DNA from: Microbacterium sp. MYb66
GTDB taxonomy: Bacteria > Actinomycetota > Actinomycetes > Actinomycetales > Microbacteriaceae
Assembly: GCF_002979435.1 (NCBI RefSeq)
Contig: NZ_PCOV01000008.1
Location: forward strand, 62,001 to 126,000
Direction of reading: 5' to 3'
DNA: 64,000 nucleotides
How positions within the stretch are numbered: the stretch's first letter is position 1; each line of letters begins with the position of its first letter. The translations under genes were made by a program, and so were the position numbers. Below the pieces are notes generated by a model, which was given only the letters and a program-made list of their open reading frames with translations, had not been told where the DNA came from and searched no databases. Of this stretch, positions 1-64,000 are shown in pieces.

Positions 1-98
1 ACGGCCAGTGCTTCCGCGGAGGCGAGCTGAGGAATCCGGAGATGCTCCCTCGAGGGGTGCACCGGCGTCAGCCATCCGCCGAGGGAATCGCGCTCGCG
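1..98. other. left-edge sequence, no gene recognised
   Basis: I see no coding region, RNA gene or clear hairpin here. It lies downstream of the minus-strand methyltransferase-like gene that ends at 99. Confidence 0.4.
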
Positions 99-1025
99 CT
101 AGTCCCAGATCGGGTCGTCGGGGTCGGGGGAGTCTGTGCCGTCGGCATCGGTCATGATGCGCGCTTCGGCGATCCACGACGTCAGGGAACCGTCATGGAG
201 CATGTGGGGTCGCGGTGAGCCGAGAAGGTCGGGGTCCGTCACGATGCCCAGCGGCTCATCGCTCGCGAAGATGACGACGTTGCCGAGCGGCCCTTCATCG
301 TCTTCCGGTTCTGCGTCGAGAACGACGGCGACGTGGTCGAACACGGTGCGCAGAGTGGCCGCCTGTCGCCGTGAGTAGTCGAACGGGTGCCCGTCGAGCA
401 GGTTCACGGCCACGACACCCCCTGCGGCGGAGCGCGCGGCGACGCGGCGGTAGAACTCCTGGCTGGCCACTCGATGTCGGATGACCGCGGCATCCCACAG
501 ATCGACGACGGTGAAGCGCGCATCCACCCAATCGGTGTCGACCGCGGTGCCACCGGACGCTGCGGCGCCGAGAGCGGGAGAAGGCGATGACGACACCGAC
601 GGCCCATTCTCGCCCGGAAGATCCGCGTCTGCGACCGCCCGCGCATCGCCGAAGATGACTCGCAGATCAGCGCCGGGGGGCAGGGGCAGCGCGGCGATCA
701 CTGCTGCATAGAGAGCGGGCTCGAACTCGACCACGAGTTGAGGTGATCCGGCACGCGTGGCCTCGACGTAGCGCGCCAGCGTGAGTGCTCCGGCTCCCAG
801 ATGCACGGTGAACAGCGGTGCACCGGGCTCAGCCGCGGCATCCATCGCTCTGGCGATGTGCTGGGTGTAGGCGTATTCGAGTTCGGTGGGGTCGGGCATC
901 GAGACGACGGACTGCGCAATCCCATCGACACTGAGCTCGTAGCGACCGGGTCGCCTTCTCGATTGCACCAGCTTTGCCTTGCGATTGTCGAGCAAGAGCG
1001 AGAACACCCGGCGATTCCTTGACAC
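99..1025 (-). CDS. spermidine synthase-like protein (SAM-fold)
   Basis: 308 residues. The central part looks like the Rossmann core of spermidine synthase/SAM-dependent methyltransferases: a glycine loop HLGAGALTLARYV near residues 75-87, an acidic strand end VVEFEP about 20 residues later, and GDARAV near 125. A low-complexity Ser/Ala/Gly stretch follows (about 135-160), then VVDLWDA and a C-terminal half typical of actinobacterial 'spermidine synthase-like' proteins. No polyamine genes lie nearby, so putrescine aminopropyl transfer is not supported; it may be a different methyltransferase-fold enzyme. The GTG start is chosen because TAGGAT (1032-1037, complement) ends 6 bases upstream, giving a leaderless start. 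It is divergent from the ABC-F gene. Confidence 0.75.
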   Translation of the reverse strand: MSRNRRVFSLLLDNRKAKLVQSRRRPGRYELSVDGIAQSVVSMPDPTELEYAYTQHIARAMDAAAEPGAPLFTVHLGAGALTLARYVEATRAGSPQLVVEFEPALYAAVIAALPLPPGADLRVIFGDARAVADADLPGENGPSVSSSPSPALGAAASGGTAVDTDWVDARFTVVDLWDAAVIRHRVASQEFYRRVAARSAAGGVVAVNLLDGHPFDYSRRQAATLRTVFDHVAVVLDAEPEDDEGPLGNVVIFASDEPLGIVTDPDLLGSPRPHMLHDGSLTSWIAEARIMTDADGTDSPDPDDPIWD

Positions 1026-1116
1026 CCGTCGATCCTAGATCGGGCGACGCCGGTCGGAGGGCACCTGCCGGGCAACGGCAGGCCGGATCCCCGCACGCGG
1101 CTACCCTGGAGGGAAC

Positions 1117-2934
1117 ATGGCACATCTTCTCGGGGCTGAAGCCCTCCACCTCGAATACCCGACCAGGGTCGTCTTCGACTCCGTGACCCTCGGCATCGAG
1201 GAGGGCGACCGCATCGGCATCGTCGGACGCAACGGCGACGGCAAGTCCAGCCTCCTCGGCATGCTCGCGGGCATCAAGGAGCCGAACTCCGGACGCGTCA
1301 CCGTGCGCGGGGGAACGACCATCGGAGTGCTCGACCAGGCCGACAACCTCCCGGACGACCTCACGATCAGCGCTGCGGTCGTCGGCGACACCCCCGAGTA
1401 CGAGTGGGCGGGTGACGCGCGCATCCGCGACGTGATCGACGGTCTGCTCACCGACCTGCCGTGGGATGCCGAGATCGGCTCGCTCAGCGGTGGGCAGCGG
1501 CGACGGGTCTCGCTCGCGAAGCTCCTGACCGGCGACTGGGACGTCATCGCCCTCGACGAGCCGACCAACCATCTCGACGTCGAGGCCATCACCTGGCTCG
1601 CGGGGCACCTCAAGAAGCGCTGGTCGCCGAACTCGGGTGCGCTCATGGTCGTGACCCACGACCGGTGGTTCCTCGACGAGATCTGCACCGAGACCTGGGA
1701 GGTGCACGACCGCATCGTCGAGCCCTTCGAGGGCGGGTACGCGGCTTACATCCTGCAGCGCGTCGAGCGCGACCGCATGGCGGCCGCGACCGAGGCGAAG
1801 CGTCAGAACCTCGCCAAGAAGGAGCTCGCGTGGCTGCGCCGCGGCGCCCCTGCCCGCACGGCGAAGCCGAAGTTCCGCATCGACGCGGCCAACGAGCTCA
1901 TCGCCGACGTCCCCGAGATCCGCGACAAGGTCTCGCTGCAGTCGCTGGCCGTCTCTCGCCTCGGCAAGGACGTGGTCGACCTGCTCGACGTCGGCGTGAC
2001 GTACCCGACGGCCGACGGCGGCGAGAAGGTCGTGCTCCGCGACATCGAGTGGCGCATCGCGCCGGGGGAGCGCACCGGCATCCTCGGTGTGAACGGCGCC
2101 GGCAAGTCCACACTCCTCGGGCTCATCTCGGGCACGGTGGAACCCACGGTCGGTCGGGTCAAGCGCGGCACGACCGTGAAGGTGCAGACTCTCACCCAGC
2201 GGCTCGACGAGCTCACCCAGCACTGGAAGGACCCGGTGCGCGTGATCATCTCGGGTCTGCGCACCTCCTACACGATGGGAGCCGGCTCGAAGGCGCAGGA
2301 CCTCACCCCGGGACAGCTGCTCGAGCGTCTCGGGTTCGACTCCGCGCAGCTGTCCACCCCGGTCAAGGACCTCTCCGGCGGTCAACAGCGCCGGCTGCAG
2401 CTGCTGCTCGTGCTGCTCGACCAGCCGAACGTGCTGATCCTCGACGAGCCGACCAACGACCTCGACACCGACATGCTCGCCGCGATCGAAGACCTCCTCG
2501 ACTCGTGGTCGGGCACACTCCTGGTGGTCAGCCATGACCGGTACTTCCTCGAGCGGGTCACCGACCAGCAGTACGCGATCCTCGACGGCCACCTGCGTCA
2601 CCTCCCCGGTGGCGTCGACGAGTACCTGCGACTTCGCCACCTGCAGGCGGCGGCCGGAACCAAGCAGACGGCGACGGCCGCGGCGACGGCGACCGCGACG
2701 CCGTCCGGACTCGACGGCGCAGCCCTGCGCACCGCGCAGAAGGAGATCTCCGCCCTCGAGCGGCGCATCCAGAAGCTGACCCAGCAGATGAACGCCGCCA
2801 AGAGCTCACTCGCCGATCACGACCAGTCCGACTACGAGGGACTCGGCGATCGCATGAAGAAGATCGGCGAGCAGCAGGCCGAGATCGAGGAGTTGGAGCT
2901 GCGCTGGTTCGAACTCACGGAGGCGATCGGCTGA
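1117..2934 (+). CDS. ABC-F family ATPase, Uup-like
   Basis: 605 residues, two ABC ATPase domains in one chain and no membrane segment, as in ABC-F proteins that act on ribosomes. Walker A of domain 1 is GRNGDGKS (37-44), followed by signature LSGGQRRR and Walker B ALDEPTNHLDVE. Domain 2 has GVNGAGKST (about 324-332), LSGGQQRRLQ and LILDEPTNDLDTD. The linker carries the KELAWLRRGAPAR element typical of Uup. The last 70 residues form a charged coiled coil, also a Uup trait (DNA/ribosome contact). A SD-like GGAGGG sits 3 bases before the ATG and a TACCCT -10-like box lies at 1102-1107. Uup-like proteins are linked to ribosome rescue and genome stability; an antibiotic-resistance role is possible but less likely. 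Confidence 0.92.
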   Translation: MAHLLGAEALHLEYPTRVVFDSVTLGIEEGDRIGIVGRNGDGKSSLLGMLAGIKEPNSGRVTVRGGTTIGVLDQADNLPDDLTISAAVVGDTPEYEWAGDARIRDVIDGLLTDLPWDAEIGSLSGGQRRRVSLAKLLTGDWDVIALDEPTNHLDVEAITWLAGHLKKRWSPNSGALMVVTHDRWFLDEICTETWEVHDRIVEPFEGGYAAYILQRVERDRMAAATEAKRQNLAKKELAWLRRGAPARTAKPKFRIDAANELIADVPEIRDKVSLQSLAVSRLGKDVVDLLDVGVTYPTADGGEKVVLRDIEWRIAPGERTGILGVNGAGKSTLLGLISGTVEPTVGRVKRGTTVKVQTLTQRLDELTQHWKDPVRVIISGLRTSYTMGAGSKAQDLTPGQLLERLGFDSAQLSTPVKDLSGGQQRRLQLLLVLLDQPNVLILDEPTNDLDTDMLAAIEDLLDSWSGTLLVVSHDRYFLERVTDQQYAILDGHLRHLPGGVDEYLRLRHLQAAAGTKQTATAAATATATPSGLDGAALRTAQKEISALERRIQKLTQQMNAAKSSLADHDQSDYEGLGDRMKKIGEQQAEIEELELRWFELTEAIG

Positions 2935-2974
2935 CCGAGGAATATCCTTCTCTCAACGCTGTTGGGAGGTAGGG

Positions 2975-4744
2975 ATGGAAGGCCTCGAAGTAACAGTCCT
3001 GCTCGGACTCACGATTCTCGTCGGAACCCTGATCGCCCCGCGCGTGCGTCTCGCGCTCCCACTCGTCCTCGTCATCTTCGGACTGCTGCTCGGCTTCGTC
3101 CCCCCGCTGCGCGAGGTGCAGCTGCCTCCGGAGACGGTGCTGCTGCTGTTCCTCCCGGTGATGCTCTTCTGGGAGAGCCTCACGACGTCGCTGCGGTCGA
3201 TCCGTCGCGACTTCCGATACATCCTCCCGATGAGCACGGTCCTCGTGGTCGCCTCCGCCTTCGCGGTCGCCGGCATCGGGGTCCTGTTCGGCATGCCCTG
3301 GGAGATCGCGCTCATCCTGGGCGCGGCCGTCGCGCCCCCGGACGCCACGGCCGTCGCGGCGCTCGGCCGCCTGCTGCCGCGCCGCATGTTCATGAAGCTC
3401 AAGGCGGAGAGTCTCACCAACGACGGCACGGCCCTGGTGCTCTACGCCATCGCGGTGTCGCTCGCGCTCGGCGGTCAGATCACCCCGCTCTCGGTCACGC
3501 TCGATGTGCTGATCTCGTACGTCGGAGGCATCGCCGCCGGAGTCGTGGTCGCGGGACTCGGCTACCTGCTGCTGCGCCGCACGTCCTCGACGATCGTGAT
3601 CAACGTCGCTCTCCTGCTCATCCCCTTCACCGCGTTCCTCGCGGCCGAGATGGTGCACGCCTCCGGAGTGCTCGCGGTCGTGGTCGCGGGGCTCATCGTC
3701 GCCTACGTCTCCCCGCGGGTCACCACGGCATCCTCCCGCCGACAGGCCGATGCGGCCTGGCCGTTCGGCGTGTTCCTGCTCAACGGCGCCCTGTTCGTGC
3801 TGATCGGGCTCGAGGTGCAGTACGTCGCGCACGAGATCTCGGCGGCGGCGATCGGCCGCCTCGTGCTGATCACGCTCGCGGTGTGGGCGACGCTGCTGGC
3901 CGTGCGGTACGTGTTCCAGCTGTTGAATGTGCTCTTCCAGCGGCAGCGCGGCCCGCGTCCGGCTCCGGGAGCGCGGTCGCGAGCCCGCGTGGTGTCCACC
4001 ATGGCGGGCATGCGCGGCGCCGTCTCGCTCGCGATCGCGCTGTCCGTACCCGCCACGATCACCGACGGCGGACTCGTCTCCGGACGCGACGAGATCGTGT
4101 TCGTCACCGCGGGAGTCATCCTGCTGAGTCTGCTCGTGCAGGCGCCCCTGCTGCCGGCGCTCGTGCGGTGGGCGCGGTTCCCCGTCGATCATGTCGAGGA
4201 CGAGGAGTACGAGCTCGCCGAGCGCGCGATCTCCGGCGCGGCGCTCGCCGCCCTCGACGACCTCGCCGCCGAGCACGGCATCGGCCAGGAAGTGCGTGAC
4301 CGCGTGCGCACCGAGGGCTATGCGATGCTCGAGTTCGCGAACGCGCGGACCCTGGCACGCGAGCAGGCCATCGTCGACGCGGAGGCCGAGGCACTGGACG
4401 AGATGCTCGACGAGCCCGATCCGCTGAGTGCCGGGACCGCTGATCCGGCCGGAGGGGATCCTGCGCCGGGCGGGGGAGTGGATCAGGTCACGGAGACGGA
4501 TGCCACCGACGGCACGGTCCTCCAGATGATCGCGACCTCTGCCGACGTCGACATCGCGCAGCGCTCGCCGCTGATCCGGCACGAGGAGCACACCCGGCTC
4601 AAGCTCGCGCTGATCGACCGCAAGCGCGAGGTTCTGCTCGGGCTGCGCGGCGCGGGCACCGTCGATGATCTCGTCGTGCGCCGCATCTCGGCACGACTCG
4701 ACCTCGAGCAGGTGCGACTGCAGGGGATCGAGGAGTTCGACTGA
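2975..4744 (+). CDS. Na+/H+ antiporter, CPA1 (NhaP-like) family
   Basis: 589 residues. The first 400 or so are hydrophobic with many membrane segments and CPA1 landmarks: LGAAVAPPDATAVAAL in the ion-binding helix, LTNDGTALVLYAIAV, and GMRGAVSLAIAL near 345. About 190 hydrophilic, acidic residues follow, a cytoplasmic regulatory tail as in long actinobacterial CPA1 exchangers. It would exchange protons for Na+ (or K+) across the plasma membrane for pH and salt homeostasis. A SD GGGAGG precedes the ATG and a TATCCT box (2943-2948) sits just after the ABC-F stop, so it may have its own promoter or be read through from upstream. Confidence 0.92.
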   Translation: MEGLEVTVLLGLTILVGTLIAPRVRLALPLVLVIFGLLLGFVPPLREVQLPPETVLLLFLPVMLFWESLTTSLRSIRRDFRYILPMSTVLVVASAFAVAGIGVLFGMPWEIALILGAAVAPPDATAVAALGRLLPRRMFMKLKAESLTNDGTALVLYAIAVSLALGGQITPLSVTLDVLISYVGGIAAGVVVAGLGYLLLRRTSSTIVINVALLLIPFTAFLAAEMVHASGVLAVVVAGLIVAYVSPRVTTASSRRQADAAWPFGVFLLNGALFVLIGLEVQYVAHEISAAAIGRLVLITLAVWATLLAVRYVFQLLNVLFQRQRGPRPAPGARSRARVVSTMAGMRGAVSLAIALSVPATITDGGLVSGRDEIVFVTAGVILLSLLVQAPLLPALVRWARFPVDHVEDEEYELAERAISGAALAALDDLAAEHGIGQEVRDRVRTEGYAMLEFANARTLAREQAIVDAEAEALDEMLDEPDPLSAGTADPAGGDPAPGGGVDQVTETDATDGTVLQMIATSADVDIAQRSPLIRHEEHTRLKLALIDRKREVLLGLRGAGTVDDLVVRRISARLDLEQVRLQGIEEFD

Positions 4745-4758
4745 CGTCGGTCCCCGCA

Positions 4759-5181
4759 TCACCCGATCGCTGTGCGGAGCAGCGTGGCGAGCTGGTCCTG
4801 CTCCGCGGGAGACAGTCGAGCGGCGGCATGACGCGCGAACACGAAGGCGTCCTCGAAGCGTGCGGTGACCTCGTCGCCTTTCTCGGTCCGGGCGAGCAGG
4901 CGCGCTCGACCGTCCTCGGGGTCCGGCTCGCGGGTCACGTAGTCGAGGCGCTGCAGTCGGTCGACGATGTGTGTGATGTTGGAGGCGTCGCAGCCGAGAT
5001 CGCGCGCGAGCGCCGTCATCCCCCGTCGCTCGGTCAGCCTTCCCAGCACGCAGGCCTGCGCGGCGCTGAGCGACACTTCCGCCGCCGCTGACTCATAGGC
5101 GCGGTCGTAGAGGTCGACGAACTCGAACATGGCCTTCTCCGCATCGGTCGGAGCGGAGACGGGTGCGTTGGGCAATGCCAT
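4759..5181 (-). CDS. MarR family transcriptional regulator
   Basis: 140 residues with a MarR winged helix-turn-helix: LSAAQACVLGRLTERRGMTA, a recognition region LGCDASNITHIVDRL, and a wing with DPEDGRAR. It is divergent from an oxidoreductase gene with 84 bases between the starts. That gap holds a perfect 13-base palindrome and a second near-palindrome, so it probably represses itself and the neighbour and is relieved by a small ligand. The promoter can be read: -35 TTGAAT (5215-5210), 16-base spacer, -10 TAGAGT (5193-5188), 6 bases before the ATG, hence leaderless. The stop lies 14 bases from the end of the convergent antiporter gene. Confidence 0.9.
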   Translation of the reverse strand: MALPNAPVSAPTDAEKAMFEFVDLYDRAYESAAAEVSLSAAQACVLGRLTERRGMTALARDLGCDASNITHIVDRLQRLDYVTREPDPEDGRARLLARTEKGDEVTARFEDAFVFARHAAARLSPAEQDQLATLLRTAIG

Positions 5182-5187
5182 CCGTCG

Positions 5188-5215
5188 ACTCTACCAATCT
5201 GCTTGAAGCATTCAA
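5188..5215 (-). promoter_or_regulatory. leaderless promoter of the MarR gene with overlapping operator
   Basis: On the minus strand -35 TTGAAT (5215-5210) and -10 TAGAGT (5193-5188) are separated by 16 bases. The -35 is embedded in the palindrome TTGAA-GCA-TTCAA (5203-5215), a MarR-type operator candidate. The ATG follows the -10 by 6 bases. Confidence 0.6.
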
Positions 5216-5235
5216 CTAGTTCCGATACCGTGTCC

Positions 5236-5248
5236 TTGATCCAGTCAA
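5236..5248. promoter_or_regulatory. second putative MarR half-site pair
   Basis: TTGA-N5-TCAA inverted repeat 20 bases downstream of the perfect TTGAA-N3-TTCAA site and 17 bases before the oxidoreductase start. It is placed so that a bound regulator would block transcription of the rightward gene. Confidence 0.4.
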
Positions 5249-5265
5249 GTAAAACGAGGAGTGAG

Positions 5266-6240
5266 ATGTCCGGGATGATGAAGGCGATCGTTCTCGATCG
5301 GTTCGGGGACGAGTTCGAACTGCACGAGCAGTCGGTGCCCCTGCCCCCTGTGGGCGAGACGGACGTGCTGATCCGGGTCGACGTCGCCGGCATCGGATCC
5401 TGGGATCGGGTCGAGCGCGAAGGGCACTACGACGGAGCCTTCGGCGTCCCCTCGCCGTTCCCCTACATCCTCGGGTGGGACGGAGCCGGAATCGTGGCGG
5501 ATGTCGGTGCCGAGGTCACTCGTTTCGCGCGCGGGGACCGCGTCTACGCGGCGTCGATGCCGGTGCCTCGAGGCGGGTTCTACGCCGAGTACGCGGTCGT
5601 CGATGAGGAGTTCGTCGCGTCGGTCCCGGAACGCCTGACGAACGAGCAGGCCGGCGTCCTCGCCTGGGACGCGCTGACCGCCGCCAGCGGACTCGATGTG
5701 ATCGATGCGCGGCCGGGCGACGCGGTGATGGTCTTCGGTGCGAGCGGCGGTATCGGGCATCTGGCCGTGCAGCTGGCGAAGCATCGTGGTCTCAGAGTCT
5801 TCGCGGTGGCGTCCGGGCAGGACGGCGTCGCGCTGGTGCGCGGTCTCGGGGCCGACCTGGTCGTCGACGGACGCCAGGAAGATGTGCGGGCGGCGGCCGA
5901 GAGCTTTGCCCCGGGGGGACTCGACGGAGCACTCGTCACCGCAGGCGGCGCGGCGGCGGAACAGGTGCTGCGCGGCGTGAAGCCCACCGGGCGCATCGCC
6001 TGGCCGCACGGCGTGAACCCCCAGCCGACGGGCGACCTCGTCGAGCGGGTGTCCTTCTACGACGGCGACCGGAGCCGAGCGGCCCTGCAGAGTCTGAACG
6101 AGGTCATCGCCGCGACTCTCCTCACGCCGCACGTCTCGCAGGTCTTCGACGCCGGGCAGATCGTGCAGGCGCACCGCGCGCTCCGGAGCCACTACGTGGG
6201 AAAGATGGCGCTGCGCGCTCCCGGCCCTCGCGAGCTGTGA
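5266..6240 (+). CDS. NADP-dependent quinone oxidoreductase/alcohol dehydrogenase-like (MDR superfamily)
   Basis: 324 residues. The N-terminal GroES-like domain (MKAIVLDRFG, then GWDGAGIVADVG) lacks the catalytic zinc cysteine pattern. The C-terminal nucleotide-binding domain carries VMVFGASGGIGHLAVQLAK, the zinc-independent quinone oxidoreductase signature. It probably reduces quinones or enals with NAD(P)H, in line with control by the divergent MarR regulator, a common electrophile-response arrangement. An upstream in-frame ATG at 5203 exists but lies inside the operator; the ATG at 5266 has GAGGAGTGAG directly ahead and gives the usual family N-terminus. Confidence 0.88.
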   Translation: MSGMMKAIVLDRFGDEFELHEQSVPLPPVGETDVLIRVDVAGIGSWDRVEREGHYDGAFGVPSPFPYILGWDGAGIVADVGAEVTRFARGDRVYAASMPVPRGGFYAEYAVVDEEFVASVPERLTNEQAGVLAWDALTAASGLDVIDARPGDAVMVFGASGGIGHLAVQLAKHRGLRVFAVASGQDGVALVRGLGADLVVDGRQEDVRAAAESFAPGGLDGALVTAGGAAAEQVLRGVKPTGRIAWPHGVNPQPTGDLVERVSFYDGDRSRAALQSLNEVIAATLLTPHVSQVFDAGQIVQAHRALRSHYVGKMALRAPGPREL

Positions 6241-6320
6241 CGCCGTATGACACACGATTCCGTCCGCGCGCCGCCGCCTGCTTAACGTATTCGAGTCCCC
6301 CAAGAGAGGAACTCCTACCC

Positions 6321-7232
6321 ATGTCACGCCGCACCACCTCCATTCTCGCCGCGCTCGTCGCGGTCCCGCTCTTCGTCGCGCTCTCCGGTTGCGCCACGGC
6401 ATCCTCCGACGCCGGCTCCGGCAGCGAGGGCTCGTCCGAGAACGAGGTCGTCAAGATCGGCGTCGTCGGCAAGGGCGATGCCCAGTGGCCTGCCTTCGTC
6501 GACGCGGCGGCCGAAGAGGGGATCACGGTCGAGCTCGTCGACTTCGGCTCCTACGAGCAGCCGAATCCGGCGCTCACCGAGGGCGAGATCGACCTCAACC
6601 AGTTCCAGCACATCGTGTACCTCGCCGAGTACAACAACGCCTCCGGCTCCGACCTCACCCCGATCGGATCGACCGCGATCTACCCGCTCGGCCTGTACTC
6701 GAAGAAGTACGACGACGTCGACAGCATCCCCGAAGGCGAGACCGTCGCCGTCCCCGACGACGCCTCCAACCAGGCCCGCGCGCTGAACGTGCTGCAGCAG
6801 GCCGGCCTCGTCGAGCTCAAGAGCGGTGGCACCCCGTACTCCGACCTCGCCGATGTCGACGCCGAGAAGTCGAAGGTCAAGGTCACCGCGCTCGAGGCCT
6901 CGATCATCCCGACCTCGCTGCCCGACGTCGCCGCCGCGATCATCAACAACGACTTCGTTCAGGATGCCGGCCTCACGTTCGAGGACGCGATCGCACAGGA
7001 CGACCCCGAGGATGCCGGCGCCCTGCCGTACGTCAACATCTTCGCGGCTCGCGCCGATGACGCCGACAACGAGACGTACCTCAAGCTCGTCGAGATCTTC
7101 CAGACGAACGAGGACGTCCAGAAGGGCCTGCTCGACTCGTCCGGCGGTACCGCCGTAGCGCTGCAGACGCCTGCGAAGGACCTCGTCGCCTCGCTGAAGA
7201 AGGTCCAGGAGGACGCCGAGGCGAAGAAGTAG
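6321..7232 (+). CDS. metQ: methionine ABC transporter substrate-binding lipoprotein
   Basis: 303 residues of the NlpA/MetQ family. A lipoprotein signal peptide ends in LSGC with the modified Cys at 24, followed by a Ser/Gly/Glu linker. The mature part starts VVKIGVVGKGDAQWP and contains DFGSYEQPNPALTEGEIDLNQFQHIVYL and a family-typical NIF(A) segment near 235. It would bind D/L-methionine outside the membrane and deliver it to MetNI. The ATG at 6321 has AGAGAGGA about 10 bases upstream; an in-frame ATG at 6237 overlaps the previous stop and would bury the signal peptide. The order metQ-metN-metI differs from the enterobacterial metNIQ. Confidence 0.95.
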   Translation: MSRRTTSILAALVAVPLFVALSGCATASSDAGSGSEGSSENEVVKIGVVGKGDAQWPAFVDAAAEEGITVELVDFGSYEQPNPALTEGEIDLNQFQHIVYLAEYNNASGSDLTPIGSTAIYPLGLYSKKYDDVDSIPEGETVAVPDDASNQARALNVLQQAGLVELKSGGTPYSDLADVDAEKSKVKVTALEASIIPTSLPDVAAAIINNDFVQDAGLTFEDAIAQDDPEDAGALPYVNIFAARADDADNETYLKLVEIFQTNEDVQKGLLDSSGGTAVALQTPAKDLVASLKKVQEDAEAKK

Positions 7233-7265
7233 GGCGCAGGGAACACCACCCCGTCCGATGAGGGA

Positions 7266-7298
7266 GAATCGGGTGGCGCGAAACGCGTCACCCGATTC
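7266..7298 (+). terminator. hairpin between metQ and metN
   Basis: 15-base arms (7266-7280 and 7284-7298) with one G-T wobble and a 3-base AAA loop, followed by TTCG rather than a long T run. It lies 34 bases after metQ and 30 before metN. It probably acts as a partial terminator or 3' stabiliser that lets the binding protein be made in excess over the membrane components. Confidence 0.7.
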
Positions 7299-7327
7299 TT
7301 CGTTCCCGAAGCAGACCGGAGCAGCAC

Positions 7328-8371
7328 ATGCCGATCGTCACCCTGACGAACGTCTCCAAGACCTATCCGTCCCGCACCCGTGAGGGGTCCGAGGTCGTCG
7401 CGGTCGATGACGTCACCCTCGAGATCGAGAAGGGCGACGTCTTCGGCATCATCGGCTACTCGGGCGCCGGCAAGTCCACTCTCGTGCGGCTGATCAATGC
7501 GCTCGAGCCGGCGACGAGCGGCACCATCACCGTGGACGGCGTCGACATCACCGCGCTCAAGGAGAGCGAGCTGCGCCGGGTGCGCGGCGGCATCGGCATG
7601 ATCTTCCAGCAGTTCAATCTGTTCTCGTCGCGCAGCGTCAAGGCCAACATCGCCTATCCGCTCAAGCTCGCCGGCTGGTCCAAGGAAGACATCGAGAAGC
7701 GGGTCGCGGAGCTGCTCTCCTTCGTAGGCCTCGCCGACAAGGCCAAGGCCTACCCGGAACAGCTCTCGGGCGGCCAGAAGCAGCGCGTCGGCATCGCCCG
7801 CGCGCTCGCGACCGGCCCCGCGATCCTGCTCGCCGACGAGGCCACCAGCGCCCTCGACCCGCAGACCACGCACGAGGTGCTCGATCTGCTCAAGCGGGTC
7901 AACCAGGAGCAGGGCGTCACGATCGTGATCATCACGCACGAGATGGACGTGATCCAGACCATCGCCACCCGGGTCGCGGTCATGGAGAACGGCCGCGTGA
8001 TCGAGCACGGCGACGTGTTCGACGTCTTCTCCGCCCCGCAGAACCCGGCATCCCAGCGATTCGTCGGCACGGTCGTGAAGGGTGTGCCGTCGCCGGCCGA
8101 GCTGGCGGTGCTGCGCGAGCGTCACCGCGGACGCCTGGTGACGTTCTCGTTCCGCGACGGCGACTCGTCGCAGGCGCAGGTGTTCCTCGACCTCGCCGGG
8201 GCGGCCCTCGACTTCGAGCTGGTGTTCGGCGGGATCAACGACATCCGCGGGCGGGCCTTCGGGCACCTGACGCTCGCGATCCGCGGCGATGCGGCGGCGA
8301 TCGACGGTGCCCTGGCTCGCATCGCCGAGCGCGTCGACGTGACCGAGATCGCCGCAGAGGAGGCCCGCTGA
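7328..8371 (+). CDS. metN: methionine ABC transporter ATP-binding protein
   Basis: 347 residues. Walker A GYSGAGKST near 45-53, Q-loop FQQFNLF, signature LSGGQKQR, Walker B ILLADEATSALDP and switch ITHEMDV. After about residue 265 comes the NIL domain of MetN (roughly LVTFSFRDG to the end), which binds methionine and shuts the transporter down when the internal pool is high. The stop overlaps the metI start by one base (TGATG), so the two are translationally coupled. Confidence 0.96.
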   Translation: MPIVTLTNVSKTYPSRTREGSEVVAVDDVTLEIEKGDVFGIIGYSGAGKSTLVRLINALEPATSGTITVDGVDITALKESELRRVRGGIGMIFQQFNLFSSRSVKANIAYPLKLAGWSKEDIEKRVAELLSFVGLADKAKAYPEQLSGGQKQRVGIARALATGPAILLADEATSALDPQTTHEVLDLLKRVNQEQGVTIVIITHEMDVIQTIATRVAVMENGRVIEHGDVFDVFSAPQNPASQRFVGTVVKGVPSPAELAVLRERHRGRLVTFSFRDGDSSQAQVFLDLAGAALDFELVFGGINDIRGRAFGHLTLAIRGDAAAIDGALARIAERVDVTEIAAEEAR

Positions 8372-9030
8372 TGGATCGTCTGAACGAACTGTGGCCCGAG
8401 TTCTGGACGGCCGCGCTCGAGACCCTCTACATGACGTCGTTCGCACTCGTGCTCGGCGGCGTCCTCGGGCTCGCGATCGGCATCATCCTGTATGTCACGC
8501 GCCCCGGCGGGCTCGCGCAGAACCGGGTGATCTCGGTGCTGATGAACCTCGTGGTGAACTTCTTCCGTCCGATCCCGTTCATCATCTTCCTCGTGGTCGC
8601 GCAGCCGCTGGCGCGCGCGGTCGTGGGTGTGGGGATCGGCACGACCGCCGGGGCCTTCATCATCGGACTCGCGGCCGCGTTCGCGATCGGGCGCATCGTG
8701 GAGCAGCACCTCGTCTCGGTCTCTCCCGGAGTCATCGAGGCGGCGCGGGCGATGGGCGCGGGGCCCTGGCGCATCCTCTTCACGGTGGCCATCCCCGAGT
8801 CGCTCGGTCCGCTCATCCTCGGCTACACGTTCATCCTCGTGGCGCTGATCGACATGACGGCGATGGCGGGACTCGTGGGCGGCGGCGGCCTCGGTGCCTT
8901 CGCGCAGATCTACGGCTTCCGGCAGTTCGAGCCGCTGGTGATGTGGGCGGCCATCGTCCTGATCGTGGTCTTCGTGCACTTCGTGCAGATGCTCGGCACT
9001 CGCCTCGCGCGCAAGGTCATGCGTCGCTGA
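8371..9030 (+). CDS. metI: methionine ABC transporter permease
   Basis: 219 residues, about five membrane segments, with the inner-membrane permease EAA loop around residues 125-145 (VIEAARAMGAGPWRILF). The family motif AGLVGGGGLGAFA follows. It forms the membrane channel with MetN. Its last 14 bases overlap the 3' end of the convergent pseudouridine synthase gene. Confidence 0.95.
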   Translation: MDRLNELWPEFWTAALETLYMTSFALVLGGVLGLAIGIILYVTRPGGLAQNRVISVLMNLVVNFFRPIPFIIFLVVAQPLARAVVGVGIGTTAGAFIIGLAAAFAIGRIVEQHLVSVSPGVIEAARAMGAGPWRILFTVAIPESLGPLILGYTFILVALIDMTAMAGLVGGGGLGAFAQIYGFRQFEPLVMWAAIVLIVVFVHFVQMLGTRLARKVMRR

Positions 9031-9946
9031 CGGGCGCTTCCTGCAGGGTGCGTCGGGTGGTGAACACCCGGTCTTCCCCGCTGATCGGATCGACGAAGCG
9101 CAGCTCGCGCGCCAGCAGCTGCAGCGGGCGGTCGTAGTCGTCCGGCAGGTCTTCCTGCAGCTCGGGGTAGAAGCGGTCGTTGAGGATGCCGATACCGAGG
9201 GCGGCGAGATGCACCCGCAGCTGGTGCATCTTGCCGCTGTGCGGGCGCAGCAGCGTGTGCACCACACGGTCGTCGGCGCGGATCAGCTCGACGGCCGTCT
9301 CGGAGTTCGGCTCCTTGGCATCGTCGACCTGCACGCGCACCTGGCCCCGGAGCTTCTCGATGTTGTTGCGGTACACGACGGGGAACGAGGGGAGCGGTCG
9401 GTCCTCGGGAAGCGCTGAGACCGCCTCGTAGACCTTCTGCACCTGCCTCTTCTCGAAGAGCAGCTGGTAGGCGCCGCGGGTCGCGGGCCGCGTCGAGAAC
9501 ATCAACAGCCCCGCCGTGGCGCGGTCCAGGCGATGGATCGGCGCGAGGTCGGAGTTGTCGAGGAGGTTGCGCAGCCGCACCAGTGCGGAGTTCTGCAGGA
9601 ACTTGCCCCCCGGTGTGGTCGGCAGGAAGTGCGGCTTGTCGACGACCACCAGGTGGTCGTCCTGGTGCAGGATCTCGATCTCGAACGGGATCCGCGTCTC
9701 GACAGCCGGCTCGCGGTAGTACCAGACGAACTCGACGCTGCCCAGCGGCGCATCGCGGGGGACGGGCGTGCCGTCGGCCCGCACGATGTCGCCGCGGTCG
9801 AACCGCTCGAGCAGCCGCTCGGGGTCGAGGTGGAAGAAGCGCTCGACCATGTAGGCGGCGACGGTGGGCCACGGTCCGGTGAGCGGCGCATGCAATCGTG
9901 TCGCCCCCACGCCGTCGCGGACGGGGAGGGGAGAGGGCATGCCCAT
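9017..9946 (-). CDS. RluA-family RNA pseudouridine synthase
   Basis: 309 residues. The catalytic core has HRLDRATAGLLMF with the active-site Asp, preceded by DDHLVVVDKPHFLPT, and ends with HQLRVHLAALGIGILND, all hallmarks of RluA-type synthases that isomerise uridine in rRNA or tRNA. An N-terminal 85-residue extension includes a short S4-like region (FDRGDIVRADG). The target uridine cannot be told from sequence. There is no clear SD before the ATG at 9946. It lies 13 bases downstream of the MarR gene and may be cotranscribed with it. Confidence 0.9.
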   Translation of the reverse strand: MGMPSPLPVRDGVGATRLHAPLTGPWPTVAAYMVERFFHLDPERLLERFDRGDIVRADGTPVPRDAPLGSVEFVWYYREPAVETRIPFEIEILHQDDHLVVVDKPHFLPTTPGGKFLQNSALVRLRNLLDNSDLAPIHRLDRATAGLLMFSTRPATRGAYQLLFEKRQVQKVYEAVSALPEDRPLPSFPVVYRNNIEKLRGQVRVQVDDAKEPNSETAVELIRADDRVVHTLLRPHSGKMHQLRVHLAALGIGILNDRFYPELQEDLPDDYDRPLQLLARELRFVDPISGEDRVFTTRRTLQEAPVSDA

Positions 9947-9959
9947 CAGTCGCCGCCGC

Positions 9960-10454
9960 TCACGTGTCGAAGCTCAGGCTGAGCTTGCGCAGCAGTCCTG
10001 CGAGGCGATCCCTGTCGTTACGGGAGAGCGCTCGCAGCAGCTCGGCCTCGACGTCGACCAGCCGGGTGATGGCCGCGTCCACGCGCATGCGGCCGTCATC
10101 GGTCAGCGTCACCAGCACGCTGCGCCCGTCGCCGGGGTCCGCCTCGCGGCGCACGAACCGACGACCCACGAGACGGTCGATCCGGTTGGTCATCGTGCCG
10201 CTGGAGACGAGTGTCTGCTGCAGCAGCTGCTTGGGGGAGAGCTGGAACGGCGCACCCGCCCGGCGCAGGGCCGAGAGCACGTCCCACTCCCAGTGCTCCA
10301 GGTCGCTGCGGCGGAACACGTCACGGCGGGCGCGATCGAGGTGACGCGACAGGCGATCCATCCGCGAGAGCACCTCGAGAGGCGAGAAGTCGAGGTCGGG
10401 ACGCTGGGTGTTCCACGCGCCGACGATCCGGTCGACCTCATCCACCTCGCTCAT
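9960..10454 (-). CDS. MarR family transcriptional regulator
   Basis: 164 residues with a MarR fold: LEHWEWDVLSALRRAG, recognition segment LLQQTLVSSGTMTNRIDRL, and a wing ADPGDGRSVLVTLTDDG. The ATG is preceded by a GATAAT -10 box (10466-10461) with 6 bases between, so it is probably leaderless. Its position upstream of the pseudouridine synthase and downstream of a GNAT gene on the same strand gives no clear target. Confidence 0.9.
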   Translation of the reverse strand: MSEVDEVDRIVGAWNTQRPDLDFSPLEVLSRMDRLSRHLDRARRDVFRRSDLEHWEWDVLSALRRAGAPFQLSPKQLLQQTLVSSGTMTNRIDRLVGRRFVRREADPGDGRSVLVTLTDDGRMRVDAAITRLVDVEAELLRALSRNDRDRLAGLLRKLSLSFDT

Positions 10455-10461
10455 CCGCCCA

Positions 10462-10959
10462 TTATCGCGTGCGCGGAGCCGGAATGACGGACGCCGCGGG
10501 CAGGGTGAGCGTCATGAAGGTGCTGTAGGGGTCGGGGAGGTAGCGACCGAACGGTCCGCACTCCTGGAAACCCGCCGCCGCGTACATCGCGCGGGCCGGG
10601 ACGAAGAACTCGGCGCTCCCGGTCTCGAGCGAGAGCCGACGGATGCCGCGGGCCTCCGCATCCGCGAGGAGGAAGGTCAGCATCGACCGCCCCAGTCCCT
10701 GGCCGCGGAGGGCGGGGTCGGTGCGCATCGACTTGAGCTCCTCGTGCCCGTCCTCGACCGCCGCCAACGCGCCGGTCGCGACGGGACGACCGTCGACCGA
10801 ACCCGCGAACAGACGCACGCCCGGGGCGAGCAGTCGCTCGAAGACCAGCGCGTGACGGCTCTCCGCCGGAGCGGTGTGCTCCAACTCGGCATGGTGTGCG
10901 ACCAGGAACTCGGCGAGGGCGGGGGTGGCGGTCTCGACGCGTTCGATCACGATGCTCAT
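10462..10959 (-). CDS. GNAT family N-acetyltransferase
   Basis: 165 residues. The acetyl-CoA site reads LKSMRTDPALRGQGLGRSML (motif A with RGQGLG), followed by an AEARGIRRLSLETG strand-helix and a C-terminal FVPARAMYAAAGF typical of GNAT motif B. The substrate is unknown. The ATG at 10959 is chosen because a longer in-frame extension would run antisense through the tRNA-Gln gene. The stop lies 7 bases from the MarR start. Confidence 0.88.
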   Translation of the reverse strand: MSIVIERVETATPALAEFLVAHHAELEHTAPAESRHALVFERLLAPGVRLFAGSVDGRPVATGALAAVEDGHEELKSMRTDPALRGQGLGRSMLTFLLADAEARGIRRLSLETGSAEFFVPARAMYAAAGFQECGPFGRYLPDPYSTFMTLTLPAASVIPAPRTR

Positions 10960-11070
10960 GTCGTCAGCATCGCAGAGCCGTGTTTCGGAGGTGTGACCGG
11001 CGCGGGTGTCAGCGGAAGCGGGGCCGGAGCATGGCAGACTTGTCCCCGCGGCGTCCTCGGGACGCTGCGG

Positions 11071-11142
11071 TCCGCCGTGGTGTAATGGCAGCACGACAGC
11101 CTTTGGAGCTGTTAGGTCTAGGTTCGAGTCCTGGCGGCGGAG
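11071..11142 (+). tRNA. trnQ: tRNA-Gln (anticodon UUG)
   Basis: Cloverleaf read directly: acceptor arms TCCGCCG (11071-11077) and CGGCGGA (11135-11141), discriminator G at 11142, D-arm TGGTGTAATGGCAGCA, anticodon stem ACAGC/GCTGT around loop CTTTGGA giving anticodon TTG, and T-loop GGTTCGAGTCC. CCA is not encoded: the base after the discriminator is C, then the glmU ATG. It decodes CAA glutamine codons, which are rare in this GC-rich DNA. Confidence 0.97.
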
Positions 11143-11143
11143 C

Positions 11144-12574
11144 ATGACTGGGAACAATCTCGCCATCATCGTCCTCGCCGCAGGTCAGGGCACGCGCATG
11201 AAGTCGCGCCTGCCCAAGGTGCTGCATCCGATCAGCGGCCGCCCGCTGGTCGGGCACGTGCTGACCACCGCCGCGCGGCTGCAGGCCGCGCACGTCGAGG
11301 TGGTCGTGCGGCATGAGCGCGACCAGGTGGTCGCAGCCCTCGCGAAGGACTACCCCGACGCGGTGTTCGTCGATCAGGACGACGTCCCCGGCACCGGTCG
11401 CGCCGTGCAGGTGGCCGTCGATGCCCTCCCGGACGACTTCGACGGCGATGTCCTCGTCCTCTCCGGCGACTGCCCGCTGGCCGACGTCGACACCCTCTCC
11501 GCTTTCGTGGCCGAGCACCGCGCTTCCGGTGCACCCGCGACGCTGATGACGGCGCTGGTGGAGGACCCGACCGGATACGGGCGGGTCGTCCGCGACGCCG
11601 ACGGCGGGGTCGACCGCATCGTCGAGCAGAAGGACGCCGACCCCGACGAGGCAGCCGTCCGCGAGATCAACGCCGGGATGTACGTGTTCCGCGCCGCGAC
11701 CCTTCGCACCTACCTGCCGCAGCTGAGCCTCGACAACGCCCAGCGCGAGATGTATCTGACCGACGTCCCCGGCCTGCTGCGCCGCGACGGCGACCGGGTG
11801 GCGGCATCCGTCGTCTCCGACGTCACGGTGACCTACGGCGTGAACGATCGTGCCCAGCTGGCCCTGGTCGGCCGCCTGCTCAACCAGCGCATCGTGCGTC
11901 GCTGGCAGCTCGAGGGCGTCACCGTGATCGACCCGGCGACGACGTGGATCGACGACGACGCGAAGCTCTCGCCCGACGTCACGATCCTCCCGAACACGCA
12001 GATCCTGCGCGCCACGGTCATCGCCCCCGGTGCCATCGTCGGCCCGGACACCACACTGGTCGACTGCGAGGTCGGCGAAGACGCGATCGTCCGCCGCACC
12101 GATGCCACCCTCGCCGTGATCGGCGCCGAGGCCACCGTCGGCCCGTTCTCCTTCCTGCGTCCCGGAACCGTCCTGGGTGCGAGGGGCAAGATCGGCGCGT
12201 ACGTCGAGACCAAGAACGCCGAGATCGGCGAAGGCAGCAAGGTCCCGCACCTCTCGTACGTCGGCGATGCGACGATCGGCCGCGGCGTGAACCTCGGCGC
12301 GAGCACCATCACCGCCAACTACGACGACGTGCACAAGCACCGCACCGAGATCGGCGACGAGGTGCACACCGGGTCGCACACGGTGCTCGTCGCGCCCGTT
12401 AGGCTGGGTGCGGGCGCGAAGACCGGCGCCGGCGCGGTCGTCCGCAAGGACGTTCCGGCCGGAGCACTGGCCATGACCGTTGCACCCCAGCGCAATGTCG
12501 AGGGCTGGGTCGAGAAGAACAGAGCAGGCACGGGTGCGGCGGACGCTGCGTCCCGGGAGAAATCGGCGGAGTAG
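11144..12574 (+). CDS. glmU: bifunctional UDP-N-acetylglucosamine diphosphorylase/glucosamine-1-phosphate N-acetyltransferase
   Basis: 476 residues, full GlmU length. The N-terminal uridylyltransferase domain has LAAGQGTRMKSRLPKVLHP (residues 10-28) and LSGDCPL. The C-terminal left-handed beta-helix carries hexapeptide repeats, PFSFLRPGT, an acetyl-CoA site HLSYVGDA, and NLGASTITANYDD. It makes UDP-GlcNAc for peptidoglycan. The ATG begins 2 bases after the tRNA-Gln discriminator, and the only SD-like sequence (GGCGGCGGAG) is the tRNA acceptor strand itself. glmU-prs order is widespread in actinobacteria. Confidence 0.97.
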   Translation: MTGNNLAIIVLAAGQGTRMKSRLPKVLHPISGRPLVGHVLTTAARLQAAHVEVVVRHERDQVVAALAKDYPDAVFVDQDDVPGTGRAVQVAVDALPDDFDGDVLVLSGDCPLADVDTLSAFVAEHRASGAPATLMTALVEDPTGYGRVVRDADGGVDRIVEQKDADPDEAAVREINAGMYVFRAATLRTYLPQLSLDNAQREMYLTDVPGLLRRDGDRVAASVVSDVTVTYGVNDRAQLALVGRLLNQRIVRRWQLEGVTVIDPATTWIDDDAKLSPDVTILPNTQILRATVIAPGAIVGPDTTLVDCEVGEDAIVRRTDATLAVIGAEATVGPFSFLRPGTVLGARGKIGAYVETKNAEIGEGSKVPHLSYVGDATIGRGVNLGASTITANYDDVHKHRTEIGDEVHTGSHTVLVAPVRLGAGAKTGAGAVVRKDVPAGALAMTVAPQRNVEGWVEKNRAGTGAADAASREKSAE

Positions 12575-12581
12575 GCGGAGC

Positions 12582-13616
12582 ATGGCGCGCAAGAAGAAGA
12601 CGGTCGATCTGGATCGCGACAACGGCGTGGCACCCGGGATCATCGCCAAGACCAAGAAGCGCCTGGTCGTCGCGGGCGGGCGTTCCCACCCCGCTCTGAC
12701 AGCGGACGTCGCCGAGGCCCTCGGCACCGAGAACGCACCGGTCGAGCACCGCACGTTCGCGTCGGGCGAGATCTACGCCCGATTCGAGGTCTCGATCCGC
12801 GGCGTCGATCTCTTCCTGATCCAGACGTTCGGCGAGCCGGTCAACGAGTGGCTCATGGAGACGCTCATCATGATCGACGCCGCCAAGCGCGCATCGGCCA
12901 AGCGCATCACCGTCGTCGCCCCGTACTATCCGTATTCGCGTCAGGACAAGAAGGGCAGGGGCCGCGAGCCCATCAGCGCCCGTCTGGTGGCCGACCTGCT
13001 GAAGACCGCCGGTGCCGACCGCGTCATGAGCGTCGACCTGCACGCGGCTCAGATCCAGGGCTTCTTCGACGGACCCGTCGATCACCTGTTCGCCAAGCCG
13101 GTCCTGCTCGACTACTTCCAGCGCACCCTGTCCCCGGAGGACCGCGAGATCCTCACCGTGGTCTCGCCGGACATGGGCCGCGTGCGCGTCGCCGACACCT
13201 GGTCGGACAGCCTCGGCGCCCCGCTGGCGATCATCCACAAGCGTCGCGACCCGAAGGTCGCCAACCAGGTCTCGGTGCACGAGATCGTCGGTGCCGTCGA
13301 GGGTCGCACCTGTCTTCTCGTCGACGACATGATCGACACCGGCGGAACCATCGTCAAGGCCGCCCAGGCGCTCAAGGCCGCCGGCGCCCACCGTGTCATC
13401 GTCGCGGCCACGCACGCGATCTTCAGCGACCCGGCGTCCGACCGGCTGCAGGACGCATCGATCGATGAGGTCGTGATCACCGACACGATCCCGCTCACGG
13501 AGTCGCGTCGCTGGGACAAGCTCACGATCCTGCCGATCGCGCCCCTGCTCGCCCGAGCCATCCACGAGGTGTTCGAGGACGGCTCCGTGACGAGCATGTT
13601 CGGCGGCGACGCGTAA
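12582..13616 (+). CDS. prs: ribose-phosphate diphosphokinase (PRPP synthetase)
   Basis: 344 residues. Family segments are clear: FASGEIYARFEVSIRG, the catalytic flexible-loop region YYPYSRQDKKGRGREP, and the PRPP-binding loop LVDDMIDTGGTIVKAA. It makes PRPP from ribose 5-phosphate and ATP for nucleotide, His and Trp synthesis. It starts 7 bases after glmU with SD GGCGGAG. It has a basic N-terminal extension of about 25 residues (MARKKKTVDL) relative to the shortest homologues. Confidence 0.96.
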   Translation: MARKKKTVDLDRDNGVAPGIIAKTKKRLVVAGGRSHPALTADVAEALGTENAPVEHRTFASGEIYARFEVSIRGVDLFLIQTFGEPVNEWLMETLIMIDAAKRASAKRITVVAPYYPYSRQDKKGRGREPISARLVADLLKTAGADRVMSVDLHAAQIQGFFDGPVDHLFAKPVLLDYFQRTLSPEDREILTVVSPDMGRVRVADTWSDSLGAPLAIIHKRRDPKVANQVSVHEIVGAVEGRTCLLVDDMIDTGGTIVKAAQALKAAGAHRVIVAATHAIFSDPASDRLQDASIDEVVITDTIPLTESRRWDKLTILPIAPLLARAIHEVFEDGSVTSMFGGDA

Positions 13617-13709
13617 CGCATCGTCACGGCACAGCCCGCGCATAGCCGTGGTGCTTACGGTCGAATGGTCGACGATCGAGTCGACCGACACCGAGCCGGG
13701 AGGACCACC

Positions 13710-14186
13710 ATGATCCGCACGACCGTACCGACCTCTGTCCGCAAGGGATCCGCCCTCCTCGGCATCGCGGGGCTGTTCGTCCTCGCGGGGTGCTCCGGCG
13801 CCACCGATGCCGCTGACACCTCGTCCGACGGCGGCAGCACGCCGGACGCCGGCTCGTCTTCGGAGTCGTCCGGCGGCGACGCCACTGCGACCTACGCCGA
13901 CGGCTCCTACACCGCCGACGGTTCCTACCAGACCCCGGAGACGGTCGAGAAGATCTCCGTCACCCTGACCCTCGCCGACGGTGTCGTGACCGACGTGGAG
14001 GTCACAGGAGACCCGCAGGCTCCCGAGACGGAGCAGTACCAGGGCCAGTTCATCGCCGGGATCGCCGACGAGGTCGAGGGCAAGTCGATCGACGAGCTGA
14101 ACGTCAGCCGGGTCGCCGGCTCCTCGCTCACCAGCGGCGGCTTCAACGCGGCGGTCGAGTCGATCAAGGAACAGGCCGCCGCCTAG
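13710..14186 (+). CDS. FMN-binding domain lipoprotein
   Basis: 158 residues. A signal peptide with lipobox LAGC (Cys28) is followed by a Ser/Gly/Asp linker to about 65 and a single FMN_bind domain (DGSYTADGSY to the end). The C-terminal S-S-L-T-S-G-G segment (residues 138-144) sits where FMN_bind proteins have the Ser/Thr that receives covalent FMN through a phosphoester bond. The next gene encodes ApbE, the enzyme that makes that bond. Inference: an outward-facing, membrane-anchored flavoprotein electron carrier. The start at 13710 follows GGGAGGACC; an in-frame ATG at 13665 would bury the signal peptide. Confidence 0.9.
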   Translation: MIRTTVPTSVRKGSALLGIAGLFVLAGCSGATDAADTSSDGGSTPDAGSSSESSGGDATATYADGSYTADGSYQTPETVEKISVTLTLADGVVTDVEVTGDPQAPETEQYQGQFIAGIADEVEGKSIDELNVSRVAGSSLTSGGFNAAVESIKEQAAA

Positions 14187-14200
14187 GCGCCGGAAGCCGT

Positions 14201-15082
14201 ATGGCGATCTGGCGCTTCGAGGCGATCGGAACGCACTGGGAGGTCGAGACGACCGACCCGCTCGGCGATGCCGTCCGCGCCGAAGTGGCCGCCGAGGTCG
14301 AGCGGTTCGACCGCGAGTGGTCGCGGTTCCGCCAGGATTCCGACGTCACCCGGCTCGGCAGGGAGGGCGGTGACCTCGTTTCGACCGATGCCGGCGTGAT
14401 GCTCGATGCGTATCGCGCGCTCTCCGCGGCGACGGCCGGCGCGGTGAACCCTCTGGTGGCCGACAGCCTCAGCGCGCTCGGCTACGACGCCGACTACACG
14501 CTCGTCGCCGGAGACCCGGTTCGCGCCCCGGCGGCCTGGGAGGAGCAGCTGTCCTGGACCGCGACGCAGGTGGCGGCATCCGAGCCTGCGCTCCTCGACG
14601 TCGGCGCGGTCGGCAAAGGGCGTCTGGTCGACCTCGTGTCCGACGTGCTGGCTTCGATCCCCGGAGACGTCGTGATCGATGCGGGCGGTGACATGCGGGT
14701 GCGGGGCGAGGCCGTGCGCGTCGGTCTCGAGCATCCGTACGACCCGCAGAAGGCCATCGGTGTGGTCGAGCTCCAGGACCGGGCGCTGTGCGCCTCGGCG
14801 GTCAACCGTCGATCGTGGGGGAGCGGTCTGCATCATGTGCTCGACGCCCGCACCGGGCTCCCCGTGCGCACGTGGGCGGCGACCTGGGCGCTCGCTCCGG
14901 ACGCGATGACGGCGGATGCCCTCGCGTCGGCGCTCTTCTTCGACGGCGGGCCCGCGCTGGCAGAGACCTGGGGTGCGGAGTGGGTCCGCATGAGCACCGA
15001 CGGACGGGTGCAGCGTTCGCCCGGGTGTCCCGCAGAGCTCTTCCTGGGCGGGAGAGCAGCACCCCCGGGATCCGGGAATTAG
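14201..15082 (+). CDS. apbE: FAD:protein FMN transferase (ApbE)
   Basis: 293 residues. ApbE landmarks are FRQDSDVTRL, DVGAVGKGRLVD, the flavin site VIDAGGDMRVRG, and the metal/catalytic motif RTWAATWALAPDAMTADAL. It transfers FMN from FAD to a Thr/Ser of FMN_bind-type proteins; the adjacent lipoprotein is the obvious substrate. I see no signal peptide, so flavinylation would occur in the cytoplasm unless export uses another route. The ATG has GGAAG about 5 bases upstream. It lies 14 bases after the lipoprotein gene and 6 before the next gene, an operon. Confidence 0.93.
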   Translation: MAIWRFEAIGTHWEVETTDPLGDAVRAEVAAEVERFDREWSRFRQDSDVTRLGREGGDLVSTDAGVMLDAYRALSAATAGAVNPLVADSLSALGYDADYTLVAGDPVRAPAAWEEQLSWTATQVAASEPALLDVGAVGKGRLVDLVSDVLASIPGDVVIDAGGDMRVRGEAVRVGLEHPYDPQKAIGVVELQDRALCASAVNRRSWGSGLHHVLDARTGLPVRTWAATWALAPDAMTADALASALFFDGGPALAETWGAEWVRMSTDGRVQRSPGCPAELFLGGRAAPPGSGN

Positions 15083-15088
15083 GGAAGA

Positions 15089-16672
15089 GTGGAGAACGTG
15101 ATCACCTCATTCGCCGCCGCACGTCAGCGGGTCCTCGCGGTGCTGGGCTCCCTGTCGATGTACCGCCTCGTGCTCTTCGCGCTCATCGCCCTCGCCGTCA
15201 TCGCGTTCGTGTTGTCGCTCGCCGGAGTGATCGTCTCGCCGACACCGGTGGAACTCGTGGCATCCTTCCTCGTGCTGGCCGCCGTCATCTCGGTCGTCGA
15301 CGCCGTCGCGCAGCGCATCCTGAGGCTGCCGTGGCGCATCGAGTCGTCTCTGGTCACGGCCCTGATCCTGCTGTTCGTGCTTCGCCCCGGCCTCGAGCCG
15401 TCCGCCCTGTTCGGCCTCGCGATCGCGGGGGCCGTCGCCAGCGTGTCGAAGTATCTGATCGCATGGCGCGGACGCCATATCTTCAACCCGGCCGCCTTCG
15501 GCGCGGCCGTCGTGTCGATCCTCGGCGCGTTCGGGGCGTTCGACTGGTTGGGCACCTCGTCCTCGTGGTGGGTCGGCACACCGGTTCTGACGATCCCCGT
15601 CGCGGTCCTCGGTCTCGCGGTGCTGTGGCGCACCGAGAAGGTGCGCGTGGTGCTGGTGTTCCTGCTCGTCGCCGTCGTCACCTCGGTGGTACGACAGGCG
15701 GTGCAGGCCGCGCAGTTCGACATCGGCTTCGATGCGCTCACGGCCCTGCAGTTCGCGCTGCTGCAGTCGCCGTTCCTGTTCCTCGGAGCGTTCATGCTCT
15801 CCGAACCCCTCACACTCCCGCCGCGTCGTCGGCAGCAGTTCGCCGTGGCCGCCGTGGTCGGAATCCTCGCCGGGTGGCCGATCTCCGTGGCCGGACTGTT
15901 CACGCTCGGCCAGGAGCGCGCTCTGCTGATCGGCAACCTGGTGGCGTTCGCCTTCGCCCTCCGCGGATCGGTGCGACTCGTGCTCGAGCGGCGCGAGTTC
16001 GTCACGCCGACCGCTCAAGAACTCACCTTCCGGGCCAGGGGGCGGGTCCGCTTCCTTCCGGGGCAGTATCTGGAGCTCGACGTCCCGCACCACCGGCCGG
16101 ATGCACGCGGAACGCGCCGCGAGTTCAGCATCGTGTCGGCGCCGGCCGATCTGCCGACGCTGCGCATCGCCTACAAGAACGGCGACCAGAAGCACCCCTC
16201 GAGCTACAAGCGCGCATTGGCCGCGGCCGAGCCCGGCGCGACGTTCGCCGTGACCGGCACCTGGGGGGACTTCATCCTGCCGCGGGGCGACCACCCGGTG
16301 CTGATGGTGGCCGCGGGTATCGGCGTCACCCCGTTCGTGTCCCAGCTGCGTCAGCTGCAGGCCACGGGGCAGCACCGTGACGTGGTGCTCGTGTACGTGG
16401 CCGCCGAGGCTGCTGAGCTGGCATTCCGCGAGGAGCTCGCCGCGACCGGCGTGCGCACCGTCGTGTTCACCCGGGACGAGCCCGTCGACCTGCCCGCGCA
16501 CTGGACCTGGGCCCGGGGCGCGCGGCTGGATGCGGAGAGCCTCGAGCGGGCCGTCGCCGACCTCGGCACGCGGCACGCCTTCATCTCGGGGCCGCCGCGG
16601 CTGATCGCCGACCTCGCTCCCGCGCTGCAGAAGGCGCGCAGCCTCACCACCGACGCCTTCGCGGGGTACTGA
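15089..16672 (+). CDS. fusion of NqrB/RnfD-like membrane domain and FAD/NAD(P)H ferredoxin-reductase domain
   Basis: 527 residues. The first 290 or so are a hydrophobic, multi-spanning region with NqrB/RnfD-type motifs: RGRHIFNPAAFGAA (about 125-140) and FMLSEPLTLPP (about 235-245). I see no S-G-A-T flavinylation motif in it. The C-terminal 210 residues are a ferredoxin-NADP reductase-like module: FAD-binding RREFSIVSAP, phosphate loop GTWGDFILP, and NAD-binding VAAGIGVTPFVSQL. Inference: it takes electrons from cytosolic NAD(P)H across the membrane to the FMN lipoprotein encoded two genes upstream. The GTG at 15089 follows AGGGAAGA. It is convergent with the sensor kinase gene, 6 bases apart. 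Confidence 0.88.
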   Translation: MENVITSFAAARQRVLAVLGSLSMYRLVLFALIALAVIAFVLSLAGVIVSPTPVELVASFLVLAAVISVVDAVAQRILRLPWRIESSLVTALILLFVLRPGLEPSALFGLAIAGAVASVSKYLIAWRGRHIFNPAAFGAAVVSILGAFGAFDWLGTSSSWWVGTPVLTIPVAVLGLAVLWRTEKVRVVLVFLLVAVVTSVVRQAVQAAQFDIGFDALTALQFALLQSPFLFLGAFMLSEPLTLPPRRRQQFAVAAVVGILAGWPISVAGLFTLGQERALLIGNLVAFAFALRGSVRLVLERREFVTPTAQELTFRARGRVRFLPGQYLELDVPHHRPDARGTRREFSIVSAPADLPTLRIAYKNGDQKHPSSYKRALAAAEPGATFAVTGTWGDFILPRGDHPVLMVAAGIGVTPFVSQLRQLQATGQHRDVVLVYVAAEAAELAFREELAATGVRTVVFTRDEPVDLPAHWTWARGARLDAESLERAVADLGTRHAFISGPPRLIADLAPALQKARSLTTDAFAGY

Positions 16673-16678
16673 CGCCGA

Positions 16679-18208
16679 TCACGCCGCGGATGCGACGGCT
16701 CCGCCGGGCTGCGGGGTGATCGGGAGGCGCACGGTGAAGGTCGTGTCGCCGGGCTCGCTGTCGACGCTGAGCACGCCGTGGTGCCCCTCGACGATGGCTT
16801 TCGCGATCGCGAGACCCAGACCCGTTCCGCCGGTCTGGCGGGCTCGCGAGCTGTCGCCGCGGGCGAACCGGGCGAAGAGCTCCTCGCGGACGGCGGGGTC
16901 GATGCCGGGGCCGTCGTCGTGCACGCGCAGCACCGCGTCGTCAGCCTCGCGCGCGACGCTGAGCGTGATGGTCGTCCCCGCGGGCGTGTGGGTGCGGGCG
17001 TTCGCGAGCAGGTTCGCGACGACCTGGTGCATCCGACCGGCGTCTCCGACGATGGTCACGGGTTCATCGGGGACCTCGATGTTCCAGTGATGGTCGGCTG
17101 CTGTCGGGCGCGCATCCGAGAGGCCCTCGAGCGCCAGCTGCGCGAGGTCGACCGTGCCGTAGACGAGCTCCTGACCCTCATCGAGCCGGGCGAGCAGCAG
17201 CAGATCCTCGACGAGCCGGGTCATCCGCAGGGACTGCGCCTGGATGCGCTCGAGCGACGTCGTGGTGCTCTCGACGACCTCTGGGCCCTGCACGCCGGAC
17301 GGCGCCTGCCGCAGCGCGCGCAGCGACAGCTCCGAGTACCCGCGGATCGAGGCCAGCGGAGTGCGCAGCTCGTGGCTCGCATCGGCGACGAAGCGGCGCA
17401 TGCGCTCCTCGTTCTTCTGACGCGATGCGAGGGCGGTGTTCACGTGGTCCAGCAGCTTGTTCAGGGAAGCGCCCACGAGACCGGTCTCGGTGCGGGGGTC
17501 GGCTTCGGATGCCGGTACGCGCTCGGTGATGCTCACCTCGCCGCGGTCGAGCTGTTGGTTCGCGACCCTGGTCGCGGTGGTGGCGACCGCACGCAGCGGG
17601 CGCAGGCTCACCCGGATGGTGATCGCCGTCGTCAGGGCGAGCAGGATGAGTCCGCCGATCGTCGCGAGGGCGATCACGGTGAGCAGCTGCGTGAGCTGGT
17701 TCTGGATCTCGTCACGGGGAAGACCGGTGACCACGACGACGCCGTCGTTCGTCGGCAGGGCCATGACCCGATACGAACCGAGGTCGGTGATGGAGACCGT
17801 GGCGACCGACGTGCCGTTCAGCGCTCCGGCGATCTCGGCCAGCTGCGCGCCGCTGAGCGTCTCGAGCGATCCGGTGAGCTCGTCTCCGGAAGTGCTCTTC
17901 GCGACGACCCCGCTGAAGCCGGTCACCGGGCTGGAGACGACGAAGAGCACTCCCACCGGAGGTGCAGGACTGCTCGCGAGCACGTTCTGCGCGGTGGCGG
18001 ACGACGGGGGGAAGGCTTCGGTCAGCCGGACGAGCTGGTGGGCGTTGTTGGCCAGCTTCTGGTCGAGCTGGTCCTCCATCGTCTTGCCCAGCGTCGCACT
18101 GGTGATGACGGCGACGATGATGAGGATCAGGGACACGAACCCGATCACGGCGGTCATCAGCCGTGTCTGCAGGCTCATCGGCCGTCTCATCATCGTCGCA
18201 GAGCTCAC
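16679..18208 (-). CDS. two-component sensor histidine kinase
   Basis: 509 residues. There is an N-terminal membrane segment (about 15-40), an extracytoplasmic sensor of about 140 residues, a second membrane segment (about 185-205) and a HAMP region. The HisKA domain has FVADASHELRTPLASIRGY with phospho-accepting His279. The ATPase domain has an N-box HQVVANLLANARTH, DDGPGIDP and GGTGLGLAIAKA. The layout resembles OmpR-class kinases such as MtrB/TcrY-type. Its GTG overlaps the regulator stop by 4 bases (GTGA). The signal sensed is unknown. Confidence 0.94.
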   Translation of the reverse strand: MSSATMMRRPMSLQTRLMTAVIGFVSLILIIVAVITSATLGKTMEDQLDQKLANNAHQLVRLTEAFPPSSATAQNVLASSPAPPVGVLFVVSSPVTGFSGVVAKSTSGDELTGSLETLSGAQLAEIAGALNGTSVATVSITDLGSYRVMALPTNDGVVVVTGLPRDEIQNQLTQLLTVIALATIGGLILLALTTAITIRVSLRPLRAVATTATRVANQQLDRGEVSITERVPASEADPRTETGLVGASLNKLLDHVNTALASRQKNEERMRRFVADASHELRTPLASIRGYSELSLRALRQAPSGVQGPEVVESTTTSLERIQAQSLRMTRLVEDLLLLARLDEGQELVYGTVDLAQLALEGLSDARPTAADHHWNIEVPDEPVTIVGDAGRMHQVVANLLANARTHTPAGTTITLSVAREADDAVLRVHDDGPGIDPAVREELFARFARGDSSRARQTGGTGLGLAIAKAIVEGHHGVLSVDSEPGDTTFTVRLPITPQPGGAVASAA

Positions 18209-18933
18209 TGCGGGGCCTTGATCATGTAGCCGACGCCGCGGACGGTGTGCAGCAGAGGCGTGCGGCCCGCGTCGATCTTCTTGCGCAGGTACGAGATGTA
18301 GAGCTCGACCACCGACGACTTGCCGCCGAAGTCATAGCTCCAGACGCGGTCGAGGATCTGGGCCTTCGACAGCACCCGACGCTCGTTGCGCATGAGGTAG
18401 CGCAGCAGCTCGAACTCCGTCGCGGTGAGCTCGATCTCGGTGCCGTCGCGGACCACCTCGTGGCTGTCCTCGTTGAGCGTGAGGTCGGCGACGCGCAGGA
18501 TCGACTGCCCGTCGTCGGCGGTCGCGTGGCCGGTGCGGCGGATGATCGCGCGCAGCCGTGCGATCACCTCCTCCAGGCTGAACGGCTTCGTGACGTAGTC
18601 GTCACCGCCGGCGGTCAGGCCCGCCACCCGGTCGCCCACGGCGTCCTTGGCGGTGAGGAAGAGCACCGGCACCAGGTTGCCGGACTCCCGGAGCCGCTTG
18701 AGCACCGACATCCCGTCGAGATCGGGCATCATGATGTCGAGCACCAGGGCGTCCGGCTCGAACTCGCGGGCGACCTGGAGGGCCTCCATTCCGGAGGACG
18801 CGGTGCGCACCTCCCAGCCTTCCATCCGCAGGGCCATGGCGAGCAGGTCGGTGAGCATCTGCTCGTCGTCGACGGCGAGGATGCGCAGGGGGGAGCCGTC
18901 GGGGCGGCGCAGTTCGGGCAGGTCGCTGGTCAT
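18205..18933 (-). CDS. OmpR-family response regulator
   Basis: 242 residues. The receiver domain has acidic pocket VDDE (21-24), phospho-acceptor D66 in LVLDIMMPD, and the FLTAKD Thr/Lys pair. The OmpR/PhoB winged helix follows, with LTATEFELLRYLMRNERRVLSKAQILDRVW and a C-terminal VRGVGYMIK. It is transcribed first, with the kinase overlapping its stop, so the pair is one operon. It resembles TcrA/PrrA-like actinobacterial regulators, but the regulon cannot be inferred. Confidence 0.95.
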   Translation of the reverse strand: MTSDLPELRRPDGSPLRILAVDDEQMLTDLLAMALRMEGWEVRTASSGMEALQVAREFEPDALVLDIMMPDLDGMSVLKRLRESGNLVPVLFLTAKDAVGDRVAGLTAGGDDYVTKPFSLEEVIARLRAIIRRTGHATADDGQSILRVADLTLNEDSHEVVRDGTEIELTATEFELLRYLMRNERRVLSKAQILDRVWSYDFGGKSSVVELYISYLRKKIDAGRTPLLHTVRGVGYMIKAPQ

Positions 18934-18998
18934 GTCCCTATTCTGCGGAATCTCCTATGTGATTTCTATGGAGAGCGCTATGCGTTGCCTGGGAGCGT

Positions 18999-19964
18999 TC
19001 AGACGAGTCGTTCGTCGGGCATGGCCAGGAAGTCGATGCCCTCCTGCAGTGCGAGCCGGTCGGACAGTTCGCCGATGGGTCCTGCGAGATGGCCGGCGGC
19101 CCGGATGCTGAGCCGGCGCGGGCCCGTCAGCGCGTGATAGACCGCGAACTGCCCGCGCGGATCGACGGCGGGGTCGAGCACCGCGGCGCTGACGTGCACC
19201 GGAAGGCGCAGGCGCCGTGCGGAGGTCGCCGCGTCGAAGTAGTCGAGCACCGAACGCGCCTCGGGATGCTGCCGCAGGTGCTCGCGGACCGCCTCGCCGC
19301 TGCCGGTGCAACGCCGGGTGAGACGCACCGTATGGTCTCCGAAACTCGGCACGTCCAGGGACGCGCGGCGGAAGCGACCGTCCCAGGGGAGTGCCATCGC
19401 CCCGATCCCACCGCCGAAACTGCCCCCGCTGAAGTCGAGCGCGCCGGCCGCCGCGGGCACCATGTCGAGGAGGACTGTGGCGGCACGCCAGATGTCCGCG
19501 GCGCTGAAGCGATGCGAGTAGGTGTCGCGACGTGCGATGCCGGCGAGCACGTGCGCCTCCGGAAGCGCGGGGAAGCGGCTGACGGTGCCGGCATGGGTGC
19601 CCGGTGCGACCGGGAAGATCGCGGCGGTGTCGGCCGGCACGCGGTCGAGGTCGGGACCCGTGCGGCCGCCGTAGCCGTGCCCGATGACGAGGCCGCGACG
19701 GACATCCGTGATCGCGTGCGGCACCATCGCGTACGCGGCCGCCTGCTCCTCGGCGGAGGAGTGGAAGCGGATCTCGGCCAGACGGTGCGTCTCGGTCGGG
19801 GGGAGGTCCTGCGTGAACTCCCAGGCGACAGGGCCGGTGCCGAACTCCTCGAAGGTCGCTCGCCAGAAGTCGTCGAAGTCGACGGGCTCCTCGGGCGGTG
19901 GGAGCGGCGTCAGCAGCGCGCTCAGGGAGTACTCGGTCAGCTCCTCGGAAGGAACCGGGGTCAC
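18999..19964 (-). CDS. acetylxylan esterase (AXE1/cephalosporin-C deacetylase) family hydrolase
   Basis: 321 residues, alpha/beta hydrolase fold. An oxyanion region VIGHGYGGRTGPD is followed by the nucleophile elbow DFSGGSFGGGIGAM (Ser within G-G-S-F-G-G), acid candidate in AVLDPAVDPRGQ, and His in IRAAGHLAGP. AXE1 enzymes remove acetyl groups from sugars. The GTG start overlaps the stop of the dehydratase gene by 4 bases (GTGA), so it is coupled to that gene and probably processes the same acetylated sugar or sugar acid. It has no signal peptide, so it acts on an imported substrate. Confidence 0.88.
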   Translation of the reverse strand: MTPVPSEELTEYSLSALLTPLPPPEEPVDFDDFWRATFEEFGTGPVAWEFTQDLPPTETHRLAEIRFHSSAEEQAAAYAMVPHAITDVRRGLVIGHGYGGRTGPDLDRVPADTAAIFPVAPGTHAGTVSRFPALPEAHVLAGIARRDTYSHRFSAADIWRAATVLLDMVPAAAGALDFSGGSFGGGIGAMALPWDGRFRRASLDVPSFGDHTVRLTRRCTGSGEAVREHLRQHPEARSVLDYFDAATSARRLRLPVHVSAAVLDPAVDPRGQFAVYHALTGPRRLSIRAAGHLAGPIGELSDRLALQEGIDFLAMPDERLV

Positions 19965-21118
19965 CGCACGAACTCCCGGATCGCGTCCTCGTCCACGGTC
20001 ACACCCAGGCCGGGGCCGGTCGGCACGACGAATCCGCCGTCGGCGCGGACCTCGAGCGGGCTCGTGAGGAGGCGGTTGGCGACGGGCAGCGTGAACGGCT
20101 GGTACTCGAAGGCGAGGAGTGACGCGGAGCTCGCGGCGACGTGCACACCGGCAGCCATCGCGATGCCGAAGGCGGCGGAGTGGTGCGGGGCGACCTGCAC
20201 GTGGAACGCGTCCGCGACCGCCGCGATCGCGAGGCCCTCGGTGATGCCGGTGCGGCCGATGTCGGGCTGGGTGAGGCCCACCGCGCGGCGGGTGAGCCAG
20301 TCCGTGAACTCGAAGCGGCTGCGCATGGCCTCGCCGATCGCGATCGGGGTGGCGAGGGCGGCGGCGAGGTCGCGGTGGCCCTCGACGTCTTCCGGGGCCA
20401 GGGGCGCCTCGAAGAACCACGCCTTGCGGTCGTCCAGCTCCCGCCCGAGCGCCCGGGCCTCGCCGAGGCGGTAGGTCCAGTGCGCATCGAGCGCCACGTC
20501 GAGGTCGGGGTGCACACCGCGGACGGCATCGTAGGTCGCGAGGTCGGTCCGGATGTCGACGCCGAGATGCAGCTTGATGCGGCGCACACCGCCCTCGACG
20601 AGTTCTGCGGCCTTCTCCGCACGCTCGACGTCGTCGATGCCGCGGATGCCGGAGACATAGGTGGGCAGCACCTCGTGGAAGCGGCCGCCGGCGAGCTCGG
20701 AGACCGAGAGCCCGGTGGCGTGGCCCCAGAGGTCCCAGAGCGCGATGTCGACGGCGGCCATCGCGTCGGCCTGGTGGCCGGTGAGGTGCCCGCGCTCGCG
20801 CATCGACTCGGTCATCCGATGCCACAGGGTGCGCACGGAGCGCGGATCCTCGCCCACGATGAGCGGCGTGAGCAGGTTGTCGACGATCGCCGCGGCGACG
20901 ACGGGGGCGACCGGGGCCAGCGCCTCGCCCCAGCCGACGAGTCCTTCGTCGGTCTCGACCTTCACGAGCAGGGTCTCGTAGCCGGGGGAGTACAGGCTCC
21001 GCCACGGCGGACGGATCACGTAGCCGCGGTGGTCGACGGCCGTGTCGCCCGCGTAGGAGTTGTTCGCATCCTCCTTCGAGAGGTAGAGCGGGAAGGTCTG
21101 GACGCGCGTGATCTTCAC
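19961..21118 (-). CDS. enolase-superfamily (mandelate racemase/muconate lactonizing) sugar-acid dehydratase
   Basis: 385 residues. An N-terminal capping domain leads to a TIM barrel with the K-x-H pair RRIKLHLGVD, metal ligands in ALDAHWTY, WFEAPL and IAIGEAM, the Asp of QPDIGRTG and the His of VAPHHSAA (His-Asp dyad). This resembles acid-sugar dehydratases of the MR subgroup, which convert aldonates to 2-keto-3-deoxy acids. The start is put at GTG 21118, because GGAG lies 6 bases upstream; the ATG 18 bases earlier has no SD. The substrate sugar acid is unknown. It lies between iclR and the esterase gene. Confidence 0.85.
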   Translation of the reverse strand: MKITRVQTFPLYLSKEDANNSYAGDTAVDHRGYVIRPPWRSLYSPGYETLLVKVETDEGLVGWGEALAPVAPVVAAAIVDNLLTPLIVGEDPRSVRTLWHRMTESMRERGHLTGHQADAMAAVDIALWDLWGHATGLSVSELAGGRFHEVLPTYVSGIRGIDDVERAEKAAELVEGGVRRIKLHLGVDIRTDLATYDAVRGVHPDLDVALDAHWTYRLGEARALGRELDDRKAWFFEAPLAPEDVEGHRDLAAALATPIAIGEAMRSRFEFTDWLTRRAVGLTQPDIGRTGITEGLAIAAVADAFHVQVAPHHSAAFGIAMAAGVHVAASSASLLAFEYQPFTLPVANRLLTSPLEVRADGGFVVPTGPGLGVTVDEDAIREFVR

Positions 21119-21181
21119 AGGGGTCTCCAAAGACATCGATGGTCGAGCGGCCGGCGGCGTGTGCCGCGGTCGGGATCAGGA

Positions 21182-21201
21182 GGCCGCGTCGCTTCGCGGC
21201 C
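21182..21201 (-). terminator. short hairpin between iclR and dehydratase gene
   Basis: 7-base GC-only arms GGCCGCG/CGCGGCC with a 6-base loop, 5 bases beyond the iclR stop on the minus strand and without a T run. It could lower read-through from iclR into the catabolic genes. It is too short to be certain. Confidence 0.4.
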
Positions 21202-21205
21202 GGGG

Positions 21206-22009
21206 TCAGAGTGCGGCGAATGCCGATGCGGTGCGGGAGGGGCTGTAACCGAGGGCGACGGAGATCTCGTCGGCAGCCTCGATCAGCTGCAGTGCGAGCT
21301 CCTGGTGGGGTTCGTGCAGATCCAGCACCGACAGCGGGCCGCTGGCCGAGAGGCCGGCGATGATCTCACCCGCGCGGTTGCGGATCGGGGCGGCGATGCA
21401 GGCGCGACCGAACGCGAGCTCCTCGATCTCGGTGGCGTAGCCGCGGCTCCGCGTCTCGTCGAGCGCGACCTGCATGGCGTCGCGGTCGACGATGGTGTGC
21501 GGGGTGAAGCGCTGAGGCGTCTGCGCGAAATACTCGTCGACCTGCTCGTCGGACATGCCGGACAGCAGAGCCTTGCCGAGGCCGGTGGCGTGCAGCGGGC
21601 CGGTGCGCCCCGCCATCGCGAACGACTTCGGAGCCAGCGCACCCTCGAAGTTGCAGAGGTAGGTGAAGGTGAAGCCGCTGAGCTCGGCGACGTTCACCCC
21701 GATCTCGATCTTGCGGGCGAGGTTCTGCGCGATCTGGCGGGAGGCGCGGAAGATCGGGGAGCCGTTGATGGCGATCGTGCCGAGCGACACCGCCGCCGGG
21801 CCGAGGCGATAGAGCCCGGTGCGTGCGTCCTGCACGACGAACTTCATCCGATCGAGAGCCGACATCATGCGCGAGACCGTGGACTGGCCGAGGCCGGTCA
21901 AGGTGCAGAGCTCAGAGACCCTCAGCTCACCGGATTCCTCGGTGAAGCAGGCGAGCAACGACATCGCCCGTTCGACGGTCTGCGTGCCGCCCACCGATTC
22001 CGATGCCAT
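21206..22009 (-). CDS. IclR family transcriptional regulator
   Basis: 267 residues. The N-terminal winged helix has VERAMSLLACFTEESGELRV, LTGLGQSTVSRMMSAL and LYRLGPAA. The C-terminal effector domain starts near residue 85 and includes GKALLSGMSDEQV and the ligand-pocket region GRACIAAPIRN. It would control the surrounding sugar-acid genes. SD GGAGGAG lies 5 bases before the ATG. It is divergent from the ABC importer operon across a 229-base region that contains its promoter and operator-like repeats. Confidence 0.93.
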   Translation of the reverse strand: MASESVGGTQTVERAMSLLACFTEESGELRVSELCTLTGLGQSTVSRMMSALDRMKFVVQDARTGLYRLGPAAVSLGTIAINGSPIFRASRQIAQNLARKIEIGVNVAELSGFTFTYLCNFEGALAPKSFAMAGRTGPLHATGLGKALLSGMSDEQVDEYFAQTPQRFTPHTIVDRDAMQVALDETRSRGYATEIEELAFGRACIAAPIRNRAGEIIAGLSASGPLSVLDLHEPHQELALQLIEAADEISVALGYSPSRTASAFAAL

Positions 22010-22073
22010 GGGGACTCCTCCTCAGTACTGTCGCCGCTTCCGCGACGTCCGCAGCTGGTCGCTGCTGCCAGTC

Positions 22074-22102
22074 ATCCTATTGAGAGAAATGGCTTCAAGC
22101 AA
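22074..22102 (-). promoter_or_regulatory. promoter of the sugar-acid iclR gene
   Basis: On the minus strand: -35 TTGCTT (22102-22097), 17-base spacer, -10 TAGGAT (22079-22074). The predicted start of transcription is about 60 bases before the ATG at 22009. The inverted repeat beginning at 22103 abuts the -35, consistent with autoregulation. Confidence 0.6.
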
Positions 22103-22154
22103 CACAAATGTGGGTGTCTTATGCATTTTGTGGATTTCGCATCCGCATTGTGGT
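22103..22154. promoter_or_regulatory. operator-like repeats between iclR and ABC importer genes
   Basis: Contains the inverted pair CACAAATG (22103-22110) and CATTTTGTG (22124-22132), then a nearby repeat GCATTGTGG. The segment TTATGCATTTTGTG (22119-22132) recurs with one change at 27147-27160 in the other regulatory gap of this cluster. Probable IclR binding region; it lies upstream of the importer genes. Confidence 0.55.
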
Positions 22155-22238
22155 TAACTGGCCGCACGTCGACGTCGACGACTGTGACGACGACGCGCAG
22201 GGCCCCACCGGGGTCGTCTCTACTGGAAAGTGACTGCA

Positions 22239-23177
22239 ATGCAACAAGCCATACTCGAGCGGCCCCCGACGAGTGAGAAGCAGGCCGTCGAGCCACGCTC
22301 CGGGCGACGCTCCACGTTGGGCGCGAAGGATCGCACCTTCGGTTTCATGATCGCACTTCCCGCGGTCCTCCTGTTCCTCGTGATCGCGATCTTCCCCCTC
22401 GTGTCGAGCATCTTCACGAGCCTTTTCGACCAATCGCTCCTACGCCCCGATCGCACGTTCGTCGGTCTGGACAACTATGCGGCCGTCTGGGAGGAGTTCT
22501 TCGCCCGGCTCGGCACGACCCTCGTGTTCGCGTCGCTCTCCACGGTCTTCCCCCTCGTGCTGGGCGTGGCACTCGCCCTGCTGCTGAACGCCCGCATGCG
22601 CGGACGCAACATCCTGCGCGGGGCCCTCATGCTGCCGTGGCTGCTCCCCGGAGTTGTCGTCTCCTTCCTCTGGGCGTGGATCTTCAACGACAGCTACGGC
22701 GTCGTCAACCACGTGCTCTCGGTCTTCGGCCTGCCTGAGGTCAGCATGCTCGGCACTCCGACCGGCGCGATGGCCGCGGTGGTCATCGCCAAGACCTGGC
22801 ACTCCTTCCCGTGGATCATGGTCGTCGCGCTCGCGGTGCTCCAGACCCTCCCGAGCGAGCAGATCGAGGCGGCCACGATCGACGGTGCGACGCGCTCACA
22901 GCGGTTCCGCCACATCTCCCTGCCCCACATCGCCGGCCCCGTCACCCTCGTCGCGGTGCTGGAGTTCATCTACAACTTCGGCAACTTCGACACGATCTTC
23001 GTCATGACCGGTGGTGGACCCGGCAACTCGACCACGACGCTCGCGGTCAGCCTCTACGACCTCGCCTTCGGCAGCTACGAGCTCGGCAAGGCCTCCGCCA
23101 TGGGCACGCTCTGGCTCGTCCTGCTCGCGATCATCACGACCGGATACCTGTTCCTCAACCGACGGCTGGAGAAGTGA
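22239..23177 (+). CDS. carbohydrate ABC transporter permease (MalF-type)
   Basis: 312 residues. A hydrophilic N-terminus is followed by six membrane segments and the EAA loop QIEAATIDGATRSQRFRHI near 210-230, as in CUT1 sugar permeases of the MalF/UgpA type. The ATG at 22239 has GGAAAG 8 bases upstream; a GTG three codons earlier lies within that SD. It overlaps the next permease by one base. Substrate is probably a sugar acid or oligosaccharide handled by the flanking catabolic genes. Confidence 0.92.
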   Translation: MQQAILERPPTSEKQAVEPRSGRRSTLGAKDRTFGFMIALPAVLLFLVIAIFPLVSSIFTSLFDQSLLRPDRTFVGLDNYAAVWEEFFARLGTTLVFASLSTVFPLVLGVALALLLNARMRGRNILRGALMLPWLLPGVVVSFLWAWIFNDSYGVVNHVLSVFGLPEVSMLGTPTGAMAAVVIAKTWHSFPWIMVVALAVLQTLPSEQIEAATIDGATRSQRFRHISLPHIAGPVTLVAVLEFIYNFGNFDTIFVMTGGGPGNSTTTLAVSLYDLAFGSYELGKASAMGTLWLVLLAIITTGYLFLNRRLEK

Positions 23178-24034
23178 TGCGCCGTAGTCGCGATGTGGGG
23201 GAGTCGATCATCCGCCCCCACCTGTCCATCCCGGGGCGCGTCCTTCTCCTGCTGCTGGCGCTGTTCGGCCTGCTGCCGGTCTACTGGCTCACAGCGACCG
23301 CGTTCACGAAGAAGGAGGACGTGTTCTCCCTGGACCGTCCGTTCTTCCCGGTCGATCCGACGTTCGAGAACTTCATCGGCTTCTTCCAGAACGACCTTCT
23401 GCTGAAGAACCTCATGAACAGCATCATCGTCTCCACCGGCACTGCGCTGCTCGCGGTCCTGGTCGGCGGGCTGATGGCGTACTCGCTGTCGAAGTTCCGC
23501 TACCGCGGGCGCAACGCCGTCATGTTCATGTTCCTCATCGGCCAGCTGATCCCCGGCGCTCTGCTGCTCATCTCGCTGTACCTGATGCTGAGCTCGGCCG
23601 GGTTGCTGTACACCTACACGGCGCTGATCATCTCGTTCACGACGTTCACGCTGCCGCTCGCGGTCTTCCTGTTGAAGGGCATCATCGACGCGCTTCCGGA
23701 TGACATCCTCGAGGCGGCGAAGGTCGACGGTCTCTCGCGGACGGGGACGATGTTCCGCATCGTGTTCCCGCTCGTCGTCCCCGGTCTCATCACCGCGGGG
23801 ATGTTCGCCTTCATGCGCGGCTGGAGCGACCTGCTCTTCGCCCTCACGCTCGCCGGCCCCGACAAGCAGACGCTGCCGGCAGGTCTGACCCAGGCGTTCA
23901 TCCGCGAAGGCACGGCGGACTGGCCGGCGCTCATGGCGGCGTCCCTCATCACCTCGCTGCCGCTCGTCATCATCTTCATCCTCCTGCAGCGCTACTTCGT
24001 CTCCGGCCTCGCCGCCGGAGCGGTCAAGGGGTAG
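23177..24034 (+). CDS. carbohydrate ABC transporter permease (MalG-type)
   Basis: 285 residues, six membrane segments, EAA loop DILEAAKVDGLSRTGTMF near 185-202. It pairs with the upstream permease to form a CUT1 importer. The start overlaps the previous stop (TGATG). No ATPase gene is present in the cluster, so the system must use a shared MsmK/MsiK-like ATPase encoded elsewhere, which is common for actinobacterial CUT1 importers. Confidence 0.92.
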   Translation: MRRSRDVGESIIRPHLSIPGRVLLLLLALFGLLPVYWLTATAFTKKEDVFSLDRPFFPVDPTFENFIGFFQNDLLLKNLMNSIIVSTGTALLAVLVGGLMAYSLSKFRYRGRNAVMFMFLIGQLIPGALLLISLYLMLSSAGLLYTYTALIISFTTFTLPLAVFLLKGIIDALPDDILEAAKVDGLSRTGTMFRIVFPLVVPGLITAGMFAFMRGWSDLLFALTLAGPDKQTLPAGLTQAFIREGTADWPALMAASLITSLPLVIIFILLQRYFVSGLAAGAVKG

Positions 24035-24083
24035 CCATGCGTCACCGAACAGCTGGACCCCATCACCTCGAAGGAGCAGTCTC

Positions 24084-25397
24084 ATGACCATCTCGAACTC
24101 GCAGCTGAGCCGCAGAGCCTTCCTCGGAGGCGGAACCATCCTGGCCGCGTTCGGCGCGCTCACGCTCGCCGGCTGCGCGACACCTGCCGCTCCCGGCACC
24201 GGCGCCGGCGCCACGGCCGCCGCCGGCACGAAGGCCGAGACCATCAACTTCTACGGCAACTCGCTCGGCGAGGAGGCCCTGAAGTCGGCGTGGCAGGGCA
24301 TCCTCGACGGCTTCTCGAAGAAGGAAGGGGTCAAGGTCGCCCCGGTGATCTACCCCTACGATCAGGCGGCGACGCAGCTCGCGCTGACCGGTCGCTCCGG
24401 CAACCTCATGGGCGTCGGGCAGTCGGGCGGCTGGCAGGTGCTCACGCCGATGAACGTGCTGGCCGACCTCAGCGATCTGGCGAAGGGCCTGGGCATCCCG
24501 CAGGGCGTGCTCGATTCGTACACCATGGACGGCAAGCTGCTGGTGCTGCCGCTGACGGCCGCCGGCATCGGCATCATCACCAACGGCGAGATCGCGAAGA
24601 GCGTCGGGATCAAGTCGGGCATGACGGTGGAGCAGTTCGCCACGGCGCTCGAGAAGATCAAGAAGCAGGACTCGTCGCTGATCCCGTACGCCGCGGTCAC
24701 CAAGAACCCGGACCTCAAGGACGCCGTGCCGTGGATGTGGGGCTTCGGCAGCGATGTCGTCACCGACGACCTGAAGTGCACCCTGGGCGACGCGGAGAGC
24801 GTCAAGGCCGTCACCTGGTACAAGTCCCTGCAGGACCAGGGCCTGACGCAGACGAACGTCGCCCGCAGCGACGCCCGCATCCTGTTCGCGAGTGGCCGGG
24901 CGGCCCTCTACGACGACGCCCCGCTCGCCTCGACCTTCGTCAAGACGAACGGCGCCGCGCAGGACATCATCGACAACATCGGAGCCATCTCGCGACCGAC
25001 GGCCGGGGGCAAGGACTCCTTCAACCGGGCCTGGGGCAGCGGCGTGTTCGCGACCGCGGGCGAGGGCGAGCTCACGAGCCGCGACTTCATCCTCTACGCG
25101 GCGACGAATGTCGAAGCGGCGACGGCGCTCTACGAGAACTCCGCGGTGGCTCCTGCCGCCAAGAGCGTCGCCGACAAGATCCCGGCCCTCGCGGCCGACA
25201 AGTTCCAGGGTGCGTTCCGTACCGAGGTCTCGGAGCATGCTCGCGGGGCCGCCTGGGATCGCGTCGCCGTGACGGCCCAGATCGACGCCGCCATCGGCGC
25301 CGGGGTCGCGACGATCCTCGCCGGTCAGGTCGAGGTGCAGGCCGGCCTCAACGCGCTGAAGAAGGAAGTCCAGGGCCTGCTCGACGCCAACTCCTGA
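24084..25397 (+). CDS. extracellular sugar-binding lipoprotein of ABC importer
   Basis: 437 residues. A twin-arginine motif (SRRAFLGGG, Arg10-Arg11) precedes a hydrophobic stretch and the lipobox LAGC with Cys31, suggesting Tat export followed by lipidation. The rest is a family 1 solute-binding fold: TINFYGNSLGEEALKSAWQ near the N-terminus, with INKP-like ligand loops not certain. It delivers substrate to the two permeases just upstream (49-base gap, SD AAGGAG). A strong hairpin follows the stop. Confidence 0.9.
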   Translation: MTISNSQLSRRAFLGGGTILAAFGALTLAGCATPAAPGTGAGATAAAGTKAETINFYGNSLGEEALKSAWQGILDGFSKKEGVKVAPVIYPYDQAATQLALTGRSGNLMGVGQSGGWQVLTPMNVLADLSDLAKGLGIPQGVLDSYTMDGKLLVLPLTAAGIGIITNGEIAKSVGIKSGMTVEQFATALEKIKKQDSSLIPYAAVTKNPDLKDAVPWMWGFGSDVVTDDLKCTLGDAESVKAVTWYKSLQDQGLTQTNVARSDARILFASGRAALYDDAPLASTFVKTNGAAQDIIDNIGAISRPTAGGKDSFNRAWGSGVFATAGEGELTSRDFILYAATNVEAATALYENSAVAPAAKSVADKIPALAADKFQGAFRTEVSEHARGAAWDRVAVTAQIDAAIGAGVATILAGQVEVQAGLNALKKEVQGLLDANS

Positions 25398-25410
25398 GCT
25401 CCCGCACGAA

Positions 25411-25443
25411 GAAGGCCGCGTCCCGAAAAGGGACGCGGCCTTC
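25411..25443. terminator. intrinsic terminator between convergent operons
   Basis: Perfect 14-base arms (25411-25424 and 25430-25443) with a GAAAA loop, located after the binding-protein gene and before the convergent dehydrogenase gene. It can serve both strands, though T runs are short. Confidence 0.85.
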
Positions 25444-25464
25444 GTCGTCGTCGGGGCGGCGGGC

Positions 25465-26184
25465 TCAGAGCCAGCGATCCCGAAGGGCCGGCTTCAGCCA
25501 GGCCGCGGGGGAGGAGATCGACAGACCCCCGTCGACGGCGATCGAGGTGCCGGTCACGAAGGACGCGGCGTCGGAGGCGAGGAATGCCACGACGGACGCC
25601 ACTTCCTCCGGGCGACCGATGCGGCCGAGGGGGTAGCCCTCGCTCTCGCCGGTCTCGTGCGCGGCGATGCTGCCCGGCTGCACGGCGTTGACCCGGATGC
25701 CCTGGGGACCGTAGTCGAGCGCCAGCTGCCGGACCAGACCGTCCACGCCGGCCTTGGCGGCCGCGTAGGCGGGCAGCGCCGGTGCCGCGAGCGAGGAGTT
25801 CACCGAGGTCACCGCGACGATGGATGCGCCGCGTGCCAGGCGGCGGAGAGCGGCGCGGGCCACGAAGAACGCCGAGTCGAGCGTGGCGCCCAGCGCACCT
25901 CTCCAGTCCTCGTCGCTCGTGGCGTCGGCGCGGCCGATCGGCATCCGCCCCGCCGCGAGCACGACGACGTCGAGCCGGCCGAGAGCCTGCTCGGCGTCGG
26001 CGACCGCGCGATCTGCGGCATCCGGTCGACTGCAGTCGGCGACGAGGTACTGCCTGAACACCGGATCGGACGGGTCTTCGAGCCCGACCCCGACGACGGC
26101 GTCTCCGCCGTCGACGAAGGCGCGGGCGATCGCGAGTCCGATGTCCGAGCTGCCGCCGATCAGCAGCACGCCGCGGCGGGTCAC
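25465..26184 (-). CDS. short-chain dehydrogenase/reductase (SDR)
   Basis: 239 residues, classical SDR. Cofactor loop LIGGSSDIGLAIA, acidic residue after strand 2 (GVGLEDPSD) favouring NAD, active-site Ser in AVTSVNSS, and YAAAKAG for the Tyr-Lys pair, with a C-terminal GTSIAVDGGLS. It may oxidise the sugar to a lactone ahead of the SMP-30 lactonase or act on a breakdown product. The GTG start overlaps the stop of the DHDPS-family gene by 4 bases (GTGA), so the pair is coupled. Confidence 0.9.
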   Translation of the reverse strand: MTRRGVLLIGGSSDIGLAIARAFVDGGDAVVGVGLEDPSDPVFRQYLVADCSRPDAADRAVADAEQALGRLDVVVLAAGRMPIGRADATSDEDWRGALGATLDSAFFVARAALRRLARGASIVAVTSVNSSLAAPALPAYAAAKAGVDGLVRQLALDYGPQGIRVNAVQPGSIAAHETGESEGYPLGRIGRPEEVASVVAFLASDAASFVTGTSIAVDGGLSISSPAAWLKPALRDRWL

Positions 26185-27098
26185 ACGCGCACCACGGTGG
26201 GGATCGGAGGGAGAGCCAGCTCGTCGATCACGAGCTTCACGGACGTGCGGCTGCCGGCGTCCAGGCGCGAGGCCGGATAGCGGACCGTCGCGTGGTCGAT
26301 GATGCCGCGCGCGACGAGGATCTCCTTGTGCACCGCCCACGCGATGCCGCCCTGCAGACCGATCAGCACGAGAGGGAGCATACGACGGAACTCGGCGCGG
26401 GCCTCGTCGACGCGCCCCTCGAGGAACTGGGCCAGCACCGGACCGAGGAGGTCGGGGAACTCGCAGGCCGGCATCGTGCCGACCGCGCCCCTGGCGTACT
26501 CCTCGAGGCAGAACTGCGCGTTCTGCCCGCCGAGCACCGCGAATGCCGGATCGTCGATCGCCGAGACCACGGCGCCGACCTTGGGGGCGGTGGGCGGTGC
26601 CTCGACCTTCACCGAGTCGACGCCGTCGAGGCGGGCGAGCTCGGCGATGAGCGACGGTGCCATCGCCACGCCGGTCACCCCGGGTGCATCCTGCACCATG
26701 ACGGAGAGGGAGGTGGCGTCGGCGACGTCCCCGTAGAAGTCCACGAGGGTTCCGGCGGGAGGCTTCACCATGAAGGGCGGGAGCACCATGAGCGCATCCG
26801 CGCCGCCTTCTTCGGCGAGCAGGGCCTGCTCGATGGAGGTGGCCGTGGACGTGCCGTTGACGCCGGCGATCACGGGGATCCGGCCGTCGACCACGCGGAC
26901 GACATCGTCCAGGATCGTGCGCCGCTCCTCGGTGGTGAGTGCGAAGCCCTCGCTCGCCATGCCGAAGACCGCGACGCCGTCGACGCCGGATGCGAGCTGG
27001 AACTCGACCAGTCGGCGCAGGCTCTCGCGGTCGAGGGCCCCCGATTCGTCGAAAGGAGTGGCCAGAATGGGCATCAGGCCGTGGAGTGTCGGAGCCAT
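26181..27098 (-). CDS. dihydrodipicolinate synthase/N-acetylneuraminate lyase family enzyme
   Basis: 305 residues, TIM-barrel class I aldolase/dehydratase. N-terminal GLMPILATPFDESGALD, GVNGTSTATSIEQALLAEEGG, and Schiff-base Lys in DSVKVEAPP. The position that holds the YN-x-P tyrosine in DHDPS and KDG aldolase reads VQDAPG, so that Tyr is absent. The gene is within a sugar-acid cluster, so a 2-keto-3-deoxy-acid aldolase or dehydratase is more likely than lysine synthesis. No SD is obvious before the ATG. Transcribed leftward from the regulatory gap at 27.1 kb. Confidence 0.85.
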   Translation of the reverse strand: MAPTLHGLMPILATPFDESGALDRESLRRLVEFQLASGVDGVAVFGMASEGFALTTEERRTILDDVVRVVDGRIPVIAGVNGTSTATSIEQALLAEEGGADALMVLPPFMVKPPAGTLVDFYGDVADATSLSVMVQDAPGVTGVAMAPSLIAELARLDGVDSVKVEAPPTAPKVGAVVSAIDDPAFAVLGGQNAQFCLEEYARGAVGTMPACEFPDLLGPVLAQFLEGRVDEARAEFRRMLPLVLIGLQGGIAWAVHKEILVARGIIDHATVRYPASRLDAGSRTSVKLVIDELALPPIPTVVRV

Positions 27099-27127
27099 CA
27101 GCTGTTTCCCCGCTTCGTCATCGTGTA

Positions 27128-27179
27128 CTCACATTTCTCGCAAGTGTTATGCATATTGTGAGATAGTCTGCCACATAAC
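27128..27179. promoter_or_regulatory. operator-like region between DHDPS-family and SMP-30 genes
   Basis: Holds TTATGCATATTGTG (27147-27160), matching 13 of 14 bases of the site at 22119-22132. It also has two inverted pairs, CTCACA (27128-27133)/TGTGAG (27157-27162) and GTTATG (27146-27151)/CATAAC (27174-27179). Probable second binding region of the cluster's IclR regulator, controlling both divergent gene pairs. Confidence 0.55.
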
Positions 27180-27210
27180 GGTTACGAGCTACCAGCGAAG
27201 GATGACCCGG

Positions 27211-28128
27211 ATGCCGCACACCCCGCCCTCCCGAACCGTCGAGATCCTCTCCGACGCCCGTTACGTCCAGGCCGAGTCGCCGCGATGGGATGGCCGCGAC
27301 GGGAGCCTCGCCTGGATCGACATGGCGACCGGGGCCCTGCACCGCGGTCGGATCGAGCAGGGGCGGGTCGTTCCCGAGACGGCCGTCGTCGTCGGTGCGC
27401 AGATCGGTGCCCCGATCCCTCTCGCGCAGCGGGGGGCCGGATGGGCGGTCGGCGTCGATCGCCGTGTGGTGCATGTGAGCGATGACGGCGTCGTCACTCC
27501 GCTCACGGACGACATCGCCGGGCCCGGCGACTACATGAACGACGGAGGAGGGGACCCCTTCGGCCGCTTCTGGGTGGGCAGCCAGTCGATGCCGCGCGAC
27601 CCGCACTGCACGCTCTGGAGCCTCGGCCCCGACGGGGTGCCGATCGCCCGGCTCGGCGGGGTGACCGTGTCGAACGGCCTCGCCTTCGACCGCACCGGCT
27701 CCACGCTGTACTACATCGACACACTTCCGCACCGCAGCATCGAGGCCTTCGATGTGGCACCCGATGGGGATCTCTCGAACCGCCGCACCGTGTGCCGGGT
27801 CTCGGGCGGCAACCCCGACGGCATGGCGATCGACCGCGACGGCATGCTCTGGGTCGCGGTCTGGGATGCCGCGGAGGTGCGCCGCTACTCGCCCGAGGGC
27901 GAGCTCGTCGAGACGATCGCGCTTCCGGCGAAGCGGCCGACCGCCGTGGCACTCGTCGATACGCTGCTCGTGATCACCACGGCCAGCATCGGACTCGCGG
28001 AACCCGGTGACGCGGACGGCGCGCTGCTCGGGGTGCGGGTCGAGGTCGGCGGCTCTCCCGCTTTCCCCTGGGGCGGCCCGAGTCCCCTCTCCGACGCCGG
28101 TCGCGCCGCCGAGGAGGCGATCCTGTGA
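27211..28128 (+). CDS. SMP-30/gluconolactonase-like family hydrolase
   Basis: 305 residues, six-bladed beta-propeller. Metal ligands fit the family: AESPRWDG near the N-terminus (Glu), GDYMNDGGGDPFGRFWVG (Asn/Asp), SNGLAFD (Asn), and NPDGMAIDRDG (Asp). It would open a sugar lactone to the aldonic acid used by the dehydratase. The ATG at 27211 has GAAGGA 8 bases upstream; an ATG 9 bases earlier overlaps that SD. Its stop overlaps the KDPG aldolase start (GTGA). Confidence 0.88.
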   Translation: MPHTPPSRTVEILSDARYVQAESPRWDGRDGSLAWIDMATGALHRGRIEQGRVVPETAVVVGAQIGAPIPLAQRGAGWAVGVDRRVVHVSDDGVVTPLTDDIAGPGDYMNDGGGDPFGRFWVGSQSMPRDPHCTLWSLGPDGVPIARLGGVTVSNGLAFDRTGSTLYYIDTLPHRSIEAFDVAPDGDLSNRRTVCRVSGGNPDGMAIDRDGMLWVAVWDAAEVRRYSPEGELVETIALPAKRPTAVALVDTLLVITTASIGLAEPGDADGALLGVRVEVGGSPAFPWGGPSPLSDAGRAAEEAIL

Positions 28129-28769
28129 GCACCGTCGACAACGAGCAGCTCCGGCAGCGGCTGGCGGACACGCGGCTCGTCGCCATCCTCCGGGGGACCG
28201 AAGTCGATGCCACGGTCGCCGCAGCGCGGACGCTGCTCGACGCCGGCATCCGGACCCTCGAGATCGCATTGACCCTCGAGGGCGCCGAGGAGGCGATCGC
28301 CCAGGTGGTGCGGGATGCTCCGGCCGACGCGCTCGTGGGCGCGGGCACCGTGCTCGACGGGGCCGACGTCGAGCGCGCGGCTTCCGCCGGCGCACAGTTC
28401 ATGGTGACGCCCACCCTCAGCGCATCCGTCGAGTATGCGGTCCGGCAGGGGATCGGCGTGCTCGCCGGTGTCTACACGCCCACCGAGATCCAGCACGGTC
28501 TCGACCTCGGCTGTGCCGCGGTCAAGCTCTTCCCGGCGTCGGCACTCGGGCCGGGTTTCATCCGCGCCGTCCGCGACCCCTTCCCCGAAGCGAGGATCAT
28601 CCCGGTCGGGGGAGTCACGGTCGACACCGTGGCCGCGTACCTCTCGGCGGGGGCGTTCGGCGTCGGCGTCGGTGGACCCCTCGTCGGCGACGCCGCGAGC
28701 CCCGGTGGCGACCTCGCGGCACTGACGGTCCGCGCCGTGTCTTTCGCGGAAGCTGTACGAGCGTCCTGA
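28125..28769 (+). CDS. bifunctional 4-hydroxy-2-oxoglutarate/2-keto-3-deoxy-6-phosphogluconate aldolase family
   Basis: 214 residues, class I aldolase. Family signatures: RLVAILRG, TLEIALTLEGA (Glu), VGAGTVLDG, and the Schiff-base Lys in AAVKLFPAS. It would cleave a 2-keto-3-deoxy-phospho-sugar acid to pyruvate plus an aldehyde. No KDG-type kinase is encoded next to it, so either the kinase is elsewhere or the enzyme takes an unphosphorylated substrate. It is coupled to the lactonase gene by a 4-base overlap. Confidence 0.9.
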   Translation: MSTVDNEQLRQRLADTRLVAILRGTEVDATVAAARTLLDAGIRTLEIALTLEGAEEAIAQVVRDAPADALVGAGTVLDGADVERAASAGAQFMVTPTLSASVEYAVRQGIGVLAGVYTPTEIQHGLDLGCAAVKLFPASALGPGFIRAVRDPFPEARIIPVGGVTVDTVAAYLSAGAFGVGVGGPLVGDAASPGGDLAALTVRAVSFAEAVRAS

Positions 28770-28847
28770 CGTCGTCGTCCCGCCGCCTCCGTCGTTCTCG
28801 CCCGAGATCGGGTCCCGAACGTCCTCGCCCCTGACTACAGTGTCGGC

Positions 28848-30107
28848 ATGGCCGACAGCGATGTTGCTTCCGTTCCCTCCGTCCACCGCCCCCGCACCGC
28901 CGATGAGGTCGCCGAGATCGTGCGGCTGGCATCGCGTGAGGCGGTGCCGTTGACCGTCGTCGCCGGCGGACACGGTCCCTGGTCGCATGCCCCGGCCGCG
29001 GGGATCCGCCTCGAACTCGGGGAGCTGACCGACATCGAGGTCGACGGCACGACCGTCCGCATCGGTGGCGGCGCCGTCTGGGGCGATGTCGCGACGGCGC
29101 TCGCCGCCCACGGACTCGCGCTCAGCTCCGGCGACACCGCGTCGGTCGGAGTCGGCGGTCTCACCCTCGGCGGCGGCATCGGATGGATGGTGCGGGCCTG
29201 GGGCCTCGCGGTCGATCAGTTGATCGGTGCGCAGGTCGTCACCGCAGCGGGTGAGGTCGTGGAGGCTTCGGCCGCAGAGCATCCGGAGTTGTTCTGGGCT
29301 CTCCGCGGCGGCGGGGGCAACTTCGGTGTCGTCACCCGCTTCGATTTCGTCGCGCACCCGCTGTCCGGCATCGCCTTCTCCGAGAGCGTGGTCGACGGCG
29401 ACGCGACCGCTGTGCTGCGCGTCGCGCGGGAGCTGCTCCGTGACGCGCCCCGGGAACTCACCGTCACTTACATGGACGTGCCGCCGATGGATCCGAGCGC
29501 CCCCGCGGGTGCGCGGCTGAGCGCCGTGTGGGCGGCGCCGGAGCCCGACCGGCTGCGCGCCGTGCTGGAGTCGGTGTCCGCACTCGACGGGGTGCGGACC
29601 GAGGTCACGACACCGGCATACCGTGACGTGTTGATGGAGATGCCCGAGCCCGAGCCGAAGGAAGGGGAGGAACCGCCCGCCCCTCCCGGGTTCATCGGCG
29701 GCAACGGACTCTATGCCGAACTCGACGACGCTCTCATCGAGAGGCTGGTCGCGTTCCGCCGGTCGTATCCGGCGTCCGTGGTGTTCCTGCGCTCTCTGGG
29801 CGGAGCCGTCCGCGACGTGGGGCAGGAGGACACGGCGTTCCCTGCCCGCACGGCGGCCTGGTTCGTCCTCGCGGGCGCCTTCGATGTCCCCGGCATGGTC
29901 GACGACGACTCCCGTGCTGCCATCGAGTCCGACTGGCGGGAGATCGAAGCGGGCCGCCTCGCGGAGTACGGCAACTTCGCCGACACCGAGCGACCGGATG
30001 CGGTGACCGGCATGTTCTCGGAGGCCGGGTTCGCCCGGTTGCGTGCGACGAAAGCCGTGTGGGATCCGCAGAACCTGTTCCGTCGCAACCACAACATCCT
30101 GGTGTGA
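28848..30107 (+). CDS. FAD-dependent oxidase of the BBE/PCMH (FAD_binding_4) family
   Basis: 419 residues. The PCMH FAD domain starts near residue 10 (SVHRPRTADEVAEIV). It has VVAGGHGPWSHA with a His that in this family often bonds FAD covalently, and GVGGLTLGGGIGWM. The second-site Cys of bicovalent enzymes is missing, so at most one covalent link is expected. The C-terminal BBE segment is FRRNHNILV. The likely role is oxidation of an alcohol or sugar, substrate unknown. TACAGT (28836-28841) ends 6 bases before the ATG, a leaderless start. Confidence 0.88.
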   Translation: MADSDVASVPSVHRPRTADEVAEIVRLASREAVPLTVVAGGHGPWSHAPAAGIRLELGELTDIEVDGTTVRIGGGAVWGDVATALAAHGLALSSGDTASVGVGGLTLGGGIGWMVRAWGLAVDQLIGAQVVTAAGEVVEASAAEHPELFWALRGGGGNFGVVTRFDFVAHPLSGIAFSESVVDGDATAVLRVARELLRDAPRELTVTYMDVPPMDPSAPAGARLSAVWAAPEPDRLRAVLESVSALDGVRTEVTTPAYRDVLMEMPEPEPKEGEEPPAPPGFIGGNGLYAELDDALIERLVAFRRSYPASVVFLRSLGGAVRDVGQEDTAFPARTAAWFVLAGAFDVPGMVDDDSRAAIESDWREIEAGRLAEYGNFADTERPDAVTGMFSEAGFARLRATKAVWDPQNLFRRNHNILV

Positions 30108-30112
30108 TGCAC

Positions 30113-30146
30113 GAAGGGCCGGGCACCTCGCGGTGGCCGGCCCTTC
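30113..30146. terminator. bidirectional terminator
   Basis: 15-base arms (30113-30127, 30132-30146) with one mismatch and a TCGC loop, between the convergent FAD oxidase and gnd genes. Confidence 0.8.
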
Positions 30147-30158
30147 GATGCGGAGACG

Positions 30159-31607
30159 TCAGTGCGTGTCTTCGGCTTCGATCTCGGTGCGGTCGCCCGA
30201 CCACAGCGTGTGGAACGTGCCTTCCTTGTCGATGCGCTTGTAGGTGTGCGCACCGAAGAAGTCACGCTGGCCCTGCACGAGGGCGGCGGGGAGCCGGTCG
30301 GCGCGGATGCCGTCGTAGTACGACAGCGACGACGAGAACGCCGGAGCGGGGATGCCGGCTTCGGCTGCCGCGATGACGACTCGGCGCCAGGCCGCCTGGG
30401 CGCGGGTGATCGCCTCGGTGAAGTACGGGGCGGTGAGCAGAACCGGCAGCTCCGGCGTCTCGGCGTAGGCGTCGGCGATGCGGTTGAGGAACTGCGCGCG
30501 GATGATGCAGCCGCCGCGCCAGATCTTGCTGATGGCGCCGAGGTCGATGTTCCAGCCGTACTCGGCGGCGCCGGCGCGGATCTCGTCGAAGCCCTGCGAG
30601 TACGCGACGATCTTCGAGGCGTAGAGCGCCAGGCGGACATCTTCGATGAACGCGTCGGTGTCCTCGACCGAGAACTCCTCCTCCGGACCCGGCAGGTCGC
30701 GGGAGACCGCACGCTGCTCGGGGTGCGAGGAGAGGGAACGGGCGAAGGTGGCCTCGGCGATGCCGGACACGGGGACGCCGAGCGAGAGCGCCGTCTGCAC
30801 CGTCCACGCTCCCGTGCCCTTGGCGCCGGCCTGGTCGAGGATCACGTCGACGAGAGGCTTGCCGGTCTCGGCATCCACCTGGCGCAGCACCTCGGCGGTG
30901 ATCTCGATCAGGTACGACTCGAGCTCGCCCCGGTTCCACTCGGCGAAGATGTCCGCGATCTCAGCGGGGGTCTTTCCGGTGCCGCGGCGGATGAGGTCAT
31001 AGGCCTCGGCGATGAGCTGCATGTCGGCGTACTCGATGCCGTTGTGCACCATCTTGACGAAGTGGCCGGCGCCGTCGTGGCCGACGTGCGTGACGCACGG
31101 CTCGCCCTCGGCGATCGCGGCGATCGACTTGAGGATCGGGCCGAGCGTGACCCAGGACTCGTCCGAGCCGCCGGGCATGATCGAGGGGCCGTTGAGCGCG
31201 CCCTCCTCGCCTCCGGAGATGCCGGCGCCGACGAAGTTGATGCCCGTCTCGCGGACCGCCTTCTCGCGGCGGATCGTGTCGGGGAAGTAGGCGTTGCCGC
31301 CGTCGACGATGATGTCGCCGGGCTCGAAGACCTCGACCAGCGAGTCGATCACGGCGTCGGTCGGGCCGCCGGCCTTGACCATGATGATCGCGGTGCGCGG
31401 CTTCTGCAGCGAGTCGGCGAACTCCTGGTAGGTGCGGGCGGGAACGAACCCGGCCTCGGGGTGCTCGTCGAGGAGCGTCTGGGTCTTCTCGTAGCTGCGG
31501 TTGAAGATCGCCACCGTGTTCCCCTCGCGGCTGGCGAGGTTGCGGGCGAGGTTCGACCCCATGACGGCGAGTCCGACGACTCCGATGTTCGCTGATGCTT
31601 CGGGCAC
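30159..31607 (-). CDS. gnd: 6-phosphogluconate dehydrogenase, decarboxylating (NADP+)
   Basis: 482 residues, the long dimeric form. N-terminal GLAVMGSNLARNLASR with NRSYEKT (the Arg-Ser pair favours NADP+), substrate-site FVGAGISGGEEGA, catalytic Lys region GAGHFVKMVHNGIEYAD, and C-terminal QRDFFGAHTYKR. It makes ribulose 5-phosphate and CO2. It lies 56 bases downstream of a 3-hydroxyisobutyrate-dehydrogenase-like gene on the same strand, at the left edge of the gluconate/idonate cluster, and it completes the path from gluconokinase. Confidence 0.96.
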   Translation of the reverse strand: MPEASANIGVVGLAVMGSNLARNLASREGNTVAIFNRSYEKTQTLLDEHPEAGFVPARTYQEFADSLQKPRTAIIMVKAGGPTDAVIDSLVEVFEPGDIIVDGGNAYFPDTIRREKAVRETGINFVGAGISGGEEGALNGPSIMPGGSDESWVTLGPILKSIAAIAEGEPCVTHVGHDGAGHFVKMVHNGIEYADMQLIAEAYDLIRRGTGKTPAEIADIFAEWNRGELESYLIEITAEVLRQVDAETGKPLVDVILDQAGAKGTGAWTVQTALSLGVPVSGIAEATFARSLSSHPEQRAVSRDLPGPEEEFSVEDTDAFIEDVRLALYASKIVAYSQGFDEIRAGAAEYGWNIDLGAISKIWRGGCIIRAQFLNRIADAYAETPELPVLLTAPYFTEAITRAQAAWRRVVIAAAEAGIPAPAFSSSLSYYDGIRADRLPAALVQGQRDFFGAHTYKRIDKEGTFHTLWSGDRTEIEAEDTH

Positions 31608-31663
31608 AGAAGGCTCCTCGATCGTGAAGAAGGGTTGCTTTCAGAGTATCGCTGTACGGGAGG

Positions 31664-32554
31664 TCAGTGCTCACCTGTGTCACGGGAGGCGATGAAGCGC
31701 CGGGACACCGCGATGTCGCGATCTCCGAGGCCGGCGGCGACCAGCTCGTCGAACGCTGCGCGCAGGGTGGGCAGCAGGACAGGCGAGGTGCCGGTGGCCT
31801 CGGCGATGTCGGCGGCGAAGCCGAGATCCTTCACCATGTACTGCGCGACGCCGCTGGGGGAGTCGTCGCCTGTGACGAGCTTCTCCCGGCGGCTGTCGAG
31901 CAGGCGCGAGCCGGCGTATCCGCCGGAGAGCAGCTCCCACAGGGCGTCGAGGTCCAGTCCCGAGCGTTCGGCGAGCACCGTGGCCTCCCCGAGCGCGAGG
32001 ATCGTCGCGGAGACCACGAGCTGATTGCAGGCCTTCGCGACCTCGCCGGCGCCGAGCGGACCGAGCAGGACCGGAGTGCCGCACGGGGCGAGCACCTCGG
32101 CCGCGAGGGAGGCGTCGTCGGGGTCGCCGCCGAGCATGATCGAGAGGGTGCCGGCGATCGCGCCGTCCTCACCGCCGGACACCGGGCAGTCCACGACCCG
32201 CACCCGTCCGTCGGTCTGTGCGCCCAGCCGCTCCGCGAGCGCACGGACGGCGGGGGCCGACGAGGTGGAGCCGATGAGGATGAGGAGATCTCCGGCGTCG
32301 GCGAGCAGGCCGTCCGGGCCGTCGAGCATCGCCTCGAACGGAGGCAGGTCAGGCAGCATCATGAGCAGGACGTCTACTCTGGAGGCGAGCTCGCGTGGCG
32401 TCTCCGCCCAGGAGGCTCCGGCAGCCAGCAGCTCCGGCTGCGGGCGGCGGGCGTGGATGACGAGCCGACCGTGGGCGGCGAGAAGGTGGTCGGCCATAGG
32501 GCGGCCCATCGCGCCGAGACCCACGGCGCCGACGGTGACGGATGAGATGCTCAT
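31664..32554 (-). CDS. beta-hydroxyacid dehydrogenase (3-hydroxyisobutyrate dehydrogenase-like, NAD(P)-dependent)
   Basis: 296 residues. Rossmann motif VGLGAMGRPMADHL, substrate motif DCPVSGGEDGA, and catalytic Lys in GEVAKACNQLV. HARRP after strand 2 suggests NADP(H). The family includes tartronate semialdehyde and glyoxylate/succinic semialdehyde reductases; the exact substrate cannot be read. The ATG at 32554 is supported by TACCGT (32566-32561) ending 6 bases upstream (leaderless). It is divergent from the 2-hydroxyacid dehydrogenase gene across a 99-base region with an IclR-like operator. Confidence 0.88.
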   Translation of the reverse strand: MSISSVTVGAVGLGAMGRPMADHLLAAHGRLVIHARRPQPELLAAGASWAETPRELASRVDVLLMMLPDLPPFEAMLDGPDGLLADAGDLLILIGSTSSAPAVRALAERLGAQTDGRVRVVDCPVSGGEDGAIAGTLSIMLGGDPDDASLAAEVLAPCGTPVLLGPLGAGEVAKACNQLVVSATILALGEATVLAERSGLDLDALWELLSGGYAGSRLLDSRREKLVTGDDSPSGVAQYMVKDLGFAADIAEATGTSPVLLPTLRAAFDELVAAGLGDRDIAVSRRFIASRDTGEH

Positions 32555-32581
32555 GCGCACACGGTAGCAAGAATCCAACGG

Positions 32582-32598
32582 ATAGAACAGTGTTCAAC
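32582..32598. promoter_or_regulatory. degenerate IclR-type operator in the divergent promoter region
   Basis: ATAGAA-CAGTG-TTCAAC, which matches the right arm and part of the left arm (4 of 6) of the site at 34616-34632. It lies between the two divergent dehydrogenase genes. A -10-like TAAGGT (32614-32619) serves the rightward gene. Confidence 0.45.
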
Positions 32599-32653
32599 AG
32601 AGTGGATCTGAGCTAAGGTGAAGGTCCGAAGACTTCCCGAGGAAGGGATCAGC

Positions 32654-33712
32654 ATGACGGGGACCGAGAAGAAGCTGCGCGCCGTCGTGGCAGTGCCGCT
32701 GCGGGAAGACCTGTGTCAGCTGATCGAAGAGCTCGAGCCTCGCGTCGAGGTGATCCGCGATCACTCTCTCATGCCGCCGATGCGCGGACCGGCGGACTGG
32801 TCGGGCGACCCGGACCACGTCCGCACGGCGAGCGAACAGCAGGCCTTCGACGAGCTCGTCGATTCGGCCGATGCGCTCTTCGGCATCCCCGATGTGGATG
32901 CGGAGGCACTGGCCAGGACCGTGGCGGCGAACCCGCGTCTGCGATGGGTCATGACGACCGCGGCGGGCGGCGGGGCCTCGGTGAAGGCCGCGGGCCTCAG
33001 CAGGGAAGACCTCGACCGGGTCGTCTTCACCACCAGTGCCGGCGTGCACGGCGGTCCTCTCGCAGAGTTCGCGGTCTTCGGAGTGATGGCGGGCGCCAAG
33101 AATCTTCCGCGACTCCTCGCGGATCAGCGCAGCCGGACCTGGCCCGACCGCTGGGAGATGCGACAGATCGATGAGCTCACGGTGCTGGTCGTCGGTCTCG
33201 GCGGCATCGGCTCGGAGTGCGCACGGCGCTTCCACGCGCTCGGCGCGCGGGTCTGGGGTACGACGCGCTCGGGGGAGCCGGTCGCGGGGGTCGATCGACT
33301 GGTGCCGCTCGACGAGCTGGTCCAGGCGGTCGCGCACGTCGATGCGATCGTCGTGACGCTGCCGGGGACCGCGCAGACCCACCATCTCATCGGCGCCGAA
33401 GTGCTCGAAGCCGTCAAGCCGGGAGCGATCATCACCAACGTCGGCCGCGGCACCGTGATCGACGAGGGCGCTCTGGTGGAGGCGCTCGACGAGGGGCGCA
33501 TCGCGTTCGCCGCCCTCGACGTCTTCGAGCAGGAGCCCCTCGATGACGCATCGCCGCTCTGGACGCATCCGAACGTGCTCGTGAGCCCGCACACCGCGGC
33601 CCTCAGCTCGAAGGAAGAGGAGCGGATCGCCCGCCGCTTCGCGGAGAACGCGGCGCGCCTGCTCGATGGCGAGCCGCTGACCGCCGTCGTCGATACGGTC
33701 GAGTTCTACTGA
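32654..33712 (+). CDS. D-isomer-specific 2-hydroxyacid dehydrogenase (2-ketogluconate reductase-like)
   Basis: 352 residues. NAD(P)-binding VVGLGGIGSECARRF with TTRSGE after strand 2 (Arg suggests NADPH). The catalytic triad is seen in NVGRGTVIDEGA (Arg), FEQEPLDD (Glu) and VSPHTAAL (His). The setting among idonate/gluconate genes points to reduction of 2-ketogluconate or a similar 2-keto sugar acid, as by GhrB. The start at 32654 follows GAGGAAGGG; an earlier in-frame ATG at 32618 overlaps the -10. Confidence 0.88.
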   Translation: MTGTEKKLRAVVAVPLREDLCQLIEELEPRVEVIRDHSLMPPMRGPADWSGDPDHVRTASEQQAFDELVDSADALFGIPDVDAEALARTVAANPRLRWVMTTAAGGGASVKAAGLSREDLDRVVFTTSAGVHGGPLAEFAVFGVMAGAKNLPRLLADQRSRTWPDRWEMRQIDELTVLVVGLGGIGSECARRFHALGARVWGTTRSGEPVAGVDRLVPLDELVQAVAHVDAIVVTLPGTAQTHHLIGAEVLEAVKPGAIITNVGRGTVIDEGALVEALDEGRIAFAALDVFEQEPLDDASPLWTHPNVLVSPHTAALSSKEEERIARRFAENAARLLDGEPLTAVVDTVEFY

Positions 33713-33717
33713 TCAGC

Positions 33718-33741
33718 CCGTCGGCAGTCGACTGCCGACGG
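33718..33741. repeat. 24-base perfect palindrome
   Basis: Perfect dyad with 12-base arms starting CCGTCGGCAGTC and no loop, between a dehydrogenase stop (33712) and the iclR start. It could be an operator for the IclR protein encoded next to it, or a cruciform/hairpin terminator. There is no T run. Confidence 0.8.
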
Positions 33742-33767
33742 CACCCCTGATGGCGGAAGGCGCGGCC

Positions 33768-34556
33768 ATGGATGACGAGACCCGCGAAGGGCGCGACCCC
33801 GCACCCGCGGTCACCCGCAGCATCCGCCTGCTCGGCATCCTCGCCGAGGCGGGAGGGCCCCGCACGCTCACGGAGCTGGCGGGCGACCTCGGACTGGCGA
33901 AGTCGTCGACAGCGAATCTGTGCCTCGCGCTCGAAGCGGGGGGCATGATCGACCGCACGGGGCAGGGTTATCGACTGGGTGTGCGCACCGCCGAGCTGGG
34001 CGGCGCGTTCGCTGCCCAGTTCAACCAGGTGCGCGAGTTCTACAGCGTCTGCGAGGCCTCGCCGCAGCTGGCGTCCGAACTGGTCCAGGTCGCCATGCTC
34101 GATGGCTCGGATGCGCTGTACCTCGCCCGACACGAGGGTTCCCGCTCGCTCCGTCTCGGCACACCGCTGGGGTCCCGTCTCCCGGCGCCGCTGTCGGCCA
34201 CGGGCCGCGCTCTGCTCGCCGCGATGAGCGACGCCGAGGTGATCGCCCTTCTGGGCGAGGATGCCGTCTTCCCGCAGCTCACGGAGCGCAGCACCACCAC
34301 CATGGCCGGCCTCCTCGACGCCCTGGCCACGGCTCGTCGACGGGGCTGGGCGCTCGATGCCGAGGAGTCGTTCCGGGGCATCGTGGGTGTCGCCGTTCCG
34401 TTGGAAGGGTGGGCCCCGACCGATCCGCCGCTCGCCCTCGGGGTCGCGATCCGTGCGGCCGAAGCCGATTACGAGCGCATCGAGCGCGTGGGCGAGGCTC
34501 TGCGCGAGGCTGCCGCTGCGCTGACGAATCCGTTCAGCTCCGCCGTCCGCCGCTGA
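33768..34556 (+). CDS. IclR family transcriptional regulator
   Basis: 262 residues. DNA-binding part: VTRSIRLLGILAEAGG, LAGDLGLAKSSTANLCLAL, YRLGVRTAELGG. The effector domain includes GRALLAAMSDAEV and ESFRGIVGVAVPLEG. It probably controls the idonate/gluconate genes on both sides; operator candidates are at 32582, 33718 and 34616. The ATG at 33768 is preferred because GGAAGG lies 8 bases upstream; the ATG at 33750 has no SD. Confidence 0.92.
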   Translation: MDDETREGRDPAPAVTRSIRLLGILAEAGGPRTLTELAGDLGLAKSSTANLCLALEAGGMIDRTGQGYRLGVRTAELGGAFAAQFNQVREFYSVCEASPQLASELVQVAMLDGSDALYLARHEGSRSLRLGTPLGSRLPAPLSATGRALLAAMSDAEVIALLGEDAVFPQLTERSTTTMAGLLDALATARRRGWALDAEESFRGIVGVAVPLEGWAPTDPPLALGVAIRAAEADYERIERVGEALREAAAALTNPFSSAVRR

Positions 34557-34615
34557 CGCCTTCGTGCCGTCGCGCCGGGAGGGTGGTCTCTCTGCGTCGA
34601 AAGCGCGTCCAAAGG

Positions 34616-34645
34616 GTTGAACCCAATTCAACGGGCTGGTACAGT
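34616..34645 (+). promoter_or_regulatory. promoter and IclR operator of the MHS transporter/idn genes
   Basis: -35 TTGAAC (34617-34622), a 17-base spacer and -10 TACAGT (34640-34645). The -35 is covered by the inverted repeat GTTGAA-CCCAA-TTCAAC (34616-34632), ideally placed for repression. Confidence 0.75.
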
Positions 34646-34686
34646 CGGGGTCACGCCGCAGGCGAAGCCGATCGAAGGAGATGGCC

Positions 34687-36099
34687 GTGACCGACCCCCG
34701 CACCTCAGCCCGAGCAGTGCCCGATGACCCGGAATACGCGGCGAATCTGCGCCGTGCCACGCTCGCATCGAGCATCGGCAGCGCGCTGGAGTACTTCGAC
34801 TTCGCGCTCTACGGCCTCTCGACCGCGCTGATCTTCAACGTCCTGTTCTTCCCGCAGGACGATCCGGCCATGGCGACGGTCGCCGCGTTCGCGACCTTCG
34901 GCGTCGGCTTCCTGGCCCGGCCGTTCGGCGGCCTGTTCTTCGGCGTCCTCGGCGACAAGCTCGGGCGCAAATGGGTGCTGGTCGCGACCATCGTGCTGAT
35001 GGGCGGGGCCTCCACCGCGATCGGCCTCCTGCCGACCTACGCCGCGATCGGCGTCTGGGCGCCGATCCTGCTGGTGCTGATGCGCCTCCTGCAGGGCTTC
35101 GGCGCCGGTGCCGAGCAGGCCGGTGCGACGGTCCTGATGGCCGAGTACGCGCCGGTCAAGCGCCGGGGCTTCTTCTCCGCCCTGCCGTTCGTCGGCATCC
35201 AGGCGGGCACGCTGCTCGCCGCGGTCGTGTTCGGTCTCATCACCCTTCTCCCCGAGGACCAGCTGCTGAGCTGGGGCTGGCGCGTTCCGTTCCTCGCCTC
35301 GTTCGCCCTGATCCTGCTCGCCCTCTTCATCCGCATGCGGCTGCGCGAGACGCCGACCTTCATCGAGCTCGAGAAGCACGAGCAGGTGGCCGACCGCCCG
35401 ATCAAGGAGATCTTCACGCACGGGCTGCCCGGCGTCATCGTCGGCATCGGCCTGCGGATGGCCGAGAACGGCGGCTCCTACATGTTCCAGACCCTCGGTC
35501 TCGCCTTCTTCGTCACCGTCGTCGGTGAGGGAGCCGACAAGAGCCTGCTCACCTGGGGCGTCACGCTCGGCTCGCTGATCGGCGTCTTCTCCGTCCCGTT
35601 CACCGGTCACCTCTCCGATCGGTTCGGGCGCCGCACGGTGTACCGCTTCGGAGCCGTCTTCATGCTGGTGTACACCTTCCCTGCCTGGTGGCTGCTCTCG
35701 CTCGGCAACTACGCCGTCGCGATCGGCGTGATCGCCATCGGCATCGGCGTCGCCGTGAACAGCATGCTCGGCCCGCAGTGCGCCATGCTCCCCGAACTCT
35801 TCGGCAACCGTCACCGCTACCTGGGCGTCGCGATGGCCCGTGAGATCTCGGCCGTGCTCGCGGGAGGTCTCGCCGGTGTCCTCGGCGCGTACCTGATCGC
35901 GGTGAGCGACGGCAACTGGGTGCTCCTCGCCATCTACATGGCCGTGCTCGCCCTCATCACGACAGCGTCGACGTTCCTCGCCCCCGAGACCCTTCGCCGC
36001 GACCTCACCCGTATCGACGATGCGATCAAGGTCTCGCGTCAGGAGGGTGGCGACGATGTCTTCGCCACCACCGTCTCGATCAAGGCCGTCGGACGGTGA
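34687..36099 (+). CDS. MFS transporter, metabolite:H+ symporter (MHS) family
   Basis: 470 residues with about 12 membrane segments. MHS landmarks are SIGSALEYFDFALYG in the first segment, RPFGGLFFGVLGDKLGRKWVL in loop 2-3, GAGAEQAGATVLMAEYAP, and LSDRFGRRTVYRFG in loop 8-9. It imports a carboxylate with protons; the cluster suggests idonate, ketogluconate or gluconate. AAGGAG lies 6 bases before GTG 34687 but directly abuts the ATG at 34681, so the GTG is chosen. The stop overlaps the next gene by 4 bases. Confidence 0.9.
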   Translation: MTDPRTSARAVPDDPEYAANLRRATLASSIGSALEYFDFALYGLSTALIFNVLFFPQDDPAMATVAAFATFGVGFLARPFGGLFFGVLGDKLGRKWVLVATIVLMGGASTAIGLLPTYAAIGVWAPILLVLMRLLQGFGAGAEQAGATVLMAEYAPVKRRGFFSALPFVGIQAGTLLAAVVFGLITLLPEDQLLSWGWRVPFLASFALILLALFIRMRLRETPTFIELEKHEQVADRPIKEIFTHGLPGVIVGIGLRMAENGGSYMFQTLGLAFFVTVVGEGADKSLLTWGVTLGSLIGVFSVPFTGHLSDRFGRRTVYRFGAVFMLVYTFPAWWLLSLGNYAVAIGVIAIGIGVAVNSMLGPQCAMLPELFGNRHRYLGVAMAREISAVLAGGLAGVLGAYLIAVSDGNWVLLAIYMAVLALITTASTFLAPETLRRDLTRIDDAIKVSRQEGGDDVFATTVSIKAVGR

Positions 36100-36881
36100 C
36101 CGCGCTGCCGGCGGGCCTCGCCGCGTTCGATCTGACCGGGCGCACGGCGCTCGTGACGGGGTCGAGCCAGGGGATCGGCAGGACTCTCGCAGAAGGACTC
36201 GCCGGTGCGGGTGCGACGGTGGTCGTGCACGGGCGGGACGCCGCGAAGGCGCAGGAGGCGGCAGCGGAGATCGCGCTGAGCACGGGAGCCATCGTGCACA
36301 GCGTGGTCTTCGATGTGACGGATGCGGGGGAGGTTGATGCCGGAATGAGCGAGGTCGAGCGTCTGGTCGGCACCCCGCACATCCTCGTGAACAACGCGGG
36401 CATCCAACGCCGGGCTCCGATCGCGGAGTTCGCCGACGAGGACTGGGATGCGCTCGTGCAGACCAACCTCTCCAGCGTCTTCCACCTGTCCCGACGGGCA
36501 GCTGCGGGCATGATCGCCCGAGGCTCGGGCAAGATCATCCAGATCGGCAGCGTGCAATCGCAGCTCGCGCGGCCGTCGATCGCGGCGTATGCGGCGACCA
36601 AGGGTGCGATCGTGATGTTCACGAAGGGGCTGTGCGCCGACCTCGCCCCGCACGGCATCCAGGCCAATGCGATCGCCCCCGGCTACTTCGCCACCGCGCT
36701 CACGCAGCCGCTCGTGGCCGATGAGCAGTTCTCGGCATGGGTGCGGGGCCGCACGCCGGCCGGCCGCTGGGGGGACACCGGCGACCTCGTCGGCGCACTG
36801 CTGTTCCTCGCGAGCAGCGCGAGCGACTTCGTCAACGGACAGACCCTGTTCGTCGACGGCGGCATGACGGCGGTCGTCTGA
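36096..36881 (+). CDS. idnO: gluconate 5-dehydrogenase-like SDR
   Basis: 261 residues, classical SDR: TGSSQGIGRTLAEGL, HGRD (Arg favours NADP), NNAGIQRRAPIAEF, Ser in IGSVQSQ, and YAATKGA. The NNAGIQRR motif and the C-terminal run GYFATALTQPLV with RTPAGRWGD match the 5-ketogluconate reductase (IdnO) type closely. It interconverts 5-keto-D-gluconate and gluconate. GTG start overlaps the transporter stop (GTGA), and its stop overlaps the FAH-family gene (TGATG). Confidence 0.88.
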   Translation: MTALPAGLAAFDLTGRTALVTGSSQGIGRTLAEGLAGAGATVVVHGRDAAKAQEAAAEIALSTGAIVHSVVFDVTDAGEVDAGMSEVERLVGTPHILVNNAGIQRRAPIAEFADEDWDALVQTNLSSVFHLSRRAAAGMIARGSGKIIQIGSVQSQLARPSIAAYAATKGAIVMFTKGLCADLAPHGIQANAIAPGYFATALTQPLVADEQFSAWVRGRTPAGRWGDTGDLVGALLFLASSASDFVNGQTLFVDGGMTAVV

Positions 36882-37612
36882 TGCGTATCGGTCGTATCGC
36901 CTCCGCCGACGGCCCTCGGTGGGTCCGGGAGTTCGAAGGCGGGCTGATCCCGATCTCCGACCCGTTCCTCGCCTTCGCCGAGGGTCGTGCGCCGCAGGAT
37001 GAAGGCGAGGCCGTGACCGGAGCGGTCATCGCACCGGTCGACCCGCTCGTGATCGTCGGCATCGCCCAGAACGGACCGGAGCACGTCTCACCGGTGCAGG
37101 CCTGGCTCAAGAGTCCGCGGACCGTGATCGGCAGCGGCGCGGAGGTCGTGCTGCGCCGCGACGCCGGCGCTCAGGTCGCCGAGGGGGAGATCGCGATCGT
37201 GCTCGGTCGTCCGACCTCCGGGTTGACCGCGCAGAACGCACACGAATACGTGCTCGGCGTCACCGCGGTGAACGATCTCTCGAGCCCGGAGCGCGCTGCG
37301 TCCGACCCGCGCAACTTCGAGTCGAAATCGGGCGAGGGCTACACCCCGCTGGGCCCGTGGATCGACACCGGGGTCGGGATCGACGACGTGGGCCTCGAGG
37401 TGGAGATCGACGGACGGCTCGTCGCCGAGACCGGAAGCCGGCAGCTGCCCATGTCGATCAGGGAGTGTCTCGCCTACGTGGCCGCGTGGTCCCCGCTCGG
37501 CCCGGGAGACGTGGTCATGACCGGGGCCCCGCACTCGCAGGCGCCGGTGTGCCCGGGGCAGCGGGTGACGATCAGGGTGGCCGGAATCGAACTGGTCACC
37601 GCCTTCGCGTGA
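36881..37612 (+). CDS. fumarylacetoacetate hydrolase (FAH) family protein
   Basis: 243 residues. The FAH fold is shown by DPLVIVGIAQNGPEH, the metal-site glutamates in AEGEIAIVLGRPTS, GVTAVNDLSSPER, and GDVVMTGAPHSQAP. Family members cleave C-C or C-O bonds in acylpyruvates and diketo sugar acids. Coupled on both sides in the idn operon, so it probably handles a diketo or enol side product or a sugar-acid intermediate; no such step is known in the standard idonate pathway. The second Glu of the metal triad is less clear to me. Confidence 0.85.
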   Translation: MRIGRIASADGPRWVREFEGGLIPISDPFLAFAEGRAPQDEGEAVTGAVIAPVDPLVIVGIAQNGPEHVSPVQAWLKSPRTVIGSGAEVVLRRDAGAQVAEGEIAIVLGRPTSGLTAQNAHEYVLGVTAVNDLSSPERAASDPRNFESKSGEGYTPLGPWIDTGVGIDDVGLEVEIDGRLVAETGSRQLPMSIRECLAYVAAWSPLGPGDVVMTGAPHSQAPVCPGQRVTIRVAGIELVTAFA

Positions 37613-37628
37613 CAGAGGAGGGAGCGCG

Positions 37629-38666
37629 GTGAACAACCTCGCCGTGGTGGCGCACGCCGCCGAGGATCTGCGGATCGAAGACATCGGCGCCCCGGCGCCC
37701 CGTTCCGACGAGGCCGTCGTGGGCATCGCCTACGGCGGTATCTGCGGGTCCGACCTCCACTACTGGCGGCACGGGGCGGCAGGCGCCTCGGTGCTGCGCG
37801 AGCCGATGGTCCTCGGGCACGAGGTGTCGGGGGTCGTCACCGCCGCCGCCGCGGACGGCTCCGGGCCCGCCGTCGGCACGCCCGTGGCCGTCCATCCGCT
37901 CACCGCCCACGACGATGGACGCACGCCGTGGCCCGCCGAGCATCCGAACCTCGCTCCCGCCTCGACGTATCTCGGCTCGGCGATGCACCTGCCGCACACC
38001 CAGGGCGCCTTCGCTCGTCGGGTGGCGTTGCCTGCCCGCATGCTGCACGCCCTGCCCGCGGAGCTCGATCTGCGGACGGCGGCGCTCGCCGAGCCCGCCG
38101 CGGTCGCCTGGCACGGGGTGCAGCGGGCGGGCGACGTGCGCGGTCGCCGCGTCGTCGTGATCGGCGCCGGACCCATCGGTCAGCTCGTCGCCGCGGTGGC
38201 ACAGCGCGCAGGCGCGTCGTCCGTGACCGTCACCGATCTGCAGGAGAGGCCGCGCGGGATCGCCGAGGCGCGCGGCATCGATGCGATCGACGCGCGGGCG
38301 GAACGCGAGATCTCCGAGCTGCACGCCGACGTCGTCGTCGAATCGAGCGGGACCGTGCCCGGCCTGGCGGCGGCGGTCTCCGCGGCTGTTCGCGGCGGCA
38401 CCGTGGTGATGCTGGGACTGCAGCGCGGAGGCGAGGTTCCCGCGCCCCTGGCGACGGCCATCACCCGGGAGCTCACCCTGCGCGGCTCCTTCCGGTTCGG
38501 CGCGGAGTTCGACGAGGTGATCGCCGCGCTGGCCGACGGCAGTCTCGATGTGCGCGGTATCATCAGCCAGGTGCTGCCCGTGGACGATGCGCTCGACGCC
38601 TTCGCGCTGGCCGCCGATCCTGCGAGCTCCTGCAAGGTGCTCATCGACTTTGGCTGGGAGGGATGA
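37629..38666 (+). CDS. idnD: L-idonate 5-dehydrogenase-like zinc alcohol dehydrogenase
   Basis: 345 residues. Catalytic-zinc region GGICGSDLHYWRHG (Cys) and LGHEVSGVV (His-Glu). The usual four-cysteine structural zinc site (GxxxCxxCxxC) is absent between residues 85 and 115; that part reads PWPAEHPNLAPAS. The NAD site is VVVIGAGPIGQLVAAVA. It oxidises L-idonate to 5-ketogluconate. GTG start after GAGGGAGCGC, 16 bases from the FAH gene; its end overlaps gntK by 4 bases (ATGA). Confidence 0.88.
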   Translation: MNNLAVVAHAAEDLRIEDIGAPAPRSDEAVVGIAYGGICGSDLHYWRHGAAGASVLREPMVLGHEVSGVVTAAAADGSGPAVGTPVAVHPLTAHDDGRTPWPAEHPNLAPASTYLGSAMHLPHTQGAFARRVALPARMLHALPAELDLRTAALAEPAAVAWHGVQRAGDVRGRRVVVIGAGPIGQLVAAVAQRAGASSVTVTDLQERPRGIAEARGIDAIDARAEREISELHADVVVESSGTVPGLAAAVSAAVRGGTVVMLGLQRGGEVPAPLATAITRELTLRGSFRFGAEFDEVIAALADGSLDVRGIISQVLPVDDALDAFALAADPASSCKVLIDFGWEG

Positions 38667-39157
38667 GTGTGCGCATCGTCGTGATGGGTCCGAGCGGCTC
38701 GGGGAAGTCGACGGTGGGGGCGTTCCTGGCCGATGCTCTCGGAGCCCGCTTCATCGACGGCGACGACCTGCATCCTGAGGCGAACGTCCGCAAGATGGCC
38801 GCCGGCATACCCCTGGACGACGCGGATCGACGGCCCTGGCTCGGTCTCGTCGGCGAGACCCTGCGCGGGGAGGAGCGGATCGTCATCGCCTGCTCTGCGC
38901 TCCGACGCGCCTACCGAGACCTGATCAGAGCGGAATCTCCGGACGCCTTCTTCGCGGAACTCGCGATCGGGCGTGCGGTGCTGGAGGAGCGGATGCGCCT
39001 GCGCGCAGACCACTTCATGCCGGCGGCGCTCCTGGATTCGCAGCTCGAGACCCTCGAGTCGCTGGAAGACGACGAGTACGGCATCCGCGTCGATGAGTCG
39101 GCGGACGTGAAGACGGCCTCTGCCGCGATCGCCGCGGCGGCACAGCGGCAGCGCTGA
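38663..39157 (+). CDS. gntK: gluconokinase
   Basis: 164 residues, typical GntK length. Walker A MGPSGSGKST (8-17), substrate region FIDGDDLHPEANVRKMAAGIPL, and ACSALRRAYRDLI. It phosphorylates gluconate to 6-phosphogluconate, which Gnd (encoded at the left edge of the cluster) then decarboxylates. The ATGA overlap with idnD couples it as the last gene of the operon. Confidence 0.94.
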   Translation: MSVRIVVMGPSGSGKSTVGAFLADALGARFIDGDDLHPEANVRKMAAGIPLDDADRRPWLGLVGETLRGEERIVIACSALRRAYRDLIRAESPDAFFAELAIGRAVLEERMRLRADHFMPAALLDSQLETLESLEDDEYGIRVDESADVKTASAAIAAAAQRQR

Positions 39158-39172
39158 GCCCGCGGGCGGCTT

Positions 39173-39298
39173 TCAGTCCTTGCGGTAGCCCGAGCGGCCC
39201 ATGGCGAAGAGGGCGCCGAGGCTGCCCACGACGGCGCACACGGTCATGGCACCGATCAGCCAGAGGAGTGCGTGCGAGAGGAAGGCGCCGTCGAGCAT
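39173..39298 (-). CDS. small membrane protein, 41 residues
   Basis: Unrecognised. The frame translates from ATG 39298 to a TGA at 39173-39175. A single hydrophobic segment (about residues 9-34, HALLWLIGAMTVCAVVGSLG) is followed by a positively charged tail GRSGYRKD, suggesting one membrane span with a cytoplasmic C-terminus. Support: SD GGAGAA about 6 bases before the ATG and a TAGGCT -10 box (39344-39339) further upstream. It is convergent with gntK and divergent from rplY. Confidence 0.7.
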   Translation of the reverse strand: MLDGAFLSHALLWLIGAMTVCAVVGSLGALFAMGRSGYRKD

Positions 39299-39524
39299 GG
39301 GGGTTCTCCGTGTTCTGCAGAAAAGGACCGGTGTCCTCAGCCTATCGGGTCATCCGGTACCATTGAGGCTGTACCTCGGCGAGGGATGCTTCTGCGCGTG
39401 CGCGAACATCCGTTATCGACGCGGCGAAGCAAGCCGGTGGCTTTCCTCACGCGTCCGCGCTCGAGTTCGATAATTCCAAGACCACCGCGCGGCGCCTTCG
39501 CTGCGTGCCCCGAAGGAGAACCCC
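39299..39524. promoter_or_regulatory. divergent promoters and 155-base rplY leader
   Basis: Two -10 boxes face apart: TAGGCT on the minus strand (39344-39339) for the small protein and TACCAT on the plus strand (39358-39363) for rplY. Transcription from the latter would give an rplY leader of about 155 bases before SD GAAGGAG. I see no standard riboswitch or clear terminator in it. Confidence 0.5.
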
Positions 39525-40130
39525 ATGTCTGAAGACACCAAGGTCCACGCCGAGCTCCGCGAGAGCTTCGGCAAGGGCTTCGCCCGCCGTCTGCGCGCCG
39601 CCGGCAAGATCCCCGCCGTCATCTACGGCCACGGCACCGAGCCGGTGCACGTCGCGCTGCCGGGCCACCAGGTCTCGCTCATCATCCGCCGTGCCAACGC
39701 GCTCCTCGAGCTCGACATCGAGGGCAAGTCTCAGCTCGCCCTCGTCAAGGACGTCCAGCGCGACCCGGTGCACCAGATCATCGAGCACATCGACCTCCTG
39801 GTCGTGAAGAAGGGCGAGAAGGTCGCTATCGACGTGCCGATCATCGTCACCGGCGAGTCGGCACCCGGCACCATCGCGAACCTCGACGCCACGACGCTGT
39901 CGATCGAGGCCGAGGCCACCCACATCCCGCAGAACCTCGAGATCTCCGTCGAGGGCCTCGAGGAGGGTGCGCACATCACCGCCGCCGACGTCGCACTGCC
40001 CAAGGGCTCGACGCTGCTCAGCGACCCCGAGGTCCTGGTCATCGCGATCTCCGTCCCGGCCGCACCGGTCGAGGACGACGCCGAGGCCCCGGCCGAGGCA
40101 GAGGCAACCGAGGAGCCCGCCGCGGAGTGA
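39525..40130 (+). CDS. rplY: 50S ribosomal protein bL25, CTC form
   Basis: 201 residues, two-domain form. The N-terminal L25 domain (RESFGKGFARRLRAAGKIPAVIYG) binds 5S rRNA. The CTC/TL5 C-terminal domain (VDVPIIVTGESAPG onwards to about 180) ends in an acidic Ala/Glu/Pro tail. SD GAAGGAGAAC before the ATG. A strong terminator follows. Confidence 0.97.
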   Translation: MSEDTKVHAELRESFGKGFARRLRAAGKIPAVIYGHGTEPVHVALPGHQVSLIIRRANALLELDIEGKSQLALVKDVQRDPVHQIIEHIDLLVVKKGEKVAIDVPIIVTGESAPGTIANLDATTLSIEAEATHIPQNLEISVEGLEEGAHITAADVALPKGSTLLSDPEVLVIAISVPAAPVEDDAEAPAEAEATEEPAAE

Positions 40131-40148
40131 TCTCCGCCCGCTTCATCA

Positions 40149-40181
40149 CAGAGGGGACGCGATCCGATCGCGTCCCCTCTG
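40149..40181 (+). terminator. intrinsic terminator after rplY
   Basis: Perfect 15-base arms (40149-40163, 40167-40181) around a CCG loop, 18 bases after the rplY stop. The pth gene follows with its own TATCCT-like box at 40184-40189. Confidence 0.85.
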
Positions 40182-40230
40182 TCGTATCCTGACCCGGGGT
40201 CCCGCACCCGCGCACTGAGAGGACGAGGAC

Positions 40231-40812
40231 ATGGCATCGACCTGGCTCGTGGTGGGGCTCGGCAACCCGGGCCCCCGGTATGAGGAGACTCGGCACAACA
40301 TCGGACAGATGGTGGTCGATGAGCTCGCCGCGCGCAGGAGCGAGGCGTTCCGCGAGCACAAGAGCGGCGCCAGGGTCGTTGAGACGTGGTTGCGGCCCGG
40401 CGCGGACAAACTGGTCCTCGCGAAGCCGAACACCTTCATGAACGTCTCCGGCACGCCGGTGGCGGCGTTGGCGCGGTTCTATTCGGTGCCTGCCGATCAG
40501 GTCATCGTCGTGCACGATGAGCTCGACATCCCCTTCGACACGGTCAAGCTCAAGACCGGTGGCGGGCACGGCGGCCACAACGGCGTGCGCGATGTCGCGC
40601 GCGCGCTGGGCACGGCCGACTTCCCGCGAGTGCGGGTGGGCATCGGTCGTCCGGTCGGGCGTCAGGACCCTGCGGACTGGGTGCTCGCACCATTCGGCAA
40701 GGAGGAACGGCCGAACCTGCCGCTTCTCGTCGCGGATGCCGCCGATGCGGTCGAGCTCCTCGTCGGCGAGGGGCTGCTCGCCGCGCAGCAGAAGCACCAC
40801 GCGCCGCGCTGA
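40231..40812 (+). CDS. pth: peptidyl-tRNA hydrolase
   Basis: 193 residues. Substrate and catalytic sites: [17 protein letters not shown] with the catalytic His, [10 protein letters not shown], and [24 protein letters not shown] with a second conserved His-Asp set. It recycles stalled peptidyl-tRNAs. SD GAGAGGACGAGGAC before the ATG. The rplY-pth order is common in actinobacteria. Confidence 0.97.
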
Positions 40813-40843
40813 GACAGGCGCGCCGCTGCCCGGGTGAGCCGAG

Positions 40844-41569
40844 TCAGCTCGTGTAGGTGGCGAAGCCGGCGGCACCGCCCGTGGCGAACGCGATGCCCAG
40901 CACGACGAAGAAGATCACCGCAGCGAACACGGCGACGACGAGGGCGGCGATGCCGGTTCCGCGCCCCTGCTTCTTGCGGATGGCGATGATGCCGAGCACG
41001 ATCGCGGCGATGCCCAGGATGGTCCCGCCCCAGAAGGACAGCTCCGCCCACAGCACCTGATCGCGTGCGGGCGAGAGCGCGCTGAGGTCGCCCCTGCTCG
41101 TCGAGATGCCCTGCGGGAGGAGTCGACCGATCTCGAACGCGTTGATCCCCGCGACGATCGGCGTGACGATCGCGGCCACGAGCGCGAGGCCCAGCGCGAG
41201 CATTCCGAGGAAGCCGGAGGGGCGTGCCGCCGTCTCGGGGACCGTGTAGGCGCCTGCGGGTGCGGCGTAGCCGCCGACCGGGACCTGATACGCCCCGGGA
41301 GGGGCGGCCGGATACGCAGGCGCCGGCGCAGCCTGGGGGGCCTGTGCGCTCGGGTACGTCGGCGGTGCCGGGTACGCGGGGTCTGTCGGAGACTGCGCGC
41401 CCGCGGATGCTGCCGCCTCGACCGTCGGAGCAGGGTACGCCGGGGGCGGTGGGAACGCGCCGGACGGTGCTGCCGGGGCAGTGGGCACCGGCGGAACCGC
41501 GGTCGCGGGTGGGACCGGAGGTTCGGGAGTCGAGGCGCCGGACGGGGGAGGCAGCTGCGGATCAGTCAC
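40844..41569 (-). CDS. proline-rich DUF4190-like membrane protein
   Basis: 241 residues. The N-terminal 110 are Pro/Ala/Tyr-rich with repeated PAYPAP-like units, followed by two or three membrane segments: FLGMLALGLALVAAIV (about 125-145), LSFWGGTILGIAAIVLGIIA and GIAALVVAVFAAVIFFVVL. No catalytic motif. The end-on architecture resembles actinobacterial DUF4190/'proline-rich membrane' proteins of unknown role. The GTG at 41569 is preferred: TAGGAT (41582-41577) ends 7 bases upstream, the same leaderless layout as trpS; an ATG three codons earlier lies inside the promoter. Confidence 0.8.
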   Translation of the reverse strand: MTDPQLPPPSGASTPEPPVPPATAVPPVPTAPAAPSGAFPPPPAYPAPTVEAAASAGAQSPTDPAYPAPPTYPSAQAPQAAPAPAYPAAPPGAYQVPVGGYAAPAGAYTVPETAARPSGFLGMLALGLALVAAIVTPIVAGINAFEIGRLLPQGISTSRGDLSALSPARDQVLWAELSFWGGTILGIAAIVLGIIAIRKKQGRGTGIAALVVAVFAAVIFFVVLGIAFATGGAAGFATYTS

Positions 41570-41591
41570 GACCCCCATCCTAGGATGACGC

Positions 41592-42596
41592 TCAGACGCG
41601 GCGGAGCAGCCCCACGCGGTCGTAGACGTTCGACAGAGTGGCGTCGGCGACGGCGTCCGCGCGCCCGGCGTTCTCCGCCAGGATGCGGTCGAGCTCCGCA
41701 GGGTCGTCGAGCAGTTCGAGCGCACGTGCCCGCACCGGCCCGAACTCGTTCACCACGACCTCGGCGAGACCCTTCTTGAAGTCTCCGTAGCCGCGTCCTG
41801 CGTACTCATCCTCGATCGCCGCGACCTGGCGACCGCTGAGGGCGGCGTAGATGGTGAGGAGGTTCGAGACCCCCGGCTTGTTCTCGCGGTCGAACCGCAC
41901 GGAGCCCTCGTTGTCGGTCACCGCGCGCATGATCTTCTTCGCGGACTTCGCGGGGTCGTCGAGCATCCACAGCACGCCGGCATCGCTCTCGGCCGACTTC
42001 GACATCTTCGCGGTGGGGTTCTGCAGGTCGTAGATGCGGGCGGTCTCCTTCTGGATGACCGGCATCGGTACCGTGAAGGTCTCCCCGAAGCGGGAGTTGA
42101 AGCGCTCGGCGAGATCACGGGTGAGCTCGACGTGCTGCTTCTGATCGTCGCCCACCGGCACCACGTCGGTCTGGTAGAGCAGGATGTCGGCGGCCATGAG
42201 CACCGGGTAGGTGAACAGTCCGACGCTGGTCGCGTCGGCCCCGTAGCGCGTCGACTTGTCCTTGAACTGCGTCATCCGGCCGGCTTCGCCGAAACCGGTG
42301 ATCGTGCTGAGAATCCACGCGAGCTCGGCGTGGGCGCGCACGTGGGACTGCACGTACAGCGTCGACAGCGAGGGCTCTATGCCCGCGGCGATGTACTGCG
42401 CCGCGGTGCGCCGCGTCTTCTCGCGCAGTTCGGCGGGGTCCTGGGCGACGGTGAGGGCGTGGAGGTCGACGACGGAGAAGTAGGCGTCGTAGGAGCTCTG
42501 CAGATCCCGCCACTGGAGCAGCGCGCCGATGTAGTTGCCGATCTGGAGGGAGTCGGCGGAGGGCTGCATTCCGGAGTAAAGGCGAGGTTTCGTCAC
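41592..42596 (-). CDS. trpS: tryptophanyl-tRNA synthetase
   Basis: 334 residues, standard bacterial length. Class I signature MQPSADSLQIGNYIGAL (variant HIGH), substrate region VGDDQKQHVELTRDLA, and KMSKS in NPTAKMSKSAESD. It charges tRNA-Trp. GTG start preceded by -10 TAGGAT (42609-42604) and 7 bases, so leaderless. Divergent from the SRPBCC gene with 45 bases between starts. Confidence 0.97.
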   Translation of the reverse strand: MTKPRLYSGMQPSADSLQIGNYIGALLQWRDLQSSYDAYFSVVDLHALTVAQDPAELREKTRRTAAQYIAAGIEPSLSTLYVQSHVRAHAELAWILSTITGFGEAGRMTQFKDKSTRYGADATSVGLFTYPVLMAADILLYQTDVVPVGDDQKQHVELTRDLAERFNSRFGETFTVPMPVIQKETARIYDLQNPTAKMSKSAESDAGVLWMLDDPAKSAKKIMRAVTDNEGSVRFDRENKPGVSNLLTIYAALSGRQVAAIEDEYAGRGYGDFKKGLAEVVVNEFGPVRARALELLDDPAELDRILAENAGRADAVADATLSNVYDRVGLLRRV

Positions 42597-42603
42597 GCTG
42601 TCA

Positions 42604-42635
42604 ATCCTATGGGGTGTGTGCGGGACCCCTACGAT
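42604..42635. promoter_or_regulatory. paired divergent leaderless promoters (trpS and SRPBCC gene)
   Basis: -10 TAGGAT on the minus strand (42609-42604), 7 bases from the trpS GTG, and -10 TACGAT on the plus strand (42630-42635), 6 bases from the ATG at 42642. The two -10 boxes are 20 bases apart, so each -35 region lies within the other gene's promoter. Confidence 0.6.
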
Positions 42636-42641
42636 GGGCCC

Positions 42642-43286
42642 ATGACCTCTGCTCCTCCTCGCGCGCGGTCGCGCGCGGACGGAGCCCTCTACGTCGAGAT
42701 CCTCATCCGGGCGCCCCTGGACGAGGTGTGGCGGCTGACGCAGGATCCGGCCTCGCATGTGCGGTGGGACGCACGATTCAGCGACATCGTGCCGCAGCGC
42801 ACCCGGGCGGATGGCGCGCGAGAGTTCCGGTACGAGCTCGATCTCGTCGTCCACACCATCCGGGGAACCGGTGTCTCCCTCGCCACGAAGCAGGCTCAGG
42901 CGGGGGAGCGGACTTCCGCGCTGCTCTTCGACACGGACGATGCGCTCTCACCGCTCGGCGCGGGCCGCGGGTACTGGCGCTACATCCCGACCGCGGAGGG
43001 CGTCCGGTTCCTCACCGGCTACGACTACGCCCCGGGATGGGGATGGCTCGGGCGGGTGGTCGACCCGTTGATCACCCGACGGTTCGTGTGGTGGCTCACC
43101 GCGCGCAGCTTCGACCGCCTGCGTCTGTGGGCGGAGGAAGGCATCATGCCGGAGCACACCAGCGGATGGCGCTCCCTGCGTCGCGGCTTCCGTCCCAGGG
43201 CACGCAACTGCCTCTCCCGTCCGCCGGGGCGCACGGGACGGACGATCATGGGAGACGCGCCGGGCACGCTCGAGGCGATCTCATGA
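42642..43286 (+). CDS. SRPBCC (START-like) family protein
   Basis: 214 residues. The N-terminal 160 look like a START-like ligand-binding fold: VEILIRAPLDEVWRLTQDPASHVRWDARF and, later, YWRYIPTAEGVRFLTGYDY. The C-terminal part is basic (SLRRGFRPRARNCLS). No catalytic residues are identified. Leaderless start as described for the promoter. Its stop overlaps the next DUF4166-like gene (ATGA); the three genes are one operon. Confidence 0.78.
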   Translation: MTSAPPRARSRADGALYVEILIRAPLDEVWRLTQDPASHVRWDARFSDIVPQRTRADGAREFRYELDLVVHTIRGTGVSLATKQAQAGERTSALLFDTDDALSPLGAGRGYWRYIPTAEGVRFLTGYDYAPGWGWLGRVVDPLITRRFVWWLTARSFDRLRLWAEEGIMPEHTSGWRSLRRGFRPRARNCLSRPPGRTGRTIMGDAPGTLEAIS

Positions 43287-43966
43287 CGATGACGAACGGG
43301 ATCTTCGAGCGCGCGCTCGGAGAGGACTACGCGCGGCTCCACCCGCAGCTGCAGCGGCGCTTCGGGGTCGGCGTCGATGCCGGGTACGGCTGTATCGGAC
43401 GAGGGGTGATGACGGAGGTGCGTCGGGGCCCGTGGTGGACGCTGCCCTTCCTCCTGGTCGGGACGTTCCGCAACATCCTCTTCCCGGAGCGGGGTCGCGA
43501 TGTCCCGTTCCGGATCGACAACCATGCGTACATCGACGACTTCGGCCGCGAGACCGTCACTTTCGTCCGGACGATGGATGTGCGCCCCGGGCGTCGTCGA
43601 CGCTTCGACGCGACGATGATCTACAGCGACGCCCGCCGCCGTGTCGTCGACTACCTGGGCACACACCAGCACCTGGCGGTCGACCTGGATCTCGCCGTGA
43701 CCGACGACGGCGGTCTGCGTCTCACGTCGGGAGAGCAGCGGTTCTACGAGGGGCCGCTCGCCTTCCGCTTCCCGATGCTGTTCTCCGGGCGCGCCCGGTT
43801 GGTCGAACGATACGACGATGAGCAGGAGCGCTTCCTGATCGATCTCGAGATCCACAACGACGTCTTCGGGTTCCTGTTCGGCTACCGTGGTGCCTTCACG
43901 TGCGAGTTCGTCGACGGGCCGGCGCCGACCACCGTCAAGCCGTATCGTGAGGAGCCCCGCGAATGA
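43283..43966 (+). CDS. DUF4166-like protein (first of two)
   Basis: 227 residues, function unknown. IFERALGEDYARLHPQLQRRF at the N-terminus, DVPFRIDNHAYIDDFGRETVTFVR in the middle and a C-terminal FGYRGAFTCEF. It matches DUF4166-type proteins. There is no signal peptide or catalytic motif. Overlaps both neighbours by 4 bases. A second copy of the family follows immediately. Confidence 0.78.
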   Translation: MTMTNGIFERALGEDYARLHPQLQRRFGVGVDAGYGCIGRGVMTEVRRGPWWTLPFLLVGTFRNILFPERGRDVPFRIDNHAYIDDFGRETVTFVRTMDVRPGRRRRFDATMIYSDARRRVVDYLGTHQHLAVDLDLAVTDDGGLRLTSGEQRFYEGPLAFRFPMLFSGRARLVERYDDEQERFLIDLEIHNDVFGFLFGYRGAFTCEFVDGPAPTTVKPYREEPRE

Positions 43967-44622
43967 CCGCGCGCGGAGAGGTCTTCCTCGCCGCTCTGGG
44001 CGACGACGCGGAACGGCTGCACCCGGAGATCCTCCGGCAGATGCGCGTCGAGGCGGAGCGCGACAGCGCGGAGGGCGTGTTCACGGTCGCCGGGAGCCGC
44101 TTCGGACGCCTCGCGGGGCTCGCGTCGCCCGTCGTCGGCCCCGGCCTGCTCGTCACCCGGTTCGCGCGGCATGTGCCGTTCCGGATCGACACCGTGTCCG
44201 GACGGTCACGGTCAGGGCGGGCGACGCTCGCCACCGTTCGGGAGTTCCGCTTCCCGGGTGCGACCCAGCACGTCGAGGATCGTCTCTTCGCGACCGGGCA
44301 CCCCGGCATCGTCCAGAACGCGCTGGGGGCCCGTGGTCGGGTGGAGATGCTCGAAGAATGCTCCGTGACGCCAGAGGGCGCGTTGCGTATGCGCACCCGC
44401 GCCGTCGCACTGCGGGTGGGCCGACGTCGGATCGCGCTCCGCGGCATCCTGGGCGTCGCCGTCGAGCTCGTCGACGGCTGGGACGAGGCTCGTCGTCGGC
44501 GCACCATCGAGATGCGTGCGACGAGCCCGCTTGTCGGAACCGTGCTGGAGTATCGCGGGTGGTATCGCTACGCGGGGGAGCCCACGTCCGTCGCCGAGCG
44601 CGCTCTCGACTCCGATCAGTAG
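43963..44622 (+). CDS. DUF4166-like protein (second of two)
   Basis: 219 residues. It shares the layout of its upstream neighbour: VFLAALGDDAERLHPEILRQM, RHVPFRIDTVSGRSRSGR and a C-terminal EYRGWYRY. The copies are clearly diverged, so this is an old duplication. ATGA overlap with the upstream gene. Its last 7 bases overlap the 3' end of the convergent xth gene. Confidence 0.75.
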   Translation: MTARGEVFLAALGDDAERLHPEILRQMRVEAERDSAEGVFTVAGSRFGRLAGLASPVVGPGLLVTRFARHVPFRIDTVSGRSRSGRATLATVREFRFPGATQHVEDRLFATGHPGIVQNALGARGRVEMLEECSVTPEGALRMRTRAVALRVGRRRIALRGILGVAVELVDGWDEARRRRTIEMRATSPLVGTVLEYRGWYRYAGEPTSVAERALDSDQ

Positions 44623-45455
44623 CGGTAGTCGACGACGACCGGAGCGTGATCGCTCCAGCGCTGGTCGTACGCCGCGGCCCTGGCCACGTGGTAGGTCTCG
44701 ACCCGCTCGGCAAGTCCCGGCGTCGCGAGGTGGTAGTCGATGCGCCAGCCGGAGTCGTTGTCGAACGCCTGCCCGCGCATGGACCACCAGGTGTACGGGC
44801 CGTCGACCTCCCCGTGGAATCTCCGTCCCACGTCGACCCAGCCGAGGCCGGTGCCCAGAGTGCCGTCGACACCGGAGACCTCGGTTCCCGCCTCGCCGAG
44901 GAAGCGGTCGAAATACGCGCGCTCCCGGGGCAGGAAACCGGCCTTCTTGCGGTTGCCGCGCCAGTTCTTGATGTCGAGCTCGCGGTGCCCGACGTTGAGG
45001 TCGCCGGTCACGAGGGCGAGCGCGCCATCGGCGCCGAGCTCGCCGAGCCTGGTGCCGAACGCGTCGAGGAACTTCCACTTCTCGTCCTGCTTCGGAGTGT
45101 CGGCCTCGCCGGAGTGCACGTACGCGCTCACCACCGTCAAGGGGCGGTCGCCGAGGAGGTAGTCGGCCTCGATCCAGCGTCCCTTGGAGTCGAAGTCCTC
45201 AGGCCCGAACTCGGTGCGTGAGGCGAGTGCCGGTGTGCGGCTGGCGATGGCGACTCCGGCGCGTCCCTTGGCCGTGGCCTCATCGTGGACGAAGGACCAT
45301 CCGGGCAGCGCGGCCTCGAGGTGCTCATCCTGCCCGCGAACCTCCTGCAGGGTGAGGATGTCGACGCCGGCCTCGTCGAGCCAGCCGCTCATCCCGTTGC
45401 GAGCCGCCGCTCGGATTCCGTTGACATTGACCGTGGCGATACGCAGATGAGGCAT
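44616..45455 (-). CDS. xth: exodeoxyribonuclease III
   Basis: 279 residues, EEP nuclease fold: TVNVNGIRAAARNG, TLQEVRGQDE (Glu), TGDLNVGHRELDIKNW (Asp-x-Asn), and WSDHAPVVVDY (Ser-Asp-His). It repairs abasic sites and trims 3' ends. The ATG at 45455 is chosen: -10 TAGGCT (45468-45463) ends 7 bases upstream and no in-frame start further upstream has support. The promoter overlaps the 3' end of the yihY-type gene. Confidence 0.94.
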   Translation of the reverse strand: MPHLRIATVNVNGIRAAARNGMSGWLDEAGVDILTLQEVRGQDEHLEAALPGWSFVHDEATAKGRAGVAIASRTPALASRTEFGPEDFDSKGRWIEADYLLGDRPLTVVSAYVHSGEADTPKQDEKWKFLDAFGTRLGELGADGALALVTGDLNVGHRELDIKNWRGNRKKAGFLPRERAYFDRFLGEAGTEVSGVDGTLGTGLGWVDVGRRFHGEVDGPYTWWSMRGQAFDNDSGWRIDYHLATPGLAERVETYHVARAAAYDQRWSDHAPVVVDYRY

Positions 45456-45465
45456 GGGTACAAGC

Positions 45466-46674
45466 CTAACGAGCGCCGCCGACATCCCGACCGGAGCGGT
45501 TCAGCTCGGACAGCAGCCGCTGTGCGAGAGGTGTGGTCGAATCGGCGGGCGGGGGAGGGGACGCCTCGAGATCATGGAGCTCCTCCTCCGCGTCGCGGAC
45601 GGCCTTCGCCGCGACCCACGCCCGGTACCAGGGCGCGCTCGCGCGGGCAGCATGAGCCTCGCGCACACGGATGCGCGCCGCCGTCAGCAGCGCCTGGTAC
45701 TCGGCCACACGACGCTCGGCCTCCGTCTGCTGGAGCAGCGGAAGATCACGGTCCTGCGCGGCGACCGCGATCCACGACGAGGCCACCAGCATCACGACCC
45801 CGTTCACGCGGAACCACAGCAGGAGTCCGATGAAGATGGCGAACGTGGCGAGCAGAGGATTCGAGGGCGTGTAGCTCAACAGGAAGCCTGCTCCGTACTG
45901 GAGGATGGTCATCGCGCCGCCGCCGAGGAGGGCTCCCGGCCAGATGGTGCGCCAGCGCAGTGACGTCCCGGTGAGGAAGCGGACCATCGCGGCCAGTGCG
46001 GCCGACATCAGGGCGAACGAGACCAGGACCGTCCCGATGCGGATGCTGATGTTGACTCCGTCGGAGCCGGAATCCCAGCCCAGCAGGCTGAGGAGCCAGC
46101 TCAGCACGGCGGCGCTGGCGGAGCTGAGGATCGAGCCGACGACGAGCGCGGCACCGAAGATCACAGCGGCCAGCAGGTCCCGGGCCTTCAGGATGACGTA
46201 GCTGCGGCGGTCGGGCGGGAGGCCGAAGATGTCTCTGGTCGCCCGGCGCGAGAAGGTGACCCAGCCGATCGCGGTCCAGATCACGGTGCCGAGCGCGATC
46301 AGACCTGTGACGCTCAGGACGCCGGTCGTGCTGGCGGCGATCTCCTTCACCTGGTCGGGCGTGACGACGCCGCCCTCGGGAAGGATCAGATTGGGGATGT
46401 AGCTGTTGATCATGGCGATCAGGCCGTCGACGGCCTCCTCGCTGCCACCGAGCCAGAGACCGGCGATGGCGAAGGCGAGGTAGATCGCCGCGAAGATCGC
46501 GAAGAGGGCCTGGTAGCTGACGCCCGCGGCGAGGAGGAACCCGTTGTGCTGCAGGAAGTGTCGCCAGACGCGGACGGGGAACAGGCCGAGCGTGCGCTGC
46601 GTCAGCGCTGTCGCACGCTCGACGGCCGCATCGAGACGACCGGGCTCGGCCGCGGAGCCATCGGGTTCAGACAC
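45466..46674 (-). CDS. YihY/virulence factor BrkB family membrane protein
   Basis: 402 residues. About six membrane segments between residues 45 and 300, starting with FLQHNGFLLAAGVSYQALFAIFAAIYLAF. Conserved blocks include VTFSRRATRDIFGLPPDRRSYV and WPGALLGGGAMTILQYGAGFLLSY. A charged C-terminal tail of about 90 residues follows. The family's function is unsettled (older claims of RNase BN are wrong). GTG start with -10 TAGGGT (46686-46681) 6 bases upstream, leaderless. Confidence 0.9.
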   Translation of the reverse strand: MSEPDGSAAEPGRLDAAVERATALTQRTLGLFPVRVWRHFLQHNGFLLAAGVSYQALFAIFAAIYLAFAIAGLWLGGSEEAVDGLIAMINSYIPNLILPEGGVVTPDQVKEIAASTTGVLSVTGLIALGTVIWTAIGWVTFSRRATRDIFGLPPDRRSYVILKARDLLAAVIFGAALVVGSILSSASAAVLSWLLSLLGWDSGSDGVNISIRIGTVLVSFALMSAALAAMVRFLTGTSLRWRTIWPGALLGGGAMTILQYGAGFLLSYTPSNPLLATFAIFIGLLLWFRVNGVVMLVASSWIAVAAQDRDLPLLQQTEAERRVAEYQALLTAARIRVREAHAARASAPWYRAWVAAKAVRDAEEELHDLEASPPPPADSTTPLAQRLLSELNRSGRDVGGAR

Positions 46675-46724
46675 GTCCCCACCCTATCCAAGCGGCGGGC
46701 GGGCGAGAGCGCGCGCAGAGACGA

Positions 46725-46757
46725 GAACAGGCGGCCCCGCAAGGGGACCGCCTGTTC
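46725..46757 (-). terminator. terminator after sdhCDAB
   Basis: Arms 46725-46738 and 46743-46757 pair over about 14 bases with one mismatch, loop GCAA. It lies 25 bases beyond the sdhB stop. Confidence 0.75.
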
Positions 46758-46781
46758 GGGAGCGCATTCGTGCTGCGGCCG

Positions 46782-47549
46782 TCAGGGACGACCGCGGAGC
46801 ACGGCCTGCTTGACCTCGGCGATGGCCTTGGTGACCTCGATGCCACGGGGGCAGGCCTCGGAGCAGTTGAAGGTCGTGCGGCAGCGCCACACGCCTTCCT
46901 TGTCGTTCAGGATGTCGAGGCGGACCGCCGCGTTGTCGTCGCGCGAGTCGAAGATGAAGCGGTGCGCGTTGACGATCGCGGCCGGGCCGAAGTACTGGCC
47001 GTCGGTCCAGAACACGGGGCACGACGAGGTGCAGGCGGCGCAGAGGATGCACTTGGTCGTGTCGTCGAAGATCTCGCGGTCCGCGATGGACTGCACGCGC
47101 TCCTTGCCCTTCTCCGGCACGGAGCTCGCGACGAGGAACGGCTGCACCTCGCGGTACGACGCGAAGAACGGCTCCATGTCGACGACGAGGTCCTTCTCGA
47201 GGGGGAGGCCCTTGATCGCCTCGACGTAGATCGGCTTCGAGATGTCGAGGTCCTTGATCAGCGTCTTGCAGGCGAGGCGGTTGCGGCCGTTGATGCGCAT
47301 GGCATCGGAGCCGCAGATGCCGTGAGCGCAGGAGCGGCGGAAGGTCAGCGAGCCGTCGACCTCCCACTTGATCTTGTGCAGGGCGTCGAGGACGCGGTCC
47401 GTGGAGTAGAGCTCCACGTCGTAGTCCACCCAGTGCGGCTCCGCGTCGACCTCGGGGTCGAACCGGCGGATGTTGAAGGTGACGATGAAGGACTGGATCC
47501 CGGTCTCTTCGGCGGTGTCGGCGGGAGCTTCAGCGATGGCGTTCGACAT
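46782..47549 (-). CDS. sdhB: succinate dehydrogenase iron-sulfur subunit
   Basis: 255 residues. The three clusters are visible: [2Fe-2S] in CAHGICGSDAMRING with a later Cys (LACKTLI), [4Fe-4S] in CILCAACTSSCP, and [3Fe-4S] in CRTTFNCSEACPRGIEV. It carries electrons from SdhA to the quinone site. It starts 2 bases after sdhA ends. Confidence 0.97.
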   Translation of the reverse strand: MSNAIAEAPADTAEETGIQSFIVTFNIRRFDPEVDAEPHWVDYDVELYSTDRVLDALHKIKWEVDGSLTFRRSCAHGICGSDAMRINGRNRLACKTLIKDLDISKPIYVEAIKGLPLEKDLVVDMEPFFASYREVQPFLVASSVPEKGKERVQSIADREIFDDTTKCILCAACTSSCPVFWTDGQYFGPAAIVNAHRFIFDSRDDNAAVRLDILNDKEGVWRCRTTFNCSEACPRGIEVTKAIAEVKQAVLRGRP

Positions 47550-47551
47550 GC

Positions 47552-49378
47552 TCAGTACTTCCTCTCCATCGGCGGGTAGTTGAACTCACCCTGCTCGTTC
47601 TTCGTGAACACGACCGGCTTCCAGTCGAGCTTGATGTGATCGCTCGGTGTGGAGGAGTGCGGGTCGCCGGTCAGGTAGGCCATGGTGTGCTGCATGTACT
47701 TCTCGTCGTCGCGCTTCGGGAAGTCGTCGCGCATGTGGCCGCCCCGGCTCTCCTCGCGGTTCTGGGCGGCGTAGACGACGACCTCGGCGATGTCGAGCAG
47801 GAAGCCCAGTTCGACGGCCTCGAGCAGGTCGGTGTTGAACCGCTGCCCCTTGTCGTCGACGTGCACGTTCTTGTAGCGCTCGCGCAGTTCGGCGATCACG
47901 CCGAGCACGTGCTGGAGCGAGTCGTGCGTGCGGAACACCTGCGCACCCTTGTCCATCTCGTCCTGCAGCGTCTTGCGCAGGACGGCGATGCGCTCGGTGC
48001 CCTGGTTGTTGCGCAGGTCCTCGAGCATGCCGGACACGAATGCCGCGGGGTTCTCGGGGAGCGGGACGAACTCGGCGGTCTTGACGTACTCCACCGCGTT
48101 GCGCCCTGCGCGCTTGCCGAAGACGTTGATGTCGAGCAGCGAGTTGGTGCCGAGACGGTTGGCGCCGTGCACCGAGACGCAGGCGCACTCACCCGCCGCA
48201 TACAGGCCGGGGACGACGGTGGTGTTGTCTGCGAGGACCTCGCCGTCGTTGTTCGTGGGGATGCCGCCCATCGCGTAGTGCGCGGTCGGCATCACGGGCA
48301 CGGGCTCGACGACGGGGTCGACGCCCAGGTACGTCCGGGCGAACTCCGTGATGTCGGGCAGCTTGGTCTCGAGCACCTCGGCGCCAAGGTGCGTGCAGTC
48401 CAGCAGCACGTAGTCCTTGTGAGGGCCTGCGCCGCGGCCGTCGAGGACTTCCTGCACCATGCAGCGCGCGACGATGTCACGGGGCGCGAGGTCCTTGATG
48501 GTGGGGGCGTAGCGCTCCATGAAGCGCTCGCCGGAAGCGTTGCGCAGGATCGCGCCCTCGCCTCGCGCGCCCTCGGTGAGGAGGATGCCCAGACCGGCGA
48601 GGCCGGTCGGGTGGAACTGGAAGAACTCCAGGTCCTCGAGGGGGAGGCCCTTGCGCCAGACGATGCCGACGCCGTCGCCGGTGAGGGTGTGCGCGTTCGA
48701 GGTCGTCTTGAAGATCTTGCCGAAGCCGCCGGTCGCGAAGATCACGGCCTTCGCCTGGAAGACGTGCAGCTCACCGGTCGACAGGTCGTAGGAGACGACG
48801 CCGGCGACCTGGGTCTTGCCGTCGGCATCCTTCACCGTCAGCAGATCCAGCACGTAGAACTCGTTGAAGAAGTTGATGCCGAGCTTGACGCAGTTCTGGA
48901 ACAGCGTCTGCAGGATCATGTGACCGGTGCGGTCGGCGGCGTAGCACGCGCGTCGGACCGGGGTCTTGCCGTGCTCGGCCGTGTGGCCGCCGAAGCGCCG
49001 CTGGTCGATCTTGCCCTCGGGGGTGCGGTTGAAGGGGAGGCCCATGTTCTCGAGGTCGATGACCGCGTCGATGGCCTCCTTCGCGAGGATCTCGGCCGCG
49101 TCCTGGTCGACGAGGTAGTCGCCGCCCTTGACGGTGTCGAAGGTGTGCCACTCCCAGGAGTCCTCTTCGACGTTCGCGAGGGCTGCCGCCATGCCTCCCT
49201 GCGCCGCACCGGTGTGGGAACGAGTGGGATACAGCTTGGAGATCACCGCGGTCTTCGCCCCGGGGCCCGCCTCGATGGCGGCGCGCATGCCGGCACCACC
49301 GGCTCCCACGATGACGATGTCGAACTGGTGGTAGTGCACGCCGTCACGGATGACGGAATCCTGCGTCTCGGTAGTCAC
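47552..49378 (-). CDS. sdhA: succinate dehydrogenase flavoprotein subunit
   Basis: 608 residues. FAD-binding [17 protein letters not shown], covalent-FAD His55 in [11 protein letters not shown], active-site [20 protein letters not shown], and [15 protein letters not shown]. It oxidises succinate to fumarate. The GTG at 49378 gives the family N-terminus; further upstream the frame has no family similarity. Third gene of sdhCDAB. Confidence 0.97.
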
Positions 49379-49395
49379 TTCTCGTATGCCTTCTT

Positions 49396-49848
49396 CTAGT
49401 TCCCGACGATCGCGGCGCATTCGGACCAGAGGACGCTGTCCTCGGTCACACCCAGGCACGGGTCGAACGTGAAGACGACGAGCGTGCCGAGGATGATGAG
49501 CAGGCCGGCGGCCAGCCCGAGCGCCCAGACCAGCGCCTTGCGCGCCGTGCTGTTCGTCACGTAGTCGTTCACGATCGTGCGCATGCCGTTGGCGCCGTGG
49601 ATGAGTGCGAGCCACAGCATCAAGACGTCCCACCACTGCCAGAACGGCGTGGCGAACTTGCCGGCGATGAACGCGAAGTCCAGGGCGTGGATGCCTTCGC
49701 CGACCATGAGGTTCACGAAGAGGTGACCGAAGATCAGCACGACGAGCACGACGCCCGAGACGCGCATGAAGATCCAGCCCCACTTCTCGAGGTTCACACC
49801 CCGACGGCGGCGGACGGGGGCAGCGGAGGTGACGGCCTGTGCAGACAT
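49396..49848 (-). CDS. sdhD: succinate dehydrogenase hydrophobic membrane anchor subunit
   Basis: 150 residues, three membrane segments (about 28-50, 70-85 and 108-128). [15 protein letters not shown] holds the conserved His-Gly motif for heme/quinone binding. Start overlaps the sdhC stop by one base (TGATG). Confidence 0.93.
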
Positions 49849-50282
49849 CAGTGTCCCCCTCCGAACCCGGCGAACGCGAGCATCAGGTGGCGGGGCACGA
49901 AGCCGGCCATGATGATTCCCCACACCAGCAGGACGCCCCAGAACAGCTGGCGCTGGTACTTGGCGCCCTTCGACCAGAAGTCGACGGCGATGATGCGCAG
50001 ACCGTTCATCGCGTGGAAGACGATCCCGGCGACGAGGACGACCTCGCCGAGCGCCATGATCGGGTTCTTGTACGTGCCGATGACGGCGTTGTACGCCTCC
50101 GGCGACACCCTGATCAGTGCCGTGTCGAGCACGTGCACCAACAGGAAGAAGAAGATGGCGACTCCGGTGATGCGGTGAAGCACCCACGACCACATGCCTT
50201 CGCGACCCCGATAGAGGGTGCCGCGGGGGGTCTTGGACGTGGTTTCCGAAATCGACGGTGTCAAGCGGGCGCTTGTGGACAC
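49848..50282 (-). CDS. sdhC: succinate dehydrogenase cytochrome b556 subunit
   Basis: 144 residues, three membrane segments. [23 protein letters not shown] carries the heme-ligand His region, followed by [14 protein letters not shown]. The GTG at 50282 is chosen because GGGAGG lies 6 bases upstream. An earlier start at 50360 would add a polar N-terminus without a better SD. First gene of the operon; a TAGGAT box lies at 50381-50376 upstream. Confidence 0.92.
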
Positions 50283-50326
50283 GGTCGTCCTCCCTGGATC
50301 GATGTGACTCGGTCGCGTGCTGCGCT

Positions 50327-50356
50327 TGTCCAAGTGTGAGCCTGTCGAAGTGTCAG
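50327..50356. repeat. tandem imperfect 14-base repeat upstream of sdhC
   Basis: TGTCCAAGTGTGAG (50327-50340) and TGTCGAAGTGTCAG (50343-50356), 12 of 14 bases equal, period 16. It lies between the divergent sdhC and manC genes, so it may bind a regulator. Confidence 0.5.
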
Positions 50357-50462
50357 GCACGCCCGATCGCTGTCCATCCTATTCCTGTCAGATCACTGGG
50401 AGCGACGAAGGGGAGCCTAAGTGTCTCGATGTCGAGACTTTCGCTCCGACTACCCTGGCAGG

Positions 50463-51578
50463 GTGACCCAACCGATTCAGGACTTCTACGCAGTGATCCC
50501 CGCCGGCGGCATCGGCAGCAGGCTGTGGCCGCTCTCCCGCGCGGACGCTCCGAAGTTCCTGCACGACCTCACCGGCTCCGGTCACTCGCTCCTGCGCGAC
50601 ACCTGGGACCGGCTCGAGCCGCTCGCCGGCCCGGATCGCATCGCGGTCGTGACCGGACGCGCCCACCGGGCCGCCGTCGAGGCCGAGCTTCCCGGGATCC
50701 CCGATCTGAACGTCTTCCTCGAGTCGGAGCCGCGCGAGTCGGCCGCCGCGATCGGCCTGGCGGCCGCCATCCTGCACCGCCGCGATCCCGATGTGATCAT
50801 CGGCTCGTTCAGCGCTGATCATGTCATCCGCGGCACGCAGGTCTTCGAGTGGGCGGTGCAGCAGGCCGTGCAGGTCGCACGCGAGGGATACATCTGCACG
50901 ATCGGCATCCCTCCCACCGAGCCCTCCGTGGGGTTCGGCTACATCCGCAAGGCGGGGGAGCTCGTCGTGGACGGCGCCCCGGAGGCGGCCCTCGTCGAGC
51001 GCTTCGTGGAGAAGCCCGACCTCGAGACGGCGAAGTCCTATCTGGCGGATCGCACCTATCTCTGGAACGCAGGCATGTTCATCGCGAAGGCGAGCGTGCT
51101 CCTCGAGGAGCTGGCGGCCAACGAGCCGGACCTGCATGCGGGGCTGATCGAGCTCGCGGAGGCGTGGGACGACCGCGAACGTCGCGGTCCCGCGGTCGAC
51201 CGGATCTGGCCGAGGTTGAAGAAGATCGCGATCGACTACGCGGTGGCGGAGCCTGCGGCGGAGCGCGGGCGCCTCGCCGTCATCCCCGGTCACTTCGACT
51301 GGGACGACGTCGGCGACTTCGCCTCGCTCACCAAGCTCATCACCCACGGACGCAAGAACGACCTCGCCGTGCTCGGGCCGAACGCGCGGGTGCTCACGGA
51401 CGGCGCGAGCGGGATCCTCGTCAGTCAGACCTCCCGGGTGATCAGCCTGGTGGGGGTGCAGGACATCGTCGTGGTCGACACTCCGGATGCTCTTCTGGTG
51501 ACCACCGTCGAGCACGCGCAGCGGGTGAAGGGCGTCGTGGAGTCCCTGAAGCTGACCGGCCGGGGCGACGTGCTCTGA
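50463..51578 (+). CDS. manC: mannose-1-phosphate guanylyltransferase
   Basis: 371 residues. Nucleotidyltransferase motif AVIPAGGIGSRLWPLSRADAPKF (about 9-30), FSADHVI, and VEKPDLETAKSYL, with DWDDVGDFASL near the end of the catalytic domain. It makes GDP-mannose for cell-wall and lipid glycans. It lacks the C-terminal isomerase domain of bifunctional enzymes. GTG start with TACCCT (50451-50456) ending 6 bases upstream, leaderless. No other mannose gene is adjacent. Confidence 0.93.
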   Translation: MTQPIQDFYAVIPAGGIGSRLWPLSRADAPKFLHDLTGSGHSLLRDTWDRLEPLAGPDRIAVVTGRAHRAAVEAELPGIPDLNVFLESEPRESAAAIGLAAAILHRRDPDVIIGSFSADHVIRGTQVFEWAVQQAVQVAREGYICTIGIPPTEPSVGFGYIRKAGELVVDGAPEAALVERFVEKPDLETAKSYLADRTYLWNAGMFIAKASVLLEELAANEPDLHAGLIELAEAWDDRERRGPAVDRIWPRLKKIAIDYAVAEPAAERGRLAVIPGHFDWDDVGDFASLTKLITHGRKNDLAVLGPNARVLTDGASGILVSQTSRVISLVGVQDIVVVDTPDALLVTTVEHAQRVKGVVESLKLTGRGDVL

Positions 51579-51726
51579 TGAGCACGTCCCGACGCTCATC
51601 GGGTGGCTTGATTTCAGCTTGGTAACCATTCGCCAGCGTGTACGGCCCGGGAGTGCGTAAACGCCGAAACAGTAGGTAACTTTGATCGATCCGCGATGGC
51701 CGCGGTTTCGTTGAGGGAGGCATGAG
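51579..51726. other. upstream region of the nucleoside operon
   Basis: 148 bases without a gene. GGTAACC and GGTAACT occur 55 bases apart, but I find no convincing promoter pair, riboswitch or hairpin. Confidence 0.4.
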
Positions 51727-52839
51727 TTGACCATCTCCACCACCAAGAAGCTGCTCGGCGCAACCGTCGCCGCGGGCGTCATCTTCGCACTCGCCGGCTG
51801 CGGCCAGGCGCCGACCGACAGCGGGTCAGGCTCCGAGAAGCCGGCTGACTCCGACTTCCTCCCCTGCCTCGTCTCCGACGCGGGCGGCTGGAACGACAAG
51901 TCGTTCAACCAGTCCGCCAAGGAGGGCATGGACAAGGCCGCCGACGAACTCGGCATCAAGCCGCTCGAGTTCGAGTCGGCGAACGACAACGACTACGCGC
52001 CGAACCTCGAGACCGCGGTCTCCGAGGGCTGCTCGCTCATCGTCTCGGTCGGCTTCAAGCTGTCCGCAGCGACGGTCGAGTCCGCACTCGCCAACCCGAA
52101 GATCGACTACGCGATCATCGACGACTGGGCGGACAACGACTTCGACGGCACCGTCGACGCACCGAACATCAAGCCGCTCGTCTTCGACACCGCTCAGGCG
52201 GCCTACCTCGGCGGCTACGCCTCGGCAGCCTGGTCCGCGCAGGCCGGCGTCAACAAGGTCGGAACCTTCGGCGGGATGAAGATCCCCTCCGTCGCCGTGT
52301 TCATGGACGGCTTCCAGCTCGGTGTCGAGAAGTACAACGAGGACAAGTCGGCGGCCGTCGAGGTCTTCGGTTGGGACACCACCACGCAGGAGGGCTCCTT
52401 CACCGGCGGCTTCGATGCGAACGACACCGCGAAGCAGACCGCACAGGGTGTGCTCGACCAGGGCGTCGACGTCATCCTCCCGGTCGGCGGCCCCGTCTAC
52501 CAGAGCGCGGCTGCGGCCATCACCGACAGCGGCAAGGACACTCTGATGCTCGGCGTCGACAGCGACCTGGCTGTGGCCGACCCGAACGTGGCCGGCATCA
52601 CGCTCGTCTCGATCATGAAGGCGATCGACGTCGCCGTGCAGGACGCCACCCTCGCGGCCGCCAAGGGCGAGTTCGACCCGGCCCCGTACGTGGGCACGCT
52701 CGAGAACGAGGGCGTCAAGCTCTCCGGCTTCGGCGACTTCGAGTCGAAGCTGCCGGAAGGTCTGACGGACGAGCTCACTGCTCTCCAGGAGCAGATCATC
52801 TCGGGCGACATCACGGTGGAGTCCCCGAACTCCCCGTAA
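51727..52839 (+). CDS. BMP family nucleoside-binding lipoprotein
   Basis: 370 residues. Lipobox LAGC with Cys25 and a Ser/Gly linker. The mature part has VSDAGGWNDKSFNQSAKEGM and GFDANDTAKQTAQGVLDQGV of the PnrA/BmpA family, which bind purine nucleosides. The start is TTG 51727: GGGAGG lies 6 bases ahead. A nearby ATG (51722) only begins a two-codon frame whose stop overlaps the TTG. It is the first gene of the nucleoside import operon, followed by a hairpin. Confidence 0.92.
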   Translation: MTISTTKKLLGATVAAGVIFALAGCGQAPTDSGSGSEKPADSDFLPCLVSDAGGWNDKSFNQSAKEGMDKAADELGIKPLEFESANDNDYAPNLETAVSEGCSLIVSVGFKLSAATVESALANPKIDYAIIDDWADNDFDGTVDAPNIKPLVFDTAQAAYLGGYASAAWSAQAGVNKVGTFGGMKIPSVAVFMDGFQLGVEKYNEDKSAAVEVFGWDTTTQEGSFTGGFDANDTAKQTAQGVLDQGVDVILPVGGPVYQSAAAAITDSGKDTLMLGVDSDLAVADPNVAGITLVSIMKAIDVAVQDATLAAAKGEFDPAPYVGTLENEGVKLSGFGDFESKLPEGLTDELTALQEQIISGDITVESPNSP

Positions 52840-52854
52840 GTCGTCGCAGGTCCA

Positions 52855-52895
52855 GCACGGGGCGAGTGGTGAGCAGGCTGCCACTCGCCCCGTGC
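52855..52895 (+). terminator. hairpin between BMP lipoprotein and ABC ATPase genes
   Basis: Perfect 15-base arms (52855-52869, 52881-52895) around an 11-base loop, 15 bases after the lipoprotein stop. It may stop most transcripts so that the binding protein is made in excess. Confidence 0.8.
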
Positions 52896-52946
52896 CGTGG
52901 ACGGACGATGATTCTCCTGGATGACACTTCTGGATAAGGTGCAGAT

Positions 52947-54461
52947 ATGAAGCTCGAACTTCGCGGCATCACCAAACGGTTCGGCAGCCTCGTTGCCAAC
53001 GATCACATCGATCTTGTGGTCCAACCCGGTGAGATCCACGCGCTGCTCGGTGAGAACGGCGCAGGCAAATCCACCCTCATGAACGTCCTCTACGGCCTGT
53101 ATCAGGCCGATGAGGGAGAGATCCTCCTCGATGACGAGGTGCAGCACTTCCGCGGTCCCGGTGACGCGATGGCTGCGGGGATCGGCATGGTCCACCAGCA
53201 CTTCATGCTCGTCCCGGTGTTCACCGTGGCCGAGAACGTCATGCTCGGACACGAGCAGACCAAGGCTCTGGGCACGCTCGACATCGCGAAGGCGCGAGAG
53301 CACGTGCGTTCGGTCGCGGCCCGCTTCGGCTTCGACATCGACCCGGATGCGCTCGTCGGCGACCTCCCCGTCGGCGTGCAGCAGCGCGTCGAGATCATCA
53401 AGGCGCTCTCACGCGACGCGAAGGTGCTCGTCTTCGATGAGCCCACCGCCGTCCTCACTCCTCAGGAGACGGACGAGCTGATGGGCATCATGCGCCAGCT
53501 GCGCGACGAGGGCACCGCGATCGTCTTCATCACCCACAAGCTGCGCGAGGTCCGCGAGGTCGCCGACAAGATCACGATCGTCCGCCTGGGCCGCGTCGTC
53601 GGCGAAGCCTCCCCGACCGCGACGAACGCCGAGCTGGCCTCTCTCATGGTCGGCCGGGCCGTCGAACTCACCGTGCACAAGGATCCGCCCCGCGTCGGCG
53701 AAGGCGGCCTCGAGGTGAGGAACCTGCGCGTGCTGACCGCCACGGGGGCGATCGTCGTCGACGGCATCGACTTCGAGGTGCGGCCCGGCGAGGTGCTCGC
53801 GGTCGCCGGAGTCCAGGGCAACGGCCAGACCGAGCTGGTGGAGGCCATCGTCGGACTCGCGGCTCGCGTGGAAGGAACCATCACTCTCGACGGCAACGAG
53901 CTCGTCGGCAGGAGCGTGCGTGCCATCCTCGACGCCGGAGTCGGATTCGTGCCGGAGGACCGCACGGAGGACGGCCTGGTCGCCGGCTTCTCGGTGGCGG
54001 AGAACCTCATCCTCGATCGTTCCGACGATCCCGCCTTCAGCCGCGCGGGGACGCTGCGCCGTTCGGCACTCGACGACTTCGCGCGCGAGCGCATCCGCGA
54101 GTACGACATCCGCACCCAAGGTCCGGAGACGCCGGCGGGAACCCTCTCCGGCGGAAACCAGCAGAAGGTCGTCATCGCACGCGAGATGAGCCGCGACCTG
54201 CGGCTGCTCGTGGCCGCGCAGCCGACACGCGGTGTGGATGTCGGCTCGATCGAGTTCATCCACAAGCGGATCATCGAGACGCGCGACGCGGGCATCCCCG
54301 TGATCGTCGTCTCCACGGAGCTCGACGAGGTCGCAGCTCTCGCCGATCGGATCGCGGTCATGTATCGCGGAACGATCGTCGGCATCGTCCCCGGTGACAC
54401 GCCTCGGGAGACGCTCGGACTCATGATGGCCGGAGCGGCCGAAGGGGAGGTGGCCGCGTGA
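52947..54461 (+). CDS. nucleoside/sugar ABC transporter ATP-binding protein (two ABC domains)
   Basis: 504 residues. Domain 1 Walker A GENGAGKST, Walker B VLVFDEPTAVLTP. Domain 2 has the degenerate loop GVQGNGQTELVEA and signature LSGGNQQKVVIAREMS followed by LLVAAQPTRGVD, normal for the RbsA/YufO class. It drives nucleoside import with the two permeases. The stop overlaps the next gene by 4 bases (GTGA). SD is weak before the ATG. Confidence 0.94.
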   Translation: MKLELRGITKRFGSLVANDHIDLVVQPGEIHALLGENGAGKSTLMNVLYGLYQADEGEILLDDEVQHFRGPGDAMAAGIGMVHQHFMLVPVFTVAENVMLGHEQTKALGTLDIAKAREHVRSVAARFGFDIDPDALVGDLPVGVQQRVEIIKALSRDAKVLVFDEPTAVLTPQETDELMGIMRQLRDEGTAIVFITHKLREVREVADKITIVRLGRVVGEASPTATNAELASLMVGRAVELTVHKDPPRVGEGGLEVRNLRVLTATGAIVVDGIDFEVRPGEVLAVAGVQGNGQTELVEAIVGLAARVEGTITLDGNELVGRSVRAILDAGVGFVPEDRTEDGLVAGFSVAENLILDRSDDPAFSRAGTLRRSALDDFARERIREYDIRTQGPETPAGTLSGGNQQKVVIAREMSRDLRLLVAAQPTRGVDVGSIEFIHKRIIETRDAGIPVIVVSTELDEVAALADRIAVMYRGTIVGIVPGDTPRETLGLMMAGAAEGEVAA

Positions 54462-55777
54462 GCGGAGCGACGCCCGGCGCAGGAGATGTGACCAAGGGAA
54501 TCCCGCCCCAGGAGCTCGCGACGAGCACCGGCACGGTCCCGCGCGACCCGTCCGACGTGCCCCCGCCCCCGCGCGGCAACGTCATCCTCAAGGAGATCCT
54601 CCGCGGCAACGCGGTCACGACGATCCTCGCGATCGTGCTGGCCCTGATCGTCGGCGGGATCCTCATCGCCCTGACCAACGAAGACGTGCAGGCGGCATCC
54701 GGCTACTTCTTCGCCCAGCCCGGCGACACGTTCGTCGCCGTCTGGAACTCCGTGTACAACGGGTACGAGGCGCTGTTCCGCGGGGCGATCTTCAACGCGC
54801 GAGGTGCGGACTTCGCCGCGCAGATCCGTCCGCTGACGAACACCCTCGGCTTCGCCGCTCCGCTGATCGCAGCCGGCCTCGGCGTCGCGCTGGCGTTCCG
54901 CGTCGGACTGTTCAACATCGGCGCGCGCGGCCAGATGCTCATCGGCGTCGCGGTCGCGGCCCTGCTGACGTTCTCGCTCGACCTGCCGATCTGGCTGCAC
55001 ATCCCGGTCACGCTGGTGGCCGGCATCGCGGGCGGTGCGCTCTGGGGCGCCATCGCGGGACTCATCAAGGCCCGCACCGGCGCGCACGAGGTGATCCTCA
55101 CGATCATGCTCAACTACATCGCCTATTACCTGCTGCTGTGGATGATCCGCACGCCGGGCCTGCTGCAGAAGCCGGGCACCAACCAGGCACTCGGCTCGGC
55201 GACACCGGAGAGCGCGCAGTTCCCGACGCTGCTCGGACCGCAGTTCCCGCTGCTCGACCTCGGATTCGTGATCGTGATCGTGGCGACGCTGTTCGTCTGG
55301 TGGCTGATCGAGCGCTCGTCCCTCGGCATGCGGATGCGCGCGGTGGGCGAGAACCCGCACGCGGCACGCGCCGCCGGCATCAGCGTGCAGCGCATCTACG
55401 TGTACGCGATGCTCTTCGCGGGAGGCCTGGCCGGACTCGCCGGCATGAACCAGATCCAGGGCGCGGTCACGACGGGCGTCACCGAGACCATCGACGCCGG
55501 CATCGGCTTCGACGCGATCACCGTCGCCCTCCTCGGGCGCAGCCGCGCCTGGGGCACGTTCGCCGCCGGCATCCTGTTCGGCGCGCTGAAGGCGGGATCG
55601 TTCTCGATGCAGGCCCAGGACATCCCCGTCGACATCGTGCTCGTCGTGCAGTCGCTGGTCGTGCTGTTCATCGCCGCACCGCCTCTGCTGCGTGCGGTGT
55701 TCTTCCTCCCGAAGACCGATGCGGAGAAGGCCGCCAAGGCCAGAGCCAAGGCCGCGAAGAAGGCGGTGATGGCATGA
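54458..55777 (+). CDS. nucleoside ABC transporter permease (first)
   Basis: 439 residues. A cytoplasmic N-terminal stretch of about 45 residues is followed by eight to ten membrane segments with the BPD_transp_2 pattern: FRVGLFNIGARGQMLIGV and GINAA-type loop replaced by FDAITVALLGRSRAWG. YufP/NupB-like. GTG start. Ends with a Lys/Ala-rich tail. Overlaps both neighbours by 4 bases. Confidence 0.92.
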   Translation: MSGATPGAGDVTKGIPPQELATSTGTVPRDPSDVPPPPRGNVILKEILRGNAVTTILAIVLALIVGGILIALTNEDVQAASGYFFAQPGDTFVAVWNSVYNGYEALFRGAIFNARGADFAAQIRPLTNTLGFAAPLIAAGLGVALAFRVGLFNIGARGQMLIGVAVAALLTFSLDLPIWLHIPVTLVAGIAGGALWGAIAGLIKARTGAHEVILTIMLNYIAYYLLLWMIRTPGLLQKPGTNQALGSATPESAQFPTLLGPQFPLLDLGFVIVIVATLFVWWLIERSSLGMRMRAVGENPHAARAAGISVQRIYVYAMLFAGGLAGLAGMNQIQGAVTTGVTETIDAGIGFDAITVALLGRSRAWGTFAAGILFGALKAGSFSMQAQDIPVDIVLVVQSLVVLFIAAPPLLRAVFFLPKTDAEKAAKARAKAAKKAVMA

Positions 55778-57060
55778 CGTCTCTCGTGCAGACCGAGGCC
55801 GCCGACGGCACGGTGCAGCTCGCGACCGTGAAGGAGCGGCATCTCAAGGCGCCGATCGTGCTCGCCGGAGCCACCGTGCTCCTGGCGCTGCTGTTCCTGC
55901 TCGTGCCGCGCGCGGGCGTCAGCACCTTCCGCCTCTCCGACCAGTCCTCGGCGCTCGCGCTGCCGGACGTCTCCCTGCCGACGGCCTCGACGTTCTGGGT
56001 CGTGCTCGGCATCCTGGTGGTCCTGACCGTCGGAGCCTTCCTCCGGGCCTGGACCTATCGCACGCCCTCGCTCTGGCTGATCGTCGCTTACAGCGTGCTC
56101 GCGGTGTTCGCGTTCCTCGTCTGGGCGTCCGCCGGCGGTCTCGTCCCGGTCACGAGCCTGCTGTTCGGCGCGGTCTCGCTGTCGGTGCCGCTGGTGTTCG
56201 GCGCACTGGGCGGTGTCATCGGCGAACGGGCCGGCGTGGTGAACGTCGCGATCGAGGGTCAGCTGCTGCTCGGCGCCTTCTCCGCGGCGCTGCTCTCCAG
56301 CATCACGGGCAACGCCTTCGTCGGACTGTTCGGTGCGATGGTCGGCGGCGTCCTGGTGGCCAGCGTGCTCGCCGCCTTCGCGATCAAGTACCTCGTCGAG
56401 CAGGTCATCGTCGGTGTCGTGCTCAACGTCCTCGTCACCGGTCTCACCGGATTCCTCTACGGTGCGCTGCTCGCGCCCAATGAGGCGACGCTGAACACCC
56501 CGGTGCGCTTCCCGCGTGTCGAGATCCCGCTGCTGAGCGACATCCCGATCATCGGGCCGGTGCTCTTCAACCAGACGTTCATCGGGTATCTGATGTTCAT
56601 CACCGTCGCCGTCGTGGCGTGGGGTCTGTACCGCACCCGGTGGGGTCTGCGGCTGCGCGCCGTGGGTGAGCACCCGCAGGCGGCGGACACGGTGGGCATC
56701 AAGGTGAACCCGACGCGGTTCTGGAACGTGCTGCTGGCCGGCGCGATCGCCGGTATGGGAGGCGCGTACTTCACGCTCGTCTCGGTGCCGCAGTTCGGCA
56801 AGGACATGACCGCCGGCCTCGGCTTCATCGCCCTCGCGGCCGTGATCTTCGGTCGCTGGGACCCGATCCGCGCGACGCTCGCGGCGTTGCTGTTCGGGTT
56901 CGCCACCAACCTGCAGAACCTGCTGTCGATCCTGAAGACGCCCATCCCGGGCGAGTTCATGCTGATGCTGCCGTACGTCGTCACGCTGCTCGCGGTGGCC
57001 GGGTTCGCCGGGCAGATCAAGGCACCTGCCGCGGACGGCAAGCCGTACATCAAGTCATAG
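55774..57060 (+). CDS. nucleoside ABC transporter permease (second)
   Basis: 428 residues, about eight to ten membrane segments, BPD_transp_2 family: ERAGVVNVAIEGQLLLGAF, GVVLNVLVTGLTGFLYG and GLGFIALAAVIFGRWDP. YufQ/NupC-like partner of the first permease. ATG in ATGA overlap. A 27-base gap with SD GAAGAGGG leads to cdd. Confidence 0.92.
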   Translation: MTSLVQTEAADGTVQLATVKERHLKAPIVLAGATVLLALLFLLVPRAGVSTFRLSDQSSALALPDVSLPTASTFWVVLGILVVLTVGAFLRAWTYRTPSLWLIVAYSVLAVFAFLVWASAGGLVPVTSLLFGAVSLSVPLVFGALGGVIGERAGVVNVAIEGQLLLGAFSAALLSSITGNAFVGLFGAMVGGVLVASVLAAFAIKYLVEQVIVGVVLNVLVTGLTGFLYGALLAPNEATLNTPVRFPRVEIPLLSDIPIIGPVLFNQTFIGYLMFITVAVVAWGLYRTRWGLRLRAVGEHPQAADTVGIKVNPTRFWNVLLAGAIAGMGGAYFTLVSVPQFGKDMTAGLGFIALAAVIFGRWDPIRATLAALLFGFATNLQNLLSILKTPIPGEFMLMLPYVVTLLAVAGFAGQIKAPAADGKPYIKS

Positions 57061-57087
57061 TCCTGACCGGAAGAGGGATACAACGCA

Positions 57088-57482
57088 ATGACGGACATCG
57101 ACTGGGATGAGCTGCGCCAGGTCGCCACGGACGCCATGACGAAGGCGTATGCGCCGTACTCGCGCTACCGCGTGGGAGCGGCCGCCCTCGTCGGAGACGG
57201 CCGCATCGTGGCCGGCTGCAACGTCGAGAACGCGTCGTACGGCGTGACCCTCTGTGCGGAGTGCGCTCTGGTCGGAGACCTGCACATGTCGGGCGGCGGC
57301 CAGCTCGTCGCCTTCGTGTGCGTGAACAACGACGGGCAGACGATCATGCCGTGCGGCCGCTGCCGTCAGCTGCTGTTCGAGCATGCGATGCCCGGGATGC
57401 TGCTGGAGACCGTTTCCGGCATCCGCACGATCGACGAGGTGCTGCCCGACGCGTTCGGGCCGCGCGACCTGGAGGAAGCACG

Positions 57483-57486
<4 letters not shown>
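57088..57486 (+). CDS. cdd: cytidine deaminase
   Basis: 132 residues, tetrameric form. Zinc site: Cys56-Ala-Glu58 in VTLCAEC, then Cys89 and Cys92 in MPCGRCRQ. Converts cytidine and deoxycytidine to uridine forms. ATGA overlap with deoA. In the import operon it acts on the incoming nucleosides. Confidence 0.95.
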
Positions 57487-58796
<1,310 letters not shown>

Positions 58797-58845
58797 CGCG
58801 CGACCACTAGCCTGAACTGAGCACCCCGCGACCGAGAGGACCACC

Positions 58846-59961
58846 ATGTCGATCGATGCGAACGGCGACGTCACCCTTCAGGGCGTCTCCCTCCGGAGCC
58901 TGCCGAAGGTGTCGCTGCACGACCACCTCGACGGCGCACTGCGCCCGGCCACGATCATCGAGCTCGCAGACGCCATCGGCCTCGAGGTCCCGGAGACGGA
59001 CGCCGCAGCCCTCGGCACGTGGTTCGCGAAGCAGAGCGACTCCGGCTCGCTGGTCGAGTACCTCAAGACGTTCGATCTCACGACCGCCGTGATGCAGACC
59101 CAGGAAGGGCTGACACGCGTCGCGCGCGAGTTCGTCCAGGACCTCGCGGCAGACGGCGTCATCTACGGCGAGGTGCGCTGGGCTCCCGAGCAGCATCTGG
59201 CCCGTGGCCTCACCCTCGAGCAGACCGTCGAGGCGGTGCAGCAGGGGATCGAGGAGGGCGAGGATGCCGCGGACCGCAGCGGACGCAGCATCCGTGTCGG
59301 TCAGCTGATCACGGCGATGCGGCACACCGACCGCGCGCTCGAGATCGCGGAGCTCGCCGTCGACTTCCGCGGACGCGGCGCCGTCGGTTTCGACATCGCC
59401 GGTCCCGAGGACGGCTTCCCGCCCTCGAACCACCGCGCGGCCTTCGACTACCTCGCCGAGAACTTCTTCCCGGTCACCGTGCACGCGGGCGAGGCGGCAG
59501 GTCCCGCCTCGATCCGGTCCGCACTCCTGGACGGACGTGCGCTGCGCCTCGGCCACGGCGTGCGCATCGCCGAAGACCTCCAGGTCGTCACGCAGGAGGG
59601 CGACGAGGTGCAGGTGCAGTTCGGCGACCTCGCGCGCTGGGTGCGGGACCGTGAGATCCCGCTCGAGCTGTCGCCGTCGTCGAACCTGCAGACCGGCGCG
59701 ATCGCCGCGTGGGGCAACACGTTGGCCGACCATCCGTTCGACCTGCTGTACCAGCTCGGGTTCGCGGTGACCGTGAACGTCGACAACCGTACGATGAGCG
59801 CGACCTCGCTCACGCGCGAGCTCGCATTGCTCGTCGAGGCCTTCGAGTACGACCTCGACGATCTCGAGACCTTCCAGTTCAACGCCGCTGCCGCCGCCTT
59901 CCTCCCCGTCGAGGAGCGCGAGGAGCTCGTGGAGATCATCGCCGAGGGATTCGACGCCTGA
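58846..59961 (+). CDS. add: adenosine deaminase
   Basis: 371 residues. Zinc and catalytic residues: His25 and His27 in SLHDHLDGAL, VHAGEAAGP (His, Glu), RLGHGVRI (His) and NVDNRTMSATSL (Asp). A TAGCCT box at 58809-58814 may give it a local promoter, followed by SD GAGAGGACC. It starts 49 bases after deoA, so it may also be read with the operon. Confidence 0.95.
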   Translation: MSIDANGDVTLQGVSLRSLPKVSLHDHLDGALRPATIIELADAIGLEVPETDAAALGTWFAKQSDSGSLVEYLKTFDLTTAVMQTQEGLTRVAREFVQDLAADGVIYGEVRWAPEQHLARGLTLEQTVEAVQQGIEEGEDAADRSGRSIRVGQLITAMRHTDRALEIAELAVDFRGRGAVGFDIAGPEDGFPPSNHRAAFDYLAENFFPVTVHAGEAAGPASIRSALLDGRALRLGHGVRIAEDLQVVTQEGDEVQVQFGDLARWVRDREIPLELSPSSNLQTGAIAAWGNTLADHPFDLLYQLGFAVTVNVDNRTMSATSLTRELALLVEAFEYDLDDLETFQFNAAAAAFLPVEEREELVEIIAEGFDA

Positions 59962-59963
59962 CC

Positions 59964-61088
59964 ATGGCTTCCGGGGGGAAGCGGCGTCGGCGCACCGCAA
60001 TCATCATCATCGTGTCCGCGGCCGTCCTGCTCGTCGGCGGCGGAGCCGCGGCATTCGTCCTGCTCAATCGGGATGCGGCCGCCTCGGCGCCCGCCGAGAC
60101 GGAGACGCCTCGTGCGGAGGAGACGCCCCCGCCGAAACCGCTGACGCCTGCGGAGCAGCTGCTCGCCGACGCGGACAACCCGCTGGCGTGCGCGGTCTCG
60201 TTCTCGGGAGAGGGCGTTCCCGCCGATCCGCAGCTCCAGTGGCAGAACGGCCTCTATGTCGCACTGCCGATCCCGGCGGCGGAGGGGAAGGTGTTCGCCG
60301 GCTGGTACCCCACGGCCGCCGACGCTGCCGCTCTCACGGTGGAGACGCGCGTGAACGGGGCTGATCCGGTCGTCTGCGCCGATCAGCAGATCGAGCTCTT
60401 CGCCGCCTGGAAGACCCCGGAGCAGAACGCCGCCGAGGGTGTTCGGGTTCCGATCCTGATGTACCACCAGTTCACCGCGAACCCGGACGGTGAGAAGGGC
60501 TGGCTGCGCGGCAACTACGCGTACATCGGCGACTTCGACGCCCAGATGAACCACATCGCGACGACGGGGTTCTACCTCCCGACCTGGGACGAGCTGAGCG
60601 CGTTCATCGACGGCCGGCTCTCGCTTCCTGCGCGGAGCGTGATCATCACCGACGACGATGCCGATCAGACCTGGTTCGACCTCGCGGTGCCGGTCGTGGA
60701 CAATTACAAGCTGCTCACGACGTCGTTCATGATCACCGCATACCGCACGGACCCCCCGCCCTCGATCTATGTGCTGCGCCGCTCGCACACCCACGACATG
60801 CACCAGTCGGGGGAGAACGGCGAAGGGCGGATGGTGAACTGGACCGCGGACGAGATCGCGGCCGACCTCAACACCTCCGGGGACACCCTGGGCGCGCGCG
60901 AGGTCATGGCCTATCCGTTCGGGCACTACAACGACACCGCGAAGCAGGGCGTCGCGCAGGCGGGATTCGAGATGGCCCGAACCATCGAGCCCGGGTACGT
61001 GGAGATCGGCACGGACAAGCTCGCGCTCCCCGTGGTCCGCATCGATTACGGCATGGGCCTGGACGCCCTGGTGTCGCGCATCGGCTGA
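59964..61088 (+). CDS. membrane-anchored polysaccharide deacetylase family protein
   Basis: 374 residues. A basic N-terminus and one membrane span (about 14-37) are followed by a Pro/Glu linker, a small beta region (GLYVALPIPAAEGKVFAGWYP, ELFAAWK; like Listeria-Bacteroides repeats), then a NodB-like domain: VPILMYHQF, SVIITDDDADQTWFD, metal motif SHTHDMHQ, and AYPFGHYNDT. It would deacetylate a cell-wall or surface glycan outside the membrane. It starts 2 bases after add, so is coupled to the nucleoside operon, an unexpected place. Confidence 0.85.
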   Translation: MASGGKRRRRTAIIIIVSAAVLLVGGGAAAFVLLNRDAAASAPAETETPRAEETPPPKPLTPAEQLLADADNPLACAVSFSGEGVPADPQLQWQNGLYVALPIPAAEGKVFAGWYPTAADAAALTVETRVNGADPVVCADQQIELFAAWKTPEQNAAEGVRVPILMYHQFTANPDGEKGWLRGNYAYIGDFDAQMNHIATTGFYLPTWDELSAFIDGRLSLPARSVIITDDDADQTWFDLAVPVVDNYKLLTTSFMITAYRTDPPPSIYVLRRSHTHDMHQSGENGEGRMVNWTADEIAADLNTSGDTLGAREVMAYPFGHYNDTAKQGVAQAGFEMARTIEPGYVEIGTDKLALPVVRIDYGMGLDALVSRIG

Positions 61089-61115
61089 GCGCCGCTGAGA
61101 CGGCAGGATGGTCGC

Positions 61116-61988
61116 ATGTCCGCCTCCGTCTTCATCGCCGGTCCCGCGTCGTGGAACACGATCGTCGTCCTCGACCGCCTGCCGGAGCCCGTGCCGCACA
61201 TGCAGTTCGCCGAGGAGAGCTGGGAGACGATCGGCGGCACCAGCGCCGGCAAGGCGCTCAATCTGACGGCCCTCGGCCGCTCCGCGCAGCTGTACGCGAT
61301 CGCCGGGCAGGACGAGCACGGAAGGCGGGTGCGCGAGGCGCTGCACGCCGCCGGGATCCCGGTTCGCTGGGCGGACGGCGTCACCGAGCGGCATCTGAAC
61401 CTGATGACCCGCGCGGGAGGACGCGTATCGCTGTACCTGTCCACTCCGCAGGCCACTGCCGGTGCGGACGACGAATGGGTGCGCGCGGAGATGGCGGATG
61501 CCGATGCGATCGTGCTCGATCTCGCGGCGGAACCCCTGCGGCTGCTGCCGCTCGCGCGGGGGAGCGGCCGACCGATCTGGGTGGACGTGCACGACTACGA
61601 CGGCGAGGCGGACTATCACCGCCCGTTCCTGGACGCAGCGGACGCGGTGTTCTGCAATGCCGACCGGCTCGATGACCCGCTGGCCTTCCTCCGCTCGCGG
61701 GTCGCCGCCGGGGCGGATCTCGCCGTGTGCACGCTGGGCGCCGACGGAGCCGTGGCCCTGGATGCCGCGGGCGATGAGCATCGCGTGGCAGCGGTTCCGG
61801 TCGAGGTGCTCGACACGAACGGCGCGGGCGACGCCTTCCTCGCAGGCGTGCTCGACGCGCGACTCGACGGTGCCGACGTGCCGGCTGCTCTCGACGCGGG
61901 GGCTCGGGCGGCCGCGTCGGTCCTGCGCACGCGGCATCTGCATCCGCTCCTCGACGCGGTCCTGCCGGCGTATCCTGCGGCTCCCTGA
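61116..61988 (+). CDS. PfkB family carbohydrate/nucleoside kinase
   Basis: 290 residues, ribokinase fold. GGTSAGKALNLTALG near the N-terminus, and the catalytic anion hole DTNGAGDAFLAG near 235-246. LYAIAGQDEHGRRV is family-typical. Substrate could be ribose or a nucleoside, given the upstream nucleoside genes; it could also be a different sugar. CAGGAT-N6-ATG just upstream may be a weak leaderless start. Confidence 0.88.
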   Translation: MSASVFIAGPASWNTIVVLDRLPEPVPHMQFAEESWETIGGTSAGKALNLTALGRSAQLYAIAGQDEHGRRVREALHAAGIPVRWADGVTERHLNLMTRAGGRVSLYLSTPQATAGADDEWVRAEMADADAIVLDLAAEPLRLLPLARGSGRPIWVDVHDYDGEADYHRPFLDAADAVFCNADRLDDPLAFLRSRVAAGADLAVCTLGADGAVALDAAGDEHRVAAVPVEVLDTNGAGDAFLAGVLDARLDGADVPAALDAGARAAASVLRTRHLHPLLDAVLPAYPAAP

Positions 61989-61991
61989 GCC

Positions 61992-62738
61992 TCAGGGAGC
62001 GAGGGGCTCCAGGAAGCCTCCGGCGAGGTCCGTCACCTCGTCGTGCATGTCTTCCGGGGAGATGGTCGGCGTACCGTCGCCCGCCTGGGGGCCGTAGTCG
62101 CCGAACGAGGCGTGCGATGCGCCTTCGATCTCGACCATCTCGGCGTCCGCGGGCAGGAGATCCCGCGTGTCGGCGATCTTCTCGGGCGTCGAGAGACCGT
62201 CCTCGCTGCCGGACAGGCTGAGGACCGGGAGGCCGCTCGCGGAGAGGTCGTTCGCGCAGTACGAGGCGAACAGCACGAGTGCGTCCGCGTCCTCCGCGAG
62301 CTGGCACGCGCGCACCCCGCCCAGTGAGTGCCCGCCCACGCCCCAGACGTCGACGTCCGGGGCCGCCGAGGTGAAGGCGTCGAGCCCGCGCGGGTCGAAG
62401 AACGCGAGATTCAGCCAGGGACGGGTGATCACGACCGTGACCCCGTCTTCGGCGAGCCCCTGCAGGATGGCGGCGTATGCCCACGGGTCGACCTTCGCTC
62501 CGGGGATGAAGACCAGTCCGAGATCGGATTCACCGTCGGCCGGGGCGAGGACGATGCCCTGTTCGGCATCGGTGACCGTGATCGCCGGGTTCTCCCGCAC
62601 GGCCGCGAGCGGTTCGGGTTCCGCGGCCATCACGCCGATCTGGCTCCACGCGAGGACGCCGCCGACGGCGAGGACCACGACCACGACGAGACCCCAGAGG
62701 ATCCCTCTCCACACCCGGCGGCCACGCTTCTTCTGCAC
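61992..62738 (-). CDS. alpha/beta hydrolase
   Basis: 248 residues. An N-terminal membrane segment (about 9-30) is followed by a hydrolase domain: GVGGHSLGGVRACQL (nucleophile Ser), SEDGLSTPEKI (Asp candidate) and EGASHASFGDYG (His). Substrate unknown; probably faces outside. GTG start with TAGCGT (62750-62745) ending 6 bases upstream, leaderless. The promoter overlaps the 3' end of the epimerase gene. Convergent with the PfkB gene, 3 bases apart. Confidence 0.85.
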   Translation of the reverse strand: MQKKRGRRVWRGILWGLVVVVVLAVGGVLAWSQIGVMAAEPEPLAAVRENPAITVTDAEQGIVLAPADGESDLGLVFIPGAKVDPWAYAAILQGLAEDGVTVVITRPWLNLAFFDPRGLDAFTSAAPDVDVWGVGGHSLGGVRACQLAEDADALVLFASYCANDLSASGLPVLSLSGSEDGLSTPEKIADTRDLLPADAEMVEIEGASHASFGDYGPQAGDGTPTISPEDMHDEVTDLAGGFLEPLAP

Positions 62739-62747
62739 GGGTCAACG

Positions 62748-63713
62748 CTACTCCGCGGCGCGCTCCTCGCGGACGACCTCGGGGTGCGTGCGGAGGTACT
62801 CCTCGAAAGCCTCGCGCGTCGTGCGGGCCGGCTCGTAGCCGAAGTCGTCTTTCAGCCGCCCGTTCGCCAGCACCGGCCGGTACCGCAGGAACGGGACCTT
62901 CTCCGGTCCGTGCTCGGTCAGACGCAGCATCCGCCCGATCCGCAGCGCCGCCGACAGCGCCCAGGCCGGGACGACCAGCGCAGGCTTGCCGAGACGGGCC
63001 GCGGTCTCGGCCACGGTCATGCGGCCGTCTCCCGCGACGTTGAAGATCCCGGGAGGACCATCGGTCGCCGCCCGCACCATCGCGGCCGCGACATCGTCCA
63101 CCCAGATGAAGACGAAGGGGGACTCGGATCCGGCGATGCGGAGGATCCGCTTCCCATCCCAGAGCGCGGTGATCTGGTTCCGCACGGTCGGACCGAGGAT
63201 CGTGCCGATACGGAAGACGACCTGCTCCAGCGCCGGATGAGTCACGCGGTACTCGGCGAGCATCTCCTCGACGAGGCGCTTGTGACGTGCGTAGGGGAAG
63301 GCATCGTTGCCCCGCAGCGATTGCGCCTCGTCGATCCAGTCCGGGTTGTCGGCGTGGTAGCCGTAGGCCGCTCCGGAACTCGAGACCACGATGCGGTGGA
63401 CGCCGGTCTCCGCACACGCGGCGAGGACGTTCGCGGAGCCGACCACGTCGACCCGGTACTCCTGCTCGACGTCACGGCCGGGGTTGACGATCGCGGCGAG
63501 ATGCACGACCGTGTCGATGCGGTGCTGACGGAGGAGGGGCGCGATCGCCGCGGCATCCGTCACGTCCACGGGGGCGACGATCACGCCGGCGGAGGGGTCC
63601 CCGGCGCGCAGATCGGCGGCGACGACCGTGTCGACGTCCTCTCTCGCGACGAGGGCGGCGGCCACGTGCGAGCCGAGGAAGCCGCTTCCGCCCGTGATGA
63701 GCACGCGCCGCAT
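62748..63713 (-). CDS. NAD-dependent epimerase/dehydratase family protein
   Basis: 321 residues, extended SDR: ITGGSGFLGSHVAAAL at the N-terminus, SSSGAAYGYHADNP (Ser region) and YARHKRLVEEM (Tyr-Lys pair). Likely acts on a nucleotide sugar or another sugar-like substrate, or a ketone. Its ATG overlaps the stop of the upstream BASS-type transporter gene by one base (TGATG). Confidence 0.88.
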   Translation of the reverse strand: MRRVLITGGSGFLGSHVAAALVAREDVDTVVAADLRAGDPSAGVIVAPVDVTDAAAIAPLLRQHRIDTVVHLAAIVNPGRDVEQEYRVDVVGSANVLAACAETGVHRIVVSSSGAAYGYHADNPDWIDEAQSLRGNDAFPYARHKRLVEEMLAEYRVTHPALEQVVFRIGTILGPTVRNQITALWDGKRILRIAGSESPFVFIWVDDVAAAMVRAATDGPPGIFNVAGDGRMTVAETAARLGKPALVVPAWALSAALRIGRMLRLTEHGPEKVPFLRYRPVLANGRLKDDFGYEPARTTREAFEEYLRTHPEVVREERAAE

Positions 63714-64000
63714 CAGGCGGCCTCGACGCTCGTGCGTCCGCTGGCGTCCCCGCTGGCCGAGCCGGTGCGCCTTCGGGTGTGGCGCGCCCAGAGCCCGGCC
63801 AGGACGAGCCCGGCGATGATGTCCCAGATGCCCCACCAGCCCGCGACGACGGCCATGCCGCCCAGCCCGTCGAAGAACAGGAAGACCAGGCCCAGCCCGA
63901 GGCCGGCGTTGCGGATGCCGACCTCGAAGGTCATCGCCTTCCGCTCGCGGGTGCCGAGACCCCCCACGACGGCCGTGCCGTAGCCCAGTGCGAGTGCCAC
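63713..64000 (-). CDS. BASS family (bile acid:Na+ symporter-like) transporter, C-terminal part
   Basis: Only the C-terminal 95 codons are within the window; the gene continues past 64000. Two membrane segments remain, with ERKAMTFEVGIRNAGLG, a BASS-family motif (xSIEVGxQNxxLG type). The short charged tail ends ARHTRRRTGSASGDAS. A sodium-coupled uptake of an organic acid is likely. The last codon overlaps the epimerase start. Confidence 0.75.
   Translation of the reverse strand: MALALGYGTAVVGGLGTRERKAMTFEVGIRNAGLGLGLVFLFFDGLGGMAVVAGWWGIWDIIAGLVLAGLWARHTRRRTGSASGDASGRTSVEAA

Follow-up and report, generated by a model that had tools for sequence, protein, structure and literature searches.

A paper of 2021 described an NQR/RNF-like type of electron-transfer system, found for the most part in Actinobacteria and the candidate phyla radiation (PMC8238504). 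According to passages of that paper and of PMC10979944 (2024), it has an NqrB/RnfD domain and a C-terminal NAD-binding domain in one protein, an FMN_bind partner, an ApbE in the cluster and an NqrB/RnfD flavinylation site that is not conserved. A gene triplet of Microbacterium sp. MYb66, located in the stretch of 64,000 nucleotides analyzed here (the window; Table 1), is alike in all these respects. The triplet is a member of this published class, which it extends to Microbacterium; the fusion of membrane and reductase domains, as named in a preliminary description of the DNA, is correct but not new. In contrast to the described systems, with their usual acceptor motif [ST]GA[ST], the MYb66 lipoprotein carries VAGSSLT, and the membrane half is so divergent that protein hmmscan misses PF03116. 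The MYb66 ApbE is also without a visible signal peptide, a feature not remarked on in the consulted passages of the two papers.

The triplet has the NqrB/RnfD membrane fold in common with the Na+-NQR and RNF complexes; its reductase half resembles the NqrF FAD domain, and its lipoprotein domain resembles NqrC/RnfG. These complexes possess NqrD/E or RnfA/E, whereas in the MYb66 genome no such protein scores over the cut-off (PF02508, Rnf-Nqr; best 15.1 bits, cut-off 23.8). Unlike these complexes, the fusion is without a 2Fe-2S domain and offers no evident return path, and for want of the latter it probably pumps no ions. At E up to 10, the genome yielded no second PF03116 protein. Judged by the two families searched, the fusion thus seems to stand alone.

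The MsrQ-like/Ferric_reduct flavinylation modules of Actinobacteria (L119-L121, L175) likewise combine FMN_bind, ApbE and one membrane reductase, and by eye no leader was visible at the start of their ApbEs either. Their membrane part is PF01794, in contrast to the NqrB/RnfD fold of the triplet. The extracellular electron transfer system FmnB/PplA of Listeria, which has another membrane donor, resembles the triplet in its flavinylated lipoprotein on a Gram-positive surface. In passages of PMC9973259, Listeria FmnB is described as extracytosolic and in need of exported FAD, whereas the ApbE of the triplet is leaderless; the premise of that FAD-export work, an ApbE outside the cell, does not seem to hold for this triplet.

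Table 1. Location of the triplet and of neighboring features in the window
Feature	Position	Strand	Remarks
FMN_bind lipoprotein gene	13710..14186	+	158 aa; lipobox Cys28; FMN_bind domain ~residues 63-158
Predicted flavinylation motif VAGSSLTS, residues 135-142	14112..14135	+	alignment with relatives
ApbE, FAD:protein FMN transferase	14201..15082	+	293 aa; no signal peptide seen
Fusion, membrane half, residues 1-292	15089..15964	+	NqrB/RnfD fold (predicted model)
Fusion, reductase half, residues 293-527	15965..16672	+	PF00175; without 2Fe-2S domain; presumed cytosolic
Adjacent two-component system	16679-18208 and 18205-18933	minus

Gene order and distribution

Three open frames are present at the place and on the strand first described, and the proposed anatomy (FMN_bind lipoprotein, ApbE, NqrB/RnfD-reductase fusion) is confirmed by Pfam and predicted structure. 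Only 14 bases separate lipoprotein and ApbE genes, and 6 bases ApbE and fusion genes. The ATG of the lipoprotein gene lies at 13710, with a longer frame possible from 13665. The fusion gene (15089-16672) encodes 527 residues in one chain; its start may instead be a GTG at 15098, three codons later, which is common to relatives.

A survey of homologous triplets in actinobacteria, suggested in the preliminary description, found FMN_bind, ApbE and fusion genes on one strand and in the same order in 52 of 55 Microbacterium-type loci (presence meaning BLAST matches; the FMN_bind frame of L016 is broken in the record). This recurrence rules out a chance neighborhood of the three genes. Of 20 order-level loci, 19 also contained the triplet, and the remaining one (L063) proved complete when a wider stretch was taken. 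Other actinobacteria have it too, and one copy is carried by a plasmid of Mesorhizobium; for L105 and L106, which are low in GC, open reading frame lists were used instead of gene calls. Of the 8 genomes of the same genus in the order search, 7 had a full-length fusion. Further frames are broken in the records, namely those of the fusion in L049, L051 and G488 and of ApbE in L051, so that the fusion may be dispensable, or these frames may reflect sequencing errors. In L037 and L038 an intact fusion frame has no FMN_bind or ApbE match beside it; both genomes carry another such pair, next to a Ferric_reduct protein.

Fusion protein

In the PF03116 search of the genome the fusion was matched in two pieces, one of 22.1 bits and one of 12.4 bits, for which a combined score of 29 is stated (cut-off 27.7), while hmmscan returned no PF03116 row for it at E up to 1. 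The same program gave such a row for 11 of 39 fusion family members (best 1.9e-10), and the profile A2 found RnfD at E 0.0016. The fusion was modeled whole, neither half being folded on its own, with a pLDDT of 87. Since Foldseek alone left the membrane half undecided, its list being filled by the reductase domain, VIA-align was used for a second look. RnfD (8ahx_D) aligned with model residues 23-292 (Z 23.3, rmsd 2.7, 239 aligned) and NqrB (8evu_B) with residues 19-294 (Z 22.4, rmsd 3.6, 255 aligned); further RnfD/NqrB rows (8rbq_D, 9eri_D, 9lrr_B) reached Z 22.0-23.3 at rmsd 6.3-6.9. In the predicted model, the membrane half hence has the RnfD/NqrB fold. The fusion contains no [STA]G[AS][ST] motif, and residues 144-219 of RnfD 8ahx_D, between two aligned stretches, face only six profile positions; on this alignment the covalent FMN site of NqrB/RnfD is not conserved.

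Haem-type transmembrane reductases such as NOX and MsrQ bind haem by histidine pairs in the membrane part, whereas the membrane half of the fusion has a single histidine, His130 (invariant in 36/36). The whole fusion has no cysteine. Based on these two residue counts the electron wire of the fusion is probably all flavin, which makes the triplet a compact candidate system for moving electrons across the membrane with flavins only. An iron-sulphur or haem wire was also considered and dismissed in view of the cysteine and histidine counts, which argue against iron-sulphur centers and a bis-His haem.

The reductase half matches NAD_binding_1 (PF00175; 34.9 bits, cut-off 22, residues 406-508), and its predicted model aligns with 4eh1_B at Z 25.3 and with the NqrF FAD domain (7qu5) at Z 23.4. 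Invariant residues are R343, R344 and S347 as well as G410, I411, G412, T414 and P415; Tyr527 is nearly invariant.

Lipoprotein and probable flavin site

The lipoprotein is the one FMN_bind match in the genome (PF04205; 23.8 bits, cut-off 22). A lipobox pattern, permissive and sought from starts that had been chosen so as to precede it, is found in 68 of 69 homologues. Foldseek gave no match for the FMN_bind model at E 0.001, its best rows being mostly unrelated folds. By VIA-align the model resembles SaFMN3 domain 2 (8p2a; Z 10.2, 87 aligned, 2.2 A) and NqrC (4xhf_C; Z 8.1), of which only the former stands clear of unrelated folds, these scoring up to Z 8.4. In alignments, VAGSSLTS corresponds to VSGATxT and VTGATxT in relatives and to VSGASLT in L112, and V[AS][GS][SA]SLT is present in all 69 homologues. 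Judged from sequence conservation, the FMN acceptor is probably Ser139 (14124-14126) within this variant motif. A second candidate site, SGAT at residues 29-32, touches the lipobox Cys28, occurs among the 69 homologues otherwise only in L008 and is taken as chance.

Proposed electron path and acceptor

We read the triplet as a minimal Nqr/Rnf-like transmembrane electron-transfer module, with a rough probability of 0.8. FAD in the cytosolic reductase half would take electrons from NAD(P)H, and the electrons would cross the membrane via a flavin held non-covalently by the NqrB/RnfD-like half, without the help of haem or an iron-sulphur center, reach the covalent FMN on Ser139 of the surface lipoprotein and pass from there to an extracytosolic acceptor; ApbE would attach the lipoprotein FMN, with FAD as its source. 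The putative membrane flavin site is taken over by analogy from NqrB/RnfD and from the 2024 model (PMC10979944), and passages of PMC8238504 and PMC10979944 propose the same electron-transfer model for the type. The route first suggested for this locus, by which NAD(P)H electrons would end up on the lipoprotein, can soundly be inferred.

With regard to the acceptor, a role in reductive iron uptake, in which the FMN of the surface lipoprotein would reduce ferric iron, as such or in a siderophore, is conceivable, albeit not the reading we would bet on. Next to the Mesorhizobium copy are genes for a cytochrome b and for a member of the VIT family, and VIT1 is noted in six such clusters (passages of PMC8238504). 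However, VIT is not specific, as it also adjoins a Ferric_reduct module of Citricoccus; no iron family was detected among the 13 window neighbors tested, and none was recognized by eye (N-termini only) beside the actinobacterial copies. It appears more doubtful that oxygen, peroxide, a quinone or an oxidised envelope protein is the acceptor and the module a redox safety valve or repair donor. In keeping with such a role, the genus Microbacterium is aerobic. Use of dioxygen is reported for SaFMN3, a multi-FMN protein that shares the fold of the lipoprotein (passages of PMC12052999), and the L115 copy precedes thioredoxin-like and CoA-disulphide-reductase-type genes (by eye), a context that comes, however, from a single locus.

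ApbE without a visible export signal

The ApbE of the triplet is identified by PF02424 (124.3 bits) and by its PDB relatives 6nxi_A (E 1.2e-10), 5mgy_H and 1vrm_A, and is the one ApbE match in the genome at E up to 0.001. Its gene (L058) has a single in-frame start codon, located 7 codons upstream of the GT motif, and neither a start codon that would yield a leader nor a signal peptide or lipobox was found. In a hydropathy test (threshold 1.6; not SignalP) a hydrophobic leader was detected in none of 70 triplet ApbEs from any start within 70 codons, the scored range; in 13 of the 70 the furthest start lies more than 25 codons up, in some beyond 70. The 70 come from overlapping sets and include the MYb66 copy, while L035 (cut), L049 and L051 were left out. 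An in-frame stop lies within 25 codons before the GT motif in 31/70. The threshold is loose: with the test applied to the first 45 residues, the hydropathy value also passes it for Lactiplantibacillus (1.63) and both Pantoea (1.84) among the plasmid controls.

Within the class, where ApbE is present in 168 of 296 genomes, 50 ApbE loci were sampled. Two of the 30 best-scoring were flagged weakly (L127, 1.63; L152, 1.71) and by eye are not signal peptides; a hand-picked set of 20 more gave 19 scored loci without a single flag, L163 being dropped as no motif was found (by eye it starts shortly before WSTTARV). Twelve plasmid ApbEs, drawn from the 25 listed of 300 records, served as controls. By eye, three have a leader (Paracoccus seriniphilus, Azospirillum, Enterococcus) and nine do not (Mesorhizobium, Citricoccus, Lactiplantibacillus, Shinella, Pseudosulfitobacter, Paracoccus aerodenitrificans, S. 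epidermidis and two Pantoea), so that a leaderless ApbE is not special to the Actinomycetes class. The leaderless Pantoea ApbEs adjoin flavocytochrome c.

A leaderless ApbE and an exported lipoprotein substrate do not match the usual picture and raise the question of where the flavin is attached. We tentatively suggest flavinylation before export: a cytosolic ApbE might place FMN near the C-terminus of the still unfolded precursor, using the abundant FAD of the cytosol, and the precursor, flavin attached, would then leave by Sec. If true, an FAD exporter would be unnecessary, and given the leaderless ApbEs sampled in the class and several outside it, the same sequence of events may hold across Actinomycetes and beyond. 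An ApbE exported by an unrecognised route, flavinylating the lipoprotein outside as described for Listeria, seems improbable to us. The lipoprotein signal of its substrate fits such a route, and most characterised ApbEs are lipoproteins (passages of PMC12052999); against it stand the absent leaders of the triplet ApbEs and the in-frame stops close upstream of the GT motif in 31 of them. Also, PF07456, the FAD-exporter marker of PMC9973259 (as given in passages thereof), was found in 0/11 module genomes searched, which bears on this mainly Firmicutes family alone and not on other FAD exporters.

The missing export signal renders testable whether surface proteins can be covalently flavinylated before they pass through Sec, a question that we did not find posed in the literature searched. 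No paper on a leaderless ApbE serving exported proteins was found among those judged by title, abstract or passages, supplementary files being outside the search.

Neighboring two-component system

That the adjacent two-component system belongs to the module and controls the triplet is quite unlikely: its kinase gene is convergent and within 1.7 kb in 54/55 loci, and kinase and regulator also follow the fusion in Mesorhizobium (annotated) and L105 (by eye), yet the regulator is matched at 70 to 81% identity in 7/7 genus or family genomes without a full-length fusion, it is best matched away from the module in 7/7 module genomes of other class families, and the neighboring PRPP synthetase gene is equally conserved in Microbacterium.

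Gene triplet and distribution

Downstream of a PRPP synthetase gene lie, in this order, genes for an FMN_bind lipoprotein, an ApbE and a fusion of a membrane half with a reductase half (see table), which confirms the three-gene arrangement of the preliminary description. Since the gaps within the triplet are only 14 and 6 bases, the arrangement suggests a single transcript. The window's genome holds one ApbE match and one FMN_bind match (E up to 0.001). Relatives of the neighboring two-component regulator also occur in module-free genomes.

Coordinates of the triplet and the adjoining regulator genes
Feature	Position	Strand	Remark
FMN_bind lipoprotein	13710-14186	+	Pfam FMN_bind, 23.8 bits
ApbE	14201-15082	+	Pfam ApbE, 124.3 bits
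Fusion	15089-16672	+	Pfam NAD_binding_1, 34.9 bits
Histidine kinase + response regulator	16679-18933	-	convergent with fusion, conserved in Microbacterium

Among 55 related genome-contig loci (54 titled Microbacterium, one Actinomycetales bacterium SN12), one of which (L035) is cut by a contig end, 52 match all three genes on one strand in the same order. In L037 (Microbacterium arabinogalactanolyticum) and L038 (Microbacterium sp. 69-10) no FMN_bind or ApbE match adjoins the intact fusion frame; these loci suggest that the fusion may pair with another FMN_bind protein or have a different role. In both genomes a separate FMN_bind/ApbE pair adjoins a Ferric_reduct protein together with response-regulator-like and histidine-kinase-like genes. 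Broken frames were recorded for the fusion (L049, L051 and L107), ApbE (L051) and FMN_bind (L016).

Of 198 order-level genomes, counting that of the window, 20 carry a full-length fusion, among them 7 of the 8 same-genus genomes; this set shares species with the genome-contig set. The triplet lies inside a 4.5 kb locus in 19 of the 20; that of L063 is completed in the wider locus L123, where an additional 182-residue gene (6240-6788, MOSC-like by eye) separates ApbE from the fusion. Across the phylum the fusion occurs in 8/396 genomes (E 1e-50), the copy of G488 (L107) having an internal stop. In L104 (G407) four additional genes separate FMN_bind from ApbE. Outside the phylum, a Mesorhizobium plasmid (L174, NZ_CP083955.1, 187087-193791) carries FMN_bind, ApbE and a fusion that is annotated as RnfD and matches PF03116 and PF00175. 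The plasmid ApbE shares 55% identity with the ApbE of L106, a low-GC locus from the same phylum as the window, which suggests horizontal transfer. A VIT protein, a cytochrome b and a convergent kinase/regulator accompany the plasmid triplet.

Predicted fold and probable cofactors of the fusion

The NqrB/RnfD fold of the membrane half, whose absence would have refuted the preliminary description, was found in the predicted model. In VIA-align comparisons of the AlphaFold2 model (36 input sequences, mean pLDDT 87.1), residues 23-292 resemble RnfD (8ahx_D; Z 23.3, rmsd 2.7, 239 aligned) and residues 19-294 NqrB (8evu_B; Z 22.4, rmsd 3.6, 255 aligned), while residues 293-527 resemble a flavohaemoprotein-type reductase domain (4eh1_B, Z 25.3) and residues 289-527 NqrF (7qu5, Z 23.4). 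At the sequence level, hmmscan of the protein detected the reductase half alone and NCBIfam matches start at residue 305 or beyond. Other sequence evidence accords weakly but consistently with the structural match of the membrane half: a profile from 39 membrane halves matched a single PDB sequence, RnfD (E 0.0016), in two stretches each weak alone; PF03116 matched 11 of the 39 family members and, in the window's genome, the fusion in two pieces (29 bits combined). Of five members scanned, the distant L174 and L106 match the rnfD and RsxD models, L106 additionally NqrB, and L065, L070 and L076 match neither rnfD nor RsxD.

The reductase half retains R343 R344, S347, GIGxTP and, nearly always in the family, a C-terminal Tyr, which we take to bind FAD and NAD(P)H. 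The fusion contains no cysteine and its membrane half a sole histidine (His130, invariant in 36/36), a composition that speaks against Fe-S centres as well as NOX- or MsrQ-type bis-haem wires. A motif scan found no [STA]G[AS][ST] in the fusion, and RnfD residues 144-219 fall between the two aligned stretches, opposite six profile positions; both accord with PMC10979944, which reports no conservation of the NqrB/RnfD flavinylation site in the NQR/RNF-like type.

Predicted flavin site of the lipoprotein

The FMN_bind domain (pLDDT mostly >80; 73.5 for the whole lipoprotein) most resembles, as a predicted model, domain 2 of SaFMN3 (8p2a; Z 10.2, 87 aligned, 2.2 A), and is less close to NqrC (4xhf_C, Z 8.1) and RnfG (7zc6_G, Z 8.0); since this comparison also gives unrelated folds scores of up to Z 8.4, 8p2a alone stands clear. 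Its VAGSSLT aligns with VSGATxT or VTGATxT of low-GC loci, [VI]SGATxT of Ferric_reduct modules and VSGASLT of L112, and thus points to Ser139 as the predicted FMN acceptor. All 69 lipoprotein homologues have this variant motif and 68 a lipobox pattern, the exception being the broken frame of L016; four show a twin-arginine-like pattern.

Proposed electron path and possible site of flavinylation

The best-supported account of module function is a one-way transfer in which electrons would pass from NAD(P)H via FAD and a membrane flavin to FMN on the lipoprotein. The same path was proposed for the NQR/RNF-like type in 2021 (PMC8238504). The earlier interpretation was largely right, but the module belongs to an already described class of systems. 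Two points make it of interest: a wire that is probably built of flavins only, and the side of the membrane on which ApbE acts. There is a hint that the acceptor is linked to iron, as VIT proteins adjoin some module copies (the Mesorhizobium plasmid and clusters of PMC8238504), but none was found among the 13 window neighbours tested.

The window's ApbE has one in-frame start, 7 codons upstream of the GT motif, and no hydrophobic leader; no hydrophobic stretch follows any start within 70 codons in the 70 triplet ApbEs, 31 of which have an in-frame stop at most 25 codons before the GT motif. According to PMC12052999, ApbE is mostly secreted, cytosolic forms being known for a soluble fumarate reductase; PMC9973259 concludes from an outside location that FAD must be exported. 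PF07456, the exporter marker of that paper, is absent from all 11 module genomes searched, although this family occurs mainly in Firmicutes. A leaderless ApbE facing a lipobox-bearing substrate, with no PF07456, leaves either flavinylation before export or exit of ApbE by an unrecognised route. The former, with FMN attached to the lipoprotein before it leaves the cell, is preferred at moderate odds; the latter is less favoured. Of 12 control plasmid ApbEs, three show a leader and nine look leaderless (eight of these from outside the class), and ApbEs sampled across the class likewise look leaderless, two weak flags apart. In these sampled class ApbEs (L124-L173), which show no evident leader, a possible start precedes a conserved MGT-like motif by anything from a few to some 30 residues.
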